Source: Geothrix sp. SG200
GTDB lineage: Bacteria > Acidobacteriota > Holophagae > Holophagales > Holophagaceae
Assembly (NCBI RefSeq): GCF_022808935.1
Contig: NZ_JAKZFR010000002.1
Span: 310,001 to 374,000 of the forward strand
DNA: 64,000 nt
Direction: 5' to 3'
Shown: piece after piece, positions 1 through 64,000 of the stretch
Layout: each line of letters starts with the position of its first letter
Position numbering within the stretch: position 1 is the stretch's first letter
Notes under the pieces: generated by a model
Told to the model about the DNA's origin: nothing
Database searches by the model: none
The model's input: the letters and a program-made list of their open reading frames with translations, nothing else
Translations under genes and position numbers: made by a program

Positions 1-176
1 GCCTCTACTTCATCCCCATGCTGCTGCGCCCCTTCCGCGAGAACGAGCACAAGGCGAGGTTCGACTGGAAGCTCATCGACGAGCTCACGCCCTGCGGCGG
101 GATCCGCATCGAGGACAACCTGCTGGTGACCTCCTCCGGGCACCGGAACCTCACCCGGCCGCATCTGCCCAACTAG
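1..176 (+). CDS. pepQ: Xaa-Pro dipeptidase, C-terminal end (partial)
   Basis: Only the last 57 residues lie in the window; the 5' part is off the left edge, and the frame ends in TAG at 174-176. The visible piece carries the closing motif of M24 'pita-bread' metallopeptidases, GGIRIEDNLLVT, whose Glu is a ligand of the dinuclear metal centre. The segment before it (IPMLLRPFRENE, FDWKLIDELTP) resembles the PepQ C-terminus more than aminopeptidase P. PepQ splits Xaa-Pro dipeptides in the cytoplasm, which suits the DPP-IV-type peptidase and peptide carrier 2-6 kb downstream. The subfamily call rests on this short tail. Confidence 0.8.
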   Translation, partial: LYFIPMLLRPFRENEHKARFDWKLIDELTPCGGIRIEDNLLVTSSGHRNLTRPHLPN

Positions 177-320
177 CCCGCGGATCTGCCTGGATCCGGC
201 AACCTCACCTTTTGCTTCAGTCCCATCTTGTGAGCCGGTGCGTCTTCGGGTCTGATGGGAGGGACATCCTTTTGATCTACCTCCCAATCAGGCCCCCGGC
301 CGCCCTCCAGGAGTGACCCT

Positions 321-641
321 GTGTCCGCCCAGCCCTTCGATTCCGCCCGCGACCACCGCATCACGCGTGACGAGGCCGCGAGCCTGGTCCGGAACCACCA
401 GGTCCGCGCCGAGGCCGGCGCCCACCGCGCCTCGGCCTTCAACCGCAGCGCCTTCGAGCAGCTCCTGGCCCAGCCCGGCGCAGCCGGTATCCGCATCTAC
501 CACGCCCGGCACGCAGACGGCTCGCCGACGATGGTGATGGTGGCGGTGGACGCCGCCGGGAAGGACCTGGACAGCGCCCAGGCGGTCTACATCCAGAACA
601 GCCACGATTGCCCGCCCTATTGCACCGGAACCAGCCTCTAG
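321..641 (+). CDS. Small conserved-type hypothetical protein
   Basis: This is a 106-residue protein starting at GTG, with a good AGGAG ribosome binding site 8 bases upstream. I do not recognise a family. It has no signal peptide or membrane segment. The N-terminal half is charged and probably helical. The C-terminal half looks like a small beta fold (IRIYHARHADGSPTMVMVAV) and ends in a Cys-containing motif, NSHDCPPYC, that could bind a metal or form a disulfide. It stands alone between pepQ and a membrane protein, all on the plus strand. An imperfect inverted repeat (252-262 with 280-291) lies just upstream and may be a weak pepQ terminator. Confidence 0.6.
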   Translation: MSAQPFDSARDHRITRDEAASLVRNHQVRAEAGAHRASAFNRSAFEQLLAQPGAAGIRIYHARHADGSPTMVMVAVDAAGKDLDSAQAVYIQNSHDCPPYCTGTSL

Positions 642-669
642 GAGGACTTTTGAGGAACCTGGTGTCCCG

Positions 670-1341
670 GTGATCAAGCCCATCTATAGGTGGATCCTCC
701 TCTACGTCTTCGATCCGTTCATCCTGGCGCCGATCCTCGCTTTCGTCTGGAGCCGGATCCGGGGAGGGTTTTCCCGCCCTCACTGGATGGGAAGGTTCGT
801 CGCGGTCCAGGTCGTCGATCTGGTTCAAGGGGTCATTTTCATTGCCCTGGCCCTTTCCCACCGGAACAACCAGTGGTTCCGACATTTGTCACAGCCCGTG
901 GTCTTCGCGGGAACGCTCTGGGTGCTCGTCAGGACCTCGCACCCGTCACCACGACGGGTGGGGCTCTACTGGGCCTGTGCTGGAATCGGCCTGCTGGCCG
1001 CCGTGGCCGGGGTGTTCGTGAACGGCCTGTTCCTGCGGAATGCGCTGTTCACCACCACCCAGTGCCTGATCTTCATCGTTCTGGGCATTTACGAACTGCG
1101 CGGGCTCGCCCTGCGGGACGATGACGAGGACCTCGCGGCCAAGCCCGAGTTCTGGCTGAACAGCGCGATCCTGATCTACGGCTCCACCACCTTGATCTTC
1201 AATGCCATTTCGAACCACTTCCTGCGTGTCCTGCCGCCCCACCTGCTCCCCCTTCCCTGGCTCGTGCATGGTCTGGTGATCGTCTTCTACGAAATCGCCC
1301 TCGCCAAGGTGTTCTTATGCAGGAAGTCCATCTCTTCCTGA
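670..1341 (+). CDS. Polytopic membrane protein of unknown function
   Basis: This is a 223-residue, strongly hydrophobic protein with about six or seven predicted membrane spans and one cytoplasmic-looking acidic loop (LRDDDEDLAAKPEFW, near residues 148-162). The start is GTG; its Shine-Dalgarno (GAGG at 652-655) is rather far, so the start is uncertain. I do not recognise the family. Its last 25 bases overlap the start of a histidine kinase that has only one membrane span and no obvious sensor domain. The two are therefore probably translationally coupled, and this protein may be the kinase's membrane sensor; that is inference. Confidence 0.6.
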   Translation: MIKPIYRWILLYVFDPFILAPILAFVWSRIRGGFSRPHWMGRFVAVQVVDLVQGVIFIALALSHRNNQWFRHLSQPVVFAGTLWVLVRTSHPSPRRVGLYWACAGIGLLAAVAGVFVNGLFLRNALFTTTQCLIFIVLGIYELRGLALRDDDEDLAAKPEFWLNSAILIYGSTTLIFNAISNHFLRVLPPHLLPLPWLVHGLVIVFYEIALAKVFLCRKSISS

Positions 1342-2156
1342 TCTTCGTGCTCGCCACGTTCGTCGTGGTGGTGCTGGCATGGCTCGCGCTCTTCAGCGTG
1401 GTGTCGGCGAAGTCGCGCGTCATCCGCGAGCAGCGCAAGGCCCTGGAGGCGGAGCAGCGCCTCCGCCTGGCCCAGGAAGCCTTCATGGACAACGCGCACC
1501 ACGAGCTCCGCACGCCCGTGCAGGTGCTGGCCGGCCACCTGCAGATGGCCCGGGACCTCAGCACCAGCGAAGAACAGGTTGCGATCCTGGACCGCGCCCA
1601 GGAAACGGCCACCCGCCTGGGCCATCTGGTGCAGGGCCTCCTCGACTTCGCCAGCCTCGCCCAGGGAACCCTCACGCTGAGGCCCGGCCCGACGGACCTG
1701 GGGTCCCATCTGGCGCAGCTCGGGAAGAAGTTCGAATGCCAGGCCCGGGCCAAGGGCCTGGAGGCGAAGATCGCCATGGATCCGCTCCCCGCCCCCCTGG
1801 CCTGCGACGCGGCCCGCCTCTCCCAGGCCCTGGAGGCCCTGCTGGACAACGCGGTGGGCTTCACCGAGCGCGGTTCGGTGTCCTTCCGCATGATCGCCCG
1901 ACCCGAGGGCGGCGCCTGGCGCCTGCGCCTCGAGATCGAGGATCAGGGCCCCGGCCTGCCGCCGGACTGGGAGCGGCTTCTGAGGCCCTTCGAACAGGAG
2001 GAACGCAGCCTCCGCCGGCGGCGCGGCGGGCTCGGAATCGGGCTGCCCCTGGCCGCCGGGATCGTCCACCTGATGGGGGGTCGGATGGGCCTGATCCCGC
2101 TCACCGCGGGAACCCTGGCCTGGGTGGAGATCCGGTTGGAGGAAGCAGAGGGCTGA
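1317..2156 (+). CDS. Sensor histidine kinase, single membrane span
   Basis: This is a 279-residue HisKA/HATPase_c kinase. Residues 7-29 form one membrane span, followed by a short coiled coil. The H box NAHHELRTP puts the phosphorylated residue at His62. The ATP-binding part shows an N box (ALLDNAVGFTERG), a G1 box (EDQGPGLP) and a G2 box (GGLGIGLPLA). There is no periplasmic sensor, PAS or HAMP domain. It begins inside the preceding membrane-protein gene, which may supply sensing. No response regulator is adjacent, so it is an orphan kinase in this window. Confidence 0.85.
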   Translation: MQEVHLFLIFVLATFVVVVLAWLALFSVVSAKSRVIREQRKALEAEQRLRLAQEAFMDNAHHELRTPVQVLAGHLQMARDLSTSEEQVAILDRAQETATRLGHLVQGLLDFASLAQGTLTLRPGPTDLGSHLAQLGKKFECQARAKGLEAKIAMDPLPAPLACDAARLSQALEALLDNAVGFTERGSVSFRMIARPEGGAWRLRLEIEDQGPGLPPDWERLLRPFEQEERSLRRRRGGLGIGLPLAAGIVHLMGGRMGLIPLTAGTLAWVEIRLEEAEG

Positions 2157-2202
2157 CGAAGCCTCGTTTTCCGATATACATGGAGGATCCCCCGGAGCCT
2201 CC

Positions 2203-4365
2203 ATGCCCGTCCGCGCCCTCCTGGCCTGCCTGATTCTCGTCCCTGCCCTGTCGGGACAGGGTTCGGGGCAGCTCACCCTCGAATCCGTGGCGCATCCCAC
2301 GAAGCGGGTGGCCTATGCAGGTCGGCCCGCCACGCGCCTGGACTGGCTGCCGGACGGCGCCCTGGTGGAAACCCGCCGGGAGGGCGACCAGGTGGCCCTC
2401 TACCGGATCGATCCCGCCACCTGGGAACGGAAGCCCCTGCTGGAGTCCCCCCGCCTCCAAGCGGCCCTCGTGACGGCAGGGGCCGGAGAGGCCGCCGCCA
2501 AGGAGGCCCTCGGACGCGGCGCCTTCACCTGGAAGGAGGACCACAGCGCCTTCCTTCTGACTGTGGCGGAGCACCTCTTCCTGGTGGATGTGAAGGCGGC
2601 CACGGCCAATCGGCTCGCGGGTGGAAATCCCGAAGAAGCGTCCTTCAGCCCCGACGGCCGGCAGGTTGCCTATCTCAAGGGCAACGATCTCTACCGGGTG
2701 GAGGTGGCCACGGCCCGGGAGACCCGCCTCACCACCGGCGGTGGGGAGACTGTGTTCAATGGGCGCCTGGACTGGGTGTACCAGGAGGAGGTCTATGGCC
2801 GGGGCAGCTTCCGCGCCTTCTGGTGGGCCCCGGACTCGAAGCGCCTGGCCTACCTCAGCCTCGACGAGACCAACGTGCCGGTCTACACCCTGATGGATGA
2901 CCGCTTCCAGCCCCAGAAGGCGCTGAAGGCCCGCTACCCCAAGGCTGGGGACCCCAACCCTACCGCCCGCCTGGGCGTGGTGGACCTCACGGGGGCCACC
3001 ACCTGGATGGACGAACCCTATCCCGGCCAGGAGACCCTCATCGTCCAGGTGGGCTGGGACCCGGCCGGCCACCTGCTGGCCACCCACCAGGACCGGATCC
3101 AGAGCTGGCTGGACCTGCGCCGCTACGAAGGCGCGACCTCCCGCCTTCTCATCCACGAGAACGGCCGCGCCTGGCAGGAGCGCCTGCCCCTGCCCCACTT
3201 CCTCTCCGACGGGGGCTTCCTGTGGGAGTCCGGACGCACGGGGCGCCACCGCGTCTACCGCTACGGCAAGGACGGCCAGCTCATCGGCGCCGTCACGGCC
3301 GGGGACTGGGATGTCCGGCAGGTGCACGGCGTGGACGCCAGGACTGGGCAGCTCTATTTCGACGGGACTGAACGCAGCCCCATCGCCCTGGATGCCTACC
3401 GTGTGGGGCTTGATGGGAAGGGCCTCGTGAGGCTGACGGACCGGCCCGGCACCCACCGGGTGAAGCTCAATGCCGCGTTCACCGCCTTCCTCGACATTTG
3501 GAGCGACATCCACACCCCGCCCCAGCAGGCACTCCACGACAGCCAGGGCAAGCTGGTCCGCCTCATTGACGCCAACCCCGCCGGAGCCTGGAAGGCCCTG
3601 AAGCTTGGCAGGGTGAGCTTCCAGCAGGTGAAGACCCGCGACGGCTTCCCCATGGAAACGATGCTGGTCCTGCCCGTGGACTTCGACCCCGCGAAGAAGT
3701 ACCCCGTGTTCCAGACGCTCTACGGCGGCCCGATGGCCCCCGAAGTCCGGAACCTCTGGCGCCGGGACATGCCCTGGTTCCAGTTCCTGGCCCAGCAGGG
3801 CATCGCCACCTGGGTCTGCGACAACCGCAGCGCCTCGGGGAAGGGCCTGGCCAGCGCCCATGGCATCTACCGCAACCTGGGGGCCCAGGAGCTCCAGGAC
3901 CAGCTCGACGGCCTGGCCTGGCTGAAGGCCCAGGGCTGGGCGGACATGGACCGGATCTGCCTGGACGGCTGGAGTTACGGCGGCTTCATGACCACCTACG
4001 GACTCACCCACAGCAAGGCCTGGAAGCTGGGCATCGCCGGAGCGCCGGTCACGGACTGGCACCTCTACGACAGCATCTACACTGAGCGCTACATGGGTCT
4101 GCCCTCGGCCAACCCGGCCGGCTACGAGTCCAGCTCCGTGCTCAAGGCCGCGGCCAACCTGTCCGGCAGGCTCCTGCTGCTCCACGGCACCCTGGACGAC
4201 AACGTCCATCCCCAGAACACCGTCATGCTCATCGACGCCCTTCAGAAGGCCGGACTTCCTACGCAGATCGTGCTGCTGCCCGGCTCCGACCACAGCCCGC
4301 GCGCACCTCAGCACAACTGGGCGCGGTTCCAGACCATGTGGGAGTTCCTGTCGAAGTACCTATAG
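2203..4365 (+). CDS. Dipeptidyl peptidase IV-type serine peptidase (S9B)
   Basis: This 720-residue secreted peptidase has a signal peptide (about residues 1-19), an N-terminal beta-propeller and a C-terminal alpha/beta-hydrolase. The catalytic triad is visible as Ser591 in GWSYGG, Asp665 in HGTLDDNV and His697 in GSDHS. The paired Glu195-Glu196 in DWVYQEEVYG corresponds to the double-Glu motif that anchors the substrate N-terminus in DPP-IV, so release of N-terminal Xaa-Pro or Xaa-Ala dipeptides in the periplasm is likely. Start ATG follows GGAG. The convergent peptide-type transporter across the repeat element could import the products, and PepQ could cleave them. Confidence 0.9.
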   Translation: MPVRALLACLILVPALSGQGSGQLTLESVAHPTKRVAYAGRPATRLDWLPDGALVETRREGDQVALYRIDPATWERKPLLESPRLQAALVTAGAGEAAAKEALGRGAFTWKEDHSAFLLTVAEHLFLVDVKAATANRLAGGNPEEASFSPDGRQVAYLKGNDLYRVEVATARETRLTTGGGETVFNGRLDWVYQEEVYGRGSFRAFWWAPDSKRLAYLSLDETNVPVYTLMDDRFQPQKALKARYPKAGDPNPTARLGVVDLTGATTWMDEPYPGQETLIVQVGWDPAGHLLATHQDRIQSWLDLRRYEGATSRLLIHENGRAWQERLPLPHFLSDGGFLWESGRTGRHRVYRYGKDGQLIGAVTAGDWDVRQVHGVDARTGQLYFDGTERSPIALDAYRVGLDGKGLVRLTDRPGTHRVKLNAAFTAFLDIWSDIHTPPQQALHDSQGKLVRLIDANPAGAWKALKLGRVSFQQVKTRDGFPMETMLVLPVDFDPAKKYPVFQTLYGGPMAPEVRNLWRRDMPWFQFLAQQGIATWVCDNRSASGKGLASAHGIYRNLGAQELQDQLDGLAWLKAQGWADMDRICLDGWSYGGFMTTYGLTHSKAWKLGIAGAPVTDWHLYDSIYTERYMGLPSANPAGYESSSVLKAAANLSGRLLLLHGTLDDNVHPQNTVMLIDALQKAGLPTQIVLLPGSDHSPRAPQHNWARFQTMWEFLSKYL

Positions 4366-4681
4366 AGTGCCTAACAAAACCCCCACGGGGTCGCGCGAGG
4401 GCCGCCGGGCGAGCGAGGCGTGGAACGCGAGTCAAAGCGTAGCGGGTACTACGCGCGACGAGCGTGACGCGGCATCGCGACGCCCGCCGGCCCTCGCCCA
4501 GAGGGAGAAAGCCAGGTGGGCGCCCCGCGGCGTCACGGCCCTTGAACGATGTCCCGCATCGCCCTGCGGGCCCTTCCCTCTCGGTATCGCCTTCGGCGAT
4601 ACACGAGACGAACTGATATCTGCGGAGCATCCCACCTGGCTTTCTCGCGGCCCCGTCGGGGTTGTGTTAGGCACTCTTAGA
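4364..4681. repeat. Structured non-coding element with 32-bp terminal inverted repeats
   Basis: The roughly 315-bp gap between two convergent stop codons is filled by nested inverted repeats. The ends 4364-4395 and 4646-4677 match as inverted copies at 29 of 32 bases; each arm also contains its own CCCC/GGGG mini-hairpin. Inside, 4505-4520 is perfectly complementary to 4631-4646, 4397-4411 pairs imperfectly with 4480-4495, and GTATCGCC-TTC-GGCGATAC (4584-4602) forms an 8-bp triloop hairpin. No credible ORF is present. It may be a non-autonomous mobile element remnant or a bidirectional terminator array. The hairpin core recurs at 49.3 kb. Confidence 0.8.
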
Positions 4682-5947
4682 TCAGGCTTCCCGTGTGGCG
4701 GGCAGCATGCGGTCGTACACCCAGAGCAGCACGGCCGTGAGCACGCCCACGCCGATGATCGTCCAGAGCATGCCCGCCGGCTTATGCGTCACCTCACCAA
4801 AGTGGTGCATCAGCTTCCCGCCGAACCAGCCCCCGATGAGGGATCCAAGGCCGATGGGGAGGAAGGCGAAGCCCATGTAGGTCCCCTGCTGGCCCGGAGG
4901 GGCGAGGCGCGAGATGTATTCGTAGTAGCGCGGCGACTGCACGATCTCCCCCAGCGCGACGCAGACGAGCGTGATGATCACGCCCGTCACGGTCGGCCTG
5001 AAGATCAGCACGATCCAGGCGAGGGACGACATCAGGGTGCCGATCGTGACCGCCTTCACCGAGGCGATCTTCTGGGTAGCCAGGTTGATCAGGACTGTCA
5101 GGGAGATCACGACCAGCGGGCCGGTCATCAGCAGCAGCTCCGTGTCCGCCTTCGGATCGATGTATTTGGCGACATACAGTGGCAACGTGATGAACTCCTG
5201 CCAGTACACCACCCAGTACCCCGTGAAGATCAGCAGGAACAGCATGAACTTCGGGTTCGAAAGGACGGTGAGGAAGTTCCTGCCCGTCTCCGCCAATGAG
5301 GGGGGCGGCACATCGCCGTCTTTGCGAGGTTCCTTGAACAGCAGCAACACCGCGAAGAACATCAGGAACACGCTGATGGCCGCCACGCGGAATACGTTCT
5401 CCACGCTCATGTGCCGGTGGACGTACGACGCGACAAAGGGACCGGCGGCGCCGCCGATGTTAACCAGCGTGTAATAGATCGAATAACCGATAGAGCGGAC
5501 ATTCTCCTTCGAGGCGCGTGCGGTGGTTCCCACCACGGCCGGCTTCACCAGCGCGATGCCGAGGGCCGGCAGCATCAGCAGGAACGCCACGAGCGCGCCG
5601 AGCGGCACCAGGCCGCGCACCGGAGCCATCCAGGAGGAGCCGAGCGATCCCAGAAGGAAATAGGAGCAGCTGAGAATCAGATAGGCGAGGGAGAGCGCGC
5701 GACGGAAGCCGAGGCGATCGGCGACCGCGCCTCCGAAAGCCGCCAGGAACCAGACCAGCCCCCCAAACAATCCGGCAAGGCTGCTGGCGTCCTGGGTCGG
5801 AAACCCCAGGGATTCGTTCAGGTACCGGGCCAGGGAGGCGAAGGCCGCGTAGTAGGAGAGCCGCTCGAACAGCTCGCTGACGTTCGCGACCCAGAAGGGC
5901 CGCTCGAATCCGTCGCGGATTTCACGCAAGCGTCGAGCTGGGCTCAA
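4682..5947 (-). CDS. POT/PTR-like MFS transporter, probably peptide import
   Basis: This 421-residue carrier has about 12 membrane spans. The N-terminal ELFERLSYYAAFASLARYL matches the ELWERFSYYG-type motif of proton-coupled oligopeptide transporters. The late motif QSPRYYEYISRLAPPGQQGTYMG matches the POT segment before helix 10. Start is TTG with a strong AGGAGG four bases upstream; no better ATG exists in frame. It follows the liv-CBS cluster on the same strand after 144 bp, so it is probably a separate unit. The neighbouring secreted DPP-IV enzyme makes di- or tripeptide uptake a sensible guess; substrate is not shown by sequence. Confidence 0.75.
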   Translation of the reverse strand: MSPARRLREIRDGFERPFWVANVSELFERLSYYAAFASLARYLNESLGFPTQDASSLAGLFGGLVWFLAAFGGAVADRLGFRRALSLAYLILSCSYFLLGSLGSSWMAPVRGLVPLGALVAFLLMLPALGIALVKPAVVGTTARASKENVRSIGYSIYYTLVNIGGAAGPFVASYVHRHMSVENVFRVAAISVFLMFFAVLLLFKEPRKDGDVPPPSLAETGRNFLTVLSNPKFMLFLLIFTGYWVVYWQEFITLPLYVAKYIDPKADTELLLMTGPLVVISLTVLINLATQKIASVKAVTIGTLMSSLAWIVLIFRPTVTGVIITLVCVALGEIVQSPRYYEYISRLAPPGQQGTYMGFAFLPIGLGSLIGGWFGGKLMHHFGEVTHKPAGMLWTIIGVGVLTAVLLWVYDRMLPATREA

Positions 5948-6066
5948 GGGACCTCCTGGGGAGTGATGGTGACCTTCGATCTTCCCGGGGAACCGGAGGC
6001 AGGGTCAACCCATGCCCTCCAGGAGCCTGCCTGGGGAACACCCGGAAGGCCGCAGTTCTCCCGCCA

Positions 6067-6083
6067 CAGGCCCCGGTGGCCTG
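6067..6083 (-). terminator. Weak hairpin after the liv operon
   Basis: CAGGCC and GGCCTG pair around a five-base loop just beyond the CBS gene stop codon. The stem is short and no U tract follows, so its role as a terminator is uncertain. Confidence 0.3.
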
Positions 6084-6091
6084 CCGTGTCC

Positions 6092-6514
6092 CTACTTACC
6101 GGCTTTCGCGAACTCCACCACGGCCTTGAGCATGTCACCCACGGACATGATGCCCACCAGCTGCCCCTTGGCATCCACCACGCACAGGCCGTAGAGCTTG
6201 TGGTCGAGGATGGCCTGGGCGGCCGTGGCCAGGTCCGTATCCGGCGTCACCGTGATCGGATGCAGGTTCATGACCTCCTTCACGGCGGTCTTGGAAAGCA
6301 GGTAGTGCACTTCCCAGGTGTCCAGGGAGGTCGCCTTCCCGGGGGTGTAGTCCTTGATCATGCGCTCGGTGATCAGGCCGACGAACTTGCCACTGGCCAT
6401 GACGGGGAGCCGCCGGATGCCCTTCTCCTTCATGAGATGGATGGCCTCGATGATGGAGGCGTCCTCCTCGATGGTGATGGGGTTCTTGGTCATCCACTTT
6501 TCGACCGTGTTCAT
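6092..6514 (-). CDS. Tandem CBS-domain protein, last gene of the liv operon
   Basis: This 140-residue cytoplasmic protein consists only of two CBS motifs (MTKNPITIEEDASIIEAIHLM and VMNLHPITVTPDTDLATAAQAIL). Such pairs bind adenine nucleotides and regulate a partner. ATG at 6514 follows GAGGAGA and lies 12 bases after the livF stop, so it is co-transcribed with the transporter. The likely role is energy- or nucleotide-dependent tuning of the Liv ABC transporter or of downstream metabolism. It resembles AcuB in size and layout, but lacks the extra ACT-like region. Confidence 0.85.
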   Translation of the reverse strand: MNTVEKWMTKNPITIEEDASIIEAIHLMKEKGIRRLPVMASGKFVGLITERMIKDYTPGKATSLDTWEVHYLLSKTAVKEVMNLHPITVTPDTDLATAAQAILDHKLYGLCVVDAKGQLVGIMSVGDMLKAVVEFAKAGK

Positions 6515-6525
6515 GACGGTTCTCC

Positions 6526-7230
6526 TCACATGCCCAGGAAGGCTTTCTTGATGTGTTCGTTGGCGAGCAGTTCCTCTCCGCGGCCCGTCATGACCACGCG
6601 GCCCGTCTCCATGACGTAGGCGCGGTGCGCGATGCGAAGGGACTGGTAGACGTTCTGCTCCACGAGAAGGATGGTAACGCCCTGCTTGTTGATGCCGGTG
6701 ATGATGTCGAAGATGTTCTTCACCAGCAGGGGCGACAGGCCCAGCGAGGGCTCATCCAGGAGAAGCACCTTGGGGTTGGCCATGAGCCCCCGGGCGATGG
6801 CCAGCATCTGCTGCTCGCCGCCGGACATGGTCCCGCCCAGCTGCTGCTCCCGCTCCTTGAGGCGCGGAAACAGCTCGAAGACCCAGTCGATGTTCTTCTG
6901 GCGATCCGCCCGGGTGGCCTTGACGTAGGACCCCATGCGGAGGTTCTCCATCACGGTCATCTCCGGGAAGATCCGGCGCCCCTCGGGCACCTGGACGAGC
7001 CCGGCCTCGACCACATGATGCGGGAGCATCCTGCCGAGGTCCTTGCCCTCGAAGGTGATGCTCCCGGAGGCGGGCTTGACGAGGCGCGAGATGTTCTTGA
7101 GGGTGGTGGACTTCCCGGCGCCGTTGGCGCCGACCACCGTGACGATCTCGCCTTCGTGCACTTCCAGGTCCACGTCCCACAGGACTTTCAGATCGCCATA
7201 GGCGAAATTCAGCTTCTCGACCTTAAGCAT
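6526..7230 (-). CDS. livF: Branched-chain amino acid-type ABC transporter ATPase LivF
   Basis: This is a 234-residue ATP-binding subunit. The Walker A is GANGAGKST, the signature is MSGGEQQMLAIARG and the Walker B is VLLLDEPSLGLSP, with the LivF-typical VPEGRRIFPEMTVMENL. It pairs with LivG on the cytoplasmic face of the LivHM permease. I place the start at the ATG at 7230, overlapping the livG end by 8 bases, because the family begins with MLKVEKL. Substrate class (Leu/Ile/Val or another small amide or acid) cannot be read from the ATPase. Confidence 0.93.
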   Translation of the reverse strand: MLKVEKLNFAYGDLKVLWDVDLEVHEGEIVTVVGANGAGKSTTLKNISRLVKPASGSITFEGKDLGRMLPHHVVEAGLVQVPEGRRIFPEMTVMENLRMGSYVKATRADRQKNIDWVFELFPRLKEREQQLGGTMSGGEQQMLAIARGLMANPKVLLLDEPSLGLSPLLVKNIFDIITGINKQGVTILLVEQNVYQSLRIAHRAYVMETGRVVMTGRGEELLANEHIKKAFLGM

Positions 7231-7942
7231 GGCTCTCACCCAGATAGGCATCGATCACGTCCTGATTGCTCACCACCTCCTGGGGGGTGCCTTCGGTCAG
7301 CTTCTCGCCGGAGGTGAGGACGACGATCCGGTCAGAAATGCGCATGATGGCCTTCATGTCGTGCTCGATCACCATCTGCGTCAGGCCTTGCGCCTTGATG
7401 TCCAGGATGAGCTGGATGATCTCCTCGCTCTCGGCGGGGTTGAGGCCACCCATGACCTCGTCCAGCAGCAGGAGCTTCGGCTGCGTGGCCAGGGCCCGGG
7501 CCACCTCGAGCTTCTTCCGCTCACCGATGGGCAGGCCCCCGGCCAGGAAGTCCGCCCGGTGCTCCATGCGGACCACCTTGAGCTGCTCCATGGCCATGTC
7601 CCGGGCGGTCTTCAGCGAGATGGTTCGGGCCAGGGCGCCCACCATGACATTGTCCACCACCGACAGCTTGGCCAGGGGGCGGACCTTCTGCCACGTCCGG
7701 ACCATGCCGAGCTTGCAGACCTTGTCCGGCTGGAGCCCATTCATGCGCCGGCCATCGAAGAGGATCTCGCCCTTGGAAGGAGGGTAGTAGCCGGTGATGC
7801 AGTTGAAGAGGGTGGTCTTGCCTGCGCCATTGGGCCCGATGAGGCCCATGATCATGCCCTGCTCCATGGAGAAGGACACATCGGAATTGGCCGCCAGGCC
7901 TCCGAAGAACTTGCTGACGTTCTTGATCTCCAGGATGGGCAT
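7223..7942 (-). CDS. livG: Branched-chain amino acid-type ABC transporter ATPase LivG
   Basis: This is a 239-residue ATPase. Walker A is GPNGAGKTT and Walker B LLLLDEVMGGLNP. The signature loop reads GLPIGERKKLEVARAL, where the canonical LSGGQ is replaced by LPIGE. That divergence is common in LivG homologues. The LivG-type C-terminal extension ends in QDVIDAYLG. The start overlaps the livM stop as TGATG, giving coupled translation. It works with LivF in ATP hydrolysis. Confidence 0.93.
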   Translation of the reverse strand: MPILEIKNVSKFFGGLAANSDVSFSMEQGMIMGLIGPNGAGKTTLFNCITGYYPPSKGEILFDGRRMNGLQPDKVCKLGMVRTWQKVRPLAKLSVVDNVMVGALARTISLKTARDMAMEQLKVVRMEHRADFLAGGLPIGERKKLEVARALATQPKLLLLDEVMGGLNPAESEEIIQLILDIKAQGLTQMVIEHDMKAIMRISDRIVVLTSGEKLTEGTPQEVVSNQDVIDAYLGESHA

Positions 7943-8991
7943 CAGGCCGCCTCCCGCTTCCGGCGCGAAGCCAGTTTCTTGACGAAGCCCATCAGGCCGT
8001 CCGGCATGAAGAGGATCACCAGCACCACGAGGATGCCGTAGATGAGGACGTGGGCGTGGGCGAGGTTCTCCTTGAGGAAGAGCCCCACCTTCGAATCCGC
8101 GCTCACGAGGCCGATCTTCACGAGCCCCTCGGTGATCATGTTGCTGCGGAGGGCCTCGGAGAGGGGCACGAGCAGCAGGGATCCGAGCACCGGGCCCCAG
8201 ATGGTGCCCATGCCGCCGATGATGCAGATCAGCATGATCTGGACGGAAACATCCAGCCCGAGCACCGTGGGGGGATCGACGAATCCGACGTAGATGCCAT
8301 AGAAGCTCCCGGCCAGCGACGTCAGCACCGCCGAGATGACCAGCCCGATGTTCTTGTAGACCGAGATGTGGATGCCCAGGGAGTGGGCCGCGTCCTGGTC
8401 CTCCCGAATGGCCTGGAAGTAGTAGCCCAGCTTGGAGTGCTGAACCCAGTAGGTGATCGCGAGGGTCAGCAGGGCCAGGAAGAGGCCGATGTAGTAGAAA
8501 GGCACCTTCGTGAGGAAGTCCGTCACCACCCGCTCGCCGATCTTGAAGGCGGGGATCTCGGTGACCAGGATGCCCTCGGCGCCATTGGTGAGCGTGGTGA
8601 GGTTGATGGCGGACAGCCGCATGATCTCGGCCACCGCGATGGAGGCCAGCACGAAGTAGGGGCCGCGCAGCCTGAAGCAGATGCTGCCGATCACGAGCGC
8701 CACGACGATCACTGCCGCGACACCGGCCCAGACCCCCACCCAGGGCACCACCTGCCTGGAATACATGAGCATCATGGTGGTGTAGGCGCCCACGCCGAAA
8801 TAGGCCGCGTGGCCGACGGAATACTGGCCCGCGTAGCCCCCGAGGATGTTCCAGCTCTGGCCCTGGGACACGCTGAGGAACAGCAGGATCATCATGTGCA
8901 GCGCGTACGGGCTCTCCACGAAACGCGGAACGACCAGGAGGCCCGCTAGTACGATGAGGCCGATCGCGGCCTTGAGCATGCTCTTGTTCAT
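7942..8991 (-). CDS. livM: Branched-chain amino acid-type ABC permease LivM
   Basis: This 349-residue inner-membrane permease has about nine or ten spans and the LivM signatures GGYAGQYSVGHAAYFGVGAYT and IIGGMGTIWGPVLGS. It starts at ATG 8991 behind GAGGAGG, 10 bases after livH, and overlaps livG. With LivH it forms the translocation pore. Confidence 0.93.
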   Translation of the reverse strand: MNKSMLKAAIGLIVLAGLLVVPRFVESPYALHMMILLFLSVSQGQSWNILGGYAGQYSVGHAAYFGVGAYTTMMLMYSRQVVPWVGVWAGVAAVIVVALVIGSICFRLRGPYFVLASIAVAEIMRLSAINLTTLTNGAEGILVTEIPAFKIGERVVTDFLTKVPFYYIGLFLALLTLAITYWVQHSKLGYYFQAIREDQDAAHSLGIHISVYKNIGLVISAVLTSLAGSFYGIYVGFVDPPTVLGLDVSVQIMLICIIGGMGTIWGPVLGSLLLVPLSEALRSNMITEGLVKIGLVSADSKVGLFLKENLAHAHVLIYGILVVLVILFMPDGLMGFVKKLASRRKREAA

Positions 8992-9001
8992 GTCGTCCTC
9001 C

Positions 9002-9871
9002 TCAGGTCCGCGACTTGCCCATCAGGCCCGAGGGCTTGAAAAGGAGTACGAGCAGGAAGAGCACGAAGACCACCACATCTTTCCATCCGGAGGAGATGTA
9101 GACCGCGCTCATGGATTCGGTGATGCCGATGAGGATCCCGCCCAGCGTGGCGCCCACCACACTGCCCATGCCACCAAGCACCGTGATGACGAAGGCCTTC
9201 AGCGTGAAGGTGCCGCCCACCTGCGGGAAGATGTAGTAGGTCGGCGAGATCAGCGCGCCGGCCGTCCCGGCCAGGGCCGCACCGAGACCGAAGGCGATGA
9301 CGGACATGCGACTGACGTTGATGCCCATCAGCTGGGCGGCGTCCCGGTCTTGGGCCGTGGCCCGGATGGCCTGGCCCGTGTCCGTCTTCAAGAGGAACCA
9401 GCCCAGGGCGGCCGTGATGACGGCCGTGATCAGGAAGGAGACCAACAATGGGGTGGAGATCGACACTCCGCCGCCCACCTGGATGGTGGAGGAGGAGTAC
9501 GAGGTGGTGAGGATCTTGTAGTCCGACGTGAAGATCAGCATGACCGTGTTGCTCATGACGAGGCCCAGGCCGATGGTCAGCAGGATCTGATTCTGGGCGA
9601 CGGCGTTGAGCACGCGGTTGATGAAGACCTTCTGGAGGAATCCCCCGAAGAAGAACATCAGCGGGAAGCTGATGAGCACGGACACGAAGGGGTCCACGCC
9701 CATCAGCGTGAACAGCAGGTAGGTGAGGTACATCCCCACCATCATGATGTCGCCATGGGCGAAGTTGATGACGCGCATCACGCCGAAGATGAGCGTGAGC
9801 CCGATGCCGATGAGCGCGTACACGCCACCGATCAGGACGCCGCTGATGAGAGATTGAAGGAATACAGCCAT
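9002..9871 (-). CDS. livH: Branched-chain amino acid-type ABC permease LivH
   Basis: This 289-residue permease has about eight or nine spans. The N-terminus (GVYALIGIGLTLIFGVMRVINFAHGD) and VLGGMGSVVGATLGG are the LivH signatures. I choose the ATG at 9871 because the family starts just before this segment; upstream in-frame sequence is the non-coding gap to livK. Two strong hairpins lie in that gap. Confidence 0.92.
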   Translation of the reverse strand: MAVFLQSLISGVLIGGVYALIGIGLTLIFGVMRVINFAHGDIMMVGMYLTYLLFTLMGVDPFVSVLISFPLMFFFGGFLQKVFINRVLNAVAQNQILLTIGLGLVMSNTVMLIFTSDYKILTTSYSSSTIQVGGGVSISTPLLVSFLITAVITAALGWFLLKTDTGQAIRATAQDRDAAQLMGINVSRMSVIAFGLGAALAGTAGALISPTYYIFPQVGGTFTLKAFVITVLGGMGSVVGATLGGILIGITESMSAVYISSGWKDVVVFVLFLLVLLFKPSGLMGKSRT

Positions 9872-9896
9872 GGATTCGCGGGGCTCCGGGAGGAAA

Positions 9897-9965
9897 GTCC
9901 CAGTCCGGCTCTGCCGGACTGGGACGCGGGGGCCCGGGGGTGTGCGCGCAGCGCGGAACCCCCGG
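9897..9965 (-). terminator. Two hairpins between livK and livH
   Basis: GTCCCAGTCCGGC (9897-9909) and its exact complement (9913-9925) form a 13-bp stem with a three-base TCT loop. A second stem pairs 9934-9941 with 9958-9965. No U run follows, and livH, M, G and F lack their own visible promoter. They are therefore more likely to protect the livK mRNA end or cause partial termination, giving more binding protein than permease. Confidence 0.65.
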
Positions 9966-9977
9966 TCGGATTCAGCC

Positions 9978-11123
9978 TTACTTCCACTTCGGGAAGGGGA
10001 AGATCGGCTTCTTGGTGGCGAACTTGGCGGGCAGCACCGTTTCGTAGTTCCCGCTGATGATCTGCTGCACGAGCATCTGGTGGTTGTTCTGGTTGGTGAA
10101 GCCGTCGTAGTCGGCGAACTGGACCTCGCCCATGACACCGTTCCACTTGCCGGCCTTCAGTCCTTGCTGGGTCTTGATCCGGTCGCCACCCGCATTCCTG
10201 GCGGTCTCCGCCATGATCATCATGGAGGCGTAGGCGCAGGCGGCGTGGTAGGTGGGCTCCTTGCCGAACTTCGCCTTGAAGCGGGCCTCGAACTCCTTGG
10301 CGCCGGGCCAGTTCACGTCGCCGGTCCACTGGGTGCAGGAGATGACGTTCTCGGAGATCGCGCGCTCCTTGGCGAACTCGGGTGTGGTGAACCCCGCGCC
10401 GGCGCCCAGGAAAGCCTGGGGCTGGAGACCCACTTCCTTCGACTGCCGCATGAGCAGGATGGCGTCGGCCACGTACGACACCATGAACACCAGGTCCGGG
10501 TTCTTCGACTTCACCTTGGCCAGGGTGGATCGGTAGTCCGCGGCGCCCTTGGGGTAGGGTTCGTCGGCCACGACCTGCATGCCCTTCTTGGTCACGTACT
10601 CCTTGGCGGTCTTGGTCGTGGACGTTCCGAAATCCGTGTTCTCGTAGATGAAGGCGATGGATTTCGGCTTGCCGAGGGCGGCGGCGGCATCGATGAGGCT
10701 GGAGGCGTACTTGTCAGCCGGAGCGTTCATCCGGAAGACGTACTTGAGGCCCTGACGCGTGATCTCCTCCTTGGCGGCGGCAGGGATCAGGAGGGGGACC
10801 CGGTACTTCTCCGCCAGCTTGGCGACGGCGTTGGAGCAGGCCGAGGTGTAGGGGCCCACCACGCCCACGACGTTGTCGCGCGTGGCCAGCTTCTCCATGG
10901 CGCTCATGGATATCTGCGGCTTGCCCGTGTCGTCCTCCCAGACCAGCTGGAGGTTGATGCCCTTCTTCTTGAGGTCCTCTTCGGCAAGCTTGATGCCGTT
11001 GGTGATGTGTTCTCCTATGGGTGCCTCGGGCCCGCTCATGGAGTTGATGACGCCGATCTTCTGCGCCATGAGACACGGAGAGAGGGCTAGAGCGGCGCCC
11101 AGGGCCAAGAGGTGCTTTCGCAT
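9978..11123 (-). CDS. livK: Periplasmic ABC substrate-binding protein LivK type
   Basis: This 381-residue protein starts with a signal peptide (residues 1-20, cut after LMA). It has the two-lobed periplasmic-binding-protein fold of the Leu/Ile/Val family: KIGVINSMSGPEAPIGEHI, VVGVVGPYTSACSNAV and IAFIYENTDFGTST. It delivers the ligand to LivHMGF. It is the first gene of the operon, and the porin terminator ends just upstream. The ligand could be branched-chain amino acids or another small carboxylate or amide. Confidence 0.92.
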   Translation of the reverse strand: MRKHLLALGAALALSPCLMAQKIGVINSMSGPEAPIGEHITNGIKLAEEDLKKKGINLQLVWEDDTGKPQISMSAMEKLATRDNVVGVVGPYTSACSNAVAKLAEKYRVPLLIPAAAKEEITRQGLKYVFRMNAPADKYASSLIDAAAALGKPKSIAFIYENTDFGTSTTKTAKEYVTKKGMQVVADEPYPKGAADYRSTLAKVKSKNPDLVFMVSYVADAILLMRQSKEVGLQPQAFLGAGAGFTTPEFAKERAISENVISCTQWTGDVNWPGAKEFEARFKAKFGKEPTYHAACAYASMMIMAETARNAGGDRIKTQQGLKAGKWNGVMGEVQFADYDGFTNQNNHQMLVQQIISGNYETVLPAKFATKKPIFPFPKWK

Positions 11124-11186
11124 GGCAGCTCCAATGCAAAAGAGATGTGGTTGGAAGGTATGGGAATTCTACACCTGCCGGGGGTC

Positions 11187-11231
11187 AAAAAAACCACGGA
11201 ACTCGCGGGTTGTGACCCGTGAGTTCCGTGG
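11187..11231 (-). terminator. Intrinsic terminator of the minus-strand porin
   Basis: A 17-bp stem (11194-11210 with 11215-11231, one G-T pair) with a TGTG loop is followed on the minus strand by seven T residues (11187-11193). It lies 42 bases after the porin stop and is the clearest rho-independent terminator in the window. Confidence 0.92.
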
Positions 11232-11272
11232 CTGCGCAGAGAGAAGGATCTGCTAGGTAGAACGTGCTCTGA

Positions 11273-12514
11273 TCAGAAGCCGATCATGACCGAGGCGACC
11301 AGGCTGTCGCCACCCTGCTCGCCGGTCTGGCCAGCGCGGGGGGCCAGGAAGTTCTTGCTGCGGTGGACATAGTCCAGCTTCAGCTTGCCCGCGCTGTACT
11401 TCGCGGGGTTGAACAGGAGGTTGTAGCCCACGGTGACTTCGGTGTACTTGGGGCTGTAGTCGCCACCGGCGGTGGGCTTGTAGGGGCTGGTCGCGGTGTA
11501 CCAGTCGTCGCCGGAGTTGTAGTTCATCATGTCGTAGCGGGCGGTGAACCAGTGGCGACCCATCTTGTAGGCGCCGTCAGCGACAAAACCCTGGAACTTC
11601 TGGTCGAGGTGCTCGCGGAGGGGATTGGTCGTGGCGGCCGCGAAGAGGGTGGGGTACCGGCGGCCCAGCAGGCCCGTGGCGAACTCGGCGCTGGCATGCC
11701 AGGTGGCGTTGTCGAAGGCGTAGTAGGCACCCATCAGGGTGGTCTTGTCCTTGTTGTCCTTGATCTGGGCGGCGCTGACGTAGCCGGCGGTCACCCAGGC
11801 GGAGGCGTTGTTGGAGGTGGCGTCCTTCAGGTTCGTCACGCCCTCGCGGTAGTAGGCGCCGAACTTGTGCTCGGGGCCGTAGGCGAACTCGACGCGGGTG
11901 GTCCAGTCCTTCTGGGCGTTCAGGTCGTTGTTCTTGCCGGCGCTGCCGTCATCGGTGGTGCCGTTGGAGACGGCGAGATTGATCTTGCCGTTCCAGGCCT
12001 TGGCGTCGCCCCAGCTGTAGATGCCCCAGACGCCGCGGTCGCGCTTGTCGCCGAACACGCGGTTGATCTGGTTGCGCTCGAAGAACAGGATGTTCGTGGC
12101 GGCAACCATGGTGGCTTCATACGTCGTGGGCATCTTGAACTGGCCGGCCTTCACGGTGAACCCGTTGCCGGCGTTCCAGGTGATGACCGCGTCATGCAGG
12201 ACGTTGTTGCCAACGCTGGAGGTGGAGTTGTTCGGATCGAACATCAGATTCCAGCTGACGTCATCGGTGATCTTGCCGTTGAGGTAGATCTCGGCGCGCT
12301 TCACCGCGAAGGTGTTCTCCTGGAACCGGGAGTCGAGGCCGTAGTACTTCGAGGCACCGGCCGTGGCGGTCGCATTGTTGCGCAGGTTGCTGTCCAGCAT
12401 CTGGGTCTGCCAGAACTCGATGAGGACGCCGGTGAGCTTGACGTCCTGGGCCTGGGCCTGGGTGACCCCGGCGGCGAGAAGGGCGGCAACGCCGGCAAGG
12501 CGGGTGATCTTCAT
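11273..12514 (-). CDS. Outer-membrane porin, OprP/OprO-like
   Basis: This 413-residue protein has a signal peptide (1-22, VTQAQA) followed by alternating beta-strands, typical of 16-strand porins of the phosphate-selective (porin O/P) superfamily, and ends in aromatic Phe (SVMIGF) as needed for BAM recognition. It shares many motifs with the divergent porin at 12990 (FGDKRDRG, NSGDDWYTAT, YSPKYTEVTVGY, SKNFL), so the two are paralogues. It sits just before livK, on the same strand but separated by a strong terminator. The transported solute is unknown. Confidence 0.85.
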   Translation of the reverse strand: MKITRLAGVAALLAAGVTQAQAQDVKLTGVLIEFWQTQMLDSNLRNNATATAGASKYYGLDSRFQENTFAVKRAEIYLNGKITDDVSWNLMFDPNNSTSSVGNNVLHDAVITWNAGNGFTVKAGQFKMPTTYEATMVAATNILFFERNQINRVFGDKRDRGVWGIYSWGDAKAWNGKINLAVSNGTTDDGSAGKNNDLNAQKDWTTRVEFAYGPEHKFGAYYREGVTNLKDATSNNASAWVTAGYVSAAQIKDNKDKTTLMGAYYAFDNATWHASAEFATGLLGRRYPTLFAAATTNPLREHLDQKFQGFVADGAYKMGRHWFTARYDMMNYNSGDDWYTATSPYKPTAGGDYSPKYTEVTVGYNLLFNPAKYSAGKLKLDYVHRSKNFLAPRAGQTGEQGGDSLVASVMIGF

Positions 12515-12989
12515 GGGTGGGCTCCTAATGAGGGAGGGTTGGGAGGATTGAAAGGAGAGGAGTGGCGTGGACGGATCAGGTCAGACCACCAGATGTCTGG
12601 GACATCAGTCGCGGAATATCTGGGGGCTGATCAAACGGATTCAAGCTAAACGGGGGAGTCGCTTGCGTCTATCAAAAATGAACCAAAAGTTCCGATGGTT
12701 GTGATGATAGACACAATGGTGTGGCGACACCCCGAGTGCCATGGGACTGGCAGGGGGTCTCGGCCCTTTCGCAAGGAGCGATCGGCTCCGGTTCTTATTG
12801 GTCAAGAACCGTGGGCATATTGGGTAAATTCAGGTTTCCATAAGCCTGCACCTCCTGTAGAAAACCGGGACCGGCACGAGTTCAGCTGAATTCACGTCTC
12901 AGACACAGGACCGTACCTGCGTTTTCGCGGGCATGTCACAGGGAGCCGGGAACCTTTCCCCATCGGCCTGTTGGCCCCTAGGAGACCCC
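12515..12989. promoter_or_regulatory. 475-bp divergent regulatory region between the two porins
   Basis: No credible gene lies here. The region is AT-richer than its surroundings and must hold promoters in both directions. Two inverted repeats stand out. GATGTC-TGG-GACATC (12592-12606) lies about 80 bases upstream of the minus-strand porin. TTGTG-N8-CACAA (12699-12716) resembles the TGTGA-N6-TCACA layout of CRP/FNR-family sites. The plus-strand porin has TAGGAG just before its ATG. Reciprocal control of two porins is plausible but not shown. Confidence 0.6.
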
Positions 12990-14231
12990 ATGAAGCGCAC
13001 GCGCACCCTCAGCCTGGCGGCCCTCGCCCTGGCCGCCCTGCCCGCCTCGGCCCAGACCGCGAAGATCGGCGGAGACATCCAGCTCTGGTACACGCAGATG
13101 ATGGACAGCAACCTGCGCTACAACAGCGCGGCTCCTGGCGGGTACTACAACCTCCGAAGCGAGTTCAAGGAGAACACGTTCGCCATCCGCCGCACCGAGA
13201 TCAAGGTCTCCGGCAACATCGCCGAGGGCGTGGATTACGAAGTCATGTTCGATCCTTCCATCTCCACGGGGACGTCGAACCCCATCATCCTCCAGGACGC
13301 CTTCGTGGTCTGGAAGCCCATCGCCGGCATCGACGTGAAGGCCGGCCAGTTCAAGAACCTCCAGACCTACGAGGGCGTGACCAGCTCCACGGAGCTGCTC
13401 TTTGCCGAGCGCAGCCAGCTTGGCCGGATGTTCGGCGACAAGCGTGACCGCGGCCTCGCCCTCGGCTACTCCTACGGCGACCCCAAAGGTTTCGCCGGCA
13501 AGGTCACCGCGGCCGTGTTCAACGGCATGAACGACGCGACCTCCGGCAAGACCAACGACACCAACGCCCAGAAGGACTTCGTCCTGCGCCTGGACTTCAG
13601 CCTGGGCAAGGTGCATAAGTTCGGGGCGTACACCCTCCAGGGGACGACCGACGTGGCCGACAAGGGCAACCCCTCCACTGCCATCGCCGCAAACCCCGCC
13701 GGCACGTGGCCTAGCCAGGCCGCCATCTACGACAACAAGGACAAGACCACCAACCTGGGCGCCTTCTACGCCTACCAGGACGGCACCTGGACCTTCACCG
13801 CGGAGTACATGACCGGCCTGCTGGGCCGCCGCTTCGCCACTCTCGCCGCCAGCGCCCCTGTGGTGAAGCGCGAGCACCTGGACCAGAAGTTCACGGGCTA
13901 CTACGTGACCGGCGGCTACACCTTCGGCCCCCACAGCTTCATGGCCCGCTACGACCTGATGAACCTCAACAGCGGGGACGACTGGTACACGGCCACCAAC
14001 CCCTACACCACGAACGTGGCCACCGGCCTGCCCACGGGCACCGACTACACCCCCAAGTACACCGAAGTCACGGTCGGCTACACCTACGCCTGGATCCCCG
14101 AGAAGGTGAAGGCCGCCAACTTCAAGCTCAACTACATCGCCCGCAGCAAGAACTTCCTCCGGCCCTTCGGCGCCGAGACCGGCGAGCAGGGCGGGAACAC
14201 CGTCGTGGCGGCGCTCCTGGTCGCCTTCTGA
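12990..14231 (+). CDS. Outer-membrane porin, paralogue of the divergent one
   Basis: This 413-residue porin has a 21-residue signal peptide (LPASAQ), a beta-rich body and a terminal Phe (LLVAF). Its length equals that of the divergent porin, and the same blocks recur: FKENTFAIRRTEI, FGDKRDRGL, NAQKDF, NSGDDWYTATNPY and YTPKYTEVTVGY. ATG at 12990 follows TAGGAG. A 26-bp hairpin terminator follows the gene. The pair probably gives alternative outer-membrane routes for anionic nutrients; whether they serve the liv side or the carboxylate side cannot be read. Confidence 0.87.
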   Translation: MKRTRTLSLAALALAALPASAQTAKIGGDIQLWYTQMMDSNLRYNSAAPGGYYNLRSEFKENTFAIRRTEIKVSGNIAEGVDYEVMFDPSISTGTSNPIILQDAFVVWKPIAGIDVKAGQFKNLQTYEGVTSSTELLFAERSQLGRMFGDKRDRGLALGYSYGDPKGFAGKVTAAVFNGMNDATSGKTNDTNAQKDFVLRLDFSLGKVHKFGAYTLQGTTDVADKGNPSTAIAANPAGTWPSQAAIYDNKDKTTNLGAFYAYQDGTWTFTAEYMTGLLGRRFATLAASAPVVKREHLDQKFTGYYVTGGYTFGPHSFMARYDLMNLNSGDDWYTATNPYTTNVATGLPTGTDYTPKYTEVTVGYTYAWIPEKVKAANFKLNYIARSKNFLRPFGAETGEQGGNTVVAALLVAF

Positions 14232-14249
14232 TCCGAGCCGGAACGTATG

Positions 14250-14275
14250 GGAGCCCCCGGGAGACCGGGGGCTCC
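14250..14275 (+). terminator. Hairpin terminator after the plus-strand porin
   Basis: GGAGCCCCCGG and CCGGGGGCTCC pair perfectly around a GAGA tetraloop, 19 bases after the stop. Only two T residues follow, so termination may need Rho. Confidence 0.75.
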
Positions 14276-14367
14276 TTGGCGGGTAGGGCACCTGGTTTGG
14301 ACAAGCCGCCGTTTCAGCTCACAATCGCCTTATAGCTGGGGCTGCCCCTGCTCCATTCGAGGCTGCA

Positions 14368-14736
14368 GTGAAGCAACTGAAGATCCTGGGCCAACTCACC
14401 CTCCTGGCCCTGATCTACCTCCTGGGCAATCAGGTCGCCCGCCTGGCTCACCTGCCCGTCCCCGGCAACGTGGTCGGCATCATCCTGCTCTACCTCCTGC
14501 TCAACCTGGGGGTGGTGCGCCTGGAACACGTCCAGGAGGCTGCGGACTTCCTGCTGAGGCACCTGGTCTTCTTCTTCATTCCCGTGGCCGTGGACCTCAT
14601 GAACTGGGGCGGCGTCTTCTACCGCTACGGGCTGGCCCTGGCGCTCGCCATCGTCCTCAGCACGGCCCTGACCTTCCTCGGGACCGGCGCCATCGCGCAG
14701 TGGCTGGAGAAGGATGGTGCATCATGCACGGACTGA
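14368..14736 (+). CDS. lrgA: LrgA/CidA-family small membrane protein
   Basis: This 122-residue protein has four predicted spans and the LrgA signatures LPVPGNVVGIILLYLLL and FFFIPVAVDLM. LrgA forms a two-part system with LrgB. In Bacillus subtilis the homologous PftA-PftB pair is a facilitated pyruvate transporter controlled by LytST; in Staphylococcus the family is described as holin-like. Start is GTG with CGAGG upstream. It overlaps lrgB by 13 bases, and a LytS/LytTR pair follows, so a pyruvate-transport role is favoured. Confidence 0.88.
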   Translation: MKQLKILGQLTLLALIYLLGNQVARLAHLPVPGNVVGIILLYLLLNLGVVRLEHVQEAADFLLRHLVFFFIPVAVDLMNWGGVFYRYGLALALAIVLSTALTFLGTGAIAQWLEKDGASCTD

Positions 14737-15416
14737 CGATCCTGTTCTCCGTCCTGCTGACTGTCGGCGCCTACCTGCTCTCCAAGGCCCTGTACCTCCG
14801 GTACCGGCATCCCCTCCTGAACATCGTGCTGCTGGGCGCCGGCCTCGTCATCGCCACCTTGCTGGCCCTGAGGATCCCCTACCAGTCCTACGTCCCGGGC
14901 CAGCGGATCATGACCTGGCTGCTGGGTCCCGCCACGGTGGGCCTTGCGGTTCCCCTCTACCGGCAGCGGAGCCTCCTCCGGCGCCATCGCCGGGAGATCT
15001 TCGCAGGGGTGGGCCTCGGAGCCCTCGCCTCGATGCTGACCGCCGGCCTGATCGCCCTGGCGGCGGGGCTGCCGAAGGACGTGCTCCTCTCCCTCCTGCC
15101 CAAAAGCGTCACCATCCCCTTTGCCGTCGAAATCGCGAGGATCCACGGGGGCAGCCCCGGCCTGGCATCCGCCATCGTCGTGGCGACCGGCACCCTGGGA
15201 TCCGTCTTCGGCGGCACCCTCCTGACCTGGGCCGGGATCAAGGCCCCCGTGGCCCGCGGGCTGGCCCTGGGCACCGGCGCCCACGGCCAGGGCACGGCCA
15301 TGGCATTCATGGAGGGCGAGCGCCAGGGTTCCATGGCCGGCCTGGCCATGACCCTGGCCGGCATCACCACCGCCACTTTCGCCCCCCTGGTGGTGCGGTT
15401 GCTGCTCCGGCATTGA
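14724..15416 (+). CDS. lrgB: LrgB-family membrane protein, partner of LrgA
   Basis: This 230-residue membrane protein has about six or seven spans and the LrgB signature blocks LPKSVTIPFAVEIARIHGG, TGTLGSVFG and GLALGTGAHGQGTAMA. The start overlaps the end of lrgA (ATG at 14724), as expected for subunits made together. See lrgA for the likely role as a pyruvate channel. Confidence 0.9.
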   Translation: MHGLTILFSVLLTVGAYLLSKALYLRYRHPLLNIVLLGAGLVIATLLALRIPYQSYVPGQRIMTWLLGPATVGLAVPLYRQRSLLRRHRREIFAGVGLGALASMLTAGLIALAAGLPKDVLLSLLPKSVTIPFAVEIARIHGGSPGLASAIVVATGTLGSVFGGTLLTWAGIKAPVARGLALGTGAHGQGTAMAFMEGERQGSMAGLAMTLAGITTATFAPLVVRLLLRH

Positions 15417-15460
15417 CAAGGCCTCCCTGGCCCCCATCGTGAGCGGCCTTCCCACCCACT

Positions 15461-15536
15461 CGCCCTTGGTGGGTATGGAGGACGTGCAGCCCTGAAGGAA
15501 GGGAGCCCGCTGGGGGTGTCCCGCGCCCTTGGTGGG
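15461..15536 (+). promoter_or_regulatory. Direct repeat upstream of lytS
   Basis: The 13-mer CGCCCTTGGTGGG occurs at 15461-15473 and again at 15524-15536. The two are 63 bases apart, near six helical turns, in the gap between lrgB and the kinase gene. This could be a regulator site or a chance duplication. Confidence 0.35.
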
Positions 15537-15564
15537 ACCGGCAGGGCCATGGATACTTGAGCGG

Positions 15565-16848
15565 ATGATGGACTGGACGAACTTCACGTGGGGTCCGTTC
15601 GAAGGCAAGTTGCTGTGGGACATCCTCCGCAACCTGGCCCTCAACGGCATGGGCGCCTATTTCGTGACCCGCCTGAGCGCGGTGCGCCGCGCCCTCACGG
15701 GGACCCGCTCCCGGCGTCTGGACACGCTGGTGCTCATCCTGGTCTTCGGGCTGTTCTCCATTCTCGGCAACTTCCTTGGGCTGCCCATCCACGGGGCCCT
15801 CGCCAACACGCGCATCGTCGGGCCCATCGCCGGCGGGCTGATCGGAGGCCCTTTGGTGGGGGCCGGGGCCGGCATCCTGGGAGGCCTCGTCCGCTATGGC
15901 ATGGGGGGCTACACGGCCCTGGCGGCCCTCGTGGCGAACGTGCTGGCGGGCCTCGTGGGGGGCTGGGTCCAGACCGGGCTGGGCTACCGGCGGATCACGG
16001 TTCCCGTGGCCTTCCTCACGGGCGTGGCGGGAGAACTGGTGCTGAAGGCCTGCATCCTGACCCTGTCAAAGCCCTTCGACATGGCCTGGAAGCTTGAGAA
16101 GACCATCGCCCTGCCCACCATCCTGGCGAACGCCACCGCTGTCGCCATCTTCCTCCTGGTGGTGAAGGACGTGTACCGGGAGCAGGAGAAGGCCACGGCC
16201 GACGCCCGCACCCAGGCGCTCCAGGTCCAGGCGGAACTCCAGGCCCTCCGGGCCCAGGTGAACCCGCATTTCCTCTTCAACACCCTGGCCACCATCGGCG
16301 CCTTGACCCGCACCGGCCCCGACCGGGCGCGGGAGATCGTCAAGCATCTGTCGGAGTTCCTGAGGAGGTCCCTGCACCGCCGCGAGGAGCAGATCCCCCT
16401 GGCCGAGGAGCTGAAGACGGTGGAACTCTACCTGGGCATCGAGAAGGCCCGCTTCGGTCCCCGGGTCGCCAGCCGGATCAAGGTGGACCCGGTCCTGTCC
16501 CGCGCCCTGGTGCCCGCGTTCGCCGTCCAGGTCCTGGTGGAAAACGCCATCAAGCACGGGATCGGCCCCCGGCCGGAAGGTGGCCGGGTGGCGGTGACGG
16601 CGGGGCGCGAGGGCGGACGGCTGCTCATCCGGGTCGAGGATGACGGGTTGGGCCTCCCCCAGGACCGGCTGGACCAGATCAACCGCCGGGAGCCCGAAGG
16701 CTACGGGGAAGGCAGCGGATTGCGGAACCTGCAGCGCCGCCTCGAGCTGTTGTGCGGCGATCCCGCGGGGCTGACGCTCTCCCAGGCCCGGGAGGGCGCC
16801 GGCACACTGGCTACCCTGGACCTGCCCCTGAGCGAGGAGGTCCCATGA
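15565..16848 (+). CDS. lytS: LytS-type sensor histidine kinase with 5TM-LYT domain
   Basis: This 427-residue kinase has the N-terminal 5TM-LYT membrane domain (motifs ANTRIVGPIAGGLIGGPLVG and GGLVRYGMGG), then a short coiled coil, then the LytS kinase core: H box NPHFLFNTLA, N box ENAIKHGIG, and DDGLGLP with GSGLRNLQRRL. It lacks the GAF domain present between these parts in longer LytS/BtsS proteins. B. subtilis LytS and E. coli BtsS respond to pyruvate, which fits lrgAB and glcDF around it. The start is the first of two ATGs (15565/15568), without a strong ribosome site. Confidence 0.9.
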   Translation: MMDWTNFTWGPFEGKLLWDILRNLALNGMGAYFVTRLSAVRRALTGTRSRRLDTLVLILVFGLFSILGNFLGLPIHGALANTRIVGPIAGGLIGGPLVGAGAGILGGLVRYGMGGYTALAALVANVLAGLVGGWVQTGLGYRRITVPVAFLTGVAGELVLKACILTLSKPFDMAWKLEKTIALPTILANATAVAIFLLVVKDVYREQEKATADARTQALQVQAELQALRAQVNPHFLFNTLATIGALTRTGPDRAREIVKHLSEFLRRSLHRREEQIPLAEELKTVELYLGIEKARFGPRVASRIKVDPVLSRALVPAFAVQVLVENAIKHGIGPRPEGGRVAVTAGREGGRLLIRVEDDGLGLPQDRLDQINRREPEGYGEGSGLRNLQRRLELLCGDPAGLTLSQAREGAGTLATLDLPLSEEVP

Positions 16849-17588
16849 AGCGCCTCAAGGCCGTCCTCGTGGACGACGAGCCGCTCATCTGCGGGGAGCT
16901 CAAGTGCCTGCTCGAGGAGCAGAGCTGGGCCTGGGTGGTGGGCGTGTACCACGACGGCCCCTCGGCCCTGGCCTTCCTCGAGGCGGAGGGCGCCGACCTG
17001 GTCTTCCTGGACGTGGACATGCCGGGCATGGATGGACTGGAGGTCGCGCGGCGCCTGCTGTCCCTGCCGAAGCCTCCGCGGGTGGTCTTCGTGACCGCCC
17101 ACGCCTCCTTCGCCCTGGAGGCCTTCTCGGTGAAGGCCGTGGACTACCTGCTCAAGCCCTTCGACGCCAGCGACCTCCGGCGCGTGGCGGAGCGGGTGCT
17201 CCCTCCATCGGCCCCGGCCCCGCAGCCGGACCGCGAGGCCTGGGTCCGCACCCTCCTCGTGGAGCACGGAGCGAGCCTAGAGGTGGTTCCGGTAACCAGC
17301 ATCCGCCTGGTGCAGGCACGGGAGCGGGAAGTGCTCGTCGAGACGCTCGACGGCCGCCAGTGGCCGATCCGCGCCAGCCTCCGGGACCTGGAGGAGCAGC
17401 TGGATCCGCAGGTGTTCCTGCGGTGCCACCGCAACTTCATCGTGAACCTCGACCAGGTCCAGCAGCTCACGCCCTGGCTCAACCACGGCTACCTGCTGAA
17501 GCTCCGGGCCCCCCGGGACCAGAAGGCCGCCGAGGTGCCGGTGGGCCGGGCCTACGCCGACCGGATCCGGTCCCATTTCCACCTTTGA
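16845..17588 (+). CDS. lytR: LytTR-family response regulator
   Basis: This 247-residue regulator has a receiver domain (acidic pocket VDDEP, phospho-acceptor Asp56 in FLDVDMP, Lys in YLLKPF) and a C-terminal LytTR DNA-binding domain (LRCHRNFIVNLDQVQQL). It overlaps the kinase gene in an ATGA arrangement, so the two are a cognate pair. Predicted targets are lrgAB and the carrier gene downstream, where a 21-bp-spaced direct repeat is present. Confidence 0.93.
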   Translation: MKRLKAVLVDDEPLICGELKCLLEEQSWAWVVGVYHDGPSALAFLEAEGADLVFLDVDMPGMDGLEVARRLLSLPKPPRVVFVTAHASFALEAFSVKAVDYLLKPFDASDLRRVAERVLPPSAPAPQPDREAWVRTLLVEHGASLEVVPVTSIRLVQAREREVLVETLDGRQWPIRASLRDLEEQLDPQVFLRCHRNFIVNLDQVQQLTPWLNHGYLLKLRAPRDQKAAEVPVGRAYADRIRSHFHL

Positions 17589-17597
17589 GGTTTCCGT

Positions 17598-17630
17598 AGG
17601 GCCGCTCGTGGGCGCCTGAGGGCCGTTCGT
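17598..17630 (+). promoter_or_regulatory. Candidate LytTR operator, direct repeats 21 bp apart
   Basis: AGGGCCGCTCGT (17598-17609) and AGGGCCGTTCGT (17619-17630) match at 11 of 12 bases and are offset by exactly 21 bp, two helical turns. LytTR regulators bind two imperfect direct repeats with about this spacing. The site lies 90-122 bases upstream of the carrier gene and directly after lytR. Confidence 0.6.
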
Positions 17631-17719
17631 CGCCCGGGGGATGTTCTTGACCCCCTGGTCGCGATCTGATGCCTTTGGCGGGCCGAGGGCCCGATCGCGC
17701 ACCGACGAGGAGGATGGAC

Positions 17720-19123
17720 ATGGGTCCGAGGAAAATCGCATCGCTGGTGGCCGCGTCCGCGCTGCTCGCCGCCATCCTGTGGCTGACGCCCGCAGTCAAA
17801 GGGCTCAGTCCCCAGGGCAAGGCCTCCATCGCCGTGGCGGTCTTCGCCATCGTGGTGTGGGTCACGGAGGCCCTGGAGGACGCCCTCAGCGGCCTGGTGA
17901 TCGTATTCCTTCTGGCCGTGCTGAAGGCGGTCCCCCTGGCTGCGGCGTTCGGCGGGTATTCCAACACCGCCCTCTGGCTCATCGTGATCGGCTTCATCAT
18001 GGCCGGAGCCATGGAGAAGTCCGGCTTCTCCAAGCGGGTGGCCCTTTGGCTCGTGGCCCGGGCGGGAGGCAGCATCATCCGCATCTACTGGGCCGTGGCC
18101 CTGGTGATGGCGGTCATGACCTTCCTGGTCCCCTCCATCACGGCCCGCACCCTGCTGATGCTTCCGATCATCCTCGGCATCGGCCAGGCGGTGAAGGCCG
18201 AGCCCGGGAAGAGCAACACCATGAAGGCCCTGATGTTCATCGTGGCCATGAGCGGCACGATGATGAGTCTGGGCGTGCTCACGGCCCACGTGGGCAACCC
18301 CATCACGGCGGGCCTCATCGAGGCGGCCACGAAGCGCGCCGTCTCCTGGTCCTATTGGCTGAAGGTGGGCGGCATGCCGGCCTTCCTGCTGGCGTTCCTC
18401 AGCGTGTTCGTGATCCGCTGGATGTGGCCCCCCGAAGCCGAAGCCGCCAGCGGCGGCGCCGACTACATCCAGAAGGAGCTCGAGGCCCTCGGTCCCTTCT
18501 CGGCTGCGGAGAAGTACACCCTGGCGGTCTTCCTCCTGACGCTCCTCCTCTGGGCCACGGACGCCTTCCACAAGGTGAACGTCGTCCTCGTGGGGGCGGC
18601 CTCCGTCATCGCCCTGCTCTGGCCGGGCAAGGGCATCATGAAGTGGAAGGAAGCCCAGACCCGCGTGCCCTGGAACGTGTACGTCCTCTACGGGGCGGGC
18701 CTCTCCCTGGGCACGGCCCTGGCGTCCTCCGGCGCGGCCAAGTGGATGGCGGGCGTCTTCCTGGGGCCCATCGCGGGGATGTCCCATGTCCTGCAGGTGA
18801 TCATCCTCATCTGGGTCGTGACGGCCCTCCAGATCTTCTTCACGGGAGGCGGCCCGAAGACCACGGCCCTCACGCCCATCGTCATCGCCCACGCTCTGGC
18901 CATCGGCGTGGATCCCATGGCCTTCGCCCTCGTTCTCGGCATGAACATGCAGCACCAGTACCTGCTGCCGGTCACCAACATGCCCAACGCGGTCGCCATG
19001 GGCAGCGGCCATGTCACCTCCCGGGAGATGATCCGCACGGGCGCCGTCATGAGCGTGCTGGCCGCCGCCTTCATGTCCCTGGTCGCCCTGACCTACTGGT
19101 ACTGGCTCGGCCTGACGCGGTGA
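17720..19123 (+). CDS. DASS-family carboxylate:Na+ symporter (SLC13/CitT-like)
   Basis: This 467-residue carrier has about 12 spans and the DASS inverted-repeat architecture: AGAMEKSGFSKRVALWL, TAHVGNPITAGLI as the first ion-site loop, FFTGGGPKTTALTP, and a late LLPVTNMPNAVAMGSG as the second. I choose the ATG at 17720 because GAGGAGG lies six bases before it; an in-frame ATG at 17714 is too close to that site. It lies between a LytTR pair and glcDF, so 2-hydroxy- or dicarboxylate uptake (lactate, glycolate, malate or succinate) is likely. Confidence 0.85.
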   Translation: MGPRKIASLVAASALLAAILWLTPAVKGLSPQGKASIAVAVFAIVVWVTEALEDALSGLVIVFLLAVLKAVPLAAAFGGYSNTALWLIVIGFIMAGAMEKSGFSKRVALWLVARAGGSIIRIYWAVALVMAVMTFLVPSITARTLLMLPIILGIGQAVKAEPGKSNTMKALMFIVAMSGTMMSLGVLTAHVGNPITAGLIEAATKRAVSWSYWLKVGGMPAFLLAFLSVFVIRWMWPPEAEAASGGADYIQKELEALGPFSAAEKYTLAVFLLTLLLWATDAFHKVNVVLVGAASVIALLWPGKGIMKWKEAQTRVPWNVYVLYGAGLSLGTALASSGAAKWMAGVFLGPIAGMSHVLQVIILIWVVTALQIFFTGGGPKTTALTPIVIAHALAIGVDPMAFALVLGMNMQHQYLLPVTNMPNAVAMGSGHVTSREMIRTGAVMSVLAAAFMSLVALTYWYWLGLTR

Positions 19124-19127
19124 TCCC

Positions 19128-20531
19128 ATGACGACCTTCACCGCATTCGAACCGGAGGTGCTGGACGGGTTCCGCGACGCCGTCGGCCGCGAGCACGTCA
19201 TCGAGTCGCCCCTGGAAGTCTTCGGGTACTCCTACGACGCCTCCTTCCTGGCCCTGGACCGGAACACGATGCCCCAGGCCGTGGTGCGCCCCCGGACCAC
19301 CGCGGAGATCAGCCGGGTCATGGCCCTCGCCCACGAGCGGCGCATCCCCGTCACGCCACGGGGGGCCGCCAGCGGCCGGACCGGCGGATCTGTGCCGCTG
19401 CAAGGGGGGATCGTCCTCGCCCTGGACCGCATGACCTCCATCCTGGAGCTGGACACCGCCAACATGATGGTGAGCGCCGAGCCCGGCGTGCGCACCGTGG
19501 ACCTCCACGACCACTGCGCCCGCCACGGGTTGTTCTTCCCCCCGGACCCCGGCAGCTGGAAGTTCTCCACGCTGGGGGGCAACGTCGCCGAGAACGCCGG
19601 GGGCATGCGCGCCGTGAAGTACGGCGTGACCCGGGACTACGTGATGGGCCTGGAGGTGGTCCTGGCGGACGGCGCGATCCTCGAGACCGGGGGCAAGGCC
19701 GTGAAGAACGTCACCGGCTACGACCTCACGGGCCTGTTCGTGGGCTCGGAAGGGACCCTGGGCATCGTCTCCCGGGCACTCTTCAGGCTCCGTCCCCTGC
19801 CGAAGGCCCGGGGCGTCCTCCGCGTGGTCTTCCGGACCATGGACGAGGCTTGCGCCGCCGTGCAGGAGATGCTGCTGGACGGGGTCACCCCCTCGGCGGC
19901 CGAGATCATGGACGCCACCTGCCTGGAAGCCGTGGCCCGGGCCCGGAACACCCAGATGGAGGAGGGCGCCGGCGCCTGCCTCATCCTGGAGATCGACGGG
20001 GACGGCGCCGAGGCCCTGGAAGCCCAGTCCAGGCGGATCGAGGCCATCACCGACCGGGCCGGTCGCATCGCCTTCCGTTCGGCGGCCTCGAAGGAGGAGA
20101 CCGAGGCGATCTGGGCCGAGCGCCGGGGCCTCAGCTCCGCCGTGGCGGCCATGGCCCCGAACCGGCTTGGCGAGGACATCTCGGTGCCCCGCAGCGCCTT
20201 CCCCGAAGTCGTGCGACGCATCAACGCCATCGCGGCCTCCAGCGGGCTCCGCATCCCCGTGTTCGGACACGCCGGGGACGGCAACCTCCATCCCTCCGTG
20301 CTCTGCAACCTGGCGGACCCCGACCAGGCGGCCCGGGCCCACCAGGCGGTGGACGGCATCTTCCAGGCCGCCCTGGACCTGGGGGGAACCCTCTCCGGCG
20401 AGCACGGCATCGGCATCACCAAGCGGCCCTACTTCCCGGATGCCGTGGGACCCGTGAGCCTGGAGACGCACCGGGCCGTCAAGCGGGCCCTGGATCCTCT
20501 GGGCCTCCTCAATCCGGGGAAGATATGGTGA
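19128..20531 (+). CDS. glcD: FAD-linked 2-hydroxyacid oxidase subunit GlcD
   Basis: This 467-residue flavoprotein has an FAD_binding_4 domain (TPRGAASGRTGGSVP, PPDPGSWKFSTLGGNVAENAGG, GYDLTGLFVGSEGTLGIV) and the GlcD/LldD C-terminal domain (FGHAGDGNLHPSV, GEHGIGITKRPYF, LLNPGKIW). It oxidises glycolate or D-lactate and passes electrons to the GlcF Fe-S subunit. It starts four bases after the carrier gene, and glcF overlaps its end. No separate GlcE subunit is present, so a two-subunit lactate- or glycolate-type enzyme is likely. Confidence 0.9.
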   Translation: MTTFTAFEPEVLDGFRDAVGREHVIESPLEVFGYSYDASFLALDRNTMPQAVVRPRTTAEISRVMALAHERRIPVTPRGAASGRTGGSVPLQGGIVLALDRMTSILELDTANMMVSAEPGVRTVDLHDHCARHGLFFPPDPGSWKFSTLGGNVAENAGGMRAVKYGVTRDYVMGLEVVLADGAILETGGKAVKNVTGYDLTGLFVGSEGTLGIVSRALFRLRPLPKARGVLRVVFRTMDEACAAVQEMLLDGVTPSAAEIMDATCLEAVARARNTQMEEGAGACLILEIDGDGAEALEAQSRRIEAITDRAGRIAFRSAASKEETEAIWAERRGLSSAVAAMAPNRLGEDISVPRSAFPEVVRRINAIAASSGLRIPVFGHAGDGNLHPSVLCNLADPDQAARAHQAVDGIFQAALDLGGTLSGEHGIGITKRPYFPDAVGPVSLETHRAVKRALDPLGLLNPGKIW

Positions 20532-21760
20532 CCGCCGCGACGAAGGCCGGCCCGGGGCCCTTCGCGGCCGCCCGGGGGAAGGTGCTGGGCTGCGACCGCT
20601 GCGGCACCTGCCTGCCCGTCTGCCCGCTGTTCCAGGTCCAGGATGTGGAGCGGGCCAGCGCCCGGGGCAAGAACGCCCTCGTGAGGGGGCTGGCCGAGGG
20701 CCTCATCCCGCCCGACCGGGAAGCCCAGGAGGCCCTGGAGTTCTGCCTCCTGTGCCGGGCCTGCACGGACGCCTGCCCTGGCAAGGTCCCCACGGACGAG
20801 GCCATGCTGCAGGTCCGCCAGGCCCTCGCCGACACGCTGGGCAGCACCCCGCTCCGCAGCCGCTGGATCGGCCGGGTGCTCCGCCGCAGGAGGATGGTCG
20901 GTCTGGGGGCCGCCACCCTGGCCGGGCTGCGGGCCGTGGGGCTCCACCGCCTGCTGCCGTCCCAGCTGGTGCCCCGGGAGACCTCCCGGCAGGCCTACCT
21001 CGAGAAGTACGCGGGTCCCGCCCTGCTGGGCGCCCCGGATCCGAGGCCGGAACCCGCCCTCCATCCCGGCGCCAAGGTCGCCTACTTCCAGGGCTGCGGC
21101 ATGAAGCTGCTCTTCCCGGATGCCTCCCGAAGCACACAGCGGATCCTCGCCCAGCTCTCGCCCTTCCAGCGGCCGGACCATCCCTGCTGCGGCCTGCCCC
21201 ACCTCGCCCACGGCCAGCGCGAAGCCTTCCTCGAGCTGGCGCAGGAGAACATCAAGGCCTTCGAGGCCGCGGACCTGGTGGTGACCGACTGCGCCAGCTG
21301 CAGCGGGACCCTCAAGCACCTGGCGCCGTGGTTCGCGGACGATCCCGTCTGGGCGGACCGGGCCGCGCGGTTCTCCGCCAAGGTCATGGACCTGACGGAG
21401 TACCTCGCCGCAGCCGGCTACCGTCCCCAGGCGCTTCCCGGAGCCACCTTCACCTACCACGATCCCTGCCACCTGGCCCGGGGCCAGGGGATCCGCCGCC
21501 AGCCCCGGCAGCTCCTGGAGCAGGCCGGAAAGCTGATCGAGCTGAAGGAGAAGGAGCGCTGCTGTGGCGGCTCCGGCAGCTTCCACCTGGAGCACCCCCA
21601 GGCGGCCGAGGCCATCCTCCGGCGCAAGCAGGAGGACATCCAGGGAACCGGAGCGCAGGTCGTCGTCACCGCCTGCCCCGGCTGCCTGATCCAGCTGACC
21701 CGCGCCGCCGAGCAGAGCGGCGGGGCCTTCCAGGCCCTGCACATCAGCCAGGTCATCTGA
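20525..21760 (+). CDS. glcF: Fe-S subunit of glycolate/D-lactate oxidase, GlcF type
   Basis: This 411-residue protein has two N-terminal [4Fe-4S] motifs (CDRCGTCLPVCP and CLLCRACTDACP) and two C-terminal CCG-type cysteine domains (FQGCGMKL..HPCCGLP and HDPCHLARG..RCCGGSG, then ACPGCLIQL). This is the GlcF/LutA/HdrD-type electron carrier. ATG 20525 overlaps glcD by seven bases. Electrons probably go to quinone. Confidence 0.9.
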   Translation: MVTAATKAGPGPFAAARGKVLGCDRCGTCLPVCPLFQVQDVERASARGKNALVRGLAEGLIPPDREAQEALEFCLLCRACTDACPGKVPTDEAMLQVRQALADTLGSTPLRSRWIGRVLRRRRMVGLGAATLAGLRAVGLHRLLPSQLVPRETSRQAYLEKYAGPALLGAPDPRPEPALHPGAKVAYFQGCGMKLLFPDASRSTQRILAQLSPFQRPDHPCCGLPHLAHGQREAFLELAQENIKAFEAADLVVTDCASCSGTLKHLAPWFADDPVWADRAARFSAKVMDLTEYLAAAGYRPQALPGATFTYHDPCHLARGQGIRRQPRQLLEQAGKLIELKEKERCCGGSGSFHLEHPQAAEAILRRKQEDIQGTGAQVVVTACPGCLIQLTRAAEQSGGAFQALHISQVI

Positions 21761-21791
21761 GGCTGGCTTTCGGACCGCACCAAGATCGCAA

Positions 21792-21834
21792 GGTCCTTCC
21801 TCCTCCCAATGTCATCCGGAAGGAGGAAGGAACC
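21792..21834. terminator. Bidirectional hairpin between glcF and the S9D peptidase
   Basis: A roughly 15-bp stem with two small bulges pairs 21792-21806 with 21818-21834 in the 85-bp gap between convergent genes. No U tract is present on either strand. Confidence 0.65.
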
Positions 21835-21845
21835 CCGGGCAAGGC

Positions 21846-24347
21846 TCAGGGTTGAGGCTTCCCTGCCGTCTTCACGTAGGTGTCGAACCAGCGGACCATC
21901 TCGTAGAGGAGCTGCTCGTTCGATTCCCGGGCGGTGTACCAGTGGGGCTCGAAGGGGAGCATGACCAGGCGCGTGGTGCCGCCATTGCCCCGGATGGCCT
22001 CGTAGAGCTTGGTGGCCTGGAGGGGCGTGGTCCCCGGGTTGGCATCGTCGGCGCCATGCATGATGAGCAGGGGGGTCTTCAGCTTGTCCGCGGAGAAGAA
22101 GGTCGAGACCTTGCGGTACACCTCGGGGGCTTCCCACACGGAGCGGCGCTCATTCTGGAATCCGAAGGGCGTCAGGGTCTTGTTATAGGAACCGCTGGTG
22201 GCCACGCCCGCCTTGAACAGATCGGAGTGGGCCACCAGGTTCGCGGTCATCAGGGCCCCGTGGCTGTGGCCGGTGACGCCGATGCGGTCGCGGTCCACCA
22301 CGCCCAGCTCCACGGCCTTGTCCACCGCCGCCTTGGCGTTGGCGACGAGCTGCTCCAGGTAAGTGTCATAGGCCTTGGTGGGATCGCCCACGATCGGGAA
22401 GGAGGCGTTGTCGATGATGGCGTAGCCCGCCAGCAGCAGCAGCCGGTAGTTCCGGAGCCGCGTGAAGGTGTACTGGGAGCCGCTCACCTGTCCCGCCTTG
22501 GAGGGATCCGCGTAGTCCAGGGGGTAGGCGTAGAGGATGGCCGGCACCCGGGTGCCCTCCTGGTAGCCCGGCGGGGTGTAGAGCGTGAAGGACAGGTCCA
22601 CTCCGTCCGCGCGCTTGTACTTGACCAGCCGCTTCTTGATCCTCCGGATCTCAGGCGTCGGGTCGGGGATGTGCGTCACGGCGCTCCGGGTGGACGTGTA
22701 GGCCGCCTCGCCAGCCTCGGCCTTCACACCCTTGCCCAGGCTGCGGAGGTAGGCATTGGGCGGATCCAGGAGCGACTGGTGCCAGGTGAGGAACCGCTTC
22801 GAGTCCTTGCCCGTGAAGCCCACGAACTGCTCGAATTCCACCTTGCCGGAGCGGAACAGCCGATCCGACTTGAGGGTGCGCAGGTCCAGGCGGTCCAGGA
22901 AGGGGCGGTCCCCGTCCGGCGACGCGCCGCCGCCCCGCAGGAAGATCGCGTCGCCCTCCTGCCGGAGCACCCTGGTGCCGTCCGGCCGGATGCTCATGAC
23001 CGGCGAACCCGGATCGGCGTACTGCTCCTCCGTGGACATGTCCCAGAGCTTCCGGGGCGCCTGCTTCGGATCGTCCGGATTCACGATGAAGGTCCGCTGC
23101 CAGTGGCGGTTGTGGTCGTATTCATACCTCAGGGCCACGCCGGGCCTCGCGGCCCACTGCAGGCCCTGGTACCGCTGCTCCGTGCGGAAGAGCTCGACCG
23201 GCGCCCCGGTGAAGGGCGCCTTCAGGGCCATGACCTTGTCCCGGTGGGGCACCTTCACCTTCCAGTCGCCGCCATCGAGGGCCTCCACCCAGAGCAGCGT
23301 CGCCGGTTCCGTGGGCCGCCAGGAGAACTGCCGAGGGCCGAGGGGCTCGCCATGGATGGGCACGCGGTCGGCCAGCGGCAGGGAGGCGATGGGCTGCTTC
23401 GCGACGGCCCCGGGGACCGCGATGTCCCACACCGTGACCTCCTTGGGGAAGCGGTCGAAGGTGGTCACGTAGGAGTAGGGCTTCCGCAGCGCGGTCACCA
23501 GGAGGTGTCGCCCGTCGGGCGCCGAGCGCACCTGCAGGTAGCGGTCAGGGGTCCCGATCGGGGTCGCGGCACCCGTCTCCGCGTTCACCAGCAGCAGCTG
23601 GGCCGTGGCGTAGTAGTCGAACAGGTCCTCATCATGGGGGCTGCCCAGGGTGTCCCGGGTCTCGTAGGTGCTGCTCTGCCCCTTTCCGCCCATGGACTCC
23701 TGGATGCTCGGGCCAGGCGGCACGGCCGGCGCCACGGGCGCCTTGCCCAGGTCTGCCGGAACCGCCTTCACCACCAAGGTCTTCTGGTCGGGCATCCACT
23801 GGACGTCGCCGCCGAGCATCTGGTTGACCCAGACCCCGGGAATCTGGTGCACGGCGCCCGTGGTGCCGTCCCCCACCCACAGCTCCACGGAATGGTCGGT
23901 CACCCGGGAAAAGGCGAACGCCGTTCCGGTCGCGTTCCACTGAGGGGCCTGCACAATGCCGCCCGCCGGCAGCTGCACCCTGGTGGTCGCGCCATCCGGG
24001 ATGCGGACCAACTCGAAGCTGCGGACCGCCGGCGGAATGCCGTAGCCCCCGGGCGTGTCGTGCTTGCTGTGGTTTCCAGGTTCAACGCGGACGCCCCCAA
24101 GGCGCAGGTAGGGGGTGGCCACGCGGGAAATGGAGGGATAGTCCTCCCAGGACACCAGCAGCATCCGGTCGAGGGAGGGGCTGATGCTGGGGGAGGCCGG
24201 CGAAGGGGCCCGCATGGCCTCCAGGATTGCCTTCGGGGGCTGGCTGTAGCCGGTCGCCGGCTTGGCCTGGGCCCAGACCAGGGCCGGCGTGAGGCTCAAG
24301 AGGCCCAGCCACGCGGCCGAACGCTGGAATGCATGGTTCCTGGACAA
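21846..24347 (-). CDS. S9 peptidase, glutamyl endopeptidase-like (S9D)
   Basis: This 833-residue exported peptidase has a signal peptide (LGLLSLTPALVWAQA), a long beta-propeller and a C-terminal hydrolase domain. The triad is Ser695 in GHSHGALM, Asp767 in HGADDANPG and His802 in PFEPHW. The block GSYNKTLTPFGFQNERR is characteristic of the S9D family that includes the plant chloroplast glutamyl peptidase. I place the start at TTG 24347: GGAGG lies five bases upstream and the signal peptide follows directly, whereas the longer in-frame extension has no signal or ribosome site. It is likely periplasmic; preference for cleavage after Glu is inferred from family. Confidence 0.85.
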   Translation of the reverse strand: MSRNHAFQRSAAWLGLLSLTPALVWAQAKPATGYSQPPKAILEAMRAPSPASPSISPSLDRMLLVSWEDYPSISRVATPYLRLGGVRVEPGNHSKHDTPGGYGIPPAVRSFELVRIPDGATTRVQLPAGGIVQAPQWNATGTAFAFSRVTDHSVELWVGDGTTGAVHQIPGVWVNQMLGGDVQWMPDQKTLVVKAVPADLGKAPVAPAVPPGPSIQESMGGKGQSSTYETRDTLGSPHDEDLFDYYATAQLLLVNAETGAATPIGTPDRYLQVRSAPDGRHLLVTALRKPYSYVTTFDRFPKEVTVWDIAVPGAVAKQPIASLPLADRVPIHGEPLGPRQFSWRPTEPATLLWVEALDGGDWKVKVPHRDKVMALKAPFTGAPVELFRTEQRYQGLQWAARPGVALRYEYDHNRHWQRTFIVNPDDPKQAPRKLWDMSTEEQYADPGSPVMSIRPDGTRVLRQEGDAIFLRGGGASPDGDRPFLDRLDLRTLKSDRLFRSGKVEFEQFVGFTGKDSKRFLTWHQSLLDPPNAYLRSLGKGVKAEAGEAAYTSTRSAVTHIPDPTPEIRRIKKRLVKYKRADGVDLSFTLYTPPGYQEGTRVPAILYAYPLDYADPSKAGQVSGSQYTFTRLRNYRLLLLAGYAIIDNASFPIVGDPTKAYDTYLEQLVANAKAAVDKAVELGVVDRDRIGVTGHSHGALMTANLVAHSDLFKAGVATSGSYNKTLTPFGFQNERRSVWEAPEVYRKVSTFFSADKLKTPLLIMHGADDANPGTTPLQATKLYEAIRGNGGTTRLVMLPFEPHWYTARESNEQLLYEMVRWFDTYVKTAGKPQP

Positions 24348-24550
24348 AGGCTTCCTCCATGAAAAGGGATCAGAGGCGATCGACCGGTCACAAGACCGCG
24401 CTGTCATCCTGGGTGGAACCCTATACATACCAGCCCATCTCCGCCTGGATGGGGGCGAATTCCACAGGAGGATCGGATCAAGCCTCCAGGAGCGCGCCCG
24501 GCCCCGCACCGGGGAGGCCTCCGAAGGGCTTTTCGGGCACCATGCACTCC

Positions 24551-25222
24551 ATGTGCGGCCGCTACACCTTCACCTTCACCGCCGAGTCCCTGGCCGAGGC
24601 ATTCGGTCTGGTCCCGCCCGGCTTCACGATCCGGGAGGGCTACAATCTCGCTCCAGGCCGGTACATCGTCATCGTGCGCCCGGAACGGGACCAGCGCGTG
24701 GCGGACGTGGCCTTCTGGGGCCTCATTCCCGGCTGGGTGAAGGATCCCAACGCCTTCGCCAAGCCCATCAACGCCCGGGCCGAGACACTGGAGGAGAAGC
24801 CATCGTTTCGGGGCGCCTTCCGGCGCAAGCGGTGCCTGATCCCCGCCTCGGGGTTCTACGAGTGGAAGGCGGAGGGCCGAGCCAAGCAGCCCTTCTACAT
24901 CCACCCCACGAACCCCGGAGAGCCGTTCGCCTTTGCGGGCCTGATGGAGGACTGGTACGGCCCGAGCGGCGAGCTGATGATCAGCACCTGCATCATCACC
25001 ACCGAGGCCAACGCCCTGATGGCGGCCATCCACGCCCGGATGCCCGTCATCCTCCCCCCCGAGGCCTGGTCCCTCTGGCTGGATCCCGCGGCCCAGACAA
25101 GCGAGCTGCGCCCCCTGCTGGCGCCCTTCCCCGCCGACCAGATGGCCGCCCACCCCGTGGGATCGGACGTCGGCGATGTGCGGAACGATAGACCCGAGCT
25201 GATCGTTCCAATTCGGACCTGA
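24551..25222 (+). CDS. yedK: SRAP-domain abasic-site protection protein (YedK/HMCES)
   Basis: This 223-residue SRAP protein forms a covalent thiazolidine link through its N-terminal Cys to abasic sites in single-stranded DNA. The start is fixed by function: in MCGRYTF the Cys must follow the removed Met, so I use the ATG at 24551, not the in-frame ATG at 24542. Other active residues are visible: Asn in PINARAET, Glu in SGFYEWK and His in IHARMPVIL. It stands alone, divergent from the S9D gene across about 200 bp in which I see no clear regulatory motif. Confidence 0.92.
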   Translation: MCGRYTFTFTAESLAEAFGLVPPGFTIREGYNLAPGRYIVIVRPERDQRVADVAFWGLIPGWVKDPNAFAKPINARAETLEEKPSFRGAFRRKRCLIPASGFYEWKAEGRAKQPFYIHPTNPGEPFAFAGLMEDWYGPSGELMISTCIITTEANALMAAIHARMPVILPPEAWSLWLDPAAQTSELRPLLAPFPADQMAAHPVGSDVGDVRNDRPELIVPIRT

Positions 25223-25312
25223 CCCGGTGGCCAAGCAGAGCGGCCTCCGAAGGGACGACAGAAAGCGGCTGCCCCGCATGCAGGCTGTACGCAGGCTGAA
25301 GCCGAAGACATG

Positions 25313-25339
25313 AAAAAGGCCCACCGGTTCGGGTGAGCC
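25313..25339 (-). terminator. Intrinsic terminator of the tRNA-Arg gene
   Basis: On the minus strand GGCTCACC and GGTGGGCC pair (8 bp, one G-T) around a six-base loop and are followed by five T residues. It begins 16 bases after the tRNA CCA end. Confidence 0.88.
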
Positions 25340-25355
25340 TAAGTGCTGAAATAAG

Positions 25356-25432
25356 TGGTGGTCCCGGAGCGACTCGAACGCCCGACCCTCAGATTCGTAG
25401 TCTGATGCTCTATCCAGCTGAGCTACGGGACC
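25356..25432 (-). tRNA. tRNA-Arg (anticodon ACG)
   Basis: The cloverleaf is complete: acceptor stem GGTCCCG/CGGGACC, D arm GCTCAGCTGGATAGAGC, anticodon stem TCAGA/TCTGA with loop CTACGAA (anticodon ACG), T loop TTCGAGT with one G-T pair in the stem, discriminator A and an encoded CCA end. ACG, with A34 changed to inosine, reads CGU, CGC and CGA. Confidence 0.96.
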
Positions 25433-25449
25433 GCACTGAAAGAATGATT

Positions 25450-26679
25450 CTACCGGATCTGCGGCGGCTGTCCATCCCAAAGGCGCAGGGGCGCGGTGCG
25501 GGAGGCGTCGCAGGGTCGGTCGGTGAGGTCGGTGGCCAGGCGGTCCATGAGGGCGCGGGCGGTGGTGAGCTTGCCGCCGAGCACCAGGGTGAGGTTCCTG
25601 AACTGAGCGTGGCGCTCGAGCACGGCCTCCCGGCTGAGGTGGGTCGTGGCGCCCCGGGCCGCCACCAGCGGTCGCACGCCCAACTCCTCGGCCCGCACGG
25701 TCATCTCGCGCCAGGGGAGGATGGGCAGGTTGGCCTCCAGGGCCCCGAACAGCTCCTCCCGCTCGGCTTCCAGGATGGGCGCCCAGCCGTCCGCCACCTC
25801 CCGTTCCGTCGTGCCCACCTGGAGCATGCCGTCCCGGGGGATCACGAAGAGGATGCGGCCCTTGGGCCGGCGGATGGCCCAGGGGCGCTCGCAGCCGGGC
25901 ACCGCGTCGAACCAGAGGTGGATCCCGGCCGACAGGCGCAGGCGCTTCCGCGTCTCGCCGAACCAGCGCGCCATGGCGCCGTCCGTCCAGGGCCCCAGGG
26001 CGAACACCCAGCGGCGGGCCGCGAGCTGGCGCAGGGACCCGTCCCGGCGATCCACGAGGTGGAGCTGCTTCAGGCCGTCGCTGTCCTGCTCGAACCGCTC
26101 CGCCTCGTGGAAATCCAGGGTCAATGCCTCGCTGGAGGCCGCCAGGTCCTTCGTCAGGTCCCGGTCCCAGGTCATGAGGTCCGCGTAGGCCGTGGCCCCG
26201 CGGAAGGGACCGAGGGTGGCCCGCGGATCGATCAGGAAGTCCGGCCTGGGCACGCGGCCGAGGCGCAGGTCCGCGGGCCAGCCGGGCCGCTCGGAGCCCC
26301 AGAAGTCGTAGAGGCCGATGCCCACACGGTGGGCGAGTCCTTCGAGCCGCGTCCGGTGGGGCATCCAGAAGGCCTCCCAGCGGCAGCGGCGGGGCGCGAT
26401 GCGGGCCCAGGTCGCGCGCTCGGCCAGGCCCTCGCGCATCTGGCGGATGTCTCCCGTGAGCATGTAGCGGATGCCGCCGTGCAGGAGCTGGCTGGACCAC
26501 TGGCTGGTGCCGCCGCCCACCTCGCCCCGGTCCACGAGGGCGCAGGACACGCCGCGGAGCGTCAACTCCCGGGCCAGGGCCGCGCCGTGGATGCCGGCGC
26601 CCAGGATGGCCACCTCGGCCTCCAGGCGGGCGGGGAGGGAACAGGATCCCTGCGGTGGGGCGGGCCAGGCCATGTCCAT
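25450..26679 (-). CDS. FAD-dependent oxidoreductase, glycerol-3-phosphate dehydrogenase-like
   Basis: This 409-residue flavoprotein has an N-terminal Rossmann motif (VAILGAGIHGAALARELTLRG) and GlpD-like blocks (TSQWSSQLLHGGIRYM, RRWVFALGPWTDG, FVIPRDGMLQVGTTE, GGKLTTARALMDRLA). GlpD oxidises glycerol-3-phosphate to DHAP with quinone as acceptor. It is about 100 residues shorter than E. coli GlpD and lacks the C-terminal DAO_C domain, so substrate may differ. ATG 26679 follows GAGG. It diverges from an MFS carrier, possibly its substrate importer. Confidence 0.75.
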   Translation of the reverse strand: MDMAWPAPPQGSCSLPARLEAEVAILGAGIHGAALARELTLRGVSCALVDRGEVGGGTSQWSSQLLHGGIRYMLTGDIRQMREGLAERATWARIAPRRCRWEAFWMPHRTRLEGLAHRVGIGLYDFWGSERPGWPADLRLGRVPRPDFLIDPRATLGPFRGATAYADLMTWDRDLTKDLAASSEALTLDFHEAERFEQDSDGLKQLHLVDRRDGSLRQLAARRWVFALGPWTDGAMARWFGETRKRLRLSAGIHLWFDAVPGCERPWAIRRPKGRILFVIPRDGMLQVGTTEREVADGWAPILEAEREELFGALEANLPILPWREMTVRAEELGVRPLVAARGATTHLSREAVLERHAQFRNLTLVLGGKLTTARALMDRLATDLTDRPCDASRTAPLRLWDGQPPQIR

Positions 26680-26730
26680 GATCACCTCGGAAGCAGTGTG
26701 CCGGGATTCCACCAGGATTCGTATGGTTCA

Positions 26731-27963
26731 ATGGCCTCCATGACCCAGTCGAGACTCCGCGCCATCCTGAACCTCACGGTCCTCGTGGCCGCCCTGGGGT
26801 ACTTCGTCGACATGTTCGACCTGCTGCTCTTCCCCATCGTGCGCCAGCCCAGCCTCACGGCCCTGGGCGTGCCCCAGGGCGACGCGCAGGTCTCGGCCAC
26901 CTTCCTGCTGCTCAACGCGCAGATGGTGGGCATGCTGCTGGGCGGCATCCTCTGGGGCGTGTTGGGGGACAAGAAGGGACGGCTGAGTACCCTGTTCGGC
27001 AGCATCGCCCTCTACTCCGTGGCCAACATCGCCAACGCCTTCGTCCACGGCATCCCCGCCTACGCGGTCTGGCGCTTCCTGGCGGGCCTCGGGCTGGCGG
27101 GCGAGCTGGGCGCCGCGGTCACCCTGGTGAGCGAGATCCTGCCCACGGACCTGCGGGCCTACGGCACGGCCATCGTGGCGGGCGTGGGGATCTTCGGGAC
27201 CGTGACCGCCAGCCTGGTGGGGAAGTACCTGCCCTGGCGCGTGGCCTACCTGGCCGGAGGCGGCCTGGGCCTGCTGCTGCTGGCCACCCGCTTCGGACTG
27301 CGGGAGAGCGGCATGTTCCGCGACCTGGGGCACCAGAACGTCAAGCGCGGCGACTTCTTCAGCCTCTTCACGAAGGGCGAGCGGTTCCTGCGCTACCTGC
27401 GCTGCATCCTCATCGGGCTGCCCACCTGGTTCGTAGTGGCCATCCTCATCACCTCCGCGCCGGAGTTCGCCCCCAAGGTCGGGGTGACGGGCCCGGTGAG
27501 CGCGGGCACGGCAGTGGCCTTCTGCTACAGCGGCATCACCCTGGGCAGCCTGGCCTCGGGCATCCTCAGCCAGGTGTGGGGCAGCCGGAAGAAGGTGGTG
27601 CTGCTCTTCATCCTCGGGGCCCTGGCCGGAGTGGCCGTCTACCTCACCCTGCACGGCCTCACGCCGGCGGCCTTCTACGCCCTGGCCGGCTTCCTGGGCC
27701 TGGCCACGGGCTACTGGGCGGTCTTCGTCACCATCGCCGCCGAGCAGTTCGGCACCAACCTCCGCTCCACCGTGGCCACCACCGTGCCCAACTTCGTGCG
27801 GGGCGCCGTGCCCCTCATCACGAGCAGCTTCGTCATGCTGCGGGGCCACCTCGGCTACATCGGCTCCGCCTGGACCGTGGGCGGCGTCTGCTTCGCCCTG
27901 GCCCTGATCTCCCTGTGGGGCATGGCCGAGACCCACGGGCGGGACCTGGATTTCGTGGAATAG
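26731..27963 (+). CDS. MFS metabolite transporter
   Basis: This 410-residue carrier has 12 spans. The motif between helices 2 and 3 (GVLGDKKGRLSTL) and the helix 4-5 region (RFLAGLGLAGELGAAVTLVSEILP) match the metabolite:H+ symporter branch (ShiA/MhpT-like) of the major facilitator superfamily. The start could be ATG 26731 or 26740. It shares a 51-bp divergent promoter region with the FAD dehydrogenase. The solute is unknown; an organic acid or polyol phosphate would fit the neighbour. Confidence 0.8.
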   Translation: MASMTQSRLRAILNLTVLVAALGYFVDMFDLLLFPIVRQPSLTALGVPQGDAQVSATFLLLNAQMVGMLLGGILWGVLGDKKGRLSTLFGSIALYSVANIANAFVHGIPAYAVWRFLAGLGLAGELGAAVTLVSEILPTDLRAYGTAIVAGVGIFGTVTASLVGKYLPWRVAYLAGGGLGLLLLATRFGLRESGMFRDLGHQNVKRGDFFSLFTKGERFLRYLRCILIGLPTWFVVAILITSAPEFAPKVGVTGPVSAGTAVAFCYSGITLGSLASGILSQVWGSRKKVVLLFILGALAGVAVYLTLHGLTPAAFYALAGFLGLATGYWAVFVTIAAEQFGTNLRSTVATTVPNFVRGAVPLITSSFVMLRGHLGYIGSAWTVGGVCFALALISLWGMAETHGRDLDFVE

Positions 27964-28116
27964 GCCAGCGGGCCTAATAGACCGCGTCGGCGCCACCATC
28001 GCGAAGCGGATGCGGGTCGCGAGTGGAGGCTGCGCGGCAGCCTCCCGAGAGGGGCCCCCGCACCGTTGAGCATCACCTGGCCAGCGGGCCTAGTAGACCG
28101 CGTCGGCACCACCATC
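27963..28116. repeat. Duplicated 3' end of the SDR gene with a hairpin between copies
   Basis: The 38 bases 27963-28000 recur at 28079-28116 with two differences. The second copy is the genuine end of the minus-strand SDR gene. The first copy would also encode DGGADAVY and a stop, and both differences are synonymous. The 78-base interval contains a perfect hairpin (GAGGCTGC-GCG-GCAGCCTC, 28026-28044) and a GGGGCCCC palindrome. This resembles a remnant of a tandem gene duplication or a repeat-mediated copy of the gene end. Confidence 0.85.
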
Positions 28117-28818
28117 AATCGGAATCACACATCCCGTCGTCCACCCGCTCTCGCCACCCAGCAGGTGCGCCGCCAGCGCAGCCACTTCAGTCTCGGTGCC
28201 CAGGCGCTTCAGGGGATTCACGGCCGACAGCGCGGCCAGGTCGCCCTCGGGATCCGAGCTCGCGGCCAGGCGGGCATCCACCATGTCCGTGCGCACCGGG
28301 CCCGGGGCGATGGCGTTGCAGCGGATGCGCCGGGGCGCCCACTCCAGGGCCAGCACCTTGGCGAGCATGTGGACCCCGGCCTTGGCCACGCTATACGCCG
28401 CGCTGTCCGGGATGGCCCGGAGGCCGATGTTGGAGCCCACCAGCACCACGCTGCCGCCATCTTTCAGGCGGGGGCCGAGATGGTGGGCCATGAGCCAGGG
28501 GCCCCGGAGGTTCACCGCGATCGCGGCATCGAAATCGGCCACCGGCGTCGATTCCACGGAGCCCAGCAGCAGTCCGCCCGCGTTCAGGAACATCCCGTCC
28601 AGCTCCGGGCACTCGCGGGCGAAGGCGGCCACGGCTGCGTCGTCGCTGTGATCCAGGACCACGTGGACCGCGTCGGGAAGCGTCTCCCGCAGCGTGTTCA
28701 GGCGCCGGCCCGCCAGGATCAGGTCCGCGCCTCGGTCCCGGAAGAGGCGTGCCGCCGCGCGTCCGATGCCGCTGCCGGCGCCGGTGACGAGGAGGTGCCG
28801 CCCCTGGAGGGCGCTCAT
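28090..28818 (-). CDS. Short-chain dehydrogenase/reductase
   Basis: This 242-residue SDR has the cofactor motif TGAGSGIG, the NAG motif (FLNAGGLLLGSVES), a catalytic Ser in VGSNIGL, and YSVAKAG holding the catalytic Tyr and Lys. The Arg in LAGRRLN after beta-2 suggests NADP(H). The C-terminus CVIPIDGGADAVY is typical of classical SDRs. It overlaps the DUF502 gene by four bases (ATGA) and ends the pgsA operon. Substrate unknown. Confidence 0.88.
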   Translation of the reverse strand: MSALQGRHLLVTGAGSGIGRAAARLFRDRGADLILAGRRLNTLRETLPDAVHVVLDHSDDAAVAAFARECPELDGMFLNAGGLLLGSVESTPVADFDAAIAVNLRGPWLMAHHLGPRLKDGGSVVLVGSNIGLRAIPDSAAYSVAKAGVHMLAKVLALEWAPRRIRCNAIAPGPVRTDMVDARLAASSDPEGDLAALSAVNPLKRLGTETEVAALAAHLLGGESGWTTGCVIPIDGGADAVY

Positions 28819-29453
28819 GGCTTCCCCGGCACCCGGAAGGAGCCCGTGCCCGGACGGGGCGGGGTCACCACCCCGCCGCTGATGGCCCAGGTCAGGGCCT
28901 GGTCGGCGCTGAGGTCCGCCGGCTGCACCTTGGAGGCCTCGATCATCACCACATAGCCCGAGGTGGGGTTGGGAGCGGTGGGGATGTAGACCGCGATCAG
29001 GTTCTGCCCCCCGGGGATGGCCCAGGAGCAGTCCCGGCTGGCCACGAAGCCGAGGGTGTGGGACCCGGGATGGGGCCACTCCACAATCACCACTTCCTTG
29101 AAGCTGCCTCCCTGCCCCGACTGGATGGCGCCCATGAGCTGCCGGGTGGCGCCGTAGACGGTCTTCACCACGGGAAGGGACATCATCAGCTCGTCCATCC
29201 AGCCCAGCAGCTGGCGGCCCATGAAGTTGCCCATCAGGGCGCCCACCACCACCAGCAGCAGGATGGTGACCAGGGCGGAAAGCGCGGCCAGCGCCCAGGT
29301 GGGCGGGTCCGGCATGTGAGTCAGGTGGGCCACCCAGGTGAGCGGTTCGCGCGAGATGCCCACCAGGGCCGTGAAGATGCCCTTGAGAATCCAGAGCGTC
29401 ACGACGAGGGGCAGCAAGGTGAAGAGGCCAGCGAGAAGATACTTGCGGATCAT
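28815..29453 (-). CDS. DUF502 family membrane protein
   Basis: This 212-residue protein has two N-terminal spans (FTLLPLVVTLWILKGIF and LSALVTILLLVVVGALMGNF) and then the DUF502 cytosolic beta domain (VKTVYGATRQLMGAI, FVASRDC, VYIPTAPNPTSGYVVMI). The function is not established; plant members (COV1-like) are linked to membrane trafficking. Here it starts immediately after the pgsA stop (TGAATG), suggesting a role in envelope lipid or membrane processes. Confidence 0.88.
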   Translation of the reverse strand: MIRKYLLAGLFTLLPLVVTLWILKGIFTALVGISREPLTWVAHLTHMPDPPTWALAALSALVTILLLVVVGALMGNFMGRQLLGWMDELMMSLPVVKTVYGATRQLMGAIQSGQGGSFKEVVIVEWPHPGSHTLGFVASRDCSWAIPGGQNLIAVYIPTAPNPTSGYVVMIEASKVQPADLSADQALTWAISGGVVTPPRPGTGSFRVPGKP

Positions 29454-30107
29454 TCAGTGTCCTTCGGTGTCCTTGTTTCCGGTCAGGCGGCCATCCTCGG
29501 CCATGATGCTGGGGCCCACCACCTTCCAGAAGCCGTGGAAGTAGGAGATGGCGCTCCAGATGGCGAGGATGACGGCGCCCCACAGGAGCAACACGCCCAT
29601 GCCCCAGAAGAAGCTGTAGGGCCGGTTGAGCTGGATGAAGAGGTGGAAGATGTCCTTGTGGGTCCATTCGTAGAGCCAGTAGTCGAGCCTGGGACCGAGG
29701 ATGAGGCAGGAGATGGCGGCCACCTGGAAGCCCATTTTCCACTTGCCGATGGTGCCGGCCGGAATGGTCATGCCCTCCTCGCTGGCGATCCCCCGCAGGC
29801 CCGTCACGGCGAACTCCCGGGCCAGGATGATGAAGGTCATCCAGGCCGGCGCCAGGTTCAGCTCCACCAGGGAGATCAGGGCCCCGGACACCAGCAGCTT
29901 GTCCGCCAGCGGATCCAGCAGCTTGCCGAGGGTGGTCACCTGCTTCCAGCGCCGGGCGAAGTAGCCGTCCAGGGCGTCGGTGATGGAGGCCGCCCAGAAC
30001 ACCAGCACGCCGATGACCTCGTGGTTCGTCACCTTGGTCATGAGCACCACGACCAGGACAGGGACCATGAGGATCCGCGCGAGCGACAGGACGTTGGGCA
30101 GGTTCAT
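29454..30107 (-). CDS. pgsA: CDP-diacylglycerol-glycerol-3-phosphate 3-phosphatidyltransferase
   Basis: This 217-residue integral membrane enzyme makes phosphatidylglycerol-phosphate from CDP-diacylglycerol and glycerol-3-phosphate. The CDP-alcohol phosphotransferase signature is intact: DALDGYFAR, then G and two Asp residues in GKLLDPLADK. NLPNVLSLARI at the N-terminus is PgsA-like. A C-terminal extension of some 35 residues (after WSAISYF) exceeds the usual length. It is the first gene of pgsA-DUF502-SDR. Confidence 0.92.
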   Translation of the reverse strand: MNLPNVLSLARILMVPVLVVVLMTKVTNHEVIGVLVFWAASITDALDGYFARRWKQVTTLGKLLDPLADKLLVSGALISLVELNLAPAWMTFIILAREFAVTGLRGIASEEGMTIPAGTIGKWKMGFQVAAISCLILGPRLDYWLYEWTHKDIFHLFIQLNRPYSFFWGMGVLLLWGAVILAIWSAISYFHGFWKVVGPSIMAEDGRLTGNKDTEGH

Positions 30108-30229
30108 GGCGGGCGTTCGGCTCCACATCCAGCCTACCGCCTTTTCCGGTGGGAGCCGCCGTGCAGGCCCGGAAGGCCGTGACATCCGGAGATCCGGGGG
30201 CGAGGATATCCCCGGGAGGAGACCGCCGC

Positions 30230-31174
30230 GTGCCAGTCGAACAGCCGGAACCGCTGGCATTCAGGGCCTGGCTTCGATCCGAGGCCCTGGCCGCCGGGTT
30301 CGCCCGGGCGGGGTTCGCCGCCTGCGGCCCCTTCCGGGACGAGGAAGGGCATCTCCACGCCTGGTTCCAGGAAGACCGGGGTGCCCTGCTTCCCTACCTG
30401 GACCCGGCCACGCTCCTGGACCCGATGGCCCTCTGGCCCCAGGCCCGCACGGCCCTGGTGGGCTTCTTCCCCTATGCCCGGCCCAACGCCGTCCCCGGCG
30501 CGGCTCCCGGCAGCCTCAGGCTCAGCCGCTACCTCTGGGGCCCCGACTACCACATGATCCTCAAGCCCCGCCTGGCTCGGCTGCTGGAAGCGGCCCAATC
30601 CCGCTGGCCGGGCCTGGAGGGCCGGGTCTGCGTGGACACGGCCCCCCTGCTGGAGCGCCAGCTGGCGGCCCGGGCGGGCCTGGGTTGGCAGGGGAAGCAC
30701 ACCCTCCTCATCGCGGAGAAGGACGGCTCCTGGGGCTTCCTGGGGGCGCTGCTGCTGTCCGTGGAGCTGCCCCCGGACGAGCCCTTTGGAACCCAGCAAT
30801 GCGGAACCTGCACCGCCTGCCTGGAGGCCTGCCCCAGCCAGGCTCTCTCGCCCTTCCGCCTGGACCCGGCCCGCTGCCTCACCACCTACACCATCGAGAC
30901 CGAGACCGAGCCGCCCCCGGACATCGCCGCCGCCCTGGCTTCGAGCCGCTGGGCGGCGGGCTGCGACGCCTGCCAGGAGGTCTGCCCCTGGAACCGGGCC
31001 CCGGTCTGGGGCGATCCGGCCCTCTGGGGCGGCCCCAGCCCTCTGCACACCCGCCCGGCGGAGGACCTCCCCCGGGGCGCCGCCCAGTGGCGGAAACTCA
31101 CCCGGCGGACCGCCCTGAGGCGCGTGAGGGACCGCCACTGGCGGGCGACCCTGGCCAGAATTCTGAACCCGTGA
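30230..31174 (+). CDS. queG: Epoxyqueuosine reductase
   Basis: This 314-residue cobalamin-dependent enzyme carries out the last step of queuosine synthesis in tRNA. The two [4Fe-4S] motifs CGTCTACLEACP and CDACQEVCPWN, the family motif FFPYARPN and GWQGKHTLLI are present. It is somewhat shorter than E. coli QueG because it lacks the C-terminal HEAT-like part. Start GTG 30230 follows GGGAGGAG; the in-frame extension upstream has no ribosome site. Confidence 0.92.
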   Translation: MPVEQPEPLAFRAWLRSEALAAGFARAGFAACGPFRDEEGHLHAWFQEDRGALLPYLDPATLLDPMALWPQARTALVGFFPYARPNAVPGAAPGSLRLSRYLWGPDYHMILKPRLARLLEAAQSRWPGLEGRVCVDTAPLLERQLAARAGLGWQGKHTLLIAEKDGSWGFLGALLLSVELPPDEPFGTQQCGTCTACLEACPSQALSPFRLDPARCLTTYTIETETEPPPDIAAALASSRWAAGCDACQEVCPWNRAPVWGDPALWGGPSPLHTRPAEDLPRGAAQWRKLTRRTALRRVRDRHWRATLARILNP

Positions 31175-31181
31175 ATTTTCA

Positions 31182-31211
31182 TTGGTAATGCTTGGCTTTT
31201 TTTCCTATAAA
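31182..31211 (+). promoter_or_regulatory. Candidate sigma-70 promoter of speA
   Basis: TTGGTA (31182-31187) and TATAAA (31206-31211) are separated by 18 bases in an AT-rich stretch that contrasts with the surrounding GC-rich DNA. Transcription would start about 40 bases upstream of the speA ATG. Confidence 0.6.
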
Positions 31212-31260
31212 CAAACTTCCGGCCGAAGGTGGCCGCCCCGGATTTGAGGAGGCACCTCGG

Positions 31261-33156
31261 ATGCCCATGAAGCACTGGACGGTCCAGGACGCCGCGACCC
31301 TGTACGGCGTGAAGGAGTGGGGGAACGGCTACTTCGGCATCAATGCCAAGGGCCATCTGGAGATCACGCCCACCAAGGACGAGTCCCTCAGTTGCGACGT
31401 CTACGAGATCGTCCAGCACCTGAAGAAGAAGGGCATCCGCACCCCCGTGAACCTGCGCTTCCCGCAGGTGCTGGACCACCGCGTGGTGGAGGTCAACGAG
31501 GCCTTCCGGCGCGCCATCATCGAGTTCGGCTATGAGGGCGGCTACCAGGGCGTCTACCCGGTGAAGACCAACCAGACCAAGGAAGTGGTCGAGGAGATCA
31601 TCCGCTCGGGCAACAAGTACCACTACGGGCTCGAGGCCGGCTCCAAGCCCGAGCTGATCATCGCCCTCAGCCAGGACCTGCATCCCGAGGCCCTGGTGCT
31701 CTGCAACGGCTACAAGGACGAGTCCTTCATCCGCATGGCCCTGCTGGCCCGCAAGGCCGGACGCAAGGTGGTCATCACCGTCGAGAAGATGACCGAGCTG
31801 CCCCTGATCCTGAAGGTGGCCAAGGAGCTGAAGGTCGAGCCCCTCATCGGGCTCCGCGCCAAGCTGAACGCCCAGGGCAGCGGCAAGTGGGAGACCAGCG
31901 CCGGTGACCATGCGAAGTTCGGGCTGACCACCCGCGAGATCCTCGACGCCATCGAGGTGCTGGAGAAACGCGACCTGCTCGACAGCGTCATTGAGCTGCA
32001 CTTCCACATCGGCAGCCAGATCACCGACATCCGCAAGATCAAGTCGGCCATGAAGGAGGCCACCCGCATCTACGCCAAGCTGCGGAAGCTGGGCGTGCCC
32101 ATCCGCTACCTCAACGTGGGCGGCGGCCTGGGCGTGGACTACGACGGCAGCAAGACCACCTTCAGCAGCTCCATGAACTACACCATCAGCGAGTATGCGG
32201 CGGACGTGGTCTACACCACCAAGGACATCTGCACCCAGGAGCAGGTGCCCATGCCGGACCTGCTCAGCGAGTCCGGTCGCGCCATCGTGGCCTACCACGA
32301 GGTCGTCGTGGTGGACATCATCGGCCTCATCGACACCACGCACACCAAGTACACGGTGACCCTCACCGGCAACGAGCCCCAGATCCTCAAGGAGCTGGCC
32401 TACACCCGCGACAACATCTCCGTGAAGAACTTCGCCGAGATGTACCACGACGCCATCACCCAGAAGGACGAGCTGCTCACCCTCTTCAACCTGGGCTACT
32501 TGGGCCTGGAGGACCGCAGCAAGGGCGAGACGCTCTTCTGGGAAGTCTGCCGCAAGCTCTCCCGCATCCTCAGCAGCAAGAGCCTGAAGTACGTGCCCGA
32601 GGAGTTCCAGGACCTGAACAAGAGCCTGGCGGACAAGCTCATCGCCAACTTCAGCATCTTCCAGACCATGCCGGACCACTGGGCCATCGAGCAGCTCTTC
32701 CCGGTGATGCCCATCCACCGTCTGAAGGAGAAGCCCGGCCTGTCGGCCACCCTCTGCGACATCACCTGCGACAGCGACGGGAAGATGGAGAAGTTCATCG
32801 ACCTGAAGGACGTGCGCGACGAGCTCCCCTTCCACGAGCCCCGCGGTGGCGAGTCCTACTACGTGGCCTTCTTCCTGACCGGGGCCTACCAGGACATCCT
32901 GGGCATGAGGCACAACCTCTTCGGCGCCCCGAACGAAGCCCACATCGTGGTGCACGAGGACGACACCTTCAAGGTGCAGCACCTCGTCAAGGGCGACACG
33001 GTGGACCATGTGCTCCGCAGTGTCCACTACGATCCCGACGTGCTGATCCAGGGGCCCCAGACCAAGCGGAGGGCCAGCGCCAAGAGCGATGCCGCCGAAG
33101 CCCTGCGGGCGCTGCTCACCGAAGAGCGGAACCTGCACACGTATCTGGAAATTTAG
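31261..33156 (+). CDS. speA: Biosynthetic arginine decarboxylase
   Basis: This 631-residue PLP enzyme makes agmatine from arginine, the first step of the arginine route to putrescine. The PLP Lys is Lys102 in GVYPVKTNQ. Other signatures are HYGLEAGSKPEL, HFHIGSQI, NVGGGLGVDYDG and LCDITCDSDG. Length matches E. coli SpeA. ATG 31261 lies eight bases after GAGGAGG. No agmatinase or agmatine deiminase gene is nearby. Confidence 0.96.
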   Translation: MPMKHWTVQDAATLYGVKEWGNGYFGINAKGHLEITPTKDESLSCDVYEIVQHLKKKGIRTPVNLRFPQVLDHRVVEVNEAFRRAIIEFGYEGGYQGVYPVKTNQTKEVVEEIIRSGNKYHYGLEAGSKPELIIALSQDLHPEALVLCNGYKDESFIRMALLARKAGRKVVITVEKMTELPLILKVAKELKVEPLIGLRAKLNAQGSGKWETSAGDHAKFGLTTREILDAIEVLEKRDLLDSVIELHFHIGSQITDIRKIKSAMKEATRIYAKLRKLGVPIRYLNVGGGLGVDYDGSKTTFSSSMNYTISEYAADVVYTTKDICTQEQVPMPDLLSESGRAIVAYHEVVVVDIIGLIDTTHTKYTVTLTGNEPQILKELAYTRDNISVKNFAEMYHDAITQKDELLTLFNLGYLGLEDRSKGETLFWEVCRKLSRILSSKSLKYVPEEFQDLNKSLADKLIANFSIFQTMPDHWAIEQLFPVMPIHRLKEKPGLSATLCDITCDSDGKMEKFIDLKDVRDELPFHEPRGGESYYVAFFLTGAYQDILGMRHNLFGAPNEAHIVVHEDDTFKVQHLVKGDTVDHVLRSVHYDPDVLIQGPQTKRRASAKSDAAEALRALLTEERNLHTYLEI

Positions 33157-33160
33157 CGGT

Positions 33161-33177
33161 CGGCTATCGGCTCTCAG
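33161..33177. repeat. Short heptanucleotide repeat between convergent stops
   Basis: The units CGGCTAT, CGGCTCT and a partial CAG follow one another between the speA and guanine-deaminase stop codons. They resemble the CAGCTNT heptads at 63218-63262, so a dispersed simple-repeat family is possible. Confidence 0.45.
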
Positions 33178-33656
33178 TAGGGGGTTCGGTCGGGCTTCTG
33201 CATCCAGGCGTGGAAGACGGGCAGGGCCTCCTCGCGGAGCAGCTGGAAGGCGGGCAGGCTGCGCGCGTCGAGAGGGAGGGCCAGCTCGCGGTAGAGCCAG
33301 TCGTCGTCGAACTGGATGGCCGCTGCGTCGGCCCTGTCGTTGGCGTACCAGACGCGGTCCAGGCGGGCCCAGTAGATGGCCGCCAGGCACATGGGGCAGG
33401 GCTCGCAGCTCGTGTAGATCTCGCACCCCCGCAGCTGGTGGGTGCCCAGGCGCCCGCAGGCCTGCCGGATGGCCACCACCTCCGCATGGGCGGTGGGGTC
33501 ATGGCCCGTCGTGACCTGGTTCCAACCCTCCCCCAGGATCTCGTCGCCCCTCACGATCACCGCGCCGAACGGTCCGCCCTCGCCCGCTTCCATGTGAATG
33601 CGGGACAAGTCGATCGCGCGTCGCATGAATCGCAGGGCACTCCCGTCTATCCTCAT
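33174..33656 (-). CDS. guaD: Guanine deaminase, CDA-superfamily type
   Basis: This 160-residue zinc deaminase has His-Ala-Glu in AHAEVVAI and the zinc cysteines in SCEPCPMCLAAIYWARLDRVWYA. PFGAVIV near the N-terminus and the C-terminal domain-swapped tail (FHAWMQKPDRTPY) match the GuaD form of B. subtilis, which turns guanine into xanthine, rather than TadA. ATG 33656 follows GGGGAAG. Function: purine salvage or nitrogen release. Confidence 0.87.
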   Translation of the reverse strand: MRIDGSALRFMRRAIDLSRIHMEAGEGGPFGAVIVRGDEILGEGWNQVTTGHDPTAHAEVVAIRQACGRLGTHQLRGCEIYTSCEPCPMCLAAIYWARLDRVWYANDRADAAAIQFDDDWLYRELALPLDARSLPAFQLLREEALPVFHAWMQKPDRTPY

Positions 33657-33696
33657 CGGCTTCCCCAGAGATGGCTCCGTCCCATGTTCACCGCGT

Positions 33697-34179
33697 TCAA
33701 AGATCCCAGCGCGGTTCAGGCCGCTGCTTCCAGAGCCAGATGATGTAGTCCACGTTCTTCGCCCCGGCGCCCAGGGCCTTGAGGCGGGCCATGTTCTGGG
33801 CGCGGTGGTGCTGAGAGTGCAGGCAGACCTGGGCCAGCGCCTCTCCGACGGAGACCAGGCAGGGCGGATCCGGGAACCACGGCACCCGCACGACGCGGGC
33901 CAGAGAGGCCTCATCGAGGCCCCGACCCAGCGCCCGGAAGGCCTCGTGGGCCGAACGGCACCGGCGCAGCAGGTCCGGGAAGGCACCCACGGCCGGCTCC
34001 TCCGATGGCGGCGTTCCGCCTTTGAGGATGTCCAGGAAGGCCTCCTGGACATCCACCTGATGGCTGGTCCTGGTCCGCAGCTCGGGATCCTCCGTGAGAC
34101 CCGATTTGCCCCAGGCATGGAAGAACATCGCATCCGCCCAGGCCTGGTGGCCAAGCAGATCTCTCAGTAGGCCGGTCAT
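33697..34179 (-). CDS. DinB/YfiT-like four-helix-bundle protein
   Basis: This 160-residue helical protein has the DinB-superfamily layout: HQAWADAMFF near the N-terminus and the paired-His motif CLHSQHHRAQNMARL near the C-terminus, which with an earlier His can bind a divalent metal. Members act as thiol-dependent S-transferases or are uncharacterised. Start could be ATG 34179 or GTG 34185. It precedes guaD on the same strand after a 40-bp gap. Confidence 0.75.
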   Translation of the reverse strand: MTGLLRDLLGHQAWADAMFFHAWGKSGLTEDPELRTRTSHQVDVQEAFLDILKGGTPPSEEPAVGAFPDLLRRCRSAHEAFRALGRGLDEASLARVVRVPWFPDPPCLVSVGEALAQVCLHSQHHRAQNMARLKALGAGAKNVDYIIWLWKQRPEPRWDL

Positions 34180-34301
34180 GGGCACCCCCCGGGCACTGGC
34201 CGATCATAGCGGAAGCACCCTACCCCAGGTCACCGCTCCGCCCGGATCCCAATCGTCGGAGAATGGGGACCAGACCATCACCATTCCAACGGGGGAGCGA
34301 C

Positions 34302-35189
34302 ATGGACATCCAGCGCATCGGCATTGTCGGCTGTGGACTCATGGGTTCGGGCATCGCCCAGTGCGCGGCCGAGACAGGCTGCGAGGTCTGGGTGAAGGAG
34401 GTGGACGAGTCCCTGCTGGCCAAGGGCCTGACGCGGATCCAGGACACCTGGGGCCGCGCCGTGGCCAAGGGGAAGATCACCGAGGACCAGAGCACCACCT
34501 TCGCCCGCCGACTCCACGGCACCCTCACCTTCGCCGCGCTGGCCGCCTGCGACCTGGTGGTGGAGGCCGTGCCGGAGCGCATGGACCTCAAGCTCGAGAC
34601 CTTCGCCGCGCTGGACAAGGTCATGGAGCCGAACGCCATTCTCTGCACCAACACCTCCAGCCTCACGGTCGCCCACCTCAGCCCGGTGCTGGCGCCGGGC
34701 CGCCTGCCCAACCTGGCGGGCCTGCACTTCTTCAATCCGGTCCCCGCCATGCCGCTGGTGGAGATCGTCCGCACCCTGGCCACGGACGGCAACACGCTGG
34801 CCGCCCTGAAGGGCTTCGTCCAGCGGCTCGGCAAGACCGCCGTGCTGGCGCCGGACGCCCCGGGCTTCGTGGTGAACCGCCTCCTGGTGCCCTATCTGCT
34901 GGATGCCATCCGCTGCGCCGAGCAGAGGCTCGCCACCGTCGACGACATCGACACGGGCATGAAGCTGGGCTGCGGCCATCCCATGGGCCCTCTGCACCTC
35001 AGCGATTTCATCGGCCTCGACACCATGCAGAGCGTGGCCGAGGTGCTGTTCGAGGCCTTCGGGGAGCCCCGGTTCAAGGCGCCTTCGGTGCTGCGCCAGC
35101 TGGTGGCCGCCGGTCGCCTGGGCCGGAAGTCCGGCGCGGGCTTCTACCGCTGGGAAGGCGAGAAGCGCCTGGAAGCGCTCCCGCTCTGA
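34302..35189 (+). CDS. hbd: 3-hydroxyacyl-CoA dehydrogenase (3-hydroxybutyryl-CoA type)
   Basis: This 295-residue NAD(P)-dependent enzyme interconverts 3-hydroxybutyryl-CoA and acetoacetyl-CoA. The Rossmann motif is GIVGCGLMGSGIAQ. The catalytic His is in LHFFNPVPAMPLVEIV and the Glu in VVEAVPERMDLK. GHPMGPLHLSDFIGLDT and GRKSGAGFYRW are the C-terminal signatures. Length fits short-chain Hbd/PaaH. ATG 34302 follows GGGGGAG. It stands alone, with no thiolase or crotonase adjacent. Confidence 0.92.
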   Translation: MDIQRIGIVGCGLMGSGIAQCAAETGCEVWVKEVDESLLAKGLTRIQDTWGRAVAKGKITEDQSTTFARRLHGTLTFAALAACDLVVEAVPERMDLKLETFAALDKVMEPNAILCTNTSSLTVAHLSPVLAPGRLPNLAGLHFFNPVPAMPLVEIVRTLATDGNTLAALKGFVQRLGKTAVLAPDAPGFVVNRLLVPYLLDAIRCAEQRLATVDDIDTGMKLGCGHPMGPLHLSDFIGLDTMQSVAEVLFEAFGEPRFKAPSVLRQLVAAGRLGRKSGAGFYRWEGEKRLEALPL

Positions 35190-35213
35190 ACCACCTGGGG
35201 TACCCTGGCCCGG

Positions 35214-35561
35214 ATGCTGGATCTCCTGCTCATCCCCGCCGCCATCCTGCTGGGCTTCGCCCTGCGTGCCGTCCAGCGGGGGGACCACCGGCTCCATGGG
35301 CACCTCATGGCAGCCACCGTGACCGTGGTGCTGCTCCGGGTGGTCCTGCACCCCCGGGCCCTGGCCCTCCGCCACATCCTTCTGTGGCTGGCCCTACTGG
35401 CTGTGGCCGGGACCACCCTGCTCCTGGGCCGGGCGGCCCTGGCCTGGCGCGAAGGCCGCAGCACCCGGGCCGCCATCCCGCGGATCCACCGCGCGGCCGG
35501 GGCCCTCACCCTGATCCTTGCGCTCTTCACACTGGCGGCCTGGTTCCTCCAGAACCGGTAG
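35214..35561 (+). CDS. Small membrane protein, perhaps DUF420-like
   Basis: This 115-residue protein has four predicted spans and several conserved-looking His residues near membrane borders (GDHRLHGHLM, VLHPRALALRH, PRIHRAAG). That layout resembles DUF420/cytochrome-associated small proteins that could bind heme or copper, but I am not sure of the family. It begins 24 bases after hbd. Confidence 0.5.
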   Translation: MLDLLLIPAAILLGFALRAVQRGDHRLHGHLMAATVTVVLLRVVLHPRALALRHILLWLALLAVAGTTLLLGRAALAWREGRSTRAAIPRIHRAAGALTLILALFTLAAWFLQNR

Positions 35562-35593
35562 GAAACCGGACTCACCTGTTCTCACCAGGGATA

Positions 35594-36898
<1,305 letters not shown>

Positions 36899-37118
36899 GG
36901 GTGCCTCCGAACCCCAAGTATCGCCCGGAGCAGGGCCGGACCCACCCCCGGAAAGAAGCCCCTCACCCCCATCTGGGCCTGTTCGTCCCAGATCCATGGC
37001 CTGAGCTGAGACGGCCGCTCATGTTTGGCGGCGTTCACCCCGCCCGTCGGACACCGTTCGGGCTCCCTTCCACCCGTCGCGGGGATCCGTCCCCGACCGC
37101 CTTTCTTCCGGAGGCATC

Positions 37119-37688
37119 ATGAACCGCATTTCCGCATCCCTCGTGGTGGCCGCGGCGGCCCTCGTCGGCTTGGCCCTCCAGGCCGAGGACTTCCGCCCGC
37201 TGATGAAGACCACCCAGACCACCTGGCCTGCCAAGCAGCACATTGGCGTGATCTGCGACTACCCGGCCAGTCAGGAGGCCGTGCTGGCCCTGGCCCGGGC
37301 GGCCGGCGAAGGCGCCTTCATCACCGTGGTGGACGCGCGCAGTTGGGACAAGGCCGTCCCCGCCGCCCATCTCATCGCCAACCACCATGCGGACTACCTG
37401 GTGCTGCTGCCCGGGGACCGGATGTTCCGGGATGGTTCCATCGGCGCCACCCAGGCCATCTCCCAGCTCGGGAGGCGGGGCGTACCCGCCATCGCGACCA
37501 CCCCCGTGGCCCTGAAGCAGGGGGCCGTGTTCAGCGTGGGTGACGGCACGAACGGCGAGCTGCTCGTGACGGACCGCCTCATCGGGATCGTGGACGTCAT
37601 CCTGCCCAGCCGCGCCATGACCGAAAAGGGCGCACTGGTGCTCCGCGAGGCGGGCATGGCCACCGTCTCGGTCCTCGCCCCGGAGTGA
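37119..37688 (+). CDS. Exported protein of unknown function
   Basis: This 189-residue protein has a signal peptide (about 1-22). The mature part looks like one alpha/beta Rossmann-like domain: IGVICDYPASQEAVLALARAA, ITVVDARSWD, DYLVLLPGD, VPAIATTPVALKQG and AVFSVGDGTNGELLV. It resembles one lobe of a periplasmic binding protein, such as uncharacterised ABC substrate-binding proteins, but I cannot assign a family. The ATG follows CGGAGG. It has no operon partner. Confidence 0.65.
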   Translation: MNRISASLVVAAAALVGLALQAEDFRPLMKTTQTTWPAKQHIGVICDYPASQEAVLALARAAGEGAFITVVDARSWDKAVPAAHLIANHHADYLVLLPGDRMFRDGSIGATQAISQLGRRGVPAIATTPVALKQGAVFSVGDGTNGELLVTDRLIGIVDVILPSRAMTEKGALVLREAGMATVSVLAPE

Positions 37689-37705
37689 CCCGCTCCCCGC
37701 GCAGA

Positions 37706-37730
37706 AAGGCCCGGCCCGGCGCCGGGCCTT
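37706..37730. terminator. Bidirectional hairpin terminator
   Basis: AAGGCCCGGC and GCCGGGCCTT form a perfect 10-bp stem with a five-base loop, between two convergent genes whose stops are 18 and 7 bases away. Confidence 0.8.
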
Positions 37731-37736
37731 CCTGCG

Positions 37737-38489
37737 TCAGAGCCACTCGCCGAACTGGTCCCGGTAGGTCCGGCTGAGGGTCAGGCGGGTGCCGTCGCGC
37801 ATGATCACCAGGTGGTCCCCTCCACTCCAGGGCTGGAACTCCCGGATGCAGTCGAGGTTCACGATGGCGGAACGGTGGATCCGCCGGAACCGGGCTGGAT
37901 CGAGCCTTGCGAGGAGACCCGCCATGGTCTGCCGGACCAGGTGCGAGGTGCCTTCGACATGAAGGCGGACGTAGTTGTCCTCCGCCTCGATCCACTGCAC
38001 GGCGTCCGTCCTCACCAGAACGTGGCGGTCCCCCTGCCGGACCAGGAGGCGATCTGCCCAGGGCCGATCCCGGCGCAGGCCGGCCATGAGAGCCTCCAAA
38101 TCCTGCCCCTTCTCACGGGTGGATGACCGGCACCAGCGCCGCGCACGCTCCAGGGCATGGTGGAACCGCTCCGGCGAGAAGGGCTTCAGGAGGTAGTCCA
38201 CGGCATGGACCTCGAAGGCCCGGAGGGCGTGCTGATCGTAGGCCGTGATGAAGAGGGTGGGCGGCATGCGATCCGCGCCCATGGCCTCCACCACCCCGAA
38301 GCCATCCAGCTCGGGCATCTGGATGTCCATGAACACCAGGTCCGGGACCAGCTCCTCGATGGCCTTCACCGCCTCCAGGCCGTTGGCGCATTCCCCGACC
38401 ACTTCGATGTCCGTGGACCGGCGGAGCAGATGGCGGATGCGCTGCCGGGCCAGCGTCTCGTCATCCACCACCAGGGCCCGGAGATTCAT
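37737..38489 (-). CDS. LytTR-family response regulator (second system)
   Basis: This 250-residue regulator has a receiver (VVDDETLARQR, Asp55 in FMDIQMPELDG, Lys in YLLKPFSPE) and a LytTR DNA-binding domain (RFRRIHRSAIVNLDCI). The order and overlap (ATGA) with the upstream LytS-like kinase show a cognate pair. Target genes are not evident; the exported unknown protein downstream is convergent and the tpx gene divergent. Confidence 0.93.
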   Translation of the reverse strand: MNLRALVVDDETLARQRIRHLLRRSTDIEVVGECANGLEAVKAIEELVPDLVFMDIQMPELDGFGVVEAMGADRMPPTLFITAYDQHALRAFEVHAVDYLLKPFSPERFHHALERARRWCRSSTREKGQDLEALMAGLRRDRPWADRLLVRQGDRHVLVRTDAVQWIEAEDNYVRLHVEGTSHLVRQTMAGLLARLDPARFRRIHRSAIVNLDCIREFQPWSGGDHLVIMRDGTRLTLSRTYRDQFGEWL

Positions 38490-39565
38490 GACACGCCCCC
38501 GACGGCATCCCCGAGGGGCAGCCGGAGCGCCACCAGGGTGCCTCGGCCGGGCACACCGAGGATGTCCAGGTGATACAGCCCCTTGTAGATCAATCCCAGG
38601 CGGGCCCGGACGTTGCTCAGGCCCACCCCTTCCCGGCCCGGCCGGTAGCCCGTACCGTCATCCCGGACTTCCAGCACGAGGCATTCGGAATCCCGCGAAG
38701 CCCGCAGCCCGAGCGTGCCGCCCTGCTGGCGGTCCGAAAGGCCGTGCTTGAGGGCGTTCTCCACCAGGGGCTGGAGGATGAAGCTGGGCACCCGCAGGTT
38801 CTGCAACACGGAGGGCGCATCCACTTCCACCCGCAGGCGGCCCTGGAAACGGACCTGCTCGATGGAGAGATAGGCCTGGATGAAGGCCAGTTCCTTCCAC
38901 AGCGGCACCATCTGGTCCGGTGTCGCCTCCAGGGTCATCCGGAGGAAGTCCCCCAAGCGGCTGATCATATCGTCCGCCCCATCAGGGTTCGTATGGACCA
39001 GGGCGGAAATGGAGTTGAGCGTGTTGAAGAGGAAGTGGGGCTGGAGCTGCATGCACAGGGCCTGGTTCCGGGCCTCGGCGAACCGGGCCTCCAGTCTGGC
39101 GGCCTCGATCTCGCGAATCTGGTACTTCCGGTAGATCCTCAACCCGTGAAAGGCCGCCACCACCGCCCACATGAAGAGCAGGTTCGTGTGGAAGTAGGCC
39201 CGGTAGAACCGGGGCAGCCCCTTCCGGACTGTCGCGAGATCCAGGTGCCTCCCGCCTCCTTCCACGACCAGGGAGATCAGGTAGGCCAGGAACAACCCGA
39301 GGGTGGCCGCCAGGACGCTGGCCAGCAGGTGCAGGCCCCAGGTGCGCCATTGGCTCCACGCGAAGGACTCGATGGGCTTCCGGTCCGCCAGCCGGATGAG
39401 GAGGAGACCCAGCAGTCCCCAGGCCCCGTTCTGGAGGAGGTTCATCCCCAGCAGCCGCAGGACCGGCGCGGCCGGATACATGGCCATGTCCCAGGTGGCC
39501 ATGTAGAGGCCCATCAGGCCCCAGATGCTCCAGTACCAGCGCCACTTGCCGAGCGTGGGTTCCAT
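38486..39565 (-). CDS. LytS/AlgZ-type sensor histidine kinase (second system)
   Basis: This 359-residue kinase has four or so N-terminal spans not of the 5TM-LYT type, a coiled coil (EIEAARLEARFAEARNQAL), the H box LQPHFLFNTLNS, N box LQPLVENALKHGL, and G boxes DDGTGYRP and GVGLSNVRARL. Such kinases with a generic membrane domain are often called YehU/AlgZ-like. The signal is unknown. Confidence 0.92.
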   Translation of the reverse strand: MEPTLGKWRWYWSIWGLMGLYMATWDMAMYPAAPVLRLLGMNLLQNGAWGLLGLLLIRLADRKPIESFAWSQWRTWGLHLLASVLAATLGLFLAYLISLVVEGGGRHLDLATVRKGLPRFYRAYFHTNLLFMWAVVAAFHGLRIYRKYQIREIEAARLEARFAEARNQALCMQLQPHFLFNTLNSISALVHTNPDGADDMISRLGDFLRMTLEATPDQMVPLWKELAFIQAYLSIEQVRFQGRLRVEVDAPSVLQNLRVPSFILQPLVENALKHGLSDRQQGGTLGLRASRDSECLVLEVRDDGTGYRPGREGVGLSNVRARLGLIYKGLYHLDILGVPGRGTLVALRLPLGDAVGGVS

Positions 39566-39663
39566 GGTCCAAGACTAGGAACGCGAAGCAGTTTCCGCCA
39601 GGAAAGGTGGGGTGAGCCGAGGCATATCAGGGGCGAGACCAACCCGAGGGCCCCGCTCGGTCA

Positions 39664-39683
39664 AGAATTCGTGCCGGAATTCT
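39664..39683 (+). promoter_or_regulatory. Inverted repeat upstream of tpx
   Basis: AGAATTC and GAATTCT flank six bases (GTGCCG), 37 to 56 bases upstream of the tpx ATG, in the 154-bp gap shared with the divergent kinase. Such a perfect 7-6-7 repeat suits a dimeric regulator, but I cannot name it. Confidence 0.45.
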
Positions 39684-39719
39684 CCATTGGGAGTAGCATG
39701 TGCGCGCCGGGAGGTCCCC

Positions 39720-40265
39720 ATGGCCACGATCACCCTGAACGGCACCGCCACCCATACCTGCGGCGAGCTGCCCGCAGTCGGTTCCCCCACCCCTGTGTTC
39801 GCCCTCACCCGCACGGACCTTCGCGACACCACGAGTGTGGATCTGGAGGGAAAGCGCGTCCTGCTGAGCATCTTCCCCAGCCTGGACACGCCGACCTGTG
39901 CGGAGAGCGTGCGCAAGTTCAATACCCTGACGCAGGATCTGAGCGATACGGTGCTGCTGTGCGTCTCCATGGACCTGCCCTTCGCGCAGGACCTCTTCTG
40001 CGGCTCCCGTGGGCTGGAACGGGCGCAACCGATGTCCGCCTTCCGCCACCCCGAATTCGGGGCGCAGTTCGGGGTCACCCTCATCGACGGGCCCATGCGC
40101 GGCCTCCTGGCCCGGGCCGTGGTGGCGCTGGACGAGAACGGCACCATCATCCATACGGAGCTGGTGCCGGAGCTCACGAAGGAACCCGACTACGATCTGG
40201 CCGTCCACGCCATCCGGAGCCACCACCATCCCTGTCCGGAGGATGCGCTGGAGACTTCGGAATAG
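39720..40265 (+). CDS. tpx: Thiol peroxidase
   Basis: This 181-residue atypical 2-Cys peroxiredoxin reduces hydroperoxides with thioredoxin. The peroxidatic Cys60 is in FPSLDTPTCAESVR and the resolving Cys94 in DLFCGSRG, matching the E. coli Tpx pair at 61 and 95. RAVVALDENGTI is the conserved C-terminal part. It is about 12 residues longer than usual at the C-terminus (HHHPCPEDALETSE). ATG 39720 follows GGGAGG. Confidence 0.95.
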   Translation: MATITLNGTATHTCGELPAVGSPTPVFALTRTDLRDTTSVDLEGKRVLLSIFPSLDTPTCAESVRKFNTLTQDLSDTVLLCVSMDLPFAQDLFCGSRGLERAQPMSAFRHPEFGAQFGVTLIDGPMRGLLARAVVALDENGTIIHTELVPELTKEPDYDLAVHAIRSHHHPCPEDALETSE

Positions 40266-40307
40266 GCGCAGCGCCGACCTGAAAAAGACCTCCGCGAAGG
40301 GCACGAA

Positions 40308-40368
40308 TGCGCCCTGCGGGCGCAGGAAGGGCACGAAGCGAGGCCGGTCGGCCCTTCTACGTGCCCTT
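40308..40368. terminator. Hairpin pair between tpx and the minus-strand operon
   Basis: TGCGCCC-TGC-GGGCGCA (40308-40324) is a perfect 7-bp triloop hairpin. A larger one follows: AAGGGCACG (40327-40335) pairs with CGTGCCCTT (40360-40368) around an inner GGCCG/CGGCC stem and is followed by GTTT. The 12-mer GAAGGGCACGAA occurs on both sides of the first hairpin (40296 and 40326). It likely ends tpx, and perhaps the opposing operon. Confidence 0.75.
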
Positions 40369-40406
40369 GTTTCTGCTTTCGCGCCTTTGACGGAATCCTT
40401 GCCGGA

Positions 40407-40898
40407 TCAGGCTCTGGCCATCAGCCGCGCCCGGGTGTAGGGGATCAACCCGCCGGCATCCATGATGCCCTTGCGGGCGGCGGGGAGCTTCACCTGGTCG
40501 TAGATCTTGCCTGTGGTCTTGTTCACCACCTGGTCCGCCGTGATCTCCAGGTCGTCGCCCTCACAGGCCTCGAGGGTGGGACAGATCACCACCTGGAGGC
40601 CCAGGTTGATGCTGTTCTGGAGGAAGATGCGGGCGATGCTCTTCGCCACGACGGCCACATCGTGGCCCTTCAGGGTGGAGCAGGCCTGCTCGCGGCTGGA
40701 GCCGCAGCCGAAGTTCTCGCCGCCCACGATGATGGAGCCCGGCGGGAAGGCCTTGGCCTTGAGCTGCGCGTTGAACTCCGTGCGGTCGAAGAAGGCGAAC
40801 TGGGGGGTTTCCGTCGGCAGCACCGTGGCCATGAAGCGGCCGGGGTAGATGTCGTCGGTGCTGATGTCATTGCCGAGCGCGATGATGACCTTGGACAT
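40407..40898 (-). CDS. Aconitase-family hydro-lyase, small subunit (LeuD-like)
   Basis: This 163-residue swivel-domain subunit has the family motifs GNDISTDDIYPGRF and GGENFGCGSSREQA, and ends in IPYTRARLMARA. With the large subunit it isomerises a 2-hydroxy/3-hydroxy diacid through a dehydrated intermediate. The specificity loop after DIYPG reads RFMATVLP, unlike the YLRT of homoaconitase. The start is ATG 40898 (GAAAGGAG upstream). It is the last of five operon genes. No leuA, leuB or leucine-linked gene is next to it apart from the LeuB/Icd-like first gene. Confidence 0.87.
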   Translation of the reverse strand: MSKVIIALGNDISTDDIYPGRFMATVLPTETPQFAFFDRTEFNAQLKAKAFPPGSIIVGGENFGCGSSREQACSTLKGHDVAVVAKSIARIFLQNSINLGLQVVICPTLEACEGDDLEITADQVVNKTTGKIYDQVKLPAARKGIMDAGGLIPYTRARLMARA

Positions 40899-40911
40899 GG
40901 CCGGCTCCTTT

Positions 40912-42195
40912 CTACTTGCGGGGATCGGTGATGACGCCGGTGATGGCGGAGGCGGCGGCCACGGCGGGGCTGCAGAGGTAGACTTCGCCCGTGGGGTTGC
41001 CCATGCGGCCCTTGAAGTTCCGGTTGGTGGTGCTGAGGGCCACCTCGTGGTCGCCCAGAGCGCCTTCATGCACGCCCAGGCAGGGACCGCAGCCGGAGTT
41101 CATCACCACGGCACCCGCTTTCATGAGGTCGTGGACGATGCCCCGGTCCAGGGCCTTCGCGAAGATCTTGCTGGAGGCGGGGAACACCAGCATGCGGGTG
41201 CCTTCGGCCACTTTCTTGCCGCGCAGGATGGCGGCGGCGGCCTCCAGGTCGTCCAGGCGGCCATTGGTGCAGCTGCCGATGACGATCTGCTGGACCCTGG
41301 TGCCCGCGACCTGCTCCACGGGCTTCACGTTGTCCACCATGTGGGGGCAGGCGATCTGCGGGGCCAGGGCGGACACATCGATCTCCACCACCTGGCAGTA
41401 GTCGGCGTCCGCATCCGGGGTCACGCAGGGAATGGCCTCCGTGACGCCGGCCTCCTCCCGGAGGTAGCGCAGGGTCTCCTCGTCGCCGGGGACGATGCCG
41501 GAGGTGGCGCCCGCCTCGACGCTCATGTTGCAGATGGCGATGCGGCCGCTGGTGCTCATCTTTCGGATGGTCTCGCCGTGAAACTCGAGCACCTTGTAGT
41601 TGGCGCCCTGGGCCGTGAGCTTCCCGATGAGGTGGAGGATGAGGTCCTTGGGCCCCACCATGGGCGGGAACTCGCCCTTCACCACCACCTTGATGGTGGC
41701 CGGCACCTCGATGTTGACCGCGACCCCCAGGCTCCAGACCGAGGCCATCTCCGTGGCGCCGATGCCGAAGCTGAAGGCGCCCAGAGCCCCGTGGCTGGTG
41801 GTGTGGGAGTCGGTGCCCACCACCACGTAGCCCGGCCGAACATAGCCGTACTCCGGCAGGATCTGGTGGCAGATGCCGCCCACGTCGCCGCGCACGTCGT
41901 GGAACTTGGCGATGCCGTGGGCCGCTACGAACTCGCGGATCTTCTTCTGGTTCGTCGCGGTCTTGGGGGACTCCGCCGGCACACGGTGGTCGAAGATGAT
42001 GGCGATCCGCGAGGGGTCCCACACCTTCGGCGCCAGGCCCGTGCCTTCGAACACCTCCTTGTGCTGGTTGATCACCAGCGCCGCGTTCTCGTGGGACATG
42101 GCGAGGTCCACCTTGGGCTCGACCACATCCCCCACCTTCACCGTGGCCTGGCCGGCGGCGCGGGCCAGGATCTTCTCGACAACGGTCATGCCCAT
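40912..42195 (-). CDS. Aconitase-family hydro-lyase, large subunit (LeuC/DmdA-like)
   Basis: This 427-residue [4Fe-4S] subunit has the cluster cysteines in GSCTNGRLDD and NSGCGPCLG, plus VGTDSHTTSHGALGAFSFGIGATEM and NRNFKGRMGNPTGEVYLCSP. It is the shorter two-subunit type (archaeal LeuC, homoaconitase, 2,3-dimethylmalate dehydratase DmdA). Substrates in this group are isopropylmalate, citramalate/methylmalate, homocitrate and dimethylmalate; sequence alone does not decide. Of two ATGs, 42195 has the better distance to GGAGGG. It begins 10 bases after the CoA-transferase stop. Confidence 0.87.
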   Translation of the reverse strand: MGMTVVEKILARAAGQATVKVGDVVEPKVDLAMSHENAALVINQHKEVFEGTGLAPKVWDPSRIAIIFDHRVPAESPKTATNQKKIREFVAAHGIAKFHDVRGDVGGICHQILPEYGYVRPGYVVVGTDSHTTSHGALGAFSFGIGATEMASVWSLGVAVNIEVPATIKVVVKGEFPPMVGPKDLILHLIGKLTAQGANYKVLEFHGETIRKMSTSGRIAICNMSVEAGATSGIVPGDEETLRYLREEAGVTEAIPCVTPDADADYCQVVEIDVSALAPQIACPHMVDNVKPVEQVAGTRVQQIVIGSCTNGRLDDLEAAAAILRGKKVAEGTRMLVFPASSKIFAKALDRGIVHDLMKAGAVVMNSGCGPCLGVHEGALGDHEVALSTTNRNFKGRMGNPTGEVYLCSPAVAAASAITGVITDPRK

Positions 42196-42205
42196 GGGAC
42201 CCTCC

Positions 42206-43405
42206 TCAGATCACACCCTTGGATTTCAGTTCGGCCAGCTCGGTCTCGCCCAATCCCAGGGCGCCGTAGATCTCCGCGTTGTGCTCGCCCAGTGCCGGGG
42301 GCGGCGCGTCCACGGACCCGGGGGTCTTCTCGAACAGCGCCGTGAGGCCGAAGACCTCGATCTCACCGATATTTTTCGCCTGCACCTTCTGGAGCACGCC
42401 GCGATGCGCAATCTGCGGCTGCCTCAGGGCCTCCTCCAGCCCCAGGATCTCGCCGCTGGGGACATCCTTCGCGTTCAGTTCCCTTACCCAGAAAGCGGTC
42501 GGTTTCTGGGCCAGCCGGGCCTCCAAAAGGGGAGTCAACTCCCGGCGGTTCTTCTTGCGGGTGTCCCGCTCCTGGAACCGGGGATCCGTCTTCAGCTCGG
42601 GGACCTCCAGCACGTCGCAGACAGCCTCCCACTGCTCCTGCTTGTTGGCGGCGATGTTGATGTGGCCGTCCTGGGTGCGGAAGGTGCCGCTGGGCGCGGC
42701 GGTGAAGTTGTCGTTGCCCATGAGCACCGGCTGCTCGCCGCCGATGAGGAGGTTCGCCGCCACCCAGCCCATGAGGGGCATGATGCTGTCCAGCAGGGCA
42801 ATGTCGATGGACTGCCCCTGCCCCGTGCGTTCCCGGTGGAAGAGGGCCGCCATGACGGCGAAGGCCGCGTTCAAGCCGCCCACCGTGTCGCAGACGGGAA
42901 AGCCCGTGCGCAGGGGGCTCAGCCGCTCGTCGCCGTTGACCGCCATCTCGCCCGAGAGGCCCTGGATGATCTGGTCGTAGGCGGGCTTCAGGGCGTCCGG
43001 CCCGGTCTGGCCGAAACCGGAGATGGCGCAGTAGATGAGCCGCGGATTGATCTCAGCGAGCGCCTTGTAGCCGATGCCCAGCCGATCCATGACGCCCGGC
43101 CGGAAGTTCTCCACCACCACGTCCGCGTCCTTCACCAGCCTCCGGAACAGCTCCTTGCCCTCGGGGCTCTTGGTGTTCAGGGTGATGGACTTCTTGTTGC
43201 AGTTCTGGGCCAGGAAGCTGGTGCCCATGAGCTTCTTGTTCAGTTCTGGCACGATGCCCAGCTTGCGGGCCAGGTCGCCGTCCTTGGGGTTCTCCACCTT
43301 GATGACCTCCGCGCCGAGCAGGGCCATGTGGAGCGTGGTGAAGGGCCCGGACAGGACGTTCGTGAGGTCCAGGACCTTGATGCCTTCGAGGATCTTCCGG
43401 GTCAT
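42206..43405 (-). CDS. Class III CoA transferase (CaiB/BaiF family)
   Basis: This 399-residue enzyme moves CoA between carboxylic acids through an aspartyl-CoA intermediate. Asp144 in PAYDQIIQGLSG is the likely catalytic residue. VLDLTNVLSGPFTTLHMALLGAEVIKVE and VVENFRPGVMDRLG are family signatures. Relatives include succinyl-CoA:citramalate, itaconate, mesaconate and formyl-CoA:oxalate transferases. Start overlaps the lyase stop as ATGA. Being coupled to a citramalyl/HMG-CoA lyase homologue, it likely forms or consumes that lyase's CoA ester. Confidence 0.9.
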   Translation of the reverse strand: MTRKILEGIKVLDLTNVLSGPFTTLHMALLGAEVIKVENPKDGDLARKLGIVPELNKKLMGTSFLAQNCNKKSITLNTKSPEGKELFRRLVKDADVVVENFRPGVMDRLGIGYKALAEINPRLIYCAISGFGQTGPDALKPAYDQIIQGLSGEMAVNGDERLSPLRTGFPVCDTVGGLNAAFAVMAALFHRERTGQGQSIDIALLDSIMPLMGWVAANLLIGGEQPVLMGNDNFTAAPSGTFRTQDGHINIAANKQEQWEAVCDVLEVPELKTDPRFQERDTRKKNRRELTPLLEARLAQKPTAFWVRELNAKDVPSGEILGLEEALRQPQIAHRGVLQKVQAKNIGEIEVFGLTALFEKTPGSVDAPPPALGEHNAEIYGALGLGETELAELKSKGVI

Positions 43406-44310
43406 GCCATCACCTTCGCTGCGATGGGGCCGGTCTTGTAGACGCAGCCGGGGAGTTCGCGGCCGAGGTGCCTGGCCACATCCCGGCTGACGCCGACGAG
43501 GGCCGCCAAGTCGATGTCAGTGCGCCGACCCGTGCGCTGGAGGCCGTGCACGAGATCCTCCGTGGCCACGTTGCCCGCCGCCACCTTGGTGAAGGGGCAG
43601 CCGCCCAGCCCGCCGAAGCTGGTCTCGATGGCCCTGGCGCCGGCCTCCATGGCAGCGTAGACGCTGGCCATCCCCAGGCCGTAGGTGTTGTGGATGTGGG
43701 CCGTGACTTCCGCAGTCGGATCGAGTTCCAGCACCTTCCGCACGTAGCGCCGGACCTGGTCCGGGTGCGAGTGGCCCGCCGTGTCCGCGAGGCTGATGGC
43801 GGTAAGCCCGGCCTCCAGGTAGGCGGCCACGATTCCCAGCACACGTTCCTCGGAGATGGGGCCCTCGAAGCCGCAGCCGAAGGCGCTCTGGACGCTCACC
43901 TGGACCTTCCGTCCGGCCTGCTTCGCCGCCAGAGCCGTGGCGATGATGCGGCGCTGGGCCTCGTCCGTGCCCATGCCGGTGTTCTTCCGGCTGTGGGTCT
44001 CCGAGGCGGAGACGCCCAGGCAGATGAGCGGAACGCCCACATCGAGCGCCCGCTCCAGCCCTTTCTCGTTGAGCACCAGGCCGGACAGCAGGGCCCGGTG
44101 GGTCTCCTGGGCGAGGGTGCGGAACAGGTCGTCCGTGTCCGCCATCTGGGGCACCTTGTCGCCCCGCACGAAGGAGCCCACCTGGACGATGTCCACCCCG
44201 GAATCCGCAACGCGACGAATCCAGTCGAGCTTCAGCTCCGTGGGCACCACCGCCGCTTCGACCTGGAGGCCGTCGCGGGGGCCGACTTCATGGATGAGGA
44301 TGCGATCCAT
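43402..44310 (-). CDS. HMG-CoA lyase-family enzyme, possibly (R)-citramalyl-CoA lyase
   Basis: This 302-residue TIM-barrel lyase has HEVGPRDGLQ (Arg and Asp of the metal/CoA site), HIHNTYGLGMA with both metal His, and the signature GGLGGCPF with the catalytic Cys. HMG-CoA lyase cleaves HMG-CoA to acetyl-CoA and acetoacetate. The Chloroflexus (R)-citramalyl-CoA lyase, which yields acetyl-CoA and pyruvate, is of the same family. Neighbouring methylmalate/citramalate-type genes favour the latter. ATG 44310 begins eight bases after the dehydrogenase stop. No leucine-degradation genes lie nearby. Confidence 0.85.
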   Translation of the reverse strand: MDRILIHEVGPRDGLQVEAAVVPTELKLDWIRRVADSGVDIVQVGSFVRGDKVPQMADTDDLFRTLAQETHRALLSGLVLNEKGLERALDVGVPLICLGVSASETHSRKNTGMGTDEAQRRIIATALAAKQAGRKVQVSVQSAFGCGFEGPISEERVLGIVAAYLEAGLTAISLADTAGHSHPDQVRRYVRKVLELDPTAEVTAHIHNTYGLGMASVYAAMEAGARAIETSFGGLGGCPFTKVAAGNVATEDLVHGLQRTGRRTDIDLAALVGVSRDVARHLGRELPGCVYKTGPIAAKVMA

Positions 44311-44317
44311 GGCGACC

Positions 44318-45436
44318 TCAGAGCTTCCGCGCAATGGCCTCGCCCATGTCGAGGGTCGAGGCGCTGCCGCCCATGTCGTAGGTGCGGACCTGGCCCTCGG
44401 CGATGACGGCGGCCACGGCCTTCTCGAGGCGGGCGCCCTTCTCCGTCTCGCCCAGCCAGTCCAGCATCATCTTGGCGGCCAGGATGGTGGCGATGGGGTT
44501 CACCTTGTACTGGCCGGCGTACTTCGGCGCGCTGCCGTGGCTGGGCTCGAAGACGGCCAGCTTCTCGCCGATGTTGCCGGAGCAGCCGAAGCCAAGGCCG
44601 CCCACCATCTGGGCCGCCAGGTCGCTGATGATGTCGCCGAAGAGGTTGGTGGCCACCATCACGCCGTAGTTCTTGGGATTCTTCAGCATCCACATGGTGA
44701 TGGCGTCCACGTTGGCGTCGTCCATCTGGATTCCGGGGTATTCCTTGGCGATGCGCTTGCCGGTCTCCAGGAACATGCCCTCGGTGGCGCGCACGACGTT
44801 GGCCTTGTGGATGACCGTGACCTTGGGATAGTTGAACGTCTTGGCGTACTCGAAGGCGGCGCGGATGATGCGGTCGCAGCCCTTCTTCGTGTTCACCTTG
44901 CAGGTAATGGCGAATTCGTCGCCCGGCAGGTCCGCGAAGTGGCCGAAGGGCTTGCTCAGCGCCTTGAGGGTCTGCTTCAGCTCGTCAGGCACAGGGCTGA
45001 ACTCCACGCCGGAGTAGAGGTCCTCGGTGTTCTCGCGGAACACCACCATGTCGATGCCGTCCTGGTAGTTCAGGGGGTTGCCCGGATAGGCCTTGCAGGG
45101 GCGAAGGCAGGTGTAGAGGTCGAACATCTGGCGCATGCGGACGATGGGGCTGCGGTACACCAGCCCCTTGCCCTTCAGCTCAGGCACCAGCTCAGCCTCG
45201 GCATCCTTCACGGGCTTGGAGGTGATGGCACCGAACATGGCGGCGTGGCTCTGCTTCAGCAGATCGATGGTGCGCTGGGGGAAGGACTCGCCCTCCTTGC
45301 ACCAGAACTCCCAGCCGATGTCCCCATGGGTGTACTTGGCGTCGAACTTCAGCGCGTCGAGGCAGATCTTCGCGGCCTCCATCACTTCCACGCCCACGCC
45401 GTCGCCGGGCAACCACGCGATGTTGAACTGGCTCAT
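44318..45436 (-). CDS. Isocitrate/isopropylmalate dehydrogenase-family enzyme
   Basis: This 372-residue beta-decarboxylating dehydrogenase carries Arg102, Arg112 and Arg134, Tyr141, Lys211, Asp244, Asp268 and Asp272 at the expected catalytic/metal positions (YTCLRP, FRENTEDLYSG, VIHKANV, NLFGDIISD). The substrate-selecting segment reads SPIVRMR, where isocitrate enzymes have SLNVALR. Ile98 therefore replaces the Asn that contacts the isocitrate gamma-carboxylate, so a substrate with an alkyl side chain such as 3-methylmalate is plausible. HGSAPKYAGQ resembles NADP-type Icd. ATG 45436 follows GAAGGAG. It is the first gene of the operon. Confidence 0.87.
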   Translation of the reverse strand: MSQFNIAWLPGDGVGVEVMEAAKICLDALKFDAKYTHGDIGWEFWCKEGESFPQRTIDLLKQSHAAMFGAITSKPVKDAEAELVPELKGKGLVYRSPIVRMRQMFDLYTCLRPCKAYPGNPLNYQDGIDMVVFRENTEDLYSGVEFSPVPDELKQTLKALSKPFGHFADLPGDEFAITCKVNTKKGCDRIIRAAFEYAKTFNYPKVTVIHKANVVRATEGMFLETGKRIAKEYPGIQMDDANVDAITMWMLKNPKNYGVMVATNLFGDIISDLAAQMVGGLGFGCSGNIGEKLAVFEPSHGSAPKYAGQYKVNPIATILAAKMMLDWLGETEKGARLEKAVAAVIAEGQVRTYDMGGSASTLDMGEAIARKL

Positions 45437-45464
45437 GATCAGGCTCCTTCGCAGGGGTCTGCGG

Positions 45465-45474
45465 TTGGGCCCAA
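45465..45474 (-). promoter_or_regulatory. Palindrome upstream of the five-gene operon
   Basis: TTGGGCCCAA is a perfect 10-base palindrome 29 bases upstream of the first start codon, within the 133-bp gap after polA. It could be an operator; the evidence is only its position and symmetry. Confidence 0.3.
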
Positions 45475-45569
45475 TCATGACCTCCCCGTTAAGTTCGAGC
45501 CCGGGCGGCCATCACAAATCCTGTCGAAAACGTGCGTTTCGGCTCTCCGGACCTACAGATCGTCAAAAA

Positions 45570-48368
45570 CTACTTGGCGGCCAGCCAGCTGTCGCCGGTC
45601 CGGACCTCCGCCGCCAGCTTCACGCCCAGGGGGCCCAGGTCGTCCGCCCCCTCCATGGCTTCCTTCAGAAGGGCCGAGGCCCGCGCCACCTCCTCGGGCG
45701 GCGCCTCCAGGAGCAGCTCGTCGTGGACCTGGAGCAGCAGGCGCGCCCGAAGGTCCGAGGCCTTCAGGCTTCGGTGCAGACGCACCATGGCTCGGCGCAT
45801 GAGGTCGGCAGCGGTGCCCTGGACGATGGTGTTCACGGCCTCGCGCAGGCCCTGGGCCTGGAACTGCTTGTTGGGGCTCTCCAGCTCGGGAATGCGCCGG
45901 ATGCGGCCCCAGTGGGTGCGCACCAGGCCCTCCGCCAGGGCGCGCTCCTTGGCATGCTCGATCCAGGCCGCCACCTTCGGCATCCGCTCGAAGTATCGCT
46001 CGATGAAGGCCTTGGCCTCCTTCTGGCTCACCCCGATGTTGGCGGCGAGGGCGAAGGCCCCCTGGCCGTAGAGCAAGCCGAAGTTCACGGCCTTGGAGGC
46101 GCTGCGCTGCTCCGAGGTGACCTGGTCCATGGGCACGCCGAAGACCTCTGATGCCGTGCGGCGGTGGATGTCCTCGCCGGCCGCGAAGGCTCCCAGCAGC
46201 ACCGGATCCTCGGCCAGGGCCGCCACCACGCGCAGCTCGATCTGGCTGTAGTCGGCGTCCAGCAGCACCCAGCCGGGCTCGGGCACGAAGGCGCCCCGGA
46301 TGAGCCGCCCCTCCTCCGTGCGGACGGGGATGTTCTGGAGGTTGGGATCGCTGGAAGCCAGCCGCCCCGACGCCACCGCCGCTTGGTGCAGGCGGGTGTG
46401 CACCCGGCCCGTGACGGGGTTCACCATCTGGGGCAGGGCCTCCACGTAGGTGCCCAGCAGCTTCACCATCTGGCGATGGCGCAGCAGCTCGCTCGCGATC
46501 TCGGCGCCCTGCTTCTCCGCCAGCTCCTGGAGCACGTCCTCGTCCGTGCTGGGGGCCTTGGTCTTGCCGGTGAACTTCACGGGCTTGAAGCCCAGCTTGC
46601 CGAAGAGGATGCCGCCCAGCTGGGTGGGGCTGTTGAGGTTGAAGGGCTCGCCGGCGAGTTCGAGGACTCGGGCTTGCGCGCGTTCGCGCTCGCCGCGCAT
46701 GCGCGCGGCGAGCAGGGAAAGGACGTCAAGATCAAGGCGGACACCATGGCCTTCGAGGGCGGCCAGGACGTCCACCAGGGGGAGGTCCACCTCATCGTAG
46801 AGCCGCTTCAGCTGGCCGTCCGTAAGCCGCTCCCGGAGCTTGCCGCAGAGCTGGAGGGCCAGGTCCGCGTCCTCGGCGGCGTACTGCACGGCCTGCTCGA
46901 ACACAGCCTCGTCGAAGCGCTTCTGGGCCTTGCCCTTTCCCACCACCTCCTCGAAGGCGATGGGCTTCACGTCCAGGTGGCGCACGGAGAGGTCGTCCAG
47001 GTTGTGGCGGACGCCGCTGTCGAGGAGGAAGCTCAGCACCATGCTGTCGTCGGCCAGGCCGGACACGGGCAGGCCATGCCGCGCGAGCACCTGGAGGTCG
47101 TACTTCAGGTTCTGGCCGCACTTGCCCACGGCGGGATCCGCGAACAGCGGGGAGAGGACACGCCGGGCCTGCGCGAAGGGCACGTTCCGGGAGTCGAGGT
47201 GGGGTGCCAGCTCCCCGAAGAAGGCTTCCGGATCGCCCCGCAGATCCAGCAGCGCGTCGGGCAGGCCGGAATCCGGAAGCAGGCCCGGAAGCGCCCCCTC
47301 TGTGTCCACCGTGGCCGGCTTGAGGTGGGCGAGGGGCACGTAGAGGCCCTCGTTCGCGGTCCAGGCCAGGCTGAGGCCCACGATGTGGCCCCGTGTGGGA
47401 TCGAGGCTGGTCGTCTCGGTGTCAAGCCCGAAGCGGCCCGCGGCTCGGCAGGCGGCCACGGCGGCTTCCAGGTCCGCCACCGTGGCCGCGGCGCGGTAGG
47501 TCCGAACGCTACCCGCCGCCTGGGCGCTCTGCGTGAACTCCTTGGTGAGGGTCTGGAAGCCGAGGGCCTTGAAGGTCTCCCGGGCCCTGGCCTCGTCCAC
47601 GCCGGAATAGGTGAGATCTTTCGGGTGCAGGGGCAGGTCGAGGTCGGTCACCACGGTGACCAGGCGCTTGGTGAGGTCCAGCCACTCGGCAGCGGCATCC
47701 AGCCCCTCCCGTTGCTTGGGCTTGAGGTCGGCCTTGGCGGCGATGACGCCGTCCAGGCTGCCGTGCTTTTCCAGCAGCTGGGCCGCGCCCTTCTCACCGA
47801 TGCCCGGCACACCTTTCACGTTGTCCGAGGCGTCTCCCACCAGGCTGAGGAAGTCCACCACCTGCTCGGGCCACACGCCCATGCGGGCCTTCACGCCCTC
47901 GCGGTCGTGCCAGATCTCGCCGTCCTTGGTGTTGAGCACCTGGATCTTCAAGCCGTCGTCCACCAGCTGGAGCAGGTCCTTGTCCGGGCTCACGATGACC
48001 GCCGGAAGGCCGTGGGCGGCGGATTCCCTCGCCAGGGTGCCCATGACGTCGTCGGCCTCGTAGCCCGTCAGCTCCACGATGGGGATGGAGAGGGCCTCCA
48101 CCAGCTGGCGGATCATGGGGATCTGGGGCCGAAGGTCCTCGGGCATTTCCGCCCGGTTGGCCTTGTATTCGGGGTAGATTTCGTGCCGGAACGTGGGCCC
48201 CGGCATGTCGAACACGCAGGCGATGTGCGTGGGCTTGTGCTTCTCCAGCAGCTGGAGTACCAGCCTCGTAAAGGTGTACGCGGCGCCGTTCTTCAGCCGC
48301 GGATTGGCGAAGTACGCGCGGAAAATGAAGGCGAAGGTGTCGATCAGGTAAAGGCGGTCTTCGGACAT
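45570..48368 (-). CDS. polA: DNA polymerase I
   Basis: This 932-residue enzyme has three domains: a 5'-3' exonuclease/flap nuclease (residues 1-290, EDRLYLIDTFAFIFRAYFA, YEADDVMGTLA, VGDASDNVKGVPGIG), a 3'-5' exonuclease (about 310-500) and a family A polymerase (LLDADYSQIELRV, RSASKAVNFGLLYGQGAF, LLQVHDELLLE). The proofreading residues look intact (GLDTETTSLD, NLKYDLQVL, YAAEDADLA), so it should proofread, unlike Thermus Pol I. It is cytoplasmic and serves repair and Okazaki processing. The ATG is at 48368. Confidence 0.97.
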   Translation of the reverse strand: MSEDRLYLIDTFAFIFRAYFANPRLKNGAAYTFTRLVLQLLEKHKPTHIACVFDMPGPTFRHEIYPEYKANRAEMPEDLRPQIPMIRQLVEALSIPIVELTGYEADDVMGTLARESAAHGLPAVIVSPDKDLLQLVDDGLKIQVLNTKDGEIWHDREGVKARMGVWPEQVVDFLSLVGDASDNVKGVPGIGEKGAAQLLEKHGSLDGVIAAKADLKPKQREGLDAAAEWLDLTKRLVTVVTDLDLPLHPKDLTYSGVDEARARETFKALGFQTLTKEFTQSAQAAGSVRTYRAAATVADLEAAVAACRAAGRFGLDTETTSLDPTRGHIVGLSLAWTANEGLYVPLAHLKPATVDTEGALPGLLPDSGLPDALLDLRGDPEAFFGELAPHLDSRNVPFAQARRVLSPLFADPAVGKCGQNLKYDLQVLARHGLPVSGLADDSMVLSFLLDSGVRHNLDDLSVRHLDVKPIAFEEVVGKGKAQKRFDEAVFEQAVQYAAEDADLALQLCGKLRERLTDGQLKRLYDEVDLPLVDVLAALEGHGVRLDLDVLSLLAARMRGERERAQARVLELAGEPFNLNSPTQLGGILFGKLGFKPVKFTGKTKAPSTDEDVLQELAEKQGAEIASELLRHRQMVKLLGTYVEALPQMVNPVTGRVHTRLHQAAVASGRLASSDPNLQNIPVRTEEGRLIRGAFVPEPGWVLLDADYSQIELRVVAALAEDPVLLGAFAAGEDIHRRTASEVFGVPMDQVTSEQRSASKAVNFGLLYGQGAFALAANIGVSQKEAKAFIERYFERMPKVAAWIEHAKERALAEGLVRTHWGRIRRIPELESPNKQFQAQGLREAVNTIVQGTAADLMRRAMVRLHRSLKASDLRARLLLQVHDELLLEAPPEEVARASALLKEAMEGADDLGPLGVKLAAEVRTGDSWLAAK

Positions 48369-48398
48369 GCCCCCAGTCTGGCAGGACTCGCTTCAGGG

Positions 48399-49223
48399 TC
48401 ACCTCAGCCCGTAGGCCCGGCGGAGGATGCGCTCCCACCAGGCCGCAGGCAGGAGGGCCTTAACCTTGCCCACCCAGAAGGCGTCCCGGCCGATGGTCAC
48501 GCGGCGCGGAGGGCGTTTGGCCACCAGAGCCTTCAGGATCTTCCGGGCGCAGCGCTCCGCGTCCATGGCGAAGCGCTCGCCCTGGTGCCTTCGCACGGCC
48601 AGGTAGCGGGCGAGGATGGTCTCGTAGCGCGTCCCCCGGGCCCGTTCGGGCAGGTCGCCCCAGGCTTTGGTCAGCGTCTCCCGGAAGGCCGTTTGGATGG
48701 CGCCGGGTTCCACCAGCACCACGGCCACCTCCTCCCCAACCTCTAGCCGCAGGGTCTCCGCCAGGGCCACCACCGCATGCTTGGAGGCGTTGTAGGGCCC
48801 CGCCAGGGGGATCGAGAGGCGGCCGAGCATGGAGGCCACCTGCAGGATGCGCGCGCCAGGCTCCCTTCTCAGCAGGGGCAGGAAGGCGTTCGTCATCTGG
48901 TGGAGGCCGATCACATTGGTCTCGAACTGAGCGCGGAGCTCCTCCGCGCGCAGGAGTTCCAGAGGCCCCACCTGGCCGTAGCCGGCATTGTTGATGAGGG
49001 CTTTGAGGGGAAGACCTTCGCAGGCGGTGGCTGCGGCGGCGATGTTGACCGGGTCGGTGACATCGAGCGACAGGATGCGCAGGTCCTCGCCCGCGGGCAG
49101 GTCCGACAGCGTTTCCGGTCGCCGGGCCGTGGCCACGACGCCCCAGCCCGCCTCGCGGCAGAGGGGCACCAGGGCCCGCCCGATGCCCGTCGAACACCCC
49201 GTGATGAGAACCCAGTTCCGCAT
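48399..49223 (-). CDS. Short-chain dehydrogenase/reductase
   Basis: This 274-residue SDR has TGCSTGIGRALV at the cofactor site, NNAGYGQVGPLELL, a catalytic Ser in QVASMLGRLS and YNASKHAVVALAE with the Tyr and Lys. The long C-terminal region (GRDAFWVGKVKALLPAAWWERILRRAYGLR) is like DltE/retinol-dehydrogenase-type SDRs acting on hydrophobic substrates at the membrane. I choose ATG 49223 over 49241, since the motif starts just after it. It stops 30 bases before polA. Confidence 0.85.
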   Translation of the reverse strand: MRNWVLITGCSTGIGRALVPLCREAGWGVVATARRPETLSDLPAGEDLRILSLDVTDPVNIAAAATACEGLPLKALINNAGYGQVGPLELLRAEELRAQFETNVIGLHQMTNAFLPLLRREPGARILQVASMLGRLSIPLAGPYNASKHAVVALAETLRLEVGEEVAVVLVEPGAIQTAFRETLTKAWGDLPERARGTRYETILARYLAVRRHQGERFAMDAERCARKILKALVAKRPPRRVTIGRDAFWVGKVKALLPAAWWERILRRAYGLR

Positions 49224-49242
49224 CTGTTCATCTTTCCACACA

Positions 49243-49280
49243 CCTGCAAAACGGGGCGCGAACGCGCCCCGTTTTGCAGG
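49243..49280. terminator. Perfect 38-bp palindrome
   Basis: Bases 49243-49260 and 49263-49280 are exact reverse complements (18 bp) separated by AA. It lies between the tandem repeats and the SDR start, so it may end transcription from the small secreted-protein gene. There is no clear U tract after it, but the stem contains an A4/T4 block. Confidence 0.8.
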
Positions 49281-49297
49281 TACCGCCTTCGGCGAAA

Positions 49298-49447
49298 CTA
49301 CTTCTTCTTCTCGGCATGGCCTTCGGCCATACGCGAAACCGCCGAGGCATCATCCATCATCGTGGCCTACTTCTTCTTCTCGGTATGGCCTGCGGCCATA
49401 CGCGAGACCGCCGAGGCATCATCCATCATCGTGGCCTACTTCTTCTT
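49298..49447 (-). repeat. Two tandem 69-bp in-frame repeats after a stop codon
   Basis: Units 49298-49366 and 49367-49435 differ at three positions, followed by 12 bases of a third unit that is the gene's own end (three Lys codons and TAG). Each unit is 23 codons, in frame with the gene, and would encode ATMMDDASAVSRMA(A/E)GH(T/A)EKKK followed by its own TAG. Each holds a triloop hairpin, e.g. TATGGCC-TGC-GGCCATA (49384-49400). A decayed partial copy lies at 49281-49297. Confidence 0.92.
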
Positions 49448-49723
49448 GGCGGGAGCCTTCGCGGCAGCCTTGGCTTCGATCTTGGTGGCCACCTGCTTGT
49501 AGGTGACGGTCACCTTGTCGCCAACCTTGAGGGCCTCCTTGCCGGCGGTGCCGCCGTCGGTGTAGAAGCGCCAGGCTTCCTTGCCCAGGTCCAGGGTGAA
49601 GCTGTCGGGGGCCACTTCTTTCACGGTGCCAGTCTTCTGGTAGCTGGCGGCGGCGGCGGCCCAGCCGAGGGCGGCGCCCAGGATGGCCGTGGCCGAAAGG
49701 ACGGCAAGCGACTTCATGCGCAT
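49436..49723 (-). CDS. Small exported protein with Lys/Ala-rich tail
   Basis: This 95-residue protein has a signal peptide (residues 1-26), then a short beta-rich domain (KTGTVKEVAPDSFTLDLG, EALKVGDKVTVTYKQ) resembling small OB-like periplasmic domains, and a tail AKAAAKAPAKKK. ATG 49723 follows AAGGAGAG. I do not recognise the family. What is odd is the 3' end: the stop codon is followed by two in-frame repeat units that repeat the KKK-stop ending. Confidence 0.8.
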   Translation of the reverse strand: MRMKSLAVLSATAILGAALGWAAAAASYQKTGTVKEVAPDSFTLDLGKEAWRFYTDGGTAGKEALKVGDKVTVTYKQVATKIEAKAAAKAPAKKK

Positions 49724-49798
49724 AAGGGCTCTCCTTGAAAAGGTGCCCCAAGGCTAGCAGTCTCTTGCGAAAGGGCAAGAATTACACGAGGGCAATAA

Positions 49799-51520
49799 CT
49801 ACACGAGTGCCAGCAGTCCCACCAGCCAGAAGCTCAGGTCCACGCTCAGCTCGAAGCGGTGCTTTCCCGCCGTGAAGCGCTCGTGGTAGAGCCAGAGGTA
49901 GAGCACGGGATAGGCCGCGCAGGCCACCAGCACCAGGGCCACGGCCAGGGGATGCCCGTGCTGGCGGTTCTCGAAGGTGAGCCAGAGGGTGCCTGCCAGC
50001 AGCGTCCCGAGGAGGCCCACCAGCACCGCCTTGGTGACGGACTTGCCCATGAAGATGGGCAGGGTCTCCTTCCCCACGATCTGATCGTTCTGCATGTCCC
50101 GGATCTCGTAGATGACCGTCCGGACGAAGGTGAGCACCCCCACCAGGAACATGGCCGCGAAGGCACGGAGGTCCCAGACCCGGCCCTCCTGCCAGACCGG
50201 CATGATGACGGCCACCGTGGCCAGGGCCAGGGCCACCACCACATCCTTGGAGCCGGGAACCTTCCTGAGGCTGAGGATCCAACCGCCGACCTGGAAGCGC
50301 CGCTTGTAGCCCGCACCCACCAGAGAAGCAGCCGCTGCCACAGTCAGGGCATTCAGCCCCAGGCTCGCCGCAAGCCCCAGGGTGAGCAGCAGCGCCACCA
50401 CCCCCAGGGCCACGAGGACCCTGCGGTTGCGCTCCAGGAACCGGGCCCGCGCGGGCCCCTTGGCGCCCAGGCCCAGGGGGTCCAGGAAAGGCGTCAGCAG
50501 GTACATGGCCAGCACGTAGGTCCCCGTCAGGAGCGGATAGCGCCAGCCCATGCGAAGGTCCAGCCACTTGTGGACGCCGAGGGTCATGAGCGCGGCGCCC
50601 ACCGCCATCAGCGAGGAGCTGCCGAAGGTCGCCTGGAGGAAGCTGCGCCAGCGGCTCGGGCCGTCCCCCAGCTGCTCCAGCACATCCACCACCTCGTCCA
50701 CCAGCCAGGTGGGAGTGGACGCACCCGCCAGCACGCCCACAGTCTCGCGGCCCGTGAAAGCCCCCAGATCCAGTTCTGCGGCCGTCTCCACGTACTGGAC
50801 GGGCTTGCCGTAGTGGTGGGCCAGCTCGGCCAGATGCTTGGTGTTGCTGGAGGTCTTGCCGCCCACGACGATGACGGTATCCACCGTGCGGGCCAGTTCC
50901 CGGGCCTCGTCCTGGCGCATCCAGGTGTCCTCGCAGATGGTGTTCTCGAAGACCGCATCCACCGCCCGGGAGCGGAGGTAGTCCGTGATGGCGTGGTAGT
51001 CCTTCACGGTGAAGGTGGTCTGGGCCACCACCAGGACCTTCTTCAGCTGCTCGTCCGTGAGCGCCTCGGCCTCGGCCATGGTCGAGACGATCACCGAGCC
51101 GTTCTCCGCGAAGCTGCGGTGGGCCACGCTCTCCGCATGGCCGTGGCTGCCCAGGATCACGGTGAAATAGCCCTTGGGGCTCCACTTCTTGATCTTGTGG
51201 TGGACCTTCGCCACCTCGGGACAGGTGGCGTTCACGATCTTCAGCTCGCCCTTCTTCTGCCGCTCCTTCAGGCCCCGCAGGTCCTGGATGGGGATGCCGT
51301 GGGCCCGGATCACCACCGTGCCGTTCTTCACCTTGTCCGGCGCCTCGGCCACGCCCACGCCGCGCCGGCCGATGAGCTCCAGGGCCTGGGGATTGTGGAT
51401 GAGCGGGCCCAGGGTCTGCACGCTGCGGCCGTCGTTGCGCACGGAGGCCTCCAGCACCGCGTCCATGGCGCGCTTCACTCCCCAGCAGAACCCTGCGGTC
51501 TTGGCGACGATGACTTTCAT
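49799..51520 (-). CDS. ispH: IspH fused to a UbiA-like membrane prenyltransferase domain
   Basis: This 573-residue protein has two parts. Residues 1-285 are 4-hydroxy-3-methylbut-2-enyl diphosphate reductase: [4Fe-4S] cysteines Cys12, Cys100 and Cys196, HNPQ (His42), RAHG (His74), Glu130, the TTF motif and SSNTKHL are present. It makes IPP and DMAPP. Residues 290-573 have about eight membrane spans and the second Asp-rich motif of UbiA enzymes (RDMQNDQIVGKETLP, Asp475 and Asp479). The first motif, usually NDxxD, looks degenerate near FLDPLGLGAKGPARARF. No frameshift or internal start suggests a split. Confidence 0.87.
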   Translation of the reverse strand: MKVIVAKTAGFCWGVKRAMDAVLEASVRNDGRSVQTLGPLIHNPQALELIGRRGVGVAEAPDKVKNGTVVIRAHGIPIQDLRGLKERQKKGELKIVNATCPEVAKVHHKIKKWSPKGYFTVILGSHGHAESVAHRSFAENGSVIVSTMAEAEALTDEQLKKVLVVAQTTFTVKDYHAITDYLRSRAVDAVFENTICEDTWMRQDEARELARTVDTVIVVGGKTSSNTKHLAELAHHYGKPVQYVETAAELDLGAFTGRETVGVLAGASTPTWLVDEVVDVLEQLGDGPSRWRSFLQATFGSSSLMAVGAALMTLGVHKWLDLRMGWRYPLLTGTYVLAMYLLTPFLDPLGLGAKGPARARFLERNRRVLVALGVVALLLTLGLAASLGLNALTVAAAASLVGAGYKRRFQVGGWILSLRKVPGSKDVVVALALATVAVIMPVWQEGRVWDLRAFAAMFLVGVLTFVRTVIYEIRDMQNDQIVGKETLPIFMGKSVTKAVLVGLLGTLLAGTLWLTFENRQHGHPLAVALVLVACAAYPVLYLWLYHERFTAGKHRFELSVDLSFWLVGLLALV

Positions 51521-51663
51521 GGGAGCCCCATAAACTTGACCGGGTTGGTCAAGATATTCATCATACCGCGAGTCGGGCGCGTGTCGGACGGGCGGGATGG
51601 GATCGGGCCGATCGGCTACTCTGGCTCCACTCCGCCCGGCTTCCGTTTCCAGGGGATCCCCTC

Positions 51664-54423
51664 ATGGATGTCACGCCCTCCGACAAGGACCTCCCCCTGA
51701 AGGAGGACATCCGCACCCTGGGGCGCCTGCTGGGGGATACGGTTCGGGAGCAGGAGGGCGAGGAGGTCTTCCAGCTCATCGAGCGGATCCGGCAGAGTTC
51801 GGTGCGCTTCCGGCGGACCCGGGAATCCGGCACCGACGATGAGCTGAAGGCGATCCTGAAGCGCCTCAGCCCCAGCCACGCCATCCTGGTGGTCCGGGCC
51901 TTCAGCTATTTCTCGCAGCTCGCGAACCTGGCGGAGGATCAGCATCACATCCGGCGCTCCCGGGCCCACCACATGGAGGACGCCGCGCCCAGGCCCAGTT
52001 CCCTGGAGCATGCCCTGGACCGGGCCGCCGAGGCGGGGCTGGTTGCGGCAGACCTGCGCGCCTTCTTCAGCGGGGCGTTGGTCCGGCCGGTGCTCACCGC
52101 CCATCCCACCGAAGTCCACCGCAAGAGCATCCTCAACGCCCACCTGGGCATCGCCCGGCTCCTGGACGAGCGGGACCGCCACGCCCAGACGCCCAGGGAA
52201 GCGGCCCTGCAGGATGAGCACCTGCAGCGCCTGGTCCTGCTGCTGTGGCAGACCCGCATGCTGCGCCCCCAGCGCCCCGCGGTCGCCGATGAAGTCTCCA
52301 GCGCCCTCTCCACCTTCGACCATACGTTCCTGCGGGAGGTCCCGGCCCTCTATGCGGACCTGGAGGACCGCCTGGGGGAGGACTCCGCCTGGGGCGACAC
52401 GGAGCTTCCGCCCTTCCTCCAGATCGGCAGCTGGATCGGCGGCGACCGGGATGGCAACCCGTTCGTGACGGCCGAGGTGCTCCAGCAGACCCTGCGCACC
52501 CAGTCCCGCGTCATCCTCGAGCACCTGCTGCGGGAGACCCGGGCCCTCGCGGAGGAGCTGTCCCTGAGCCTGCAGGTGTCCGGCGCCTCCCAGGCGGTCC
52601 TGGACCTAGCGGAACGGTCCCCGGACCAGGCCCTCCGGCACGCGGACGAAGCCTACCGGCGCGCCCTGTCCCTGATCTTCGACCGGCTGTCGGCCACCCA
52701 CCGGAAGGAGGCGGCTGTGGAGGCAGCCCCCGCGCCAGGTCCCCAGCCCTACGATTCCCCTGCCCAGCTCAAGGCCGACCTGGACGCCCTGGACCGCTCC
52801 CTGCGGACCCACGGCGGGCGCCGACTGGCCCGGGGGCGCCTGCGGGAATTGCGGCGGGCCGTGTCCGTCTTCGGCTTCCACCTCGCCCCGCTCGACCTGC
52901 GGCAGAGTTCTGATGTCCACGAGCGGGTGGTGGCCGAGCTCCTGGAGGCGGTGCGCCCTGGCGCCCGGTACCTGGGCCTTGGCGAAGCGGAGCGGGTGGC
53001 CATCCTGGCCTCCGAGCTGGAGAGCCCCCGCCCCCTCGCCTCGCCCTACCTGGCCTACAGTGCGGAGACCCGGAGCGAGCTGGATGTGTTCCTGGCCGCC
53101 GCCGGAGCCCAGCGCCGCCTGGGCCCTGAGGCGCTCCCCAGCTGCATCGTCAGCCATACGGAAAGCCTCTCCGACCTCCTGGAAGCGGCGGTGATGCTGC
53201 GGGAGGGCGGGATCCTGCGCCCGGCGGAAGGCCGCCTGGACCTCAACCTCATCCCGCTCTTCGAGACCATCGAAGACCTCCAGCGCTGCGGCGGCATCCT
53301 GGACAGCCTGCTCGCCCTGCCCCTCTACCGCCGCCTGCTGGACAGCCGCGGGGGCGTGCAGGAAGTGATGCTGGGCTACTCGGACAGCAACAAAGACGGT
53401 GGCTTCCTCACCTCGCGATGGGAACTCTACAAGGCCGAGCTGCGCCTCGTGGCGATGGCCGAGCGGCATGGCATCCGCCTCCGGCTCTTCCACGGGCGGG
53501 GCGGTTCCGTGGGCCGGGGCGGTGGCCCCAGCTATGAGGCCATCCTGGCCCAGCCCGCGGGCGCCGTGCAGGGCCAGATCCGGCTCACCGAGCAGGGTGA
53601 GGTGATCGCCGCCAAGTACGGCCATCCGGCCGTGGGGCGCCGAAACCTGGAAGTGCTGGTGGCGGCCACTCTGGAGGCGAGCCTTCCCGGTGCCGATGGC
53701 TCCGGGCTGGATCCGCGGTTCGCGCAGGCCATGGATGAGCTCTCGGACGAGGCCTGCCGGGCCTACCGCGAGCTCGTCTACGGCACCGAGGGTTTCGAGC
53801 AGTTCTTCTGGGAATCCACGCCCATCGCCGAGATCGCCCGGCTCAACATCGGATCGCGGCCTGCCAGCCGGAAGGCGAGCCGGGCCATCACCGACCTCCG
53901 GGCCATCCCCTGGGTCTTCAGCTGGAGCCAATGCCGCGTGATGCTGCCGGGGTGGTACGGATTCGGCGCGGCGGTTTCGGCTTTCGAGCAGAAGCACGGG
54001 GAGCGGGGCCTGACCCTGCTGAGAGAGATGCATGTCCGCTGGCCCACCTTCCGCAGCCTGCTTTCCAGCATGGACATGGTGCTGGCCAAGGTGGACCTCG
54101 GAATCGCATCACGTTACGCGGCGCTGGTGGAAGACGCGAGCTTGAGACATGGGATCTTCGGCCGCCTCCAGAAGGAATGCGAAGCCTCCATCCGGGCCCT
54201 GAAGGCCATCACCGGACAGGACCAGCTGCTGGAGGACAATCCCGCCCTGAGGCGCTCCATCCAGCACCGCTTCCCCTACATCGACCCCCTGAATCACCTC
54301 CAGGTGGAGCTGCTGCGCCGCTACCGCGCCGGTGATCAGGCCCGCGACAGCGATGACCTCACCGTGCGCAGCATCCTGCTCACCATCAATGGCATCGCGG
54401 CAGGGCTTCGGAACAGCGGGTGA
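51664..54423 (+). CDS. ppc: Phosphoenolpyruvate carboxylase
   Basis: This 919-residue enzyme makes oxaloacetate from PEP and bicarbonate, feeding the TCA cycle. Catalytic blocks are LTAHPTEVHRKS (His147), IGGDRDGNPFVT, GYSDSNKDGGFLTSRW, FHGRGGSVGRGGGP and the C-terminal TINGIAAGLRNSG. Length is standard for the bacterial tetrameric enzyme. The start is ATG 51664; the gap of 143 bp to ispH is divergent. Confidence 0.97.
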   Translation: MDVTPSDKDLPLKEDIRTLGRLLGDTVREQEGEEVFQLIERIRQSSVRFRRTRESGTDDELKAILKRLSPSHAILVVRAFSYFSQLANLAEDQHHIRRSRAHHMEDAAPRPSSLEHALDRAAEAGLVAADLRAFFSGALVRPVLTAHPTEVHRKSILNAHLGIARLLDERDRHAQTPREAALQDEHLQRLVLLLWQTRMLRPQRPAVADEVSSALSTFDHTFLREVPALYADLEDRLGEDSAWGDTELPPFLQIGSWIGGDRDGNPFVTAEVLQQTLRTQSRVILEHLLRETRALAEELSLSLQVSGASQAVLDLAERSPDQALRHADEAYRRALSLIFDRLSATHRKEAAVEAAPAPGPQPYDSPAQLKADLDALDRSLRTHGGRRLARGRLRELRRAVSVFGFHLAPLDLRQSSDVHERVVAELLEAVRPGARYLGLGEAERVAILASELESPRPLASPYLAYSAETRSELDVFLAAAGAQRRLGPEALPSCIVSHTESLSDLLEAAVMLREGGILRPAEGRLDLNLIPLFETIEDLQRCGGILDSLLALPLYRRLLDSRGGVQEVMLGYSDSNKDGGFLTSRWELYKAELRLVAMAERHGIRLRLFHGRGGSVGRGGGPSYEAILAQPAGAVQGQIRLTEQGEVIAAKYGHPAVGRRNLEVLVAATLEASLPGADGSGLDPRFAQAMDELSDEACRAYRELVYGTEGFEQFFWESTPIAEIARLNIGSRPASRKASRAITDLRAIPWVFSWSQCRVMLPGWYGFGAAVSAFEQKHGERGLTLLREMHVRWPTFRSLLSSMDMVLAKVDLGIASRYAALVEDASLRHGIFGRLQKECEASIRALKAITGQDQLLEDNPALRRSIQHRFPYIDPLNHLQVELLRRYRAGDQARDSDDLTVRSILLTINGIAAGLRNSG

Positions 54424-54459
54424 AGCCGGGCCTCGATGAAAAGGGCTCCGGCTTCACCC
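54418..54459. terminator. Hairpin overlapping the ppc stop codon
   Basis: GGGTGAAGCCGG (54418-54429) pairs with CCGGCTTCACCC (54448-54459), 12 bp, with further pairing in the loop. It includes the ppc TGA and ends 15 bases before the convergent gene. Confidence 0.8.
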
Positions 54460-54474
54460 GGTCTGGCGTGGGGA

Positions 54475-55668
54475 TCAGAACCCTCCGGTCCCCTGGGGCG
54501 AGCCCACGCCCGTGACGTAATCCCACCCCACCAGGCACGGGAAGCCGTTGTTCCCGGAGGTGATGTCCCGGAAGGCTGGCGTGGCCGGCGGGTTGAGGTA
54601 GTTGGTGTAGATCGCCGTAAGCAGCTGGGTGGTGTTCGTAAAGGCTCCGCCGCCCAGGTTCACCATGCCGGCCATGCAGGGCGAGGAGACGCTGGTGCCC
54701 CCCACCACCCACCAACCGGACCGTCCGTGGTAGGACGTCGTGTCGTACACCGCGACGCCCGTGTTCGGGTCTCCATCGGATGAGATATCCGGAACGCCGC
54801 GGCCGGAGCCCGTCATAGCCACCGCCGTCTGCCAGCTGGGCTTGGATTCGTAGGGGCTGTTGCCCCCGCCTCCGGAACTCCAGCCCGTCTCGCCCGTGAA
54901 GGCACCGTTGGCGTCCGTGGCCACGCTGGTCCCACCCACGGCGACGACGTACGGCGAGGTGGAGGGGTAGATGGTCTTGCCGCCCGTGTCCCCGCTGGCG
55001 GCGAAGAACACGGGCCCGTTCACATTGAAGTGCGTGTCGTTGGCGGTCTCCCCCGAGGATTCACTGCCGCCCCAGCTCATGGACACCTGCTTCACCCCAG
55101 CGAGAGACACCGCCAGATCCACCGCCGCGTAGAGGTTCGCGTTGCTGTTGGACTGGGCCTCCACGAGGATGATCTTCGCGCTGGGAGCCAGGGCGTGGGC
55201 CCACTCGATGTCGAGGGCGGCCTCCAGGGCCCAGCCAGAGTTGGTCCGGGGCTTCTTGCCTCCCTGGTAGACGACCTGGAAAACGGTGTTGGTGGAGGCG
55301 GTGGGGTCGGTGGAGGCCTCCTGGGGCAGCCCGAACTGGGCGGAGAAGGTGTTGAAGTCGCTCAGGGCCGTGGGGTAGTGGTAGGCGTCGATGATGGCGA
55401 TGACATCGTGGCCCCCGGTGGCGGGAAGGCTGTAGAAGTCGCGGAGCTGCGTCGGGGACATGCCGCCCCCGGGCCCCAGCCCTCCGGCAGGACGGAGGAG
55501 TACCAGATGGTTCGTGTGGGATCTGAGGCCGACATCCTCCCGTGCCTCAAGGCTGGTCTCGGGAATCAGGATGTCCCCGTGGATGACTGGGGGAGCCTCC
55601 TGCCCGGCGAGGCTGGCCAGACCCAGCCCGAATCCGAGGATCGCCGAACGTGCTTTCGTCCAGCTCAT
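54475..55668 (-). CDS. Sedolisin-family (S53) serine-carboxyl peptidase without prodomain
   Basis: This 397-residue exported peptidase has a signal peptide (about 1-22) and the S53 catalytic set: Glu149 and Asp153 (ALEAALDIEWA), Asp227 in AASGDTGG and Ser326 in VVGGTSVSSP, with a Ca-site region DITSGNNGFPC and GWDYVTGVGSPQG. It lacks the roughly 180-residue N-terminal Pro-kumamolisin activation domain usual in sedolisins; only about 45 residues separate the signal from the catalytic fold. ATG 55668 with GGAGG upstream is preferred over 55680. Upstream DNA (55700-55760) is AT-rich and likely holds its promoter. Confidence 0.85.
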   Translation of the reverse strand: MSWTKARSAILGFGLGLASLAGQEAPPVIHGDILIPETSLEAREDVGLRSHTNHLVLLRPAGGLGPGGGMSPTQLRDFYSLPATGGHDVIAIIDAYHYPTALSDFNTFSAQFGLPQEASTDPTASTNTVFQVVYQGGKKPRTNSGWALEAALDIEWAHALAPSAKIILVEAQSNSNANLYAAVDLAVSLAGVKQVSMSWGGSESSGETANDTHFNVNGPVFFAASGDTGGKTIYPSTSPYVVAVGGTSVATDANGAFTGETGWSSGGGGNSPYESKPSWQTAVAMTGSGRGVPDISSDGDPNTGVAVYDTTSYHGRSGWWVVGGTSVSSPCMAGMVNLGGGAFTNTTQLLTAIYTNYLNPPATPAFRDITSGNNGFPCLVGWDYVTGVGSPQGTGGF

Positions 55669-55830
55669 GCCGCCCTCCATGATGCCGTCCGGGGCATCCG
55701 GACGCGATTCAGGACCGAATGGTTATTGATACCGTGTCTCATTATTTTGAAACGGCACGGAAATCTACATTCGCCAGCTTTGGGCGTCAAGGCATCGTGA
55801 TGGGATAGACAATCAGCACCCGATCTCGAT

Positions 55831-56742
55831 CTATTTCCGGGTCGGCACCTGAATCATGGGAGTGGCGCCGCCCATGGGCGTAATGATCAGGTTGCCCTTG
55901 GCGCCGATGTCCCGCAGGGCCTGGATGCGCTGGTACTCGATGATCTGGGGCGTCAGGCTCTGGCTCACGATCTGCTGCGCCTTGGCTTGGCCTTCGGCCT
56001 CGATGCGCTTGCGCTCGGCCTCCTGCTTCTCCTTCTGGAGCACGAAGGCCATCTTCTGGGCATCCTGGTCCGCGCTGATCTTGTCGTTGATGGCCTTGGT
56101 GATCTGGTCGGGCAGGATGACGTTGCGGAGCAGCATCTGCTCCAGGGTGATGCCGCGGGCCTCGAAGGCCGCCTTGAGCGTCTTCGACACCTGGTCCACG
56201 AAGGCCTGCCGCTTGGACGTGTAAAGCTCAGTCGCAGAGAGGGCGGCGGCGGCATCCCGCAGGCTGGCGCGGATCTCGCTGCGGACGATGCGCTCCTCCA
56301 CGTCCGGGCCTATGGTGCGGTAGATCTCCGGCAGGCGGGCCTGCTGAAGCGAATAGAAGATGGTCGCGTCCAGCTTCACGGTGAGGCCATCGCTGCTGAT
56401 GACCGAGATGGAATCATCCCCCCGCTTCTGACCTTCGTCACCCACGGTCGACATGGTGTAGTTCCGGGTGCGGACCTCCATCTCCACCACCTGGGCGAAA
56501 GGGTTGATGAAGTGCAGGCCCGAGGGCAGCGGCTCCGCGCTCACCTTGCCGAACAGCACCTGCACACCGGCCTGGCCCGGGGGCACCACCACGGCCATGG
56601 AGGCCAGGAACACGATCACGCCCAACCCCAGGCCCACCCACTGCAGGATGGCCAGCCGGGCCGACAGGGGATAACCCACTTTGGTCTTCCATCGCCAAGC
56701 CAGGGCACCGACCACGAACAACAGCAGGGCGAAAAGGACCAC
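55831..56742 (-). CDS. SPFH/band 7 (prohibitin-like) membrane protein
   Basis: This 303-residue protein has two N-terminal spans, then an SPFH domain (VVPPGQAGVQVLFGKVSAEPLPSGLHFINPF, YRTIGPDVEERIVRSEIRASLRDAAA) and a long Glu/Lys/Gln-rich coiled coil (KEKQEAERKRIEAEGQAKAQQI), as in prohibitins and HflK. Such proteins form rings that organise inner-membrane domains and control FtsH-type proteases. Start is GTG 56742, four bases after GGAGGTG. It is downstream of qNor, beyond a terminator. Confidence 0.9.
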   Translation of the reverse strand: MVLFALLLFVVGALAWRWKTKVGYPLSARLAILQWVGLGLGVIVFLASMAVVVPPGQAGVQVLFGKVSAEPLPSGLHFINPFAQVVEMEVRTRNYTMSTVGDEGQKRGDDSISVISSDGLTVKLDATIFYSLQQARLPEIYRTIGPDVEERIVRSEIRASLRDAAAALSATELYTSKRQAFVDQVSKTLKAAFEARGITLEQMLLRNVILPDQITKAINDKISADQDAQKMAFVLQKEKQEAERKRIEAEGQAKAQQIVSQSLTPQIIEYQRIQALRDIGAKGNLIITPMGGATPMIQVPTRK

Positions 56743-56799
56743 AGAACACCTCCAGGGGCGGGTCAGGTTAACAGGCCGTCTTGCGCCCGCCTGGACAGG

Positions 56800-56831
56800 C
56801 CAGGGCCCCCGTCTCGCGACGGGGGCCCTGG
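56800..56831 (-). terminator. Hairpin terminator after qNor
   Basis: A perfect 14-bp GC-rich stem (56800-56813 with 56818-56831) with a TCGC loop lies 13 bases after the qNor stop. No U tract follows it. Confidence 0.75.
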
Positions 56832-56844
56832 TGTCCCAGTGACC

Positions 56845-59076
56845 TCAGTCCTCGTTCAGGGCGAAGGCGGGGGCGCCATCCACTTCCTCACGGGCGGGCT
56901 TGGCCTCTTCGGCAGTCCGCCAGTTCCAGGCGCCGATGACGGCCTTGAAGGTGAAGATGATCACCGCCAGGGCGCCCAGGCCGAAGAGGGTGTCCCCGGG
57001 CATGCGCAGCCAGGTGAAGGCGCGCATGAGCGGGCTCTGCACCACCTCGGCGCTGCGGGCGTACCAGGTCCCCTGGTTCAGGCTCTGGGTGATCTGGTAG
57101 AGGCCGCTGGGGACCAGCGACATCGCCAGCATCAGGACCAGGCCCAGGTTCAGGCCCCAGAAGCCCCACTTCAGCCACTTCTCGTCCCAGGCCTTGTCCG
57201 GCGTCATGCCGCGCAGGGCGAAGAGCATGAGGGAGATCGCCAGGAAGCCGTAGACCCCGAAGAGCGCGGCGTGGCTGTGGATGGGCGTGGTGTTGAGACC
57301 CTGGCCGAAGTAGAGCACGGAGGGCGGGTTGATGAGCATGCCGAAGACGCCGGCGCCCAGCAGGTTCCAGAAGCAGACCGCCGCGAAGTACTTGAACGGC
57401 CACTCGTAGCCGCTGCCGAGGGCGCGGCCGGCCTTGAGGCTCATGGCGATCTCGAAGCCCACGATGGTGAGGGGCACGATCTCCAGGGCACTGAAGACGG
57501 AACCCAGGGCCGAGATGGAGGCCGGAGAGCCGGTGTAGTAGAGGTGGTGGAAGGTGCCGATGACGCCGCTGCCCAGGAAGAGGCCCATGGAGAGGCTCAC
57601 GGCGCGGAGGGCGGTTCCCTCGCGCAGCAGGCCCATGCGGGTGGACAGGAGCGCGATGGCCACGGTGGCGAACACTTCGAAGAAACCCTCCACCCACAGG
57701 TGGACCACCCACCAGCGCCAGTACTCGGCGAGGGCGATGTGCGTCTCGCGGGTGTACATGAAGCCCGCGGAGTAGAAGAGCGGGATCGCGATGGCGGACA
57801 GCACGAAGAGCTTGAGCAGGCCCAGCCGGCCCCTCTCGCCCTTCAGGGCGGGGATCAGCGAGCGCAGCACCAGCACCAGCCAGATGACCATGCCCAGGGT
57901 GAGGAGGATCTGCCAGAGGCGGCCCAGCTCCACGTATTCATAGCCCTGGTGGCCCAGCATGAAGGAGCCGGAGAGCTTGCCCACGATGGCCTGGTGGGCG
58001 CCGGCGAGGGCGCCGACCACCACCACGACAAGCGCGGCCAGCAGGCCGGCCACGCCCAGCCACTGGCCCTTGGGCTCCTTGGCGCTGAGCTTGGGACCGA
58101 GGTAGAGACCCGTGGCCAGCCAGCAGGTGGCGATCCAGAAGACGGCCAGCTGCAGGTGCCAGGTGCGGGACGCGGCGTAGGGCAGGATGCGCGAGAGGTC
58201 CAGGCCGTAGAGGCCGTTGCCTTCCACCGCGTCATGGGCCGTCAGGACGCCCATGCCGATCTGGACCAGGAACAAGGCCATGGCCACGCCGAAGTAGATG
58301 GCGGACCAGCGCTGGCTGGGAGTCGCCGGGGCGGGCGGGATGGGCTTGGGGTCCGGGAACTCCTCGGCGGGCTGGCTGGCATGGTGCCAGACCATGAGGC
58401 CCACACCCAGGATCAGGAGAATGATCGACAGGATGCTCCAGAGGTGGCTGATGGGCGTGATGGTGTTGCCCACCAGGGGCTCCTGGGGCCAGTTCTGGGT
58501 GTAGCTGTGGTCCGCGCCGGGACGGCGGGCCGCCGCGGTCCAGGCCGTCCACAGCCAGAAGTCGGCCACGCGCTCGCCTTCCTGCATCGTAGGGATCCAG
58601 CGGGCAGGGATGGCCGCGCCCTTGTCGCCTTCCACGGCGACCTTGGCCAGTTCCTCCCGGGCCTTCAGGTAGGCCGCGGCCTGGGCGGCATTCAGCTTCA
58701 GGGTTCCCGTGGAATTTTCATACTGATTGCTCTGAAATATGGACACGGTGGTGGCCTTCGCGTCCGCGAGGGATGCCCCCTGGGCCTTCACGCCGTCCAG
58801 GGTGTGGGCCGCCCACTGGTGCAGCGCCTTCGCCGTCCAGTCCGGCGCCAGGTAAGCCCCGTGGCCCCAGATGGAACCGATGTGCTGACCGCCGTGGCCC
58901 AGGTAGCTCACCTGGCCTTCCAGGATCTGGCCGGGGCCCACCAGCTCCCTGCCGTCCTCGGCCACCACATGCTGCGGAATGGGCGGGGCGTTCTGGGCGA
59001 TCTGCCTTCCCCCCAACCCCAGCACGCCGAAGCCCGCCAGGAGCACCAGCAACACCAGCCACCACCTTGCCTTCAT
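56845..59076 (-). CDS. norZ: Quinol-dependent nitric oxide reductase (qNor)
   Basis: This 743-residue single-subunit enzyme reduces 2 NO to N2O with quinol. The N-terminal extension that replaces NorC is present (LEGQVSYLGHGGQHIGSIWGHGAYLAPDW). The heme-copper oxidase-like core shows the NOR ligands: HLWVEGFFE (FeB His and Glu), GTFHHLYYTG (two FeB His) and TPIHSHAALFG (heme b and b3 His). The protein has about 14 spans. ATG 59076 follows GGAGG. No nirS, nirK or nosZ is nearby, so detoxification or a partial denitrification role is likely. Confidence 0.95.
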   Translation of the reverse strand: MKARWWLVLLVLLAGFGVLGLGGRQIAQNAPPIPQHVVAEDGRELVGPGQILEGQVSYLGHGGQHIGSIWGHGAYLAPDWTAKALHQWAAHTLDGVKAQGASLADAKATTVSIFQSNQYENSTGTLKLNAAQAAAYLKAREELAKVAVEGDKGAAIPARWIPTMQEGERVADFWLWTAWTAAARRPGADHSYTQNWPQEPLVGNTITPISHLWSILSIILLILGVGLMVWHHASQPAEEFPDPKPIPPAPATPSQRWSAIYFGVAMALFLVQIGMGVLTAHDAVEGNGLYGLDLSRILPYAASRTWHLQLAVFWIATCWLATGLYLGPKLSAKEPKGQWLGVAGLLAALVVVVVGALAGAHQAIVGKLSGSFMLGHQGYEYVELGRLWQILLTLGMVIWLVLVLRSLIPALKGERGRLGLLKLFVLSAIAIPLFYSAGFMYTRETHIALAEYWRWWVVHLWVEGFFEVFATVAIALLSTRMGLLREGTALRAVSLSMGLFLGSGVIGTFHHLYYTGSPASISALGSVFSALEIVPLTIVGFEIAMSLKAGRALGSGYEWPFKYFAAVCFWNLLGAGVFGMLINPPSVLYFGQGLNTTPIHSHAALFGVYGFLAISLMLFALRGMTPDKAWDEKWLKWGFWGLNLGLVLMLAMSLVPSGLYQITQSLNQGTWYARSAEVVQSPLMRAFTWLRMPGDTLFGLGALAVIIFTFKAVIGAWNWRTAEEAKPAREEVDGAPAFALNED

Positions 59077-59144
59077 GGGAACCTCCGTCTTGCCCGCTCT
59101 GGGCGCCGGACAGCAGTGTTCCACAATTCTCCACATTTAGGACC

Positions 59145-59157
59145 ATTAATTCTTAAT
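59145..59157 (-). promoter_or_regulatory. AT-rich palindrome upstream of qNor
   Basis: ATTAA-TTC-TTAAT lies 69-81 bases upstream of the qNor ATG in the only AT-rich part of the 213-bp divergent gap. It could be an operator for an NO- or oxygen-responsive regulator. It does not match the NsrR, NorR or FNR consensus well. Confidence 0.35.
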
Positions 59158-59289
59158 TGTGACCTCCGGCACGCACCCCGCTCCTCGCCGGATGCCTGTC
59201 GGGACATGGCAAAACCTCTGGCTTCGGGAGGCGGATTCCAAGTACCTTGACCTTGGCATGCCTGATCTCTGAAAGGGAATTCCCGTCTC

Positions 59290-59730
59290 ATGGCTCACCC
59301 CGCCCTTCTGCCCGTCGTCCTCACCTGCAACACGGACCTGCGCTTCATCGACCTCATCCAGGTGGTGGGCGCCGAGTTCCTGAAGCACCTGAGCTTCACC
59401 CAGGAGGATGGTGAGCGCCTGTGGCTAGCGATCCAGGAAGGCATTGCCAACGCCATGCGCCACGGCAACAAGCTGGACCGGGACAAACCCGTGAAGGTGA
59501 CCTTCACGCCCAAGACGGACCGCTTCGAGATCCGCATCGAGGACCGGGGGCCTGGCGTGGACCTGGAAGCCCTGCCCGATCCGAACCTGCCCGAGAACCT
59601 CCTGAAGCCGGGCGGACGGGGCGTGTACTTCATGCGCCAGGTCATGGACGAGGTCCACATGGAATGCCACCCCCAGGGCTCCACGCTGGTGCTCGTGAAG
59701 GCGCGGAAGGTGCGGGAAGCCCACGCATGA
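59290..59730 (+). CDS. RsbW-like serine kinase/anti-sigma HATPase
   Basis: This 146-residue HATPase_c protein has an N box (WLAIQEGIANAMRHGNK), G1 (IEDRGPGVD) and G2 (GGRGVYFMRQVMDEV) of the GHKL fold, without a His phospho-acceptor. This is the anti-sigma/anti-anti-sigma switch kinase family (RsbW/SpoIIAB-like). No anti-sigma antagonist (STAS) or sigma gene is adjacent. It overlaps the following carrier gene by an ATGA. Confidence 0.88.
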   Translation: MAHPALLPVVLTCNTDLRFIDLIQVVGAEFLKHLSFTQEDGERLWLAIQEGIANAMRHGNKLDRDKPVKVTFTPKTDRFEIRIEDRGPGVDLEALPDPNLPENLLKPGGRGVYFMRQVMDEVHMECHPQGSTLVLVKARKVREAHA

Positions 59731-60350
59731 GCGGCCCGGACTGGCGCCGGCGGGCGCTCTGGCTGGCGGGCTTCACGATCGCCTACAACCTGCTGGAAGG
59801 CCTGGTCTCCATGGCCTTCGGCTGGGCGGGCGACTCGGTTGCCCTCTTTGGTTTCGGCGCCGACAGCTTCATCGAGGTGGCCTCGGCCCTGCTGGTGCTG
59901 TGGAAGCTCCTGGACCACGGCAACCTCGAGCGCGAGCGCAAGGCCACGCTCGGCATCGGCCGGCTGTTCCTCTTCCTCGCCGCGGGCATCGCAGGGGGCG
60001 CCGTCCTCCAGCTCACGGCCCGCGCCCATCCGCCCACCACGGTGCCCGGGCTCGTGATCTCAGCGCTCTCGCTCGCCTTCATGGTGTTCCTCTGGCGCGC
60101 CAAGCTCCGGGCGGCCCAGGCCCTGGACAGCGCCACGGTGGCGGCGGACGCGGCCTGCAGCCGGGCCTGCATCCAGCTTTCCGTGGTGCTCTTCGCGGGC
60201 AGCCTGCTCTTCCTGCTCGCCCCCGCCCTCTGGTGGGTGGACGCCGCCGCGGCCCTGGGACTGGCGTTCCTCATCGGAAAAGAGGGCCTCGGCATGACCC
60301 GCGCGGCGAAGAGCGCCTGCTTCACAGGCGGATGCGGCTGCGGGCACTGA
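59727..60350 (+). CDS. Cation diffusion facilitator-like membrane protein with Cys-rich tail
   Basis: This 207-residue protein has six predicted spans. GFGADSFIEVASALLVLWKL and DAACSRACIQLSVVL occupy the positions of CDF metal-site helices 2 and 5. Classical CDF transporters have HxxxD or DxxxD there, so the site differs (Asp/Glu and Asp/Cys). There is no C-terminal cytosolic ferredoxin-like domain; instead it ends CFTGGCGCGH, a likely metal-binding tail. It is translationally coupled to the HATPase gene. Metal unknown. Confidence 0.75.
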   Translation: MSGPDWRRRALWLAGFTIAYNLLEGLVSMAFGWAGDSVALFGFGADSFIEVASALLVLWKLLDHGNLERERKATLGIGRLFLFLAAGIAGGAVLQLTARAHPPTTVPGLVISALSLAFMVFLWRAKLRAAQALDSATVAADAACSRACIQLSVVLFAGSLLFLLAPALWWVDAAAALGLAFLIGKEGLGMTRAAKSACFTGGCGCGH

Positions 60351-60372
60351 GTGCGCCTGACAGGACCCGTCT

Positions 60373-60702
60373 CTAGGAACGCACCTGCTCGTTGATGAAG
60401 CCGCACTCGGCGGGCACGGAGATGTAGAACATGGACTGGCCTTCCGCCTGGATGAAGGCGATGAGGCGGTTCGCCTCCTCCTCGGTGGCCATGAAGGTCA
60501 CCTCCACGGGCAGATCGCCCGCCAGCTCGATGAAGTGGTCCGCATGGATGAGCCCGTGACGGCCGAAGCCGGCGATGGCCTTGAAGGCCGTCCCACCCTT
60601 GAGGCCCAGCCGCCGCGCCTCCTTCAGCAGCCACTCGTAGACCAGGATCCCGTGGTGGGTCCGGTCCTCCTGCACGAAGAAGGTCAGGTAGGTGCCCTTC
60701 AT
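60373..60702 (-). CDS. DUF190 family protein
   Basis: This 109-residue cytoplasmic protein has the PII-like fold typical of DUF190: LTFFVQEDRTHHGILVYEWLLKEARRLGLKGGTAFKAIAGFG. Such genes often lie next to crcB fluoride channels, as here (9-base gap). Its exact function is not settled; a regulatory partner of the channel is likely. Confidence 0.9.
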   Translation of the reverse strand: MKGTYLTFFVQEDRTHHGILVYEWLLKEARRLGLKGGTAFKAIAGFGRHGLIHADHFIELAGDLPVEVTFMATEEEANRLIAFIQAEGQSMFYISVPAECGFINEQVRS

Positions 60703-60711
60703 GACGCCTCC

Positions 60712-61098
60712 TCAGGCTTTCACGAACGCCTTCACCGTCAGCAGGCCCAGCAGGGTCATGGAAAGGGATCCCGCCAGGTGGACGGCCATGTGACCGGCCG
60801 CCCATCCGTATTCGCCGCGGCTCAGGAGATGCACCGCCTCGGCCGAGAACGTCGAGAAGGTGGTGAGGCCCCCCAGGAAGCCCGTGATGACGAGGAGCCT
60901 CGCCTCGGGAGCCAGGCCCGGATGCTGGGTGAACACGGCGACGGCCACGCCCACAAGGTAGCCCCCCAGCAGGTTGGCCGCCAGCGTTCCGAGGGGCAGC
61001 GAAGGCACGAACGGATTCAGGAGCGCGCCCAAGCCCCATCGCAACCACGCGCCCAGCGCCGCGCCGACGCCCACCGCCAGAAACGAATAGAAAGCCAT
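60712..61098 (-). CDS. crcB: Fluoride exporter CrcB/Fluc
   Basis: This 128-residue protein has four spans and acts as a dual-topology dimer exporting fluoride. The signature [15 protein letters not shown] with the Phe-box and Na-site Gly/Thr is intact, as are WLRWGLG and [14 protein letters not shown]. It begins only 11 bases after the deacetylase gene, so there is no room for its own fluoride riboswitch. Confidence 0.95.
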
Positions 61099-61109
61099 GG
61101 TCTATCCTC

Positions 61110-62024
61110 TCACTTGGCGAGGTCGCCGGCCTTCACGAAGCGCACCTGCCCCTTGGTGCGGGGCACCAGCTTCTCCAGGGCCTCCACGGTCTCGGGATAG
61201 ATGTGCCCGATGATGAGCACAGAGCCATCCTTCTCCGCGAGCTTGAGGGCCCGGTCCCACTGCTTCTCCATTTCGGGGAAGGCCTTGTCGTCGTCCAGGA
61301 ACACCTTGCGCTGGACCGCCGGGATGCCAAGCTCCTCGGCGACGTCATAGGCCACGCTGTCCTTCTCGGTGCGGCTGTCGACGAAGAAGAGCTTCCGCGC
61401 CTTGAGCTCCTGGAGCACCCAGGTCATGCGGGTGCGGTCCGGCGTGATGCGGCTGCCCATGTGGTTGTTCACGCCCGCGCGGTGGGGAATGCCCTCCAGC
61501 GCCATGCGGACGCGGCGGCGGACCTCGGTCTCCGGAAGGTTGAAGAGGATGGCGTTGGGCCCCGGATCGCGACCCGGGCCCGGGTAGCCGATGGGTTCCA
61601 TGGGCAGGTGGAGCATGACCTCCTTGCCCAGGCGGTGGGCGATGTCCGCGCTGTCCCGCGTGAACTCCTGGTAGGGCAGCACCGCCACGCTGAAGGGCAC
61701 GGGAAGGCTGCAGAGGCGCGTCACCAGCTCCGGCTGCATGTAGCCAAGGTCGTCGATCACCAAGGCGAGCCGGGGGAGCGGACGTTCCGGTTCGGGGCTC
61801 TGAGGCTTGGCGGCCTCGGAGGACGGCTTCGCCTTGGGCTCAGCGGGTTTCTTATCGGGTCTTCGGGGCTCGGGGCTCGGTGCTTCGCGCTTCGCGGGCG
61901 CCTGGCGCCGGCCGCAGCCCTGCTGGCCAAGCATCACACCCGCGCCCAGCCCCAGGAGCAGGGTGAAGGCGGCCCAGCCCAGCAGGGCCAGGGTGGATGT
62001 GCGCTTCCCCTTGCCTCGGGCCAA
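61110..62024 (-). CDS. Divergent polysaccharide deacetylase (YibQ-like)
   Basis: This 304-residue protein has a membrane anchor (residues 13-34), a Pro/Lys/Glu-rich linker (38-83) and a NodB-like TIM-barrel domain: LALVIDDLGYMQPELV, VLPYQEFTRDSADIAHRLGKEVMLHLPMEP, NHMGSRITPD and LIIGHIYPETVEALEKLVP. YibQ genes are often next to CtpA/EnvC genes and act at the cell wall. Here an S41-like protein precedes it with a one-base gap. Confidence 0.9.
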   Translation of the reverse strand: MARGKGKRTSTLALLGWAAFTLLLGLGAGVMLGQQGCGRRQAPAKREAPSPEPRRPDKKPAEPKAKPSSEAAKPQSPEPERPLPRLALVIDDLGYMQPELVTRLCSLPVPFSVAVLPYQEFTRDSADIAHRLGKEVMLHLPMEPIGYPGPGRDPGPNAILFNLPETEVRRRVRMALEGIPHRAGVNNHMGSRITPDRTRMTWVLQELKARKLFFVDSRTEKDSVAYDVAEELGIPAVQRKVFLDDDKAFPEMEKQWDRALKLAEKDGSVLIIGHIYPETVEALEKLVPRTKGQVRFVKAGDLAK

Positions 62025-62025
62025 G

Positions 62026-63189
62026 CTAGGCGGCCTTCGCCGGCGCAGGGGCGGCGGGCGTCGGGGTCTCGAGGGCAGCCATCACCTTGGCCAGGGCGTC
62101 ATCGGAATCCGTGAGCTTCAGCACCTGATCCGGGGCCACGCCCTGGCGGTCGAGCTTCTCGCCACCCAGGCCCACCCAGCGGCGGGACACCAGCTCCACC
62201 GCCCCGCCCTGCTTCAGGAGGAAGCGGCTCCGCTCCACGCCCAGGCCCGGAGTCTTCTCCCCGAAGGTGCGCGCGCCACCTTTCTTCAGGCAGGAGGCCA
62301 GCACTTCCGGGAGGCCCAGGGTGGAGCGCCCCACCAGCAGCGACAGGCGGGCGAAGGGAACGCCTGTTCCGGCCAGCGGCACCTCCTGGTCGGGCTTGCC
62401 CGCTTCCTGGACGGTGCCGAGGGGGCCCTTGGCGCCCAGGAGGCCGGCCACGGCGGCGGCCTCGCCGGGCGTGCCCTTCACGCACTGCCGCAGGTCCAGC
62501 ACCAGCGTCTGCTTCCGGTCCACCGGAGCCAGCAGCTTCTTGAGTTCCTCGGCCCGACCGGGGTTCAGGTCCGGCAGGGACACCATCAGGGCACCAGTCC
62601 CCTGCTTGAGGGTCACCGGCGCCTTGGCCAGCCGCTGCATCCGCAGGGTGGTCTTGGTCAGATCACCGGTGGCGTTGTAGCGGTAGAGGTCCACCGCCGT
62701 ACCTTCGGCGCCCCGAAGGCGGCGCTCCAACGTCCAGGCGCTGAGCCGACCCACCGAATCCCCATCCACCTTGCGGATCACGTCACCGGGCTGGATGCCG
62801 GCCTTGGCGGCCGGGCCGCCGGGCGTCACCGCCAGAACGGTGGCGTAGATGCCCCGCTTCACGACCACCAGGCCCGCCTCGGCCGGGCCGGGATCCGGCA
62901 AACGCAGGTCATCGGCGGACAGGTAGGCATTCATCGGATGCGAGCGTTCGAGCACGGCCTGGATCCCGCCGGAGACGACCTTCTCCATGTCCGGCGGATC
63001 GACATAGTTCTGCTGCACCAGGGACAGGACATCCTGGATGTCGGACAGGCCCGCCAGGGGGTCCTGGGGCGGAGCCTTGACCCCCGGCTTGGGCTGCCGG
63101 GTTGGCTGCTCGCCCCGCTGGATCACCGGCAGGGTGAAGACGGCCACGAGGGGGAAGGAGAACACCGAGAGCCAGGTACGGGCGTGCAT
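62026..63189 (-). CDS. CtpA/S41-like protein lacking catalytic residues
   Basis: This 387-residue exported protein has an N-terminal membrane/signal segment, the CtpA helical domain (QDVLSLVQQNYVDP), a PDZ domain (112-145, VTPGGPAAKAGIQPGDVIRKVDG) and an S41 core. Aligned with the core of active enzymes (SASASEI..GEKTFGKGVVQ), it reads STLGLPEV..GEKTPGLGVER. The nucleophile Ser is Gly292, the Lys base Leu316 and the Gln Arg320. It is thus probably an inactive binding/scaffold protein in cell-wall control. It precedes the yibQ-like gene by one base. Confidence 0.87.
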   Translation of the reverse strand: MHARTWLSVFSFPLVAVFTLPVIQRGEQPTRQPKPGVKAPPQDPLAGLSDIQDVLSLVQQNYVDPPDMEKVVSGGIQAVLERSHPMNAYLSADDLRLPDPGPAEAGLVVVKRGIYATVLAVTPGGPAAKAGIQPGDVIRKVDGDSVGRLSAWTLERRLRGAEGTAVDLYRYNATGDLTKTTLRMQRLAKAPVTLKQGTGALMVSLPDLNPGRAEELKKLLAPVDRKQTLVLDLRQCVKGTPGEAAAVAGLLGAKGPLGTVQEAGKPDQEVPLAGTGVPFARLSLLVGRSTLGLPEVLASCLKKGGARTFGEKTPGLGVERSRFLLKQGGAVELVSRRWVGLGGEKLDRQGVAPDQVLKLTDSDDALAKVMAALETPTPAAPAPAKAA

Positions 63190-63217
63190 GGGGACAGTCT
63201 ACGTGGAAATGGGCGCG

Positions 63218-63262
63218 CAGCTGTCAGGTATCAGCTGTCCGCCATCAGCTTTCAGCTGCCAG
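63218..63262. repeat. Degenerate heptanucleotide tandem repeat
   Basis: Seven-base units run CAGCTGT, CAGGTAT, CAGCTGT, CCGCCAT, CAGCTTT, CAGCTGC, CAG in the 101-bp gap between ddl and the S41-like gene. The same style of unit occurs at 33161-33177. It is followed by a run of seven A residues. Confidence 0.8.
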
Positions 63263-63290
63263 TAAAAAAAGGGGGCCTGCAGGAAAGGGC

Positions 63291-64000
63291 TCAGCCCCTG
63301 AACCAGTCGCTGCCAGACCGGAAGCCCTTCTGCTTGGTGGCGGTCTGGGCGTGGCGGGCCAGGGCCAGGTTGATGAGGCGCGTGAGCAGCTCGGGGTAGG
63401 GCACGCCGCTGGCGGCCATCATCTTGGGATACATGGAGATGCTGGTGAAGCCGGGGATGAAGTTCAGCTCGTTGAGGAACACCCGGCCCGTGAGCCGCTC
63501 CAGGAAGAAGTCCACCCGGGCCATGCCGTAGCCGTCGGAGGCCGCGAAGGCCTTGGCGGCCAGCTTCCGCACCAGGTCGGCCAGCTCCTCGGGGATGTTC
63601 GCGGGAATCTCCGTGCGGCTCTTGCCGTGGAGGTACTTGTCCTCGAAGGTGTAGAACTCGTCGGCCACGATGACTTCGCCCGGCTGGGACACCAGGGGCT
63701 CGTCGCCGCCGAGCACCGCCACCTCGATCTCCCGGACATCCAGGCCCTGCTCCACCAGCACCCGCCGGTCGAAGGTGAAGGCCCGGTCCAGGGCCGCGGG
63801 CAGGTCCTCGGCGCGCTTCACCTTCTCCACGCCGATGCTGCTGCCCAGGTTCGCGGGCTTCACGAAGAGGGGCAACCCCAGCTTGGCGCAGTCCGCCAGG
63901 CAGGTCGCGCGCTCCCGTGCCCAGCGCTCCTCGATCAGGCCCACGTAGGGCACCACGGGAAGGCCTTCGGACTCCCAGAGGCGCTTGGTGATCCACTTGT
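63291..64000 (-). CDS. ddl: D-alanine-D-alanine ligase, 3' part (partial)
   Basis: About 235 C-terminal residues are present; the N-terminal domain is beyond the right edge. The ATP-grasp core is clear: LFVKPANLGSSIGVEKV, LVEQGLDVREIEVAVLGGD, EFYTFEDKYLHGKSRTEIPANI, YGMARVDFFLE and VFLNELNFIPGFTSISMYPKM. The enzyme joins D-Ala pairs for peptidoglycan. The Tyr-like site residue near EFYTFEDKY fits D-Ala-D-Ala rather than D-Ala-D-Lac specificity, though the N-terminal part is needed to judge. Confidence 0.95.
   Translation of the reverse strand, partial: KWITKRLWESEGLPVVPYVGLIEERWARERATCLADCAKLGLPLFVKPANLGSSIGVEKVKRAEDLPAALDRAFTFDRRVLVEQGLDVREIEVAVLGGDEPLVSQPGEVIVADEFYTFEDKYLHGKSRTEIPANIPEELADLVRKLAAKAFAASDGYGMARVDFFLERLTGRVFLNELNFIPGFTSISMYPKMMAASGVPYPELLTRLINLALARHAQTATKQKGFRSGSDWFRG

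Follow-up and report, generated by a model that had tools for sequence, protein, structure and literature searches.

What does a UbiA-like membrane domain do when it is joined, in one polypeptide, to IspH, the enzyme of the last MEP step? This question is raised by a gene of Geothrix sp. SG200 located in a 64,000-nucleotide stretch of DNA that was analyzed as a whole (here named the window). The gene consists of a single open reading frame of 573 amino acids plus stop on the minus strand (window positions 49799 to 51520), and its position, strand, and frame were all verified. The preliminary description had read it as IspH and a UbiA-like domain in one frame, and this reading was borne out, with both domains exceeding the curated Pfam cut-offs. 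The gene and its parts are the following:

49799..51520, minus strand: ispH-ubiA fusion gene; one open frame, with full-length homologues across other genomes
50672..51520, minus strand: IspH (LytB) domain, residues 1 to 283; Pfam LYTB (2.8e-79), TIGR00216 (253 bits; cut-off, 188), and the E. coli IspH fold (Z 31.8)
51485..51487, minus strand: C12, first cysteine of the IspH cluster; invariant in alignment A2 and placed from the sequence
51221..51223, minus strand: C100, second cysteine of the IspH cluster; from alignment A2 and the sequence
50933..50935, minus strand: C196, third cysteine of the IspH cluster; from alignment A2 and the sequence
50633..50671, minus strand: short linker, residues 284 to 296, without a stop and without a plausible internal start; from the predicted structure and the sequence
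49802..50632, minus strand: UbiA-fold membrane domain, residues 297 to 573 (approximately); Pfam UbiA (50.6 bits; cut-off, 34.2), AlphaFold2, and Z 18.0 to A. pernix UbiA (4od5)
50468..50494, minus strand: first Asp-rich motif, degenerate, T343-PFL-D347-PLG-L351; from the alignment and the sequence
50243..50260, minus strand: conserved loop V421-PGSKD-426, including K425 (K in 86 of 87 sequences)
50084..50098, minus strand: second Asp-rich motif, intact, D475-MQN-D479 (D475 in 82/87 and D479 in 86/87 sequences; local dN/dS of about 0.16)

We considered whether the locus could instead give rise to two separate proteins or represent an assembly or frame artefact. At the IspH/UbiA junction, no in-frame stop was found, and the in-frame ATG and GTG codons lack a ribosome-binding site at the usual distance; translation of a second protein from an internal start was therefore dismissed. 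The identical continuous frame was found again in dozens of independent assemblies from several phyla, which argues against both chance and assembly error, and an artefact was dismissed because independent genomes share the fusion. We found nothing in favor of this explanation and regard it as hardly credible.

The first half of the protein is readily recognized as IspH. Pfam LYTB matched residues 3 to 281 with 266.6 bits (cut-off, 24.5), the NCBIfam IspH model TIGR00216 scored 253.4 bits (cut-off, 187.85), and the predicted alpha/beta fold matched E. coli IspH (3szu) with a Z score of 31.8 in VIA-align. The cluster cysteines C12, C100, and C196 are present, together with H42, H74, H128, E130, T168, S224, S225, N226, and S268, which we take from the E. 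coli positions to be the IspH pocket set (His, Glu, Thr, Ser, and Asn); most of these residues are invariant in alignment A2. The Geothrix genome harbors one ispH, namely, the fusion, and one ispG, and HMG-CoA reductase, which was looked for in the same genome, is absent. Judged from this gene content, the fused IspH is very probably the genome's sole source of IPP and DMAPP, and the IspH half very probably essential. A fusion of the IspH-S1 type was dismissed, since Pfam gives LYTB and UbiA only and no C-terminal S1 repeats or other S1 domain were found in the protein.

A UbiA partner of IspH had initially been considered unusual, which does not hold, as the IspH-UbiA layout is a known architecture published in 2015. 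Rao et al. (PMC4746011) described 47 IspH-UbiA hybrids, said to be from sulfate-reducing anaerobes and mainly from Desulfobacterales. These hybrids contain two DXXXD repeats, and their UbiA part, which was assigned to PT_UbiA_5, had no known function. The authors proposed membrane localization and a local supply of IPP and DMAPP, and an active full-length hybrid could not be expressed. The names Acidobacteria, Geothrix, and Nitrospina are absent from the main text of that paper, and in our literature search the term IspH-UbiA was otherwise met only in a reference list.

A search for the domain pair across genomes, as suggested in the preliminary description, revealed the fusion in three phylum-level groups; the layout is thus that of a widespread known family, an outcome that the same description had listed as speaking against its proposal. 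The closest named loci belong to Geothrix-type Acidobacteriota, i.e., Geothrix paludis (98% identity) and G. terrae (97%). A profile of the UbiA half matched 42 of 297 sampled Acidobacteriota genomes, 37 of which carry the fusion as judged from frame length or reading of the locus: 28/28 Holophagaceae, five members of a second family (f2), and four others, including G375 (L110). The other five matches were weak and fall into family f6, and the one inspected (L111) looks like an ordinary MenA-like gene. A Nitrospinota-type phylum, that of L053, gave matches in 19 of 24 genomes, with frames of 565 to 620 amino acids unless cut by a contig end, and the phylum of L052 has the fusion in 11/77 genomes plus one weak unfused match. 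Weak matches aside, no free-standing close relative of the UbiA half was found in the three phylum-level groups searched, and strong matches were all fused to IspH, save for genes truncated at contig ends. Trees of the IspH and UbiA halves, which were quick trees with modest support and some long branches, gave nearly the same groups, consistent with the halves travelling together. Nitrite-oxidizing Nitrospinaceae are aerobes, and since a record titled Nitrospinaceae (L054) is among the fusion carriers, the distribution in Nitrospinota questions the earlier tie to anaerobic sulfate reducers. Our search places the fusion in lineages not mentioned in the main text of Rao et al., and in a form whose first motif is weaker.

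We next turn to the UbiA half. Pfam UbiA matched residues 367 to 551 with 50.6 bits (cut-off, 34.2) over profile positions 67 to 240; as the match begins at position 67, the first quarter of the profile, in which motif 1 is expected, is unmatched. None of the NCBIfam prenyltransferase models was passed by the second half. AlphaFold2 (29 homologues; mean pLDDT, 82.3; pTM, 0.71) predicted eight long membrane helices and a short ninth, so that the domain first described as eight-span keeps its eight long helices and gains one short helix. The membrane placement that had been thought likely was supported as well. In VIA-align, the second half matched A. pernix UbiA (4od5) with a Z score of 18.0 and an rmsd of 3.3 over 248 residues. 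When the membrane half was folded alone, 4od5 was still the top match (Z 15.8), with soluble prenyl diphosphate synthases close behind (14.2); the fold match by itself therefore cannot tell the two apart, whereas the Pfam match can.

Canonical UbiA enzymes carry the motifs NDXXDXXXD and DXXXD (PMC7839719). In the Geothrix protein, the second motif is intact (RDMQNDQIVGKETLP, residues 474 to 488), with D475 and D479 forming the DXXXD of the UbiA superfamily, and the first departs from NDXXDXXXD, having T343xxxD347xxxL351 at the N-x-x-x-D-x-x-x-D site. One intact and one degenerate Asp-rich motif had been noticed before, and an alignment of 87 distinct sequences, over which motif conservation was counted, confirmed this. 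D475 (82/87), D479 (86/87), and K425 (86/87) are near-invariant, as are Y405, P422, and G483, and the third Asp of motif 1 is missing family-wide. In Holophagaceae, the Asn position of motif 1 is occupied by S, T, A, or N (N in only 2/49), and the middle Asp (D347) is retained in 45/49. The middle Asp is replaced by R, N, or L in one Nitrospinota clade, and S occurs in motif 1 of three of five f2 sequences. Asn and middle Asp are both kept in all sequences of the G247 phylum and of one Nitrospinota clade. Several lineages have independently lost the Asn or the middle Asp, and the retention of D347 in most Holophagaceae may mean that some metal-dependent chemistry survives.

Two further fusions deviate from this picture. 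The one at L065 (frame 2627-4399, minus strand) is the reverse of the window protein, with the Asn and middle Asp of motif 1 kept and motif 2 lost (DIWVIQSNGLVGKEALP); diphosphate binding, as proposed below, would thus not be universal in the family. The Holophagaceae genome G372 harbors a second fusion copy (L109:1027-2604, 525 amino acids) whose UbiA half has neither Asp motif intact; of motif 2, it retains the final Asp alone.

Mean pairwise dN/dS among 40 close homologues was about 0.14 for IspH and 0.26 for the UbiA half and, within the latter, 0.41 for residues 366 to 460 and about 0.16 around motif 2; these are simple NG86 values from non-independent pairs, with saturated pairs omitted, and are meaningful only as a contrast between regions. 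Purifying selection acts on IspH and the UbiA half alike; the latter is not in decay, and its second motif is constrained almost as tightly as IspH. This bears on the idea that the UbiA half only anchors the protein in the membrane or is a structural pseudoenzyme, without ligand binding in either case. Such a role would fit the degenerate motif 1 of the window protein, the L065 fusion without motif 2, and the L109 copy without most of both motifs. However, neither the near-invariance of D475, D479, K425, and the surrounding loop across phyla nor the low dN/dS near motif 2 would be expected of a pure anchor, and we consider this idea improbable.

The genome was also checked for another ubiA or menA, as proposed earlier, and four further UbiA genes were found (L001, L002, L003, and L004), including a UbiA/MqnP-type gene of 333 amino acids (L001) and a CyoE gene adjoining coxB (L002). 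Three of the four retain NxxxDxxxD. We therefore dismissed the fused domain as the genome's sole quinone or haem prenyltransferase; with these separate genes present, quinone and haem O synthesis can be accounted for without it. The CyoE protein (L002:347-1240, minus strand) has Glu at the expected middle Asp of motif 1 (NEVQERRYD). At L003:805-2343, the UbiA domain is itself fused to a flavodoxin-like oxidoreductase (512 amino acids; motif SNDWFDQGTD kept), and a gene recognized by eye as ispE (L003:16-753) lies just upstream (both in the same genome, G000:C3, about 390,600-392,940).

Gene context of the fusion varies between lineages. In the window, the fusion gene and the gene for PEP carboxylase diverge, and the downstream neighbor of the fusion encodes a protein of 95 amino acids with no Pfam match, so that the context points to no function. 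A plus-strand frame at 49274-49738 encodes a stretch of about 23 residues (GHTR-RRGIIHHRGLLLL) twice in nearly identical form (window about 49310-49440), which indicates a short direct repeat in the DNA close to this downstream neighbor. In family f2, a gene for a xylose-isomerase-like TIM-barrel protein lies directly upstream of the fusion (L060:1953-2774 and L061:5084-5902) and overlaps the fusion start in L060. Seven Nitrospinota-type loci were read, and in three of them the fusion is immediately followed by an O-methyltransferase gene:

L054:7774-8790, same strand as the fusion: O-methyltransferase, Methyltransf_2 with dimerisation domain
L055:7749-8756, same strand as the fusion: O-methyltransferase, Methyltransf_2 with dimerisation domain
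L095:4512-5516, same strand as the fusion: O-methyltransferase, Methyltransf_2 with dimerisation domain

This arrangement hints at an active UbiA enzyme in those loci, whose prenylated product the methyltransferase might go on to methylate. Rao et al. (PMC4746011) argued for such an enzyme, i.e., a prenyltransferase with an unknown acceptor to which the fusion would channel prenyl diphosphates derived from IPP and DMAPP. The near-invariant motif 2 and loop lysine would suit this proposal, as would the Asn and middle Asp kept in the G247 phylum and one Nitrospinota clade. Against it stand the family-wide loss of the third motif 1 Asp, with further decay in Holophagaceae, a Nitrospinota clade, and part of f2, and the separate presence of four UbiA genes, one of them of the UbiA/MqnP type. 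Moreover, IspH yields C5 units, and most UbiA enzymes would need chain elongation first. We regard an active prenyltransferase as possible, though rather unlikely. With motif 1 down to one Asp, the UbiA half of the Holophagaceae branch probably does not work as an ordinary aromatic prenyltransferase.

The reading that we prefer, with middling confidence, is a membrane-tethered IspH whose UbiA partner probably still binds prenyl diphosphate and is unlikely to act as an ordinary prenyltransferase in the Holophagaceae branch. The UbiA-fold domain would covalently hold the cell's only IspH at the cytoplasmic face of the inner membrane and would bind Mg and prenyl diphosphate via D475/D479 and K425. 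In the Holophagaceae branch, it would serve mainly as a membrane-localizing, prenyl-diphosphate-binding partner of IspH. The tether may keep IspH close to the prenyl synthases and prenyltransferases that consume IPP and DMAPP. By analogy, the UbiA half could also sense prenyl diphosphate and adjust the output of IspH, as a bacterial covalent counterpart of UBIAD1-HMG-CoA reductase. A sensor would fit the retained motif 2 and lysine beside a degraded motif 1, and we rate it as speculative and improbable; if true, a prenyltransferase fold would have become the feedback subunit of an enzyme in the isoprenoid pathway.

IspH is usually regarded as a soluble enzyme. That entire families and phyla have conserved the fusion implies that placing the last MEP step at the membrane is truly beneficial. 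With motif 1 repeatedly lost and motif 2 almost strictly retained, the role of the partner domain can be put to the test.

Among known systems, the hybrids of Rao et al. (PMC4746011) likewise have an N-terminal IspH and a C-terminal UbiA-like domain in one frame, occur in genomes with separate UbiA/MenA genes, and were proposed to be membrane localized; by their published description, they carry two DXXXD repeats, whereas the Geothrix protein carries only the second. IspH-RPS1 fusions (PMC4746011) also combine IspH with a C-terminal partner, but this partner is ribosomal protein S1, a domain that the Geothrix fusion lacks. UBIAD1-HMG-CoA reductase, which also pairs a UbiA-family protein with an isoprenoid-pathway enzyme and is represented among the fold matches by 8djk, serves as an analogy only, since it is eukaryotic and non-covalent and controls degradation of the mevalonate-pathway enzyme (PMC4374513). 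The archaeal UbiA homologues (A. pernix 4od5 and A. fulgidus 4tq3) share the fold, as seen in the match to 4od5, and the second Asp motif with the Geothrix protein, but have both NDXXDXXXD and DXXXD (PMC7839719), whereas its first motif is degenerate.
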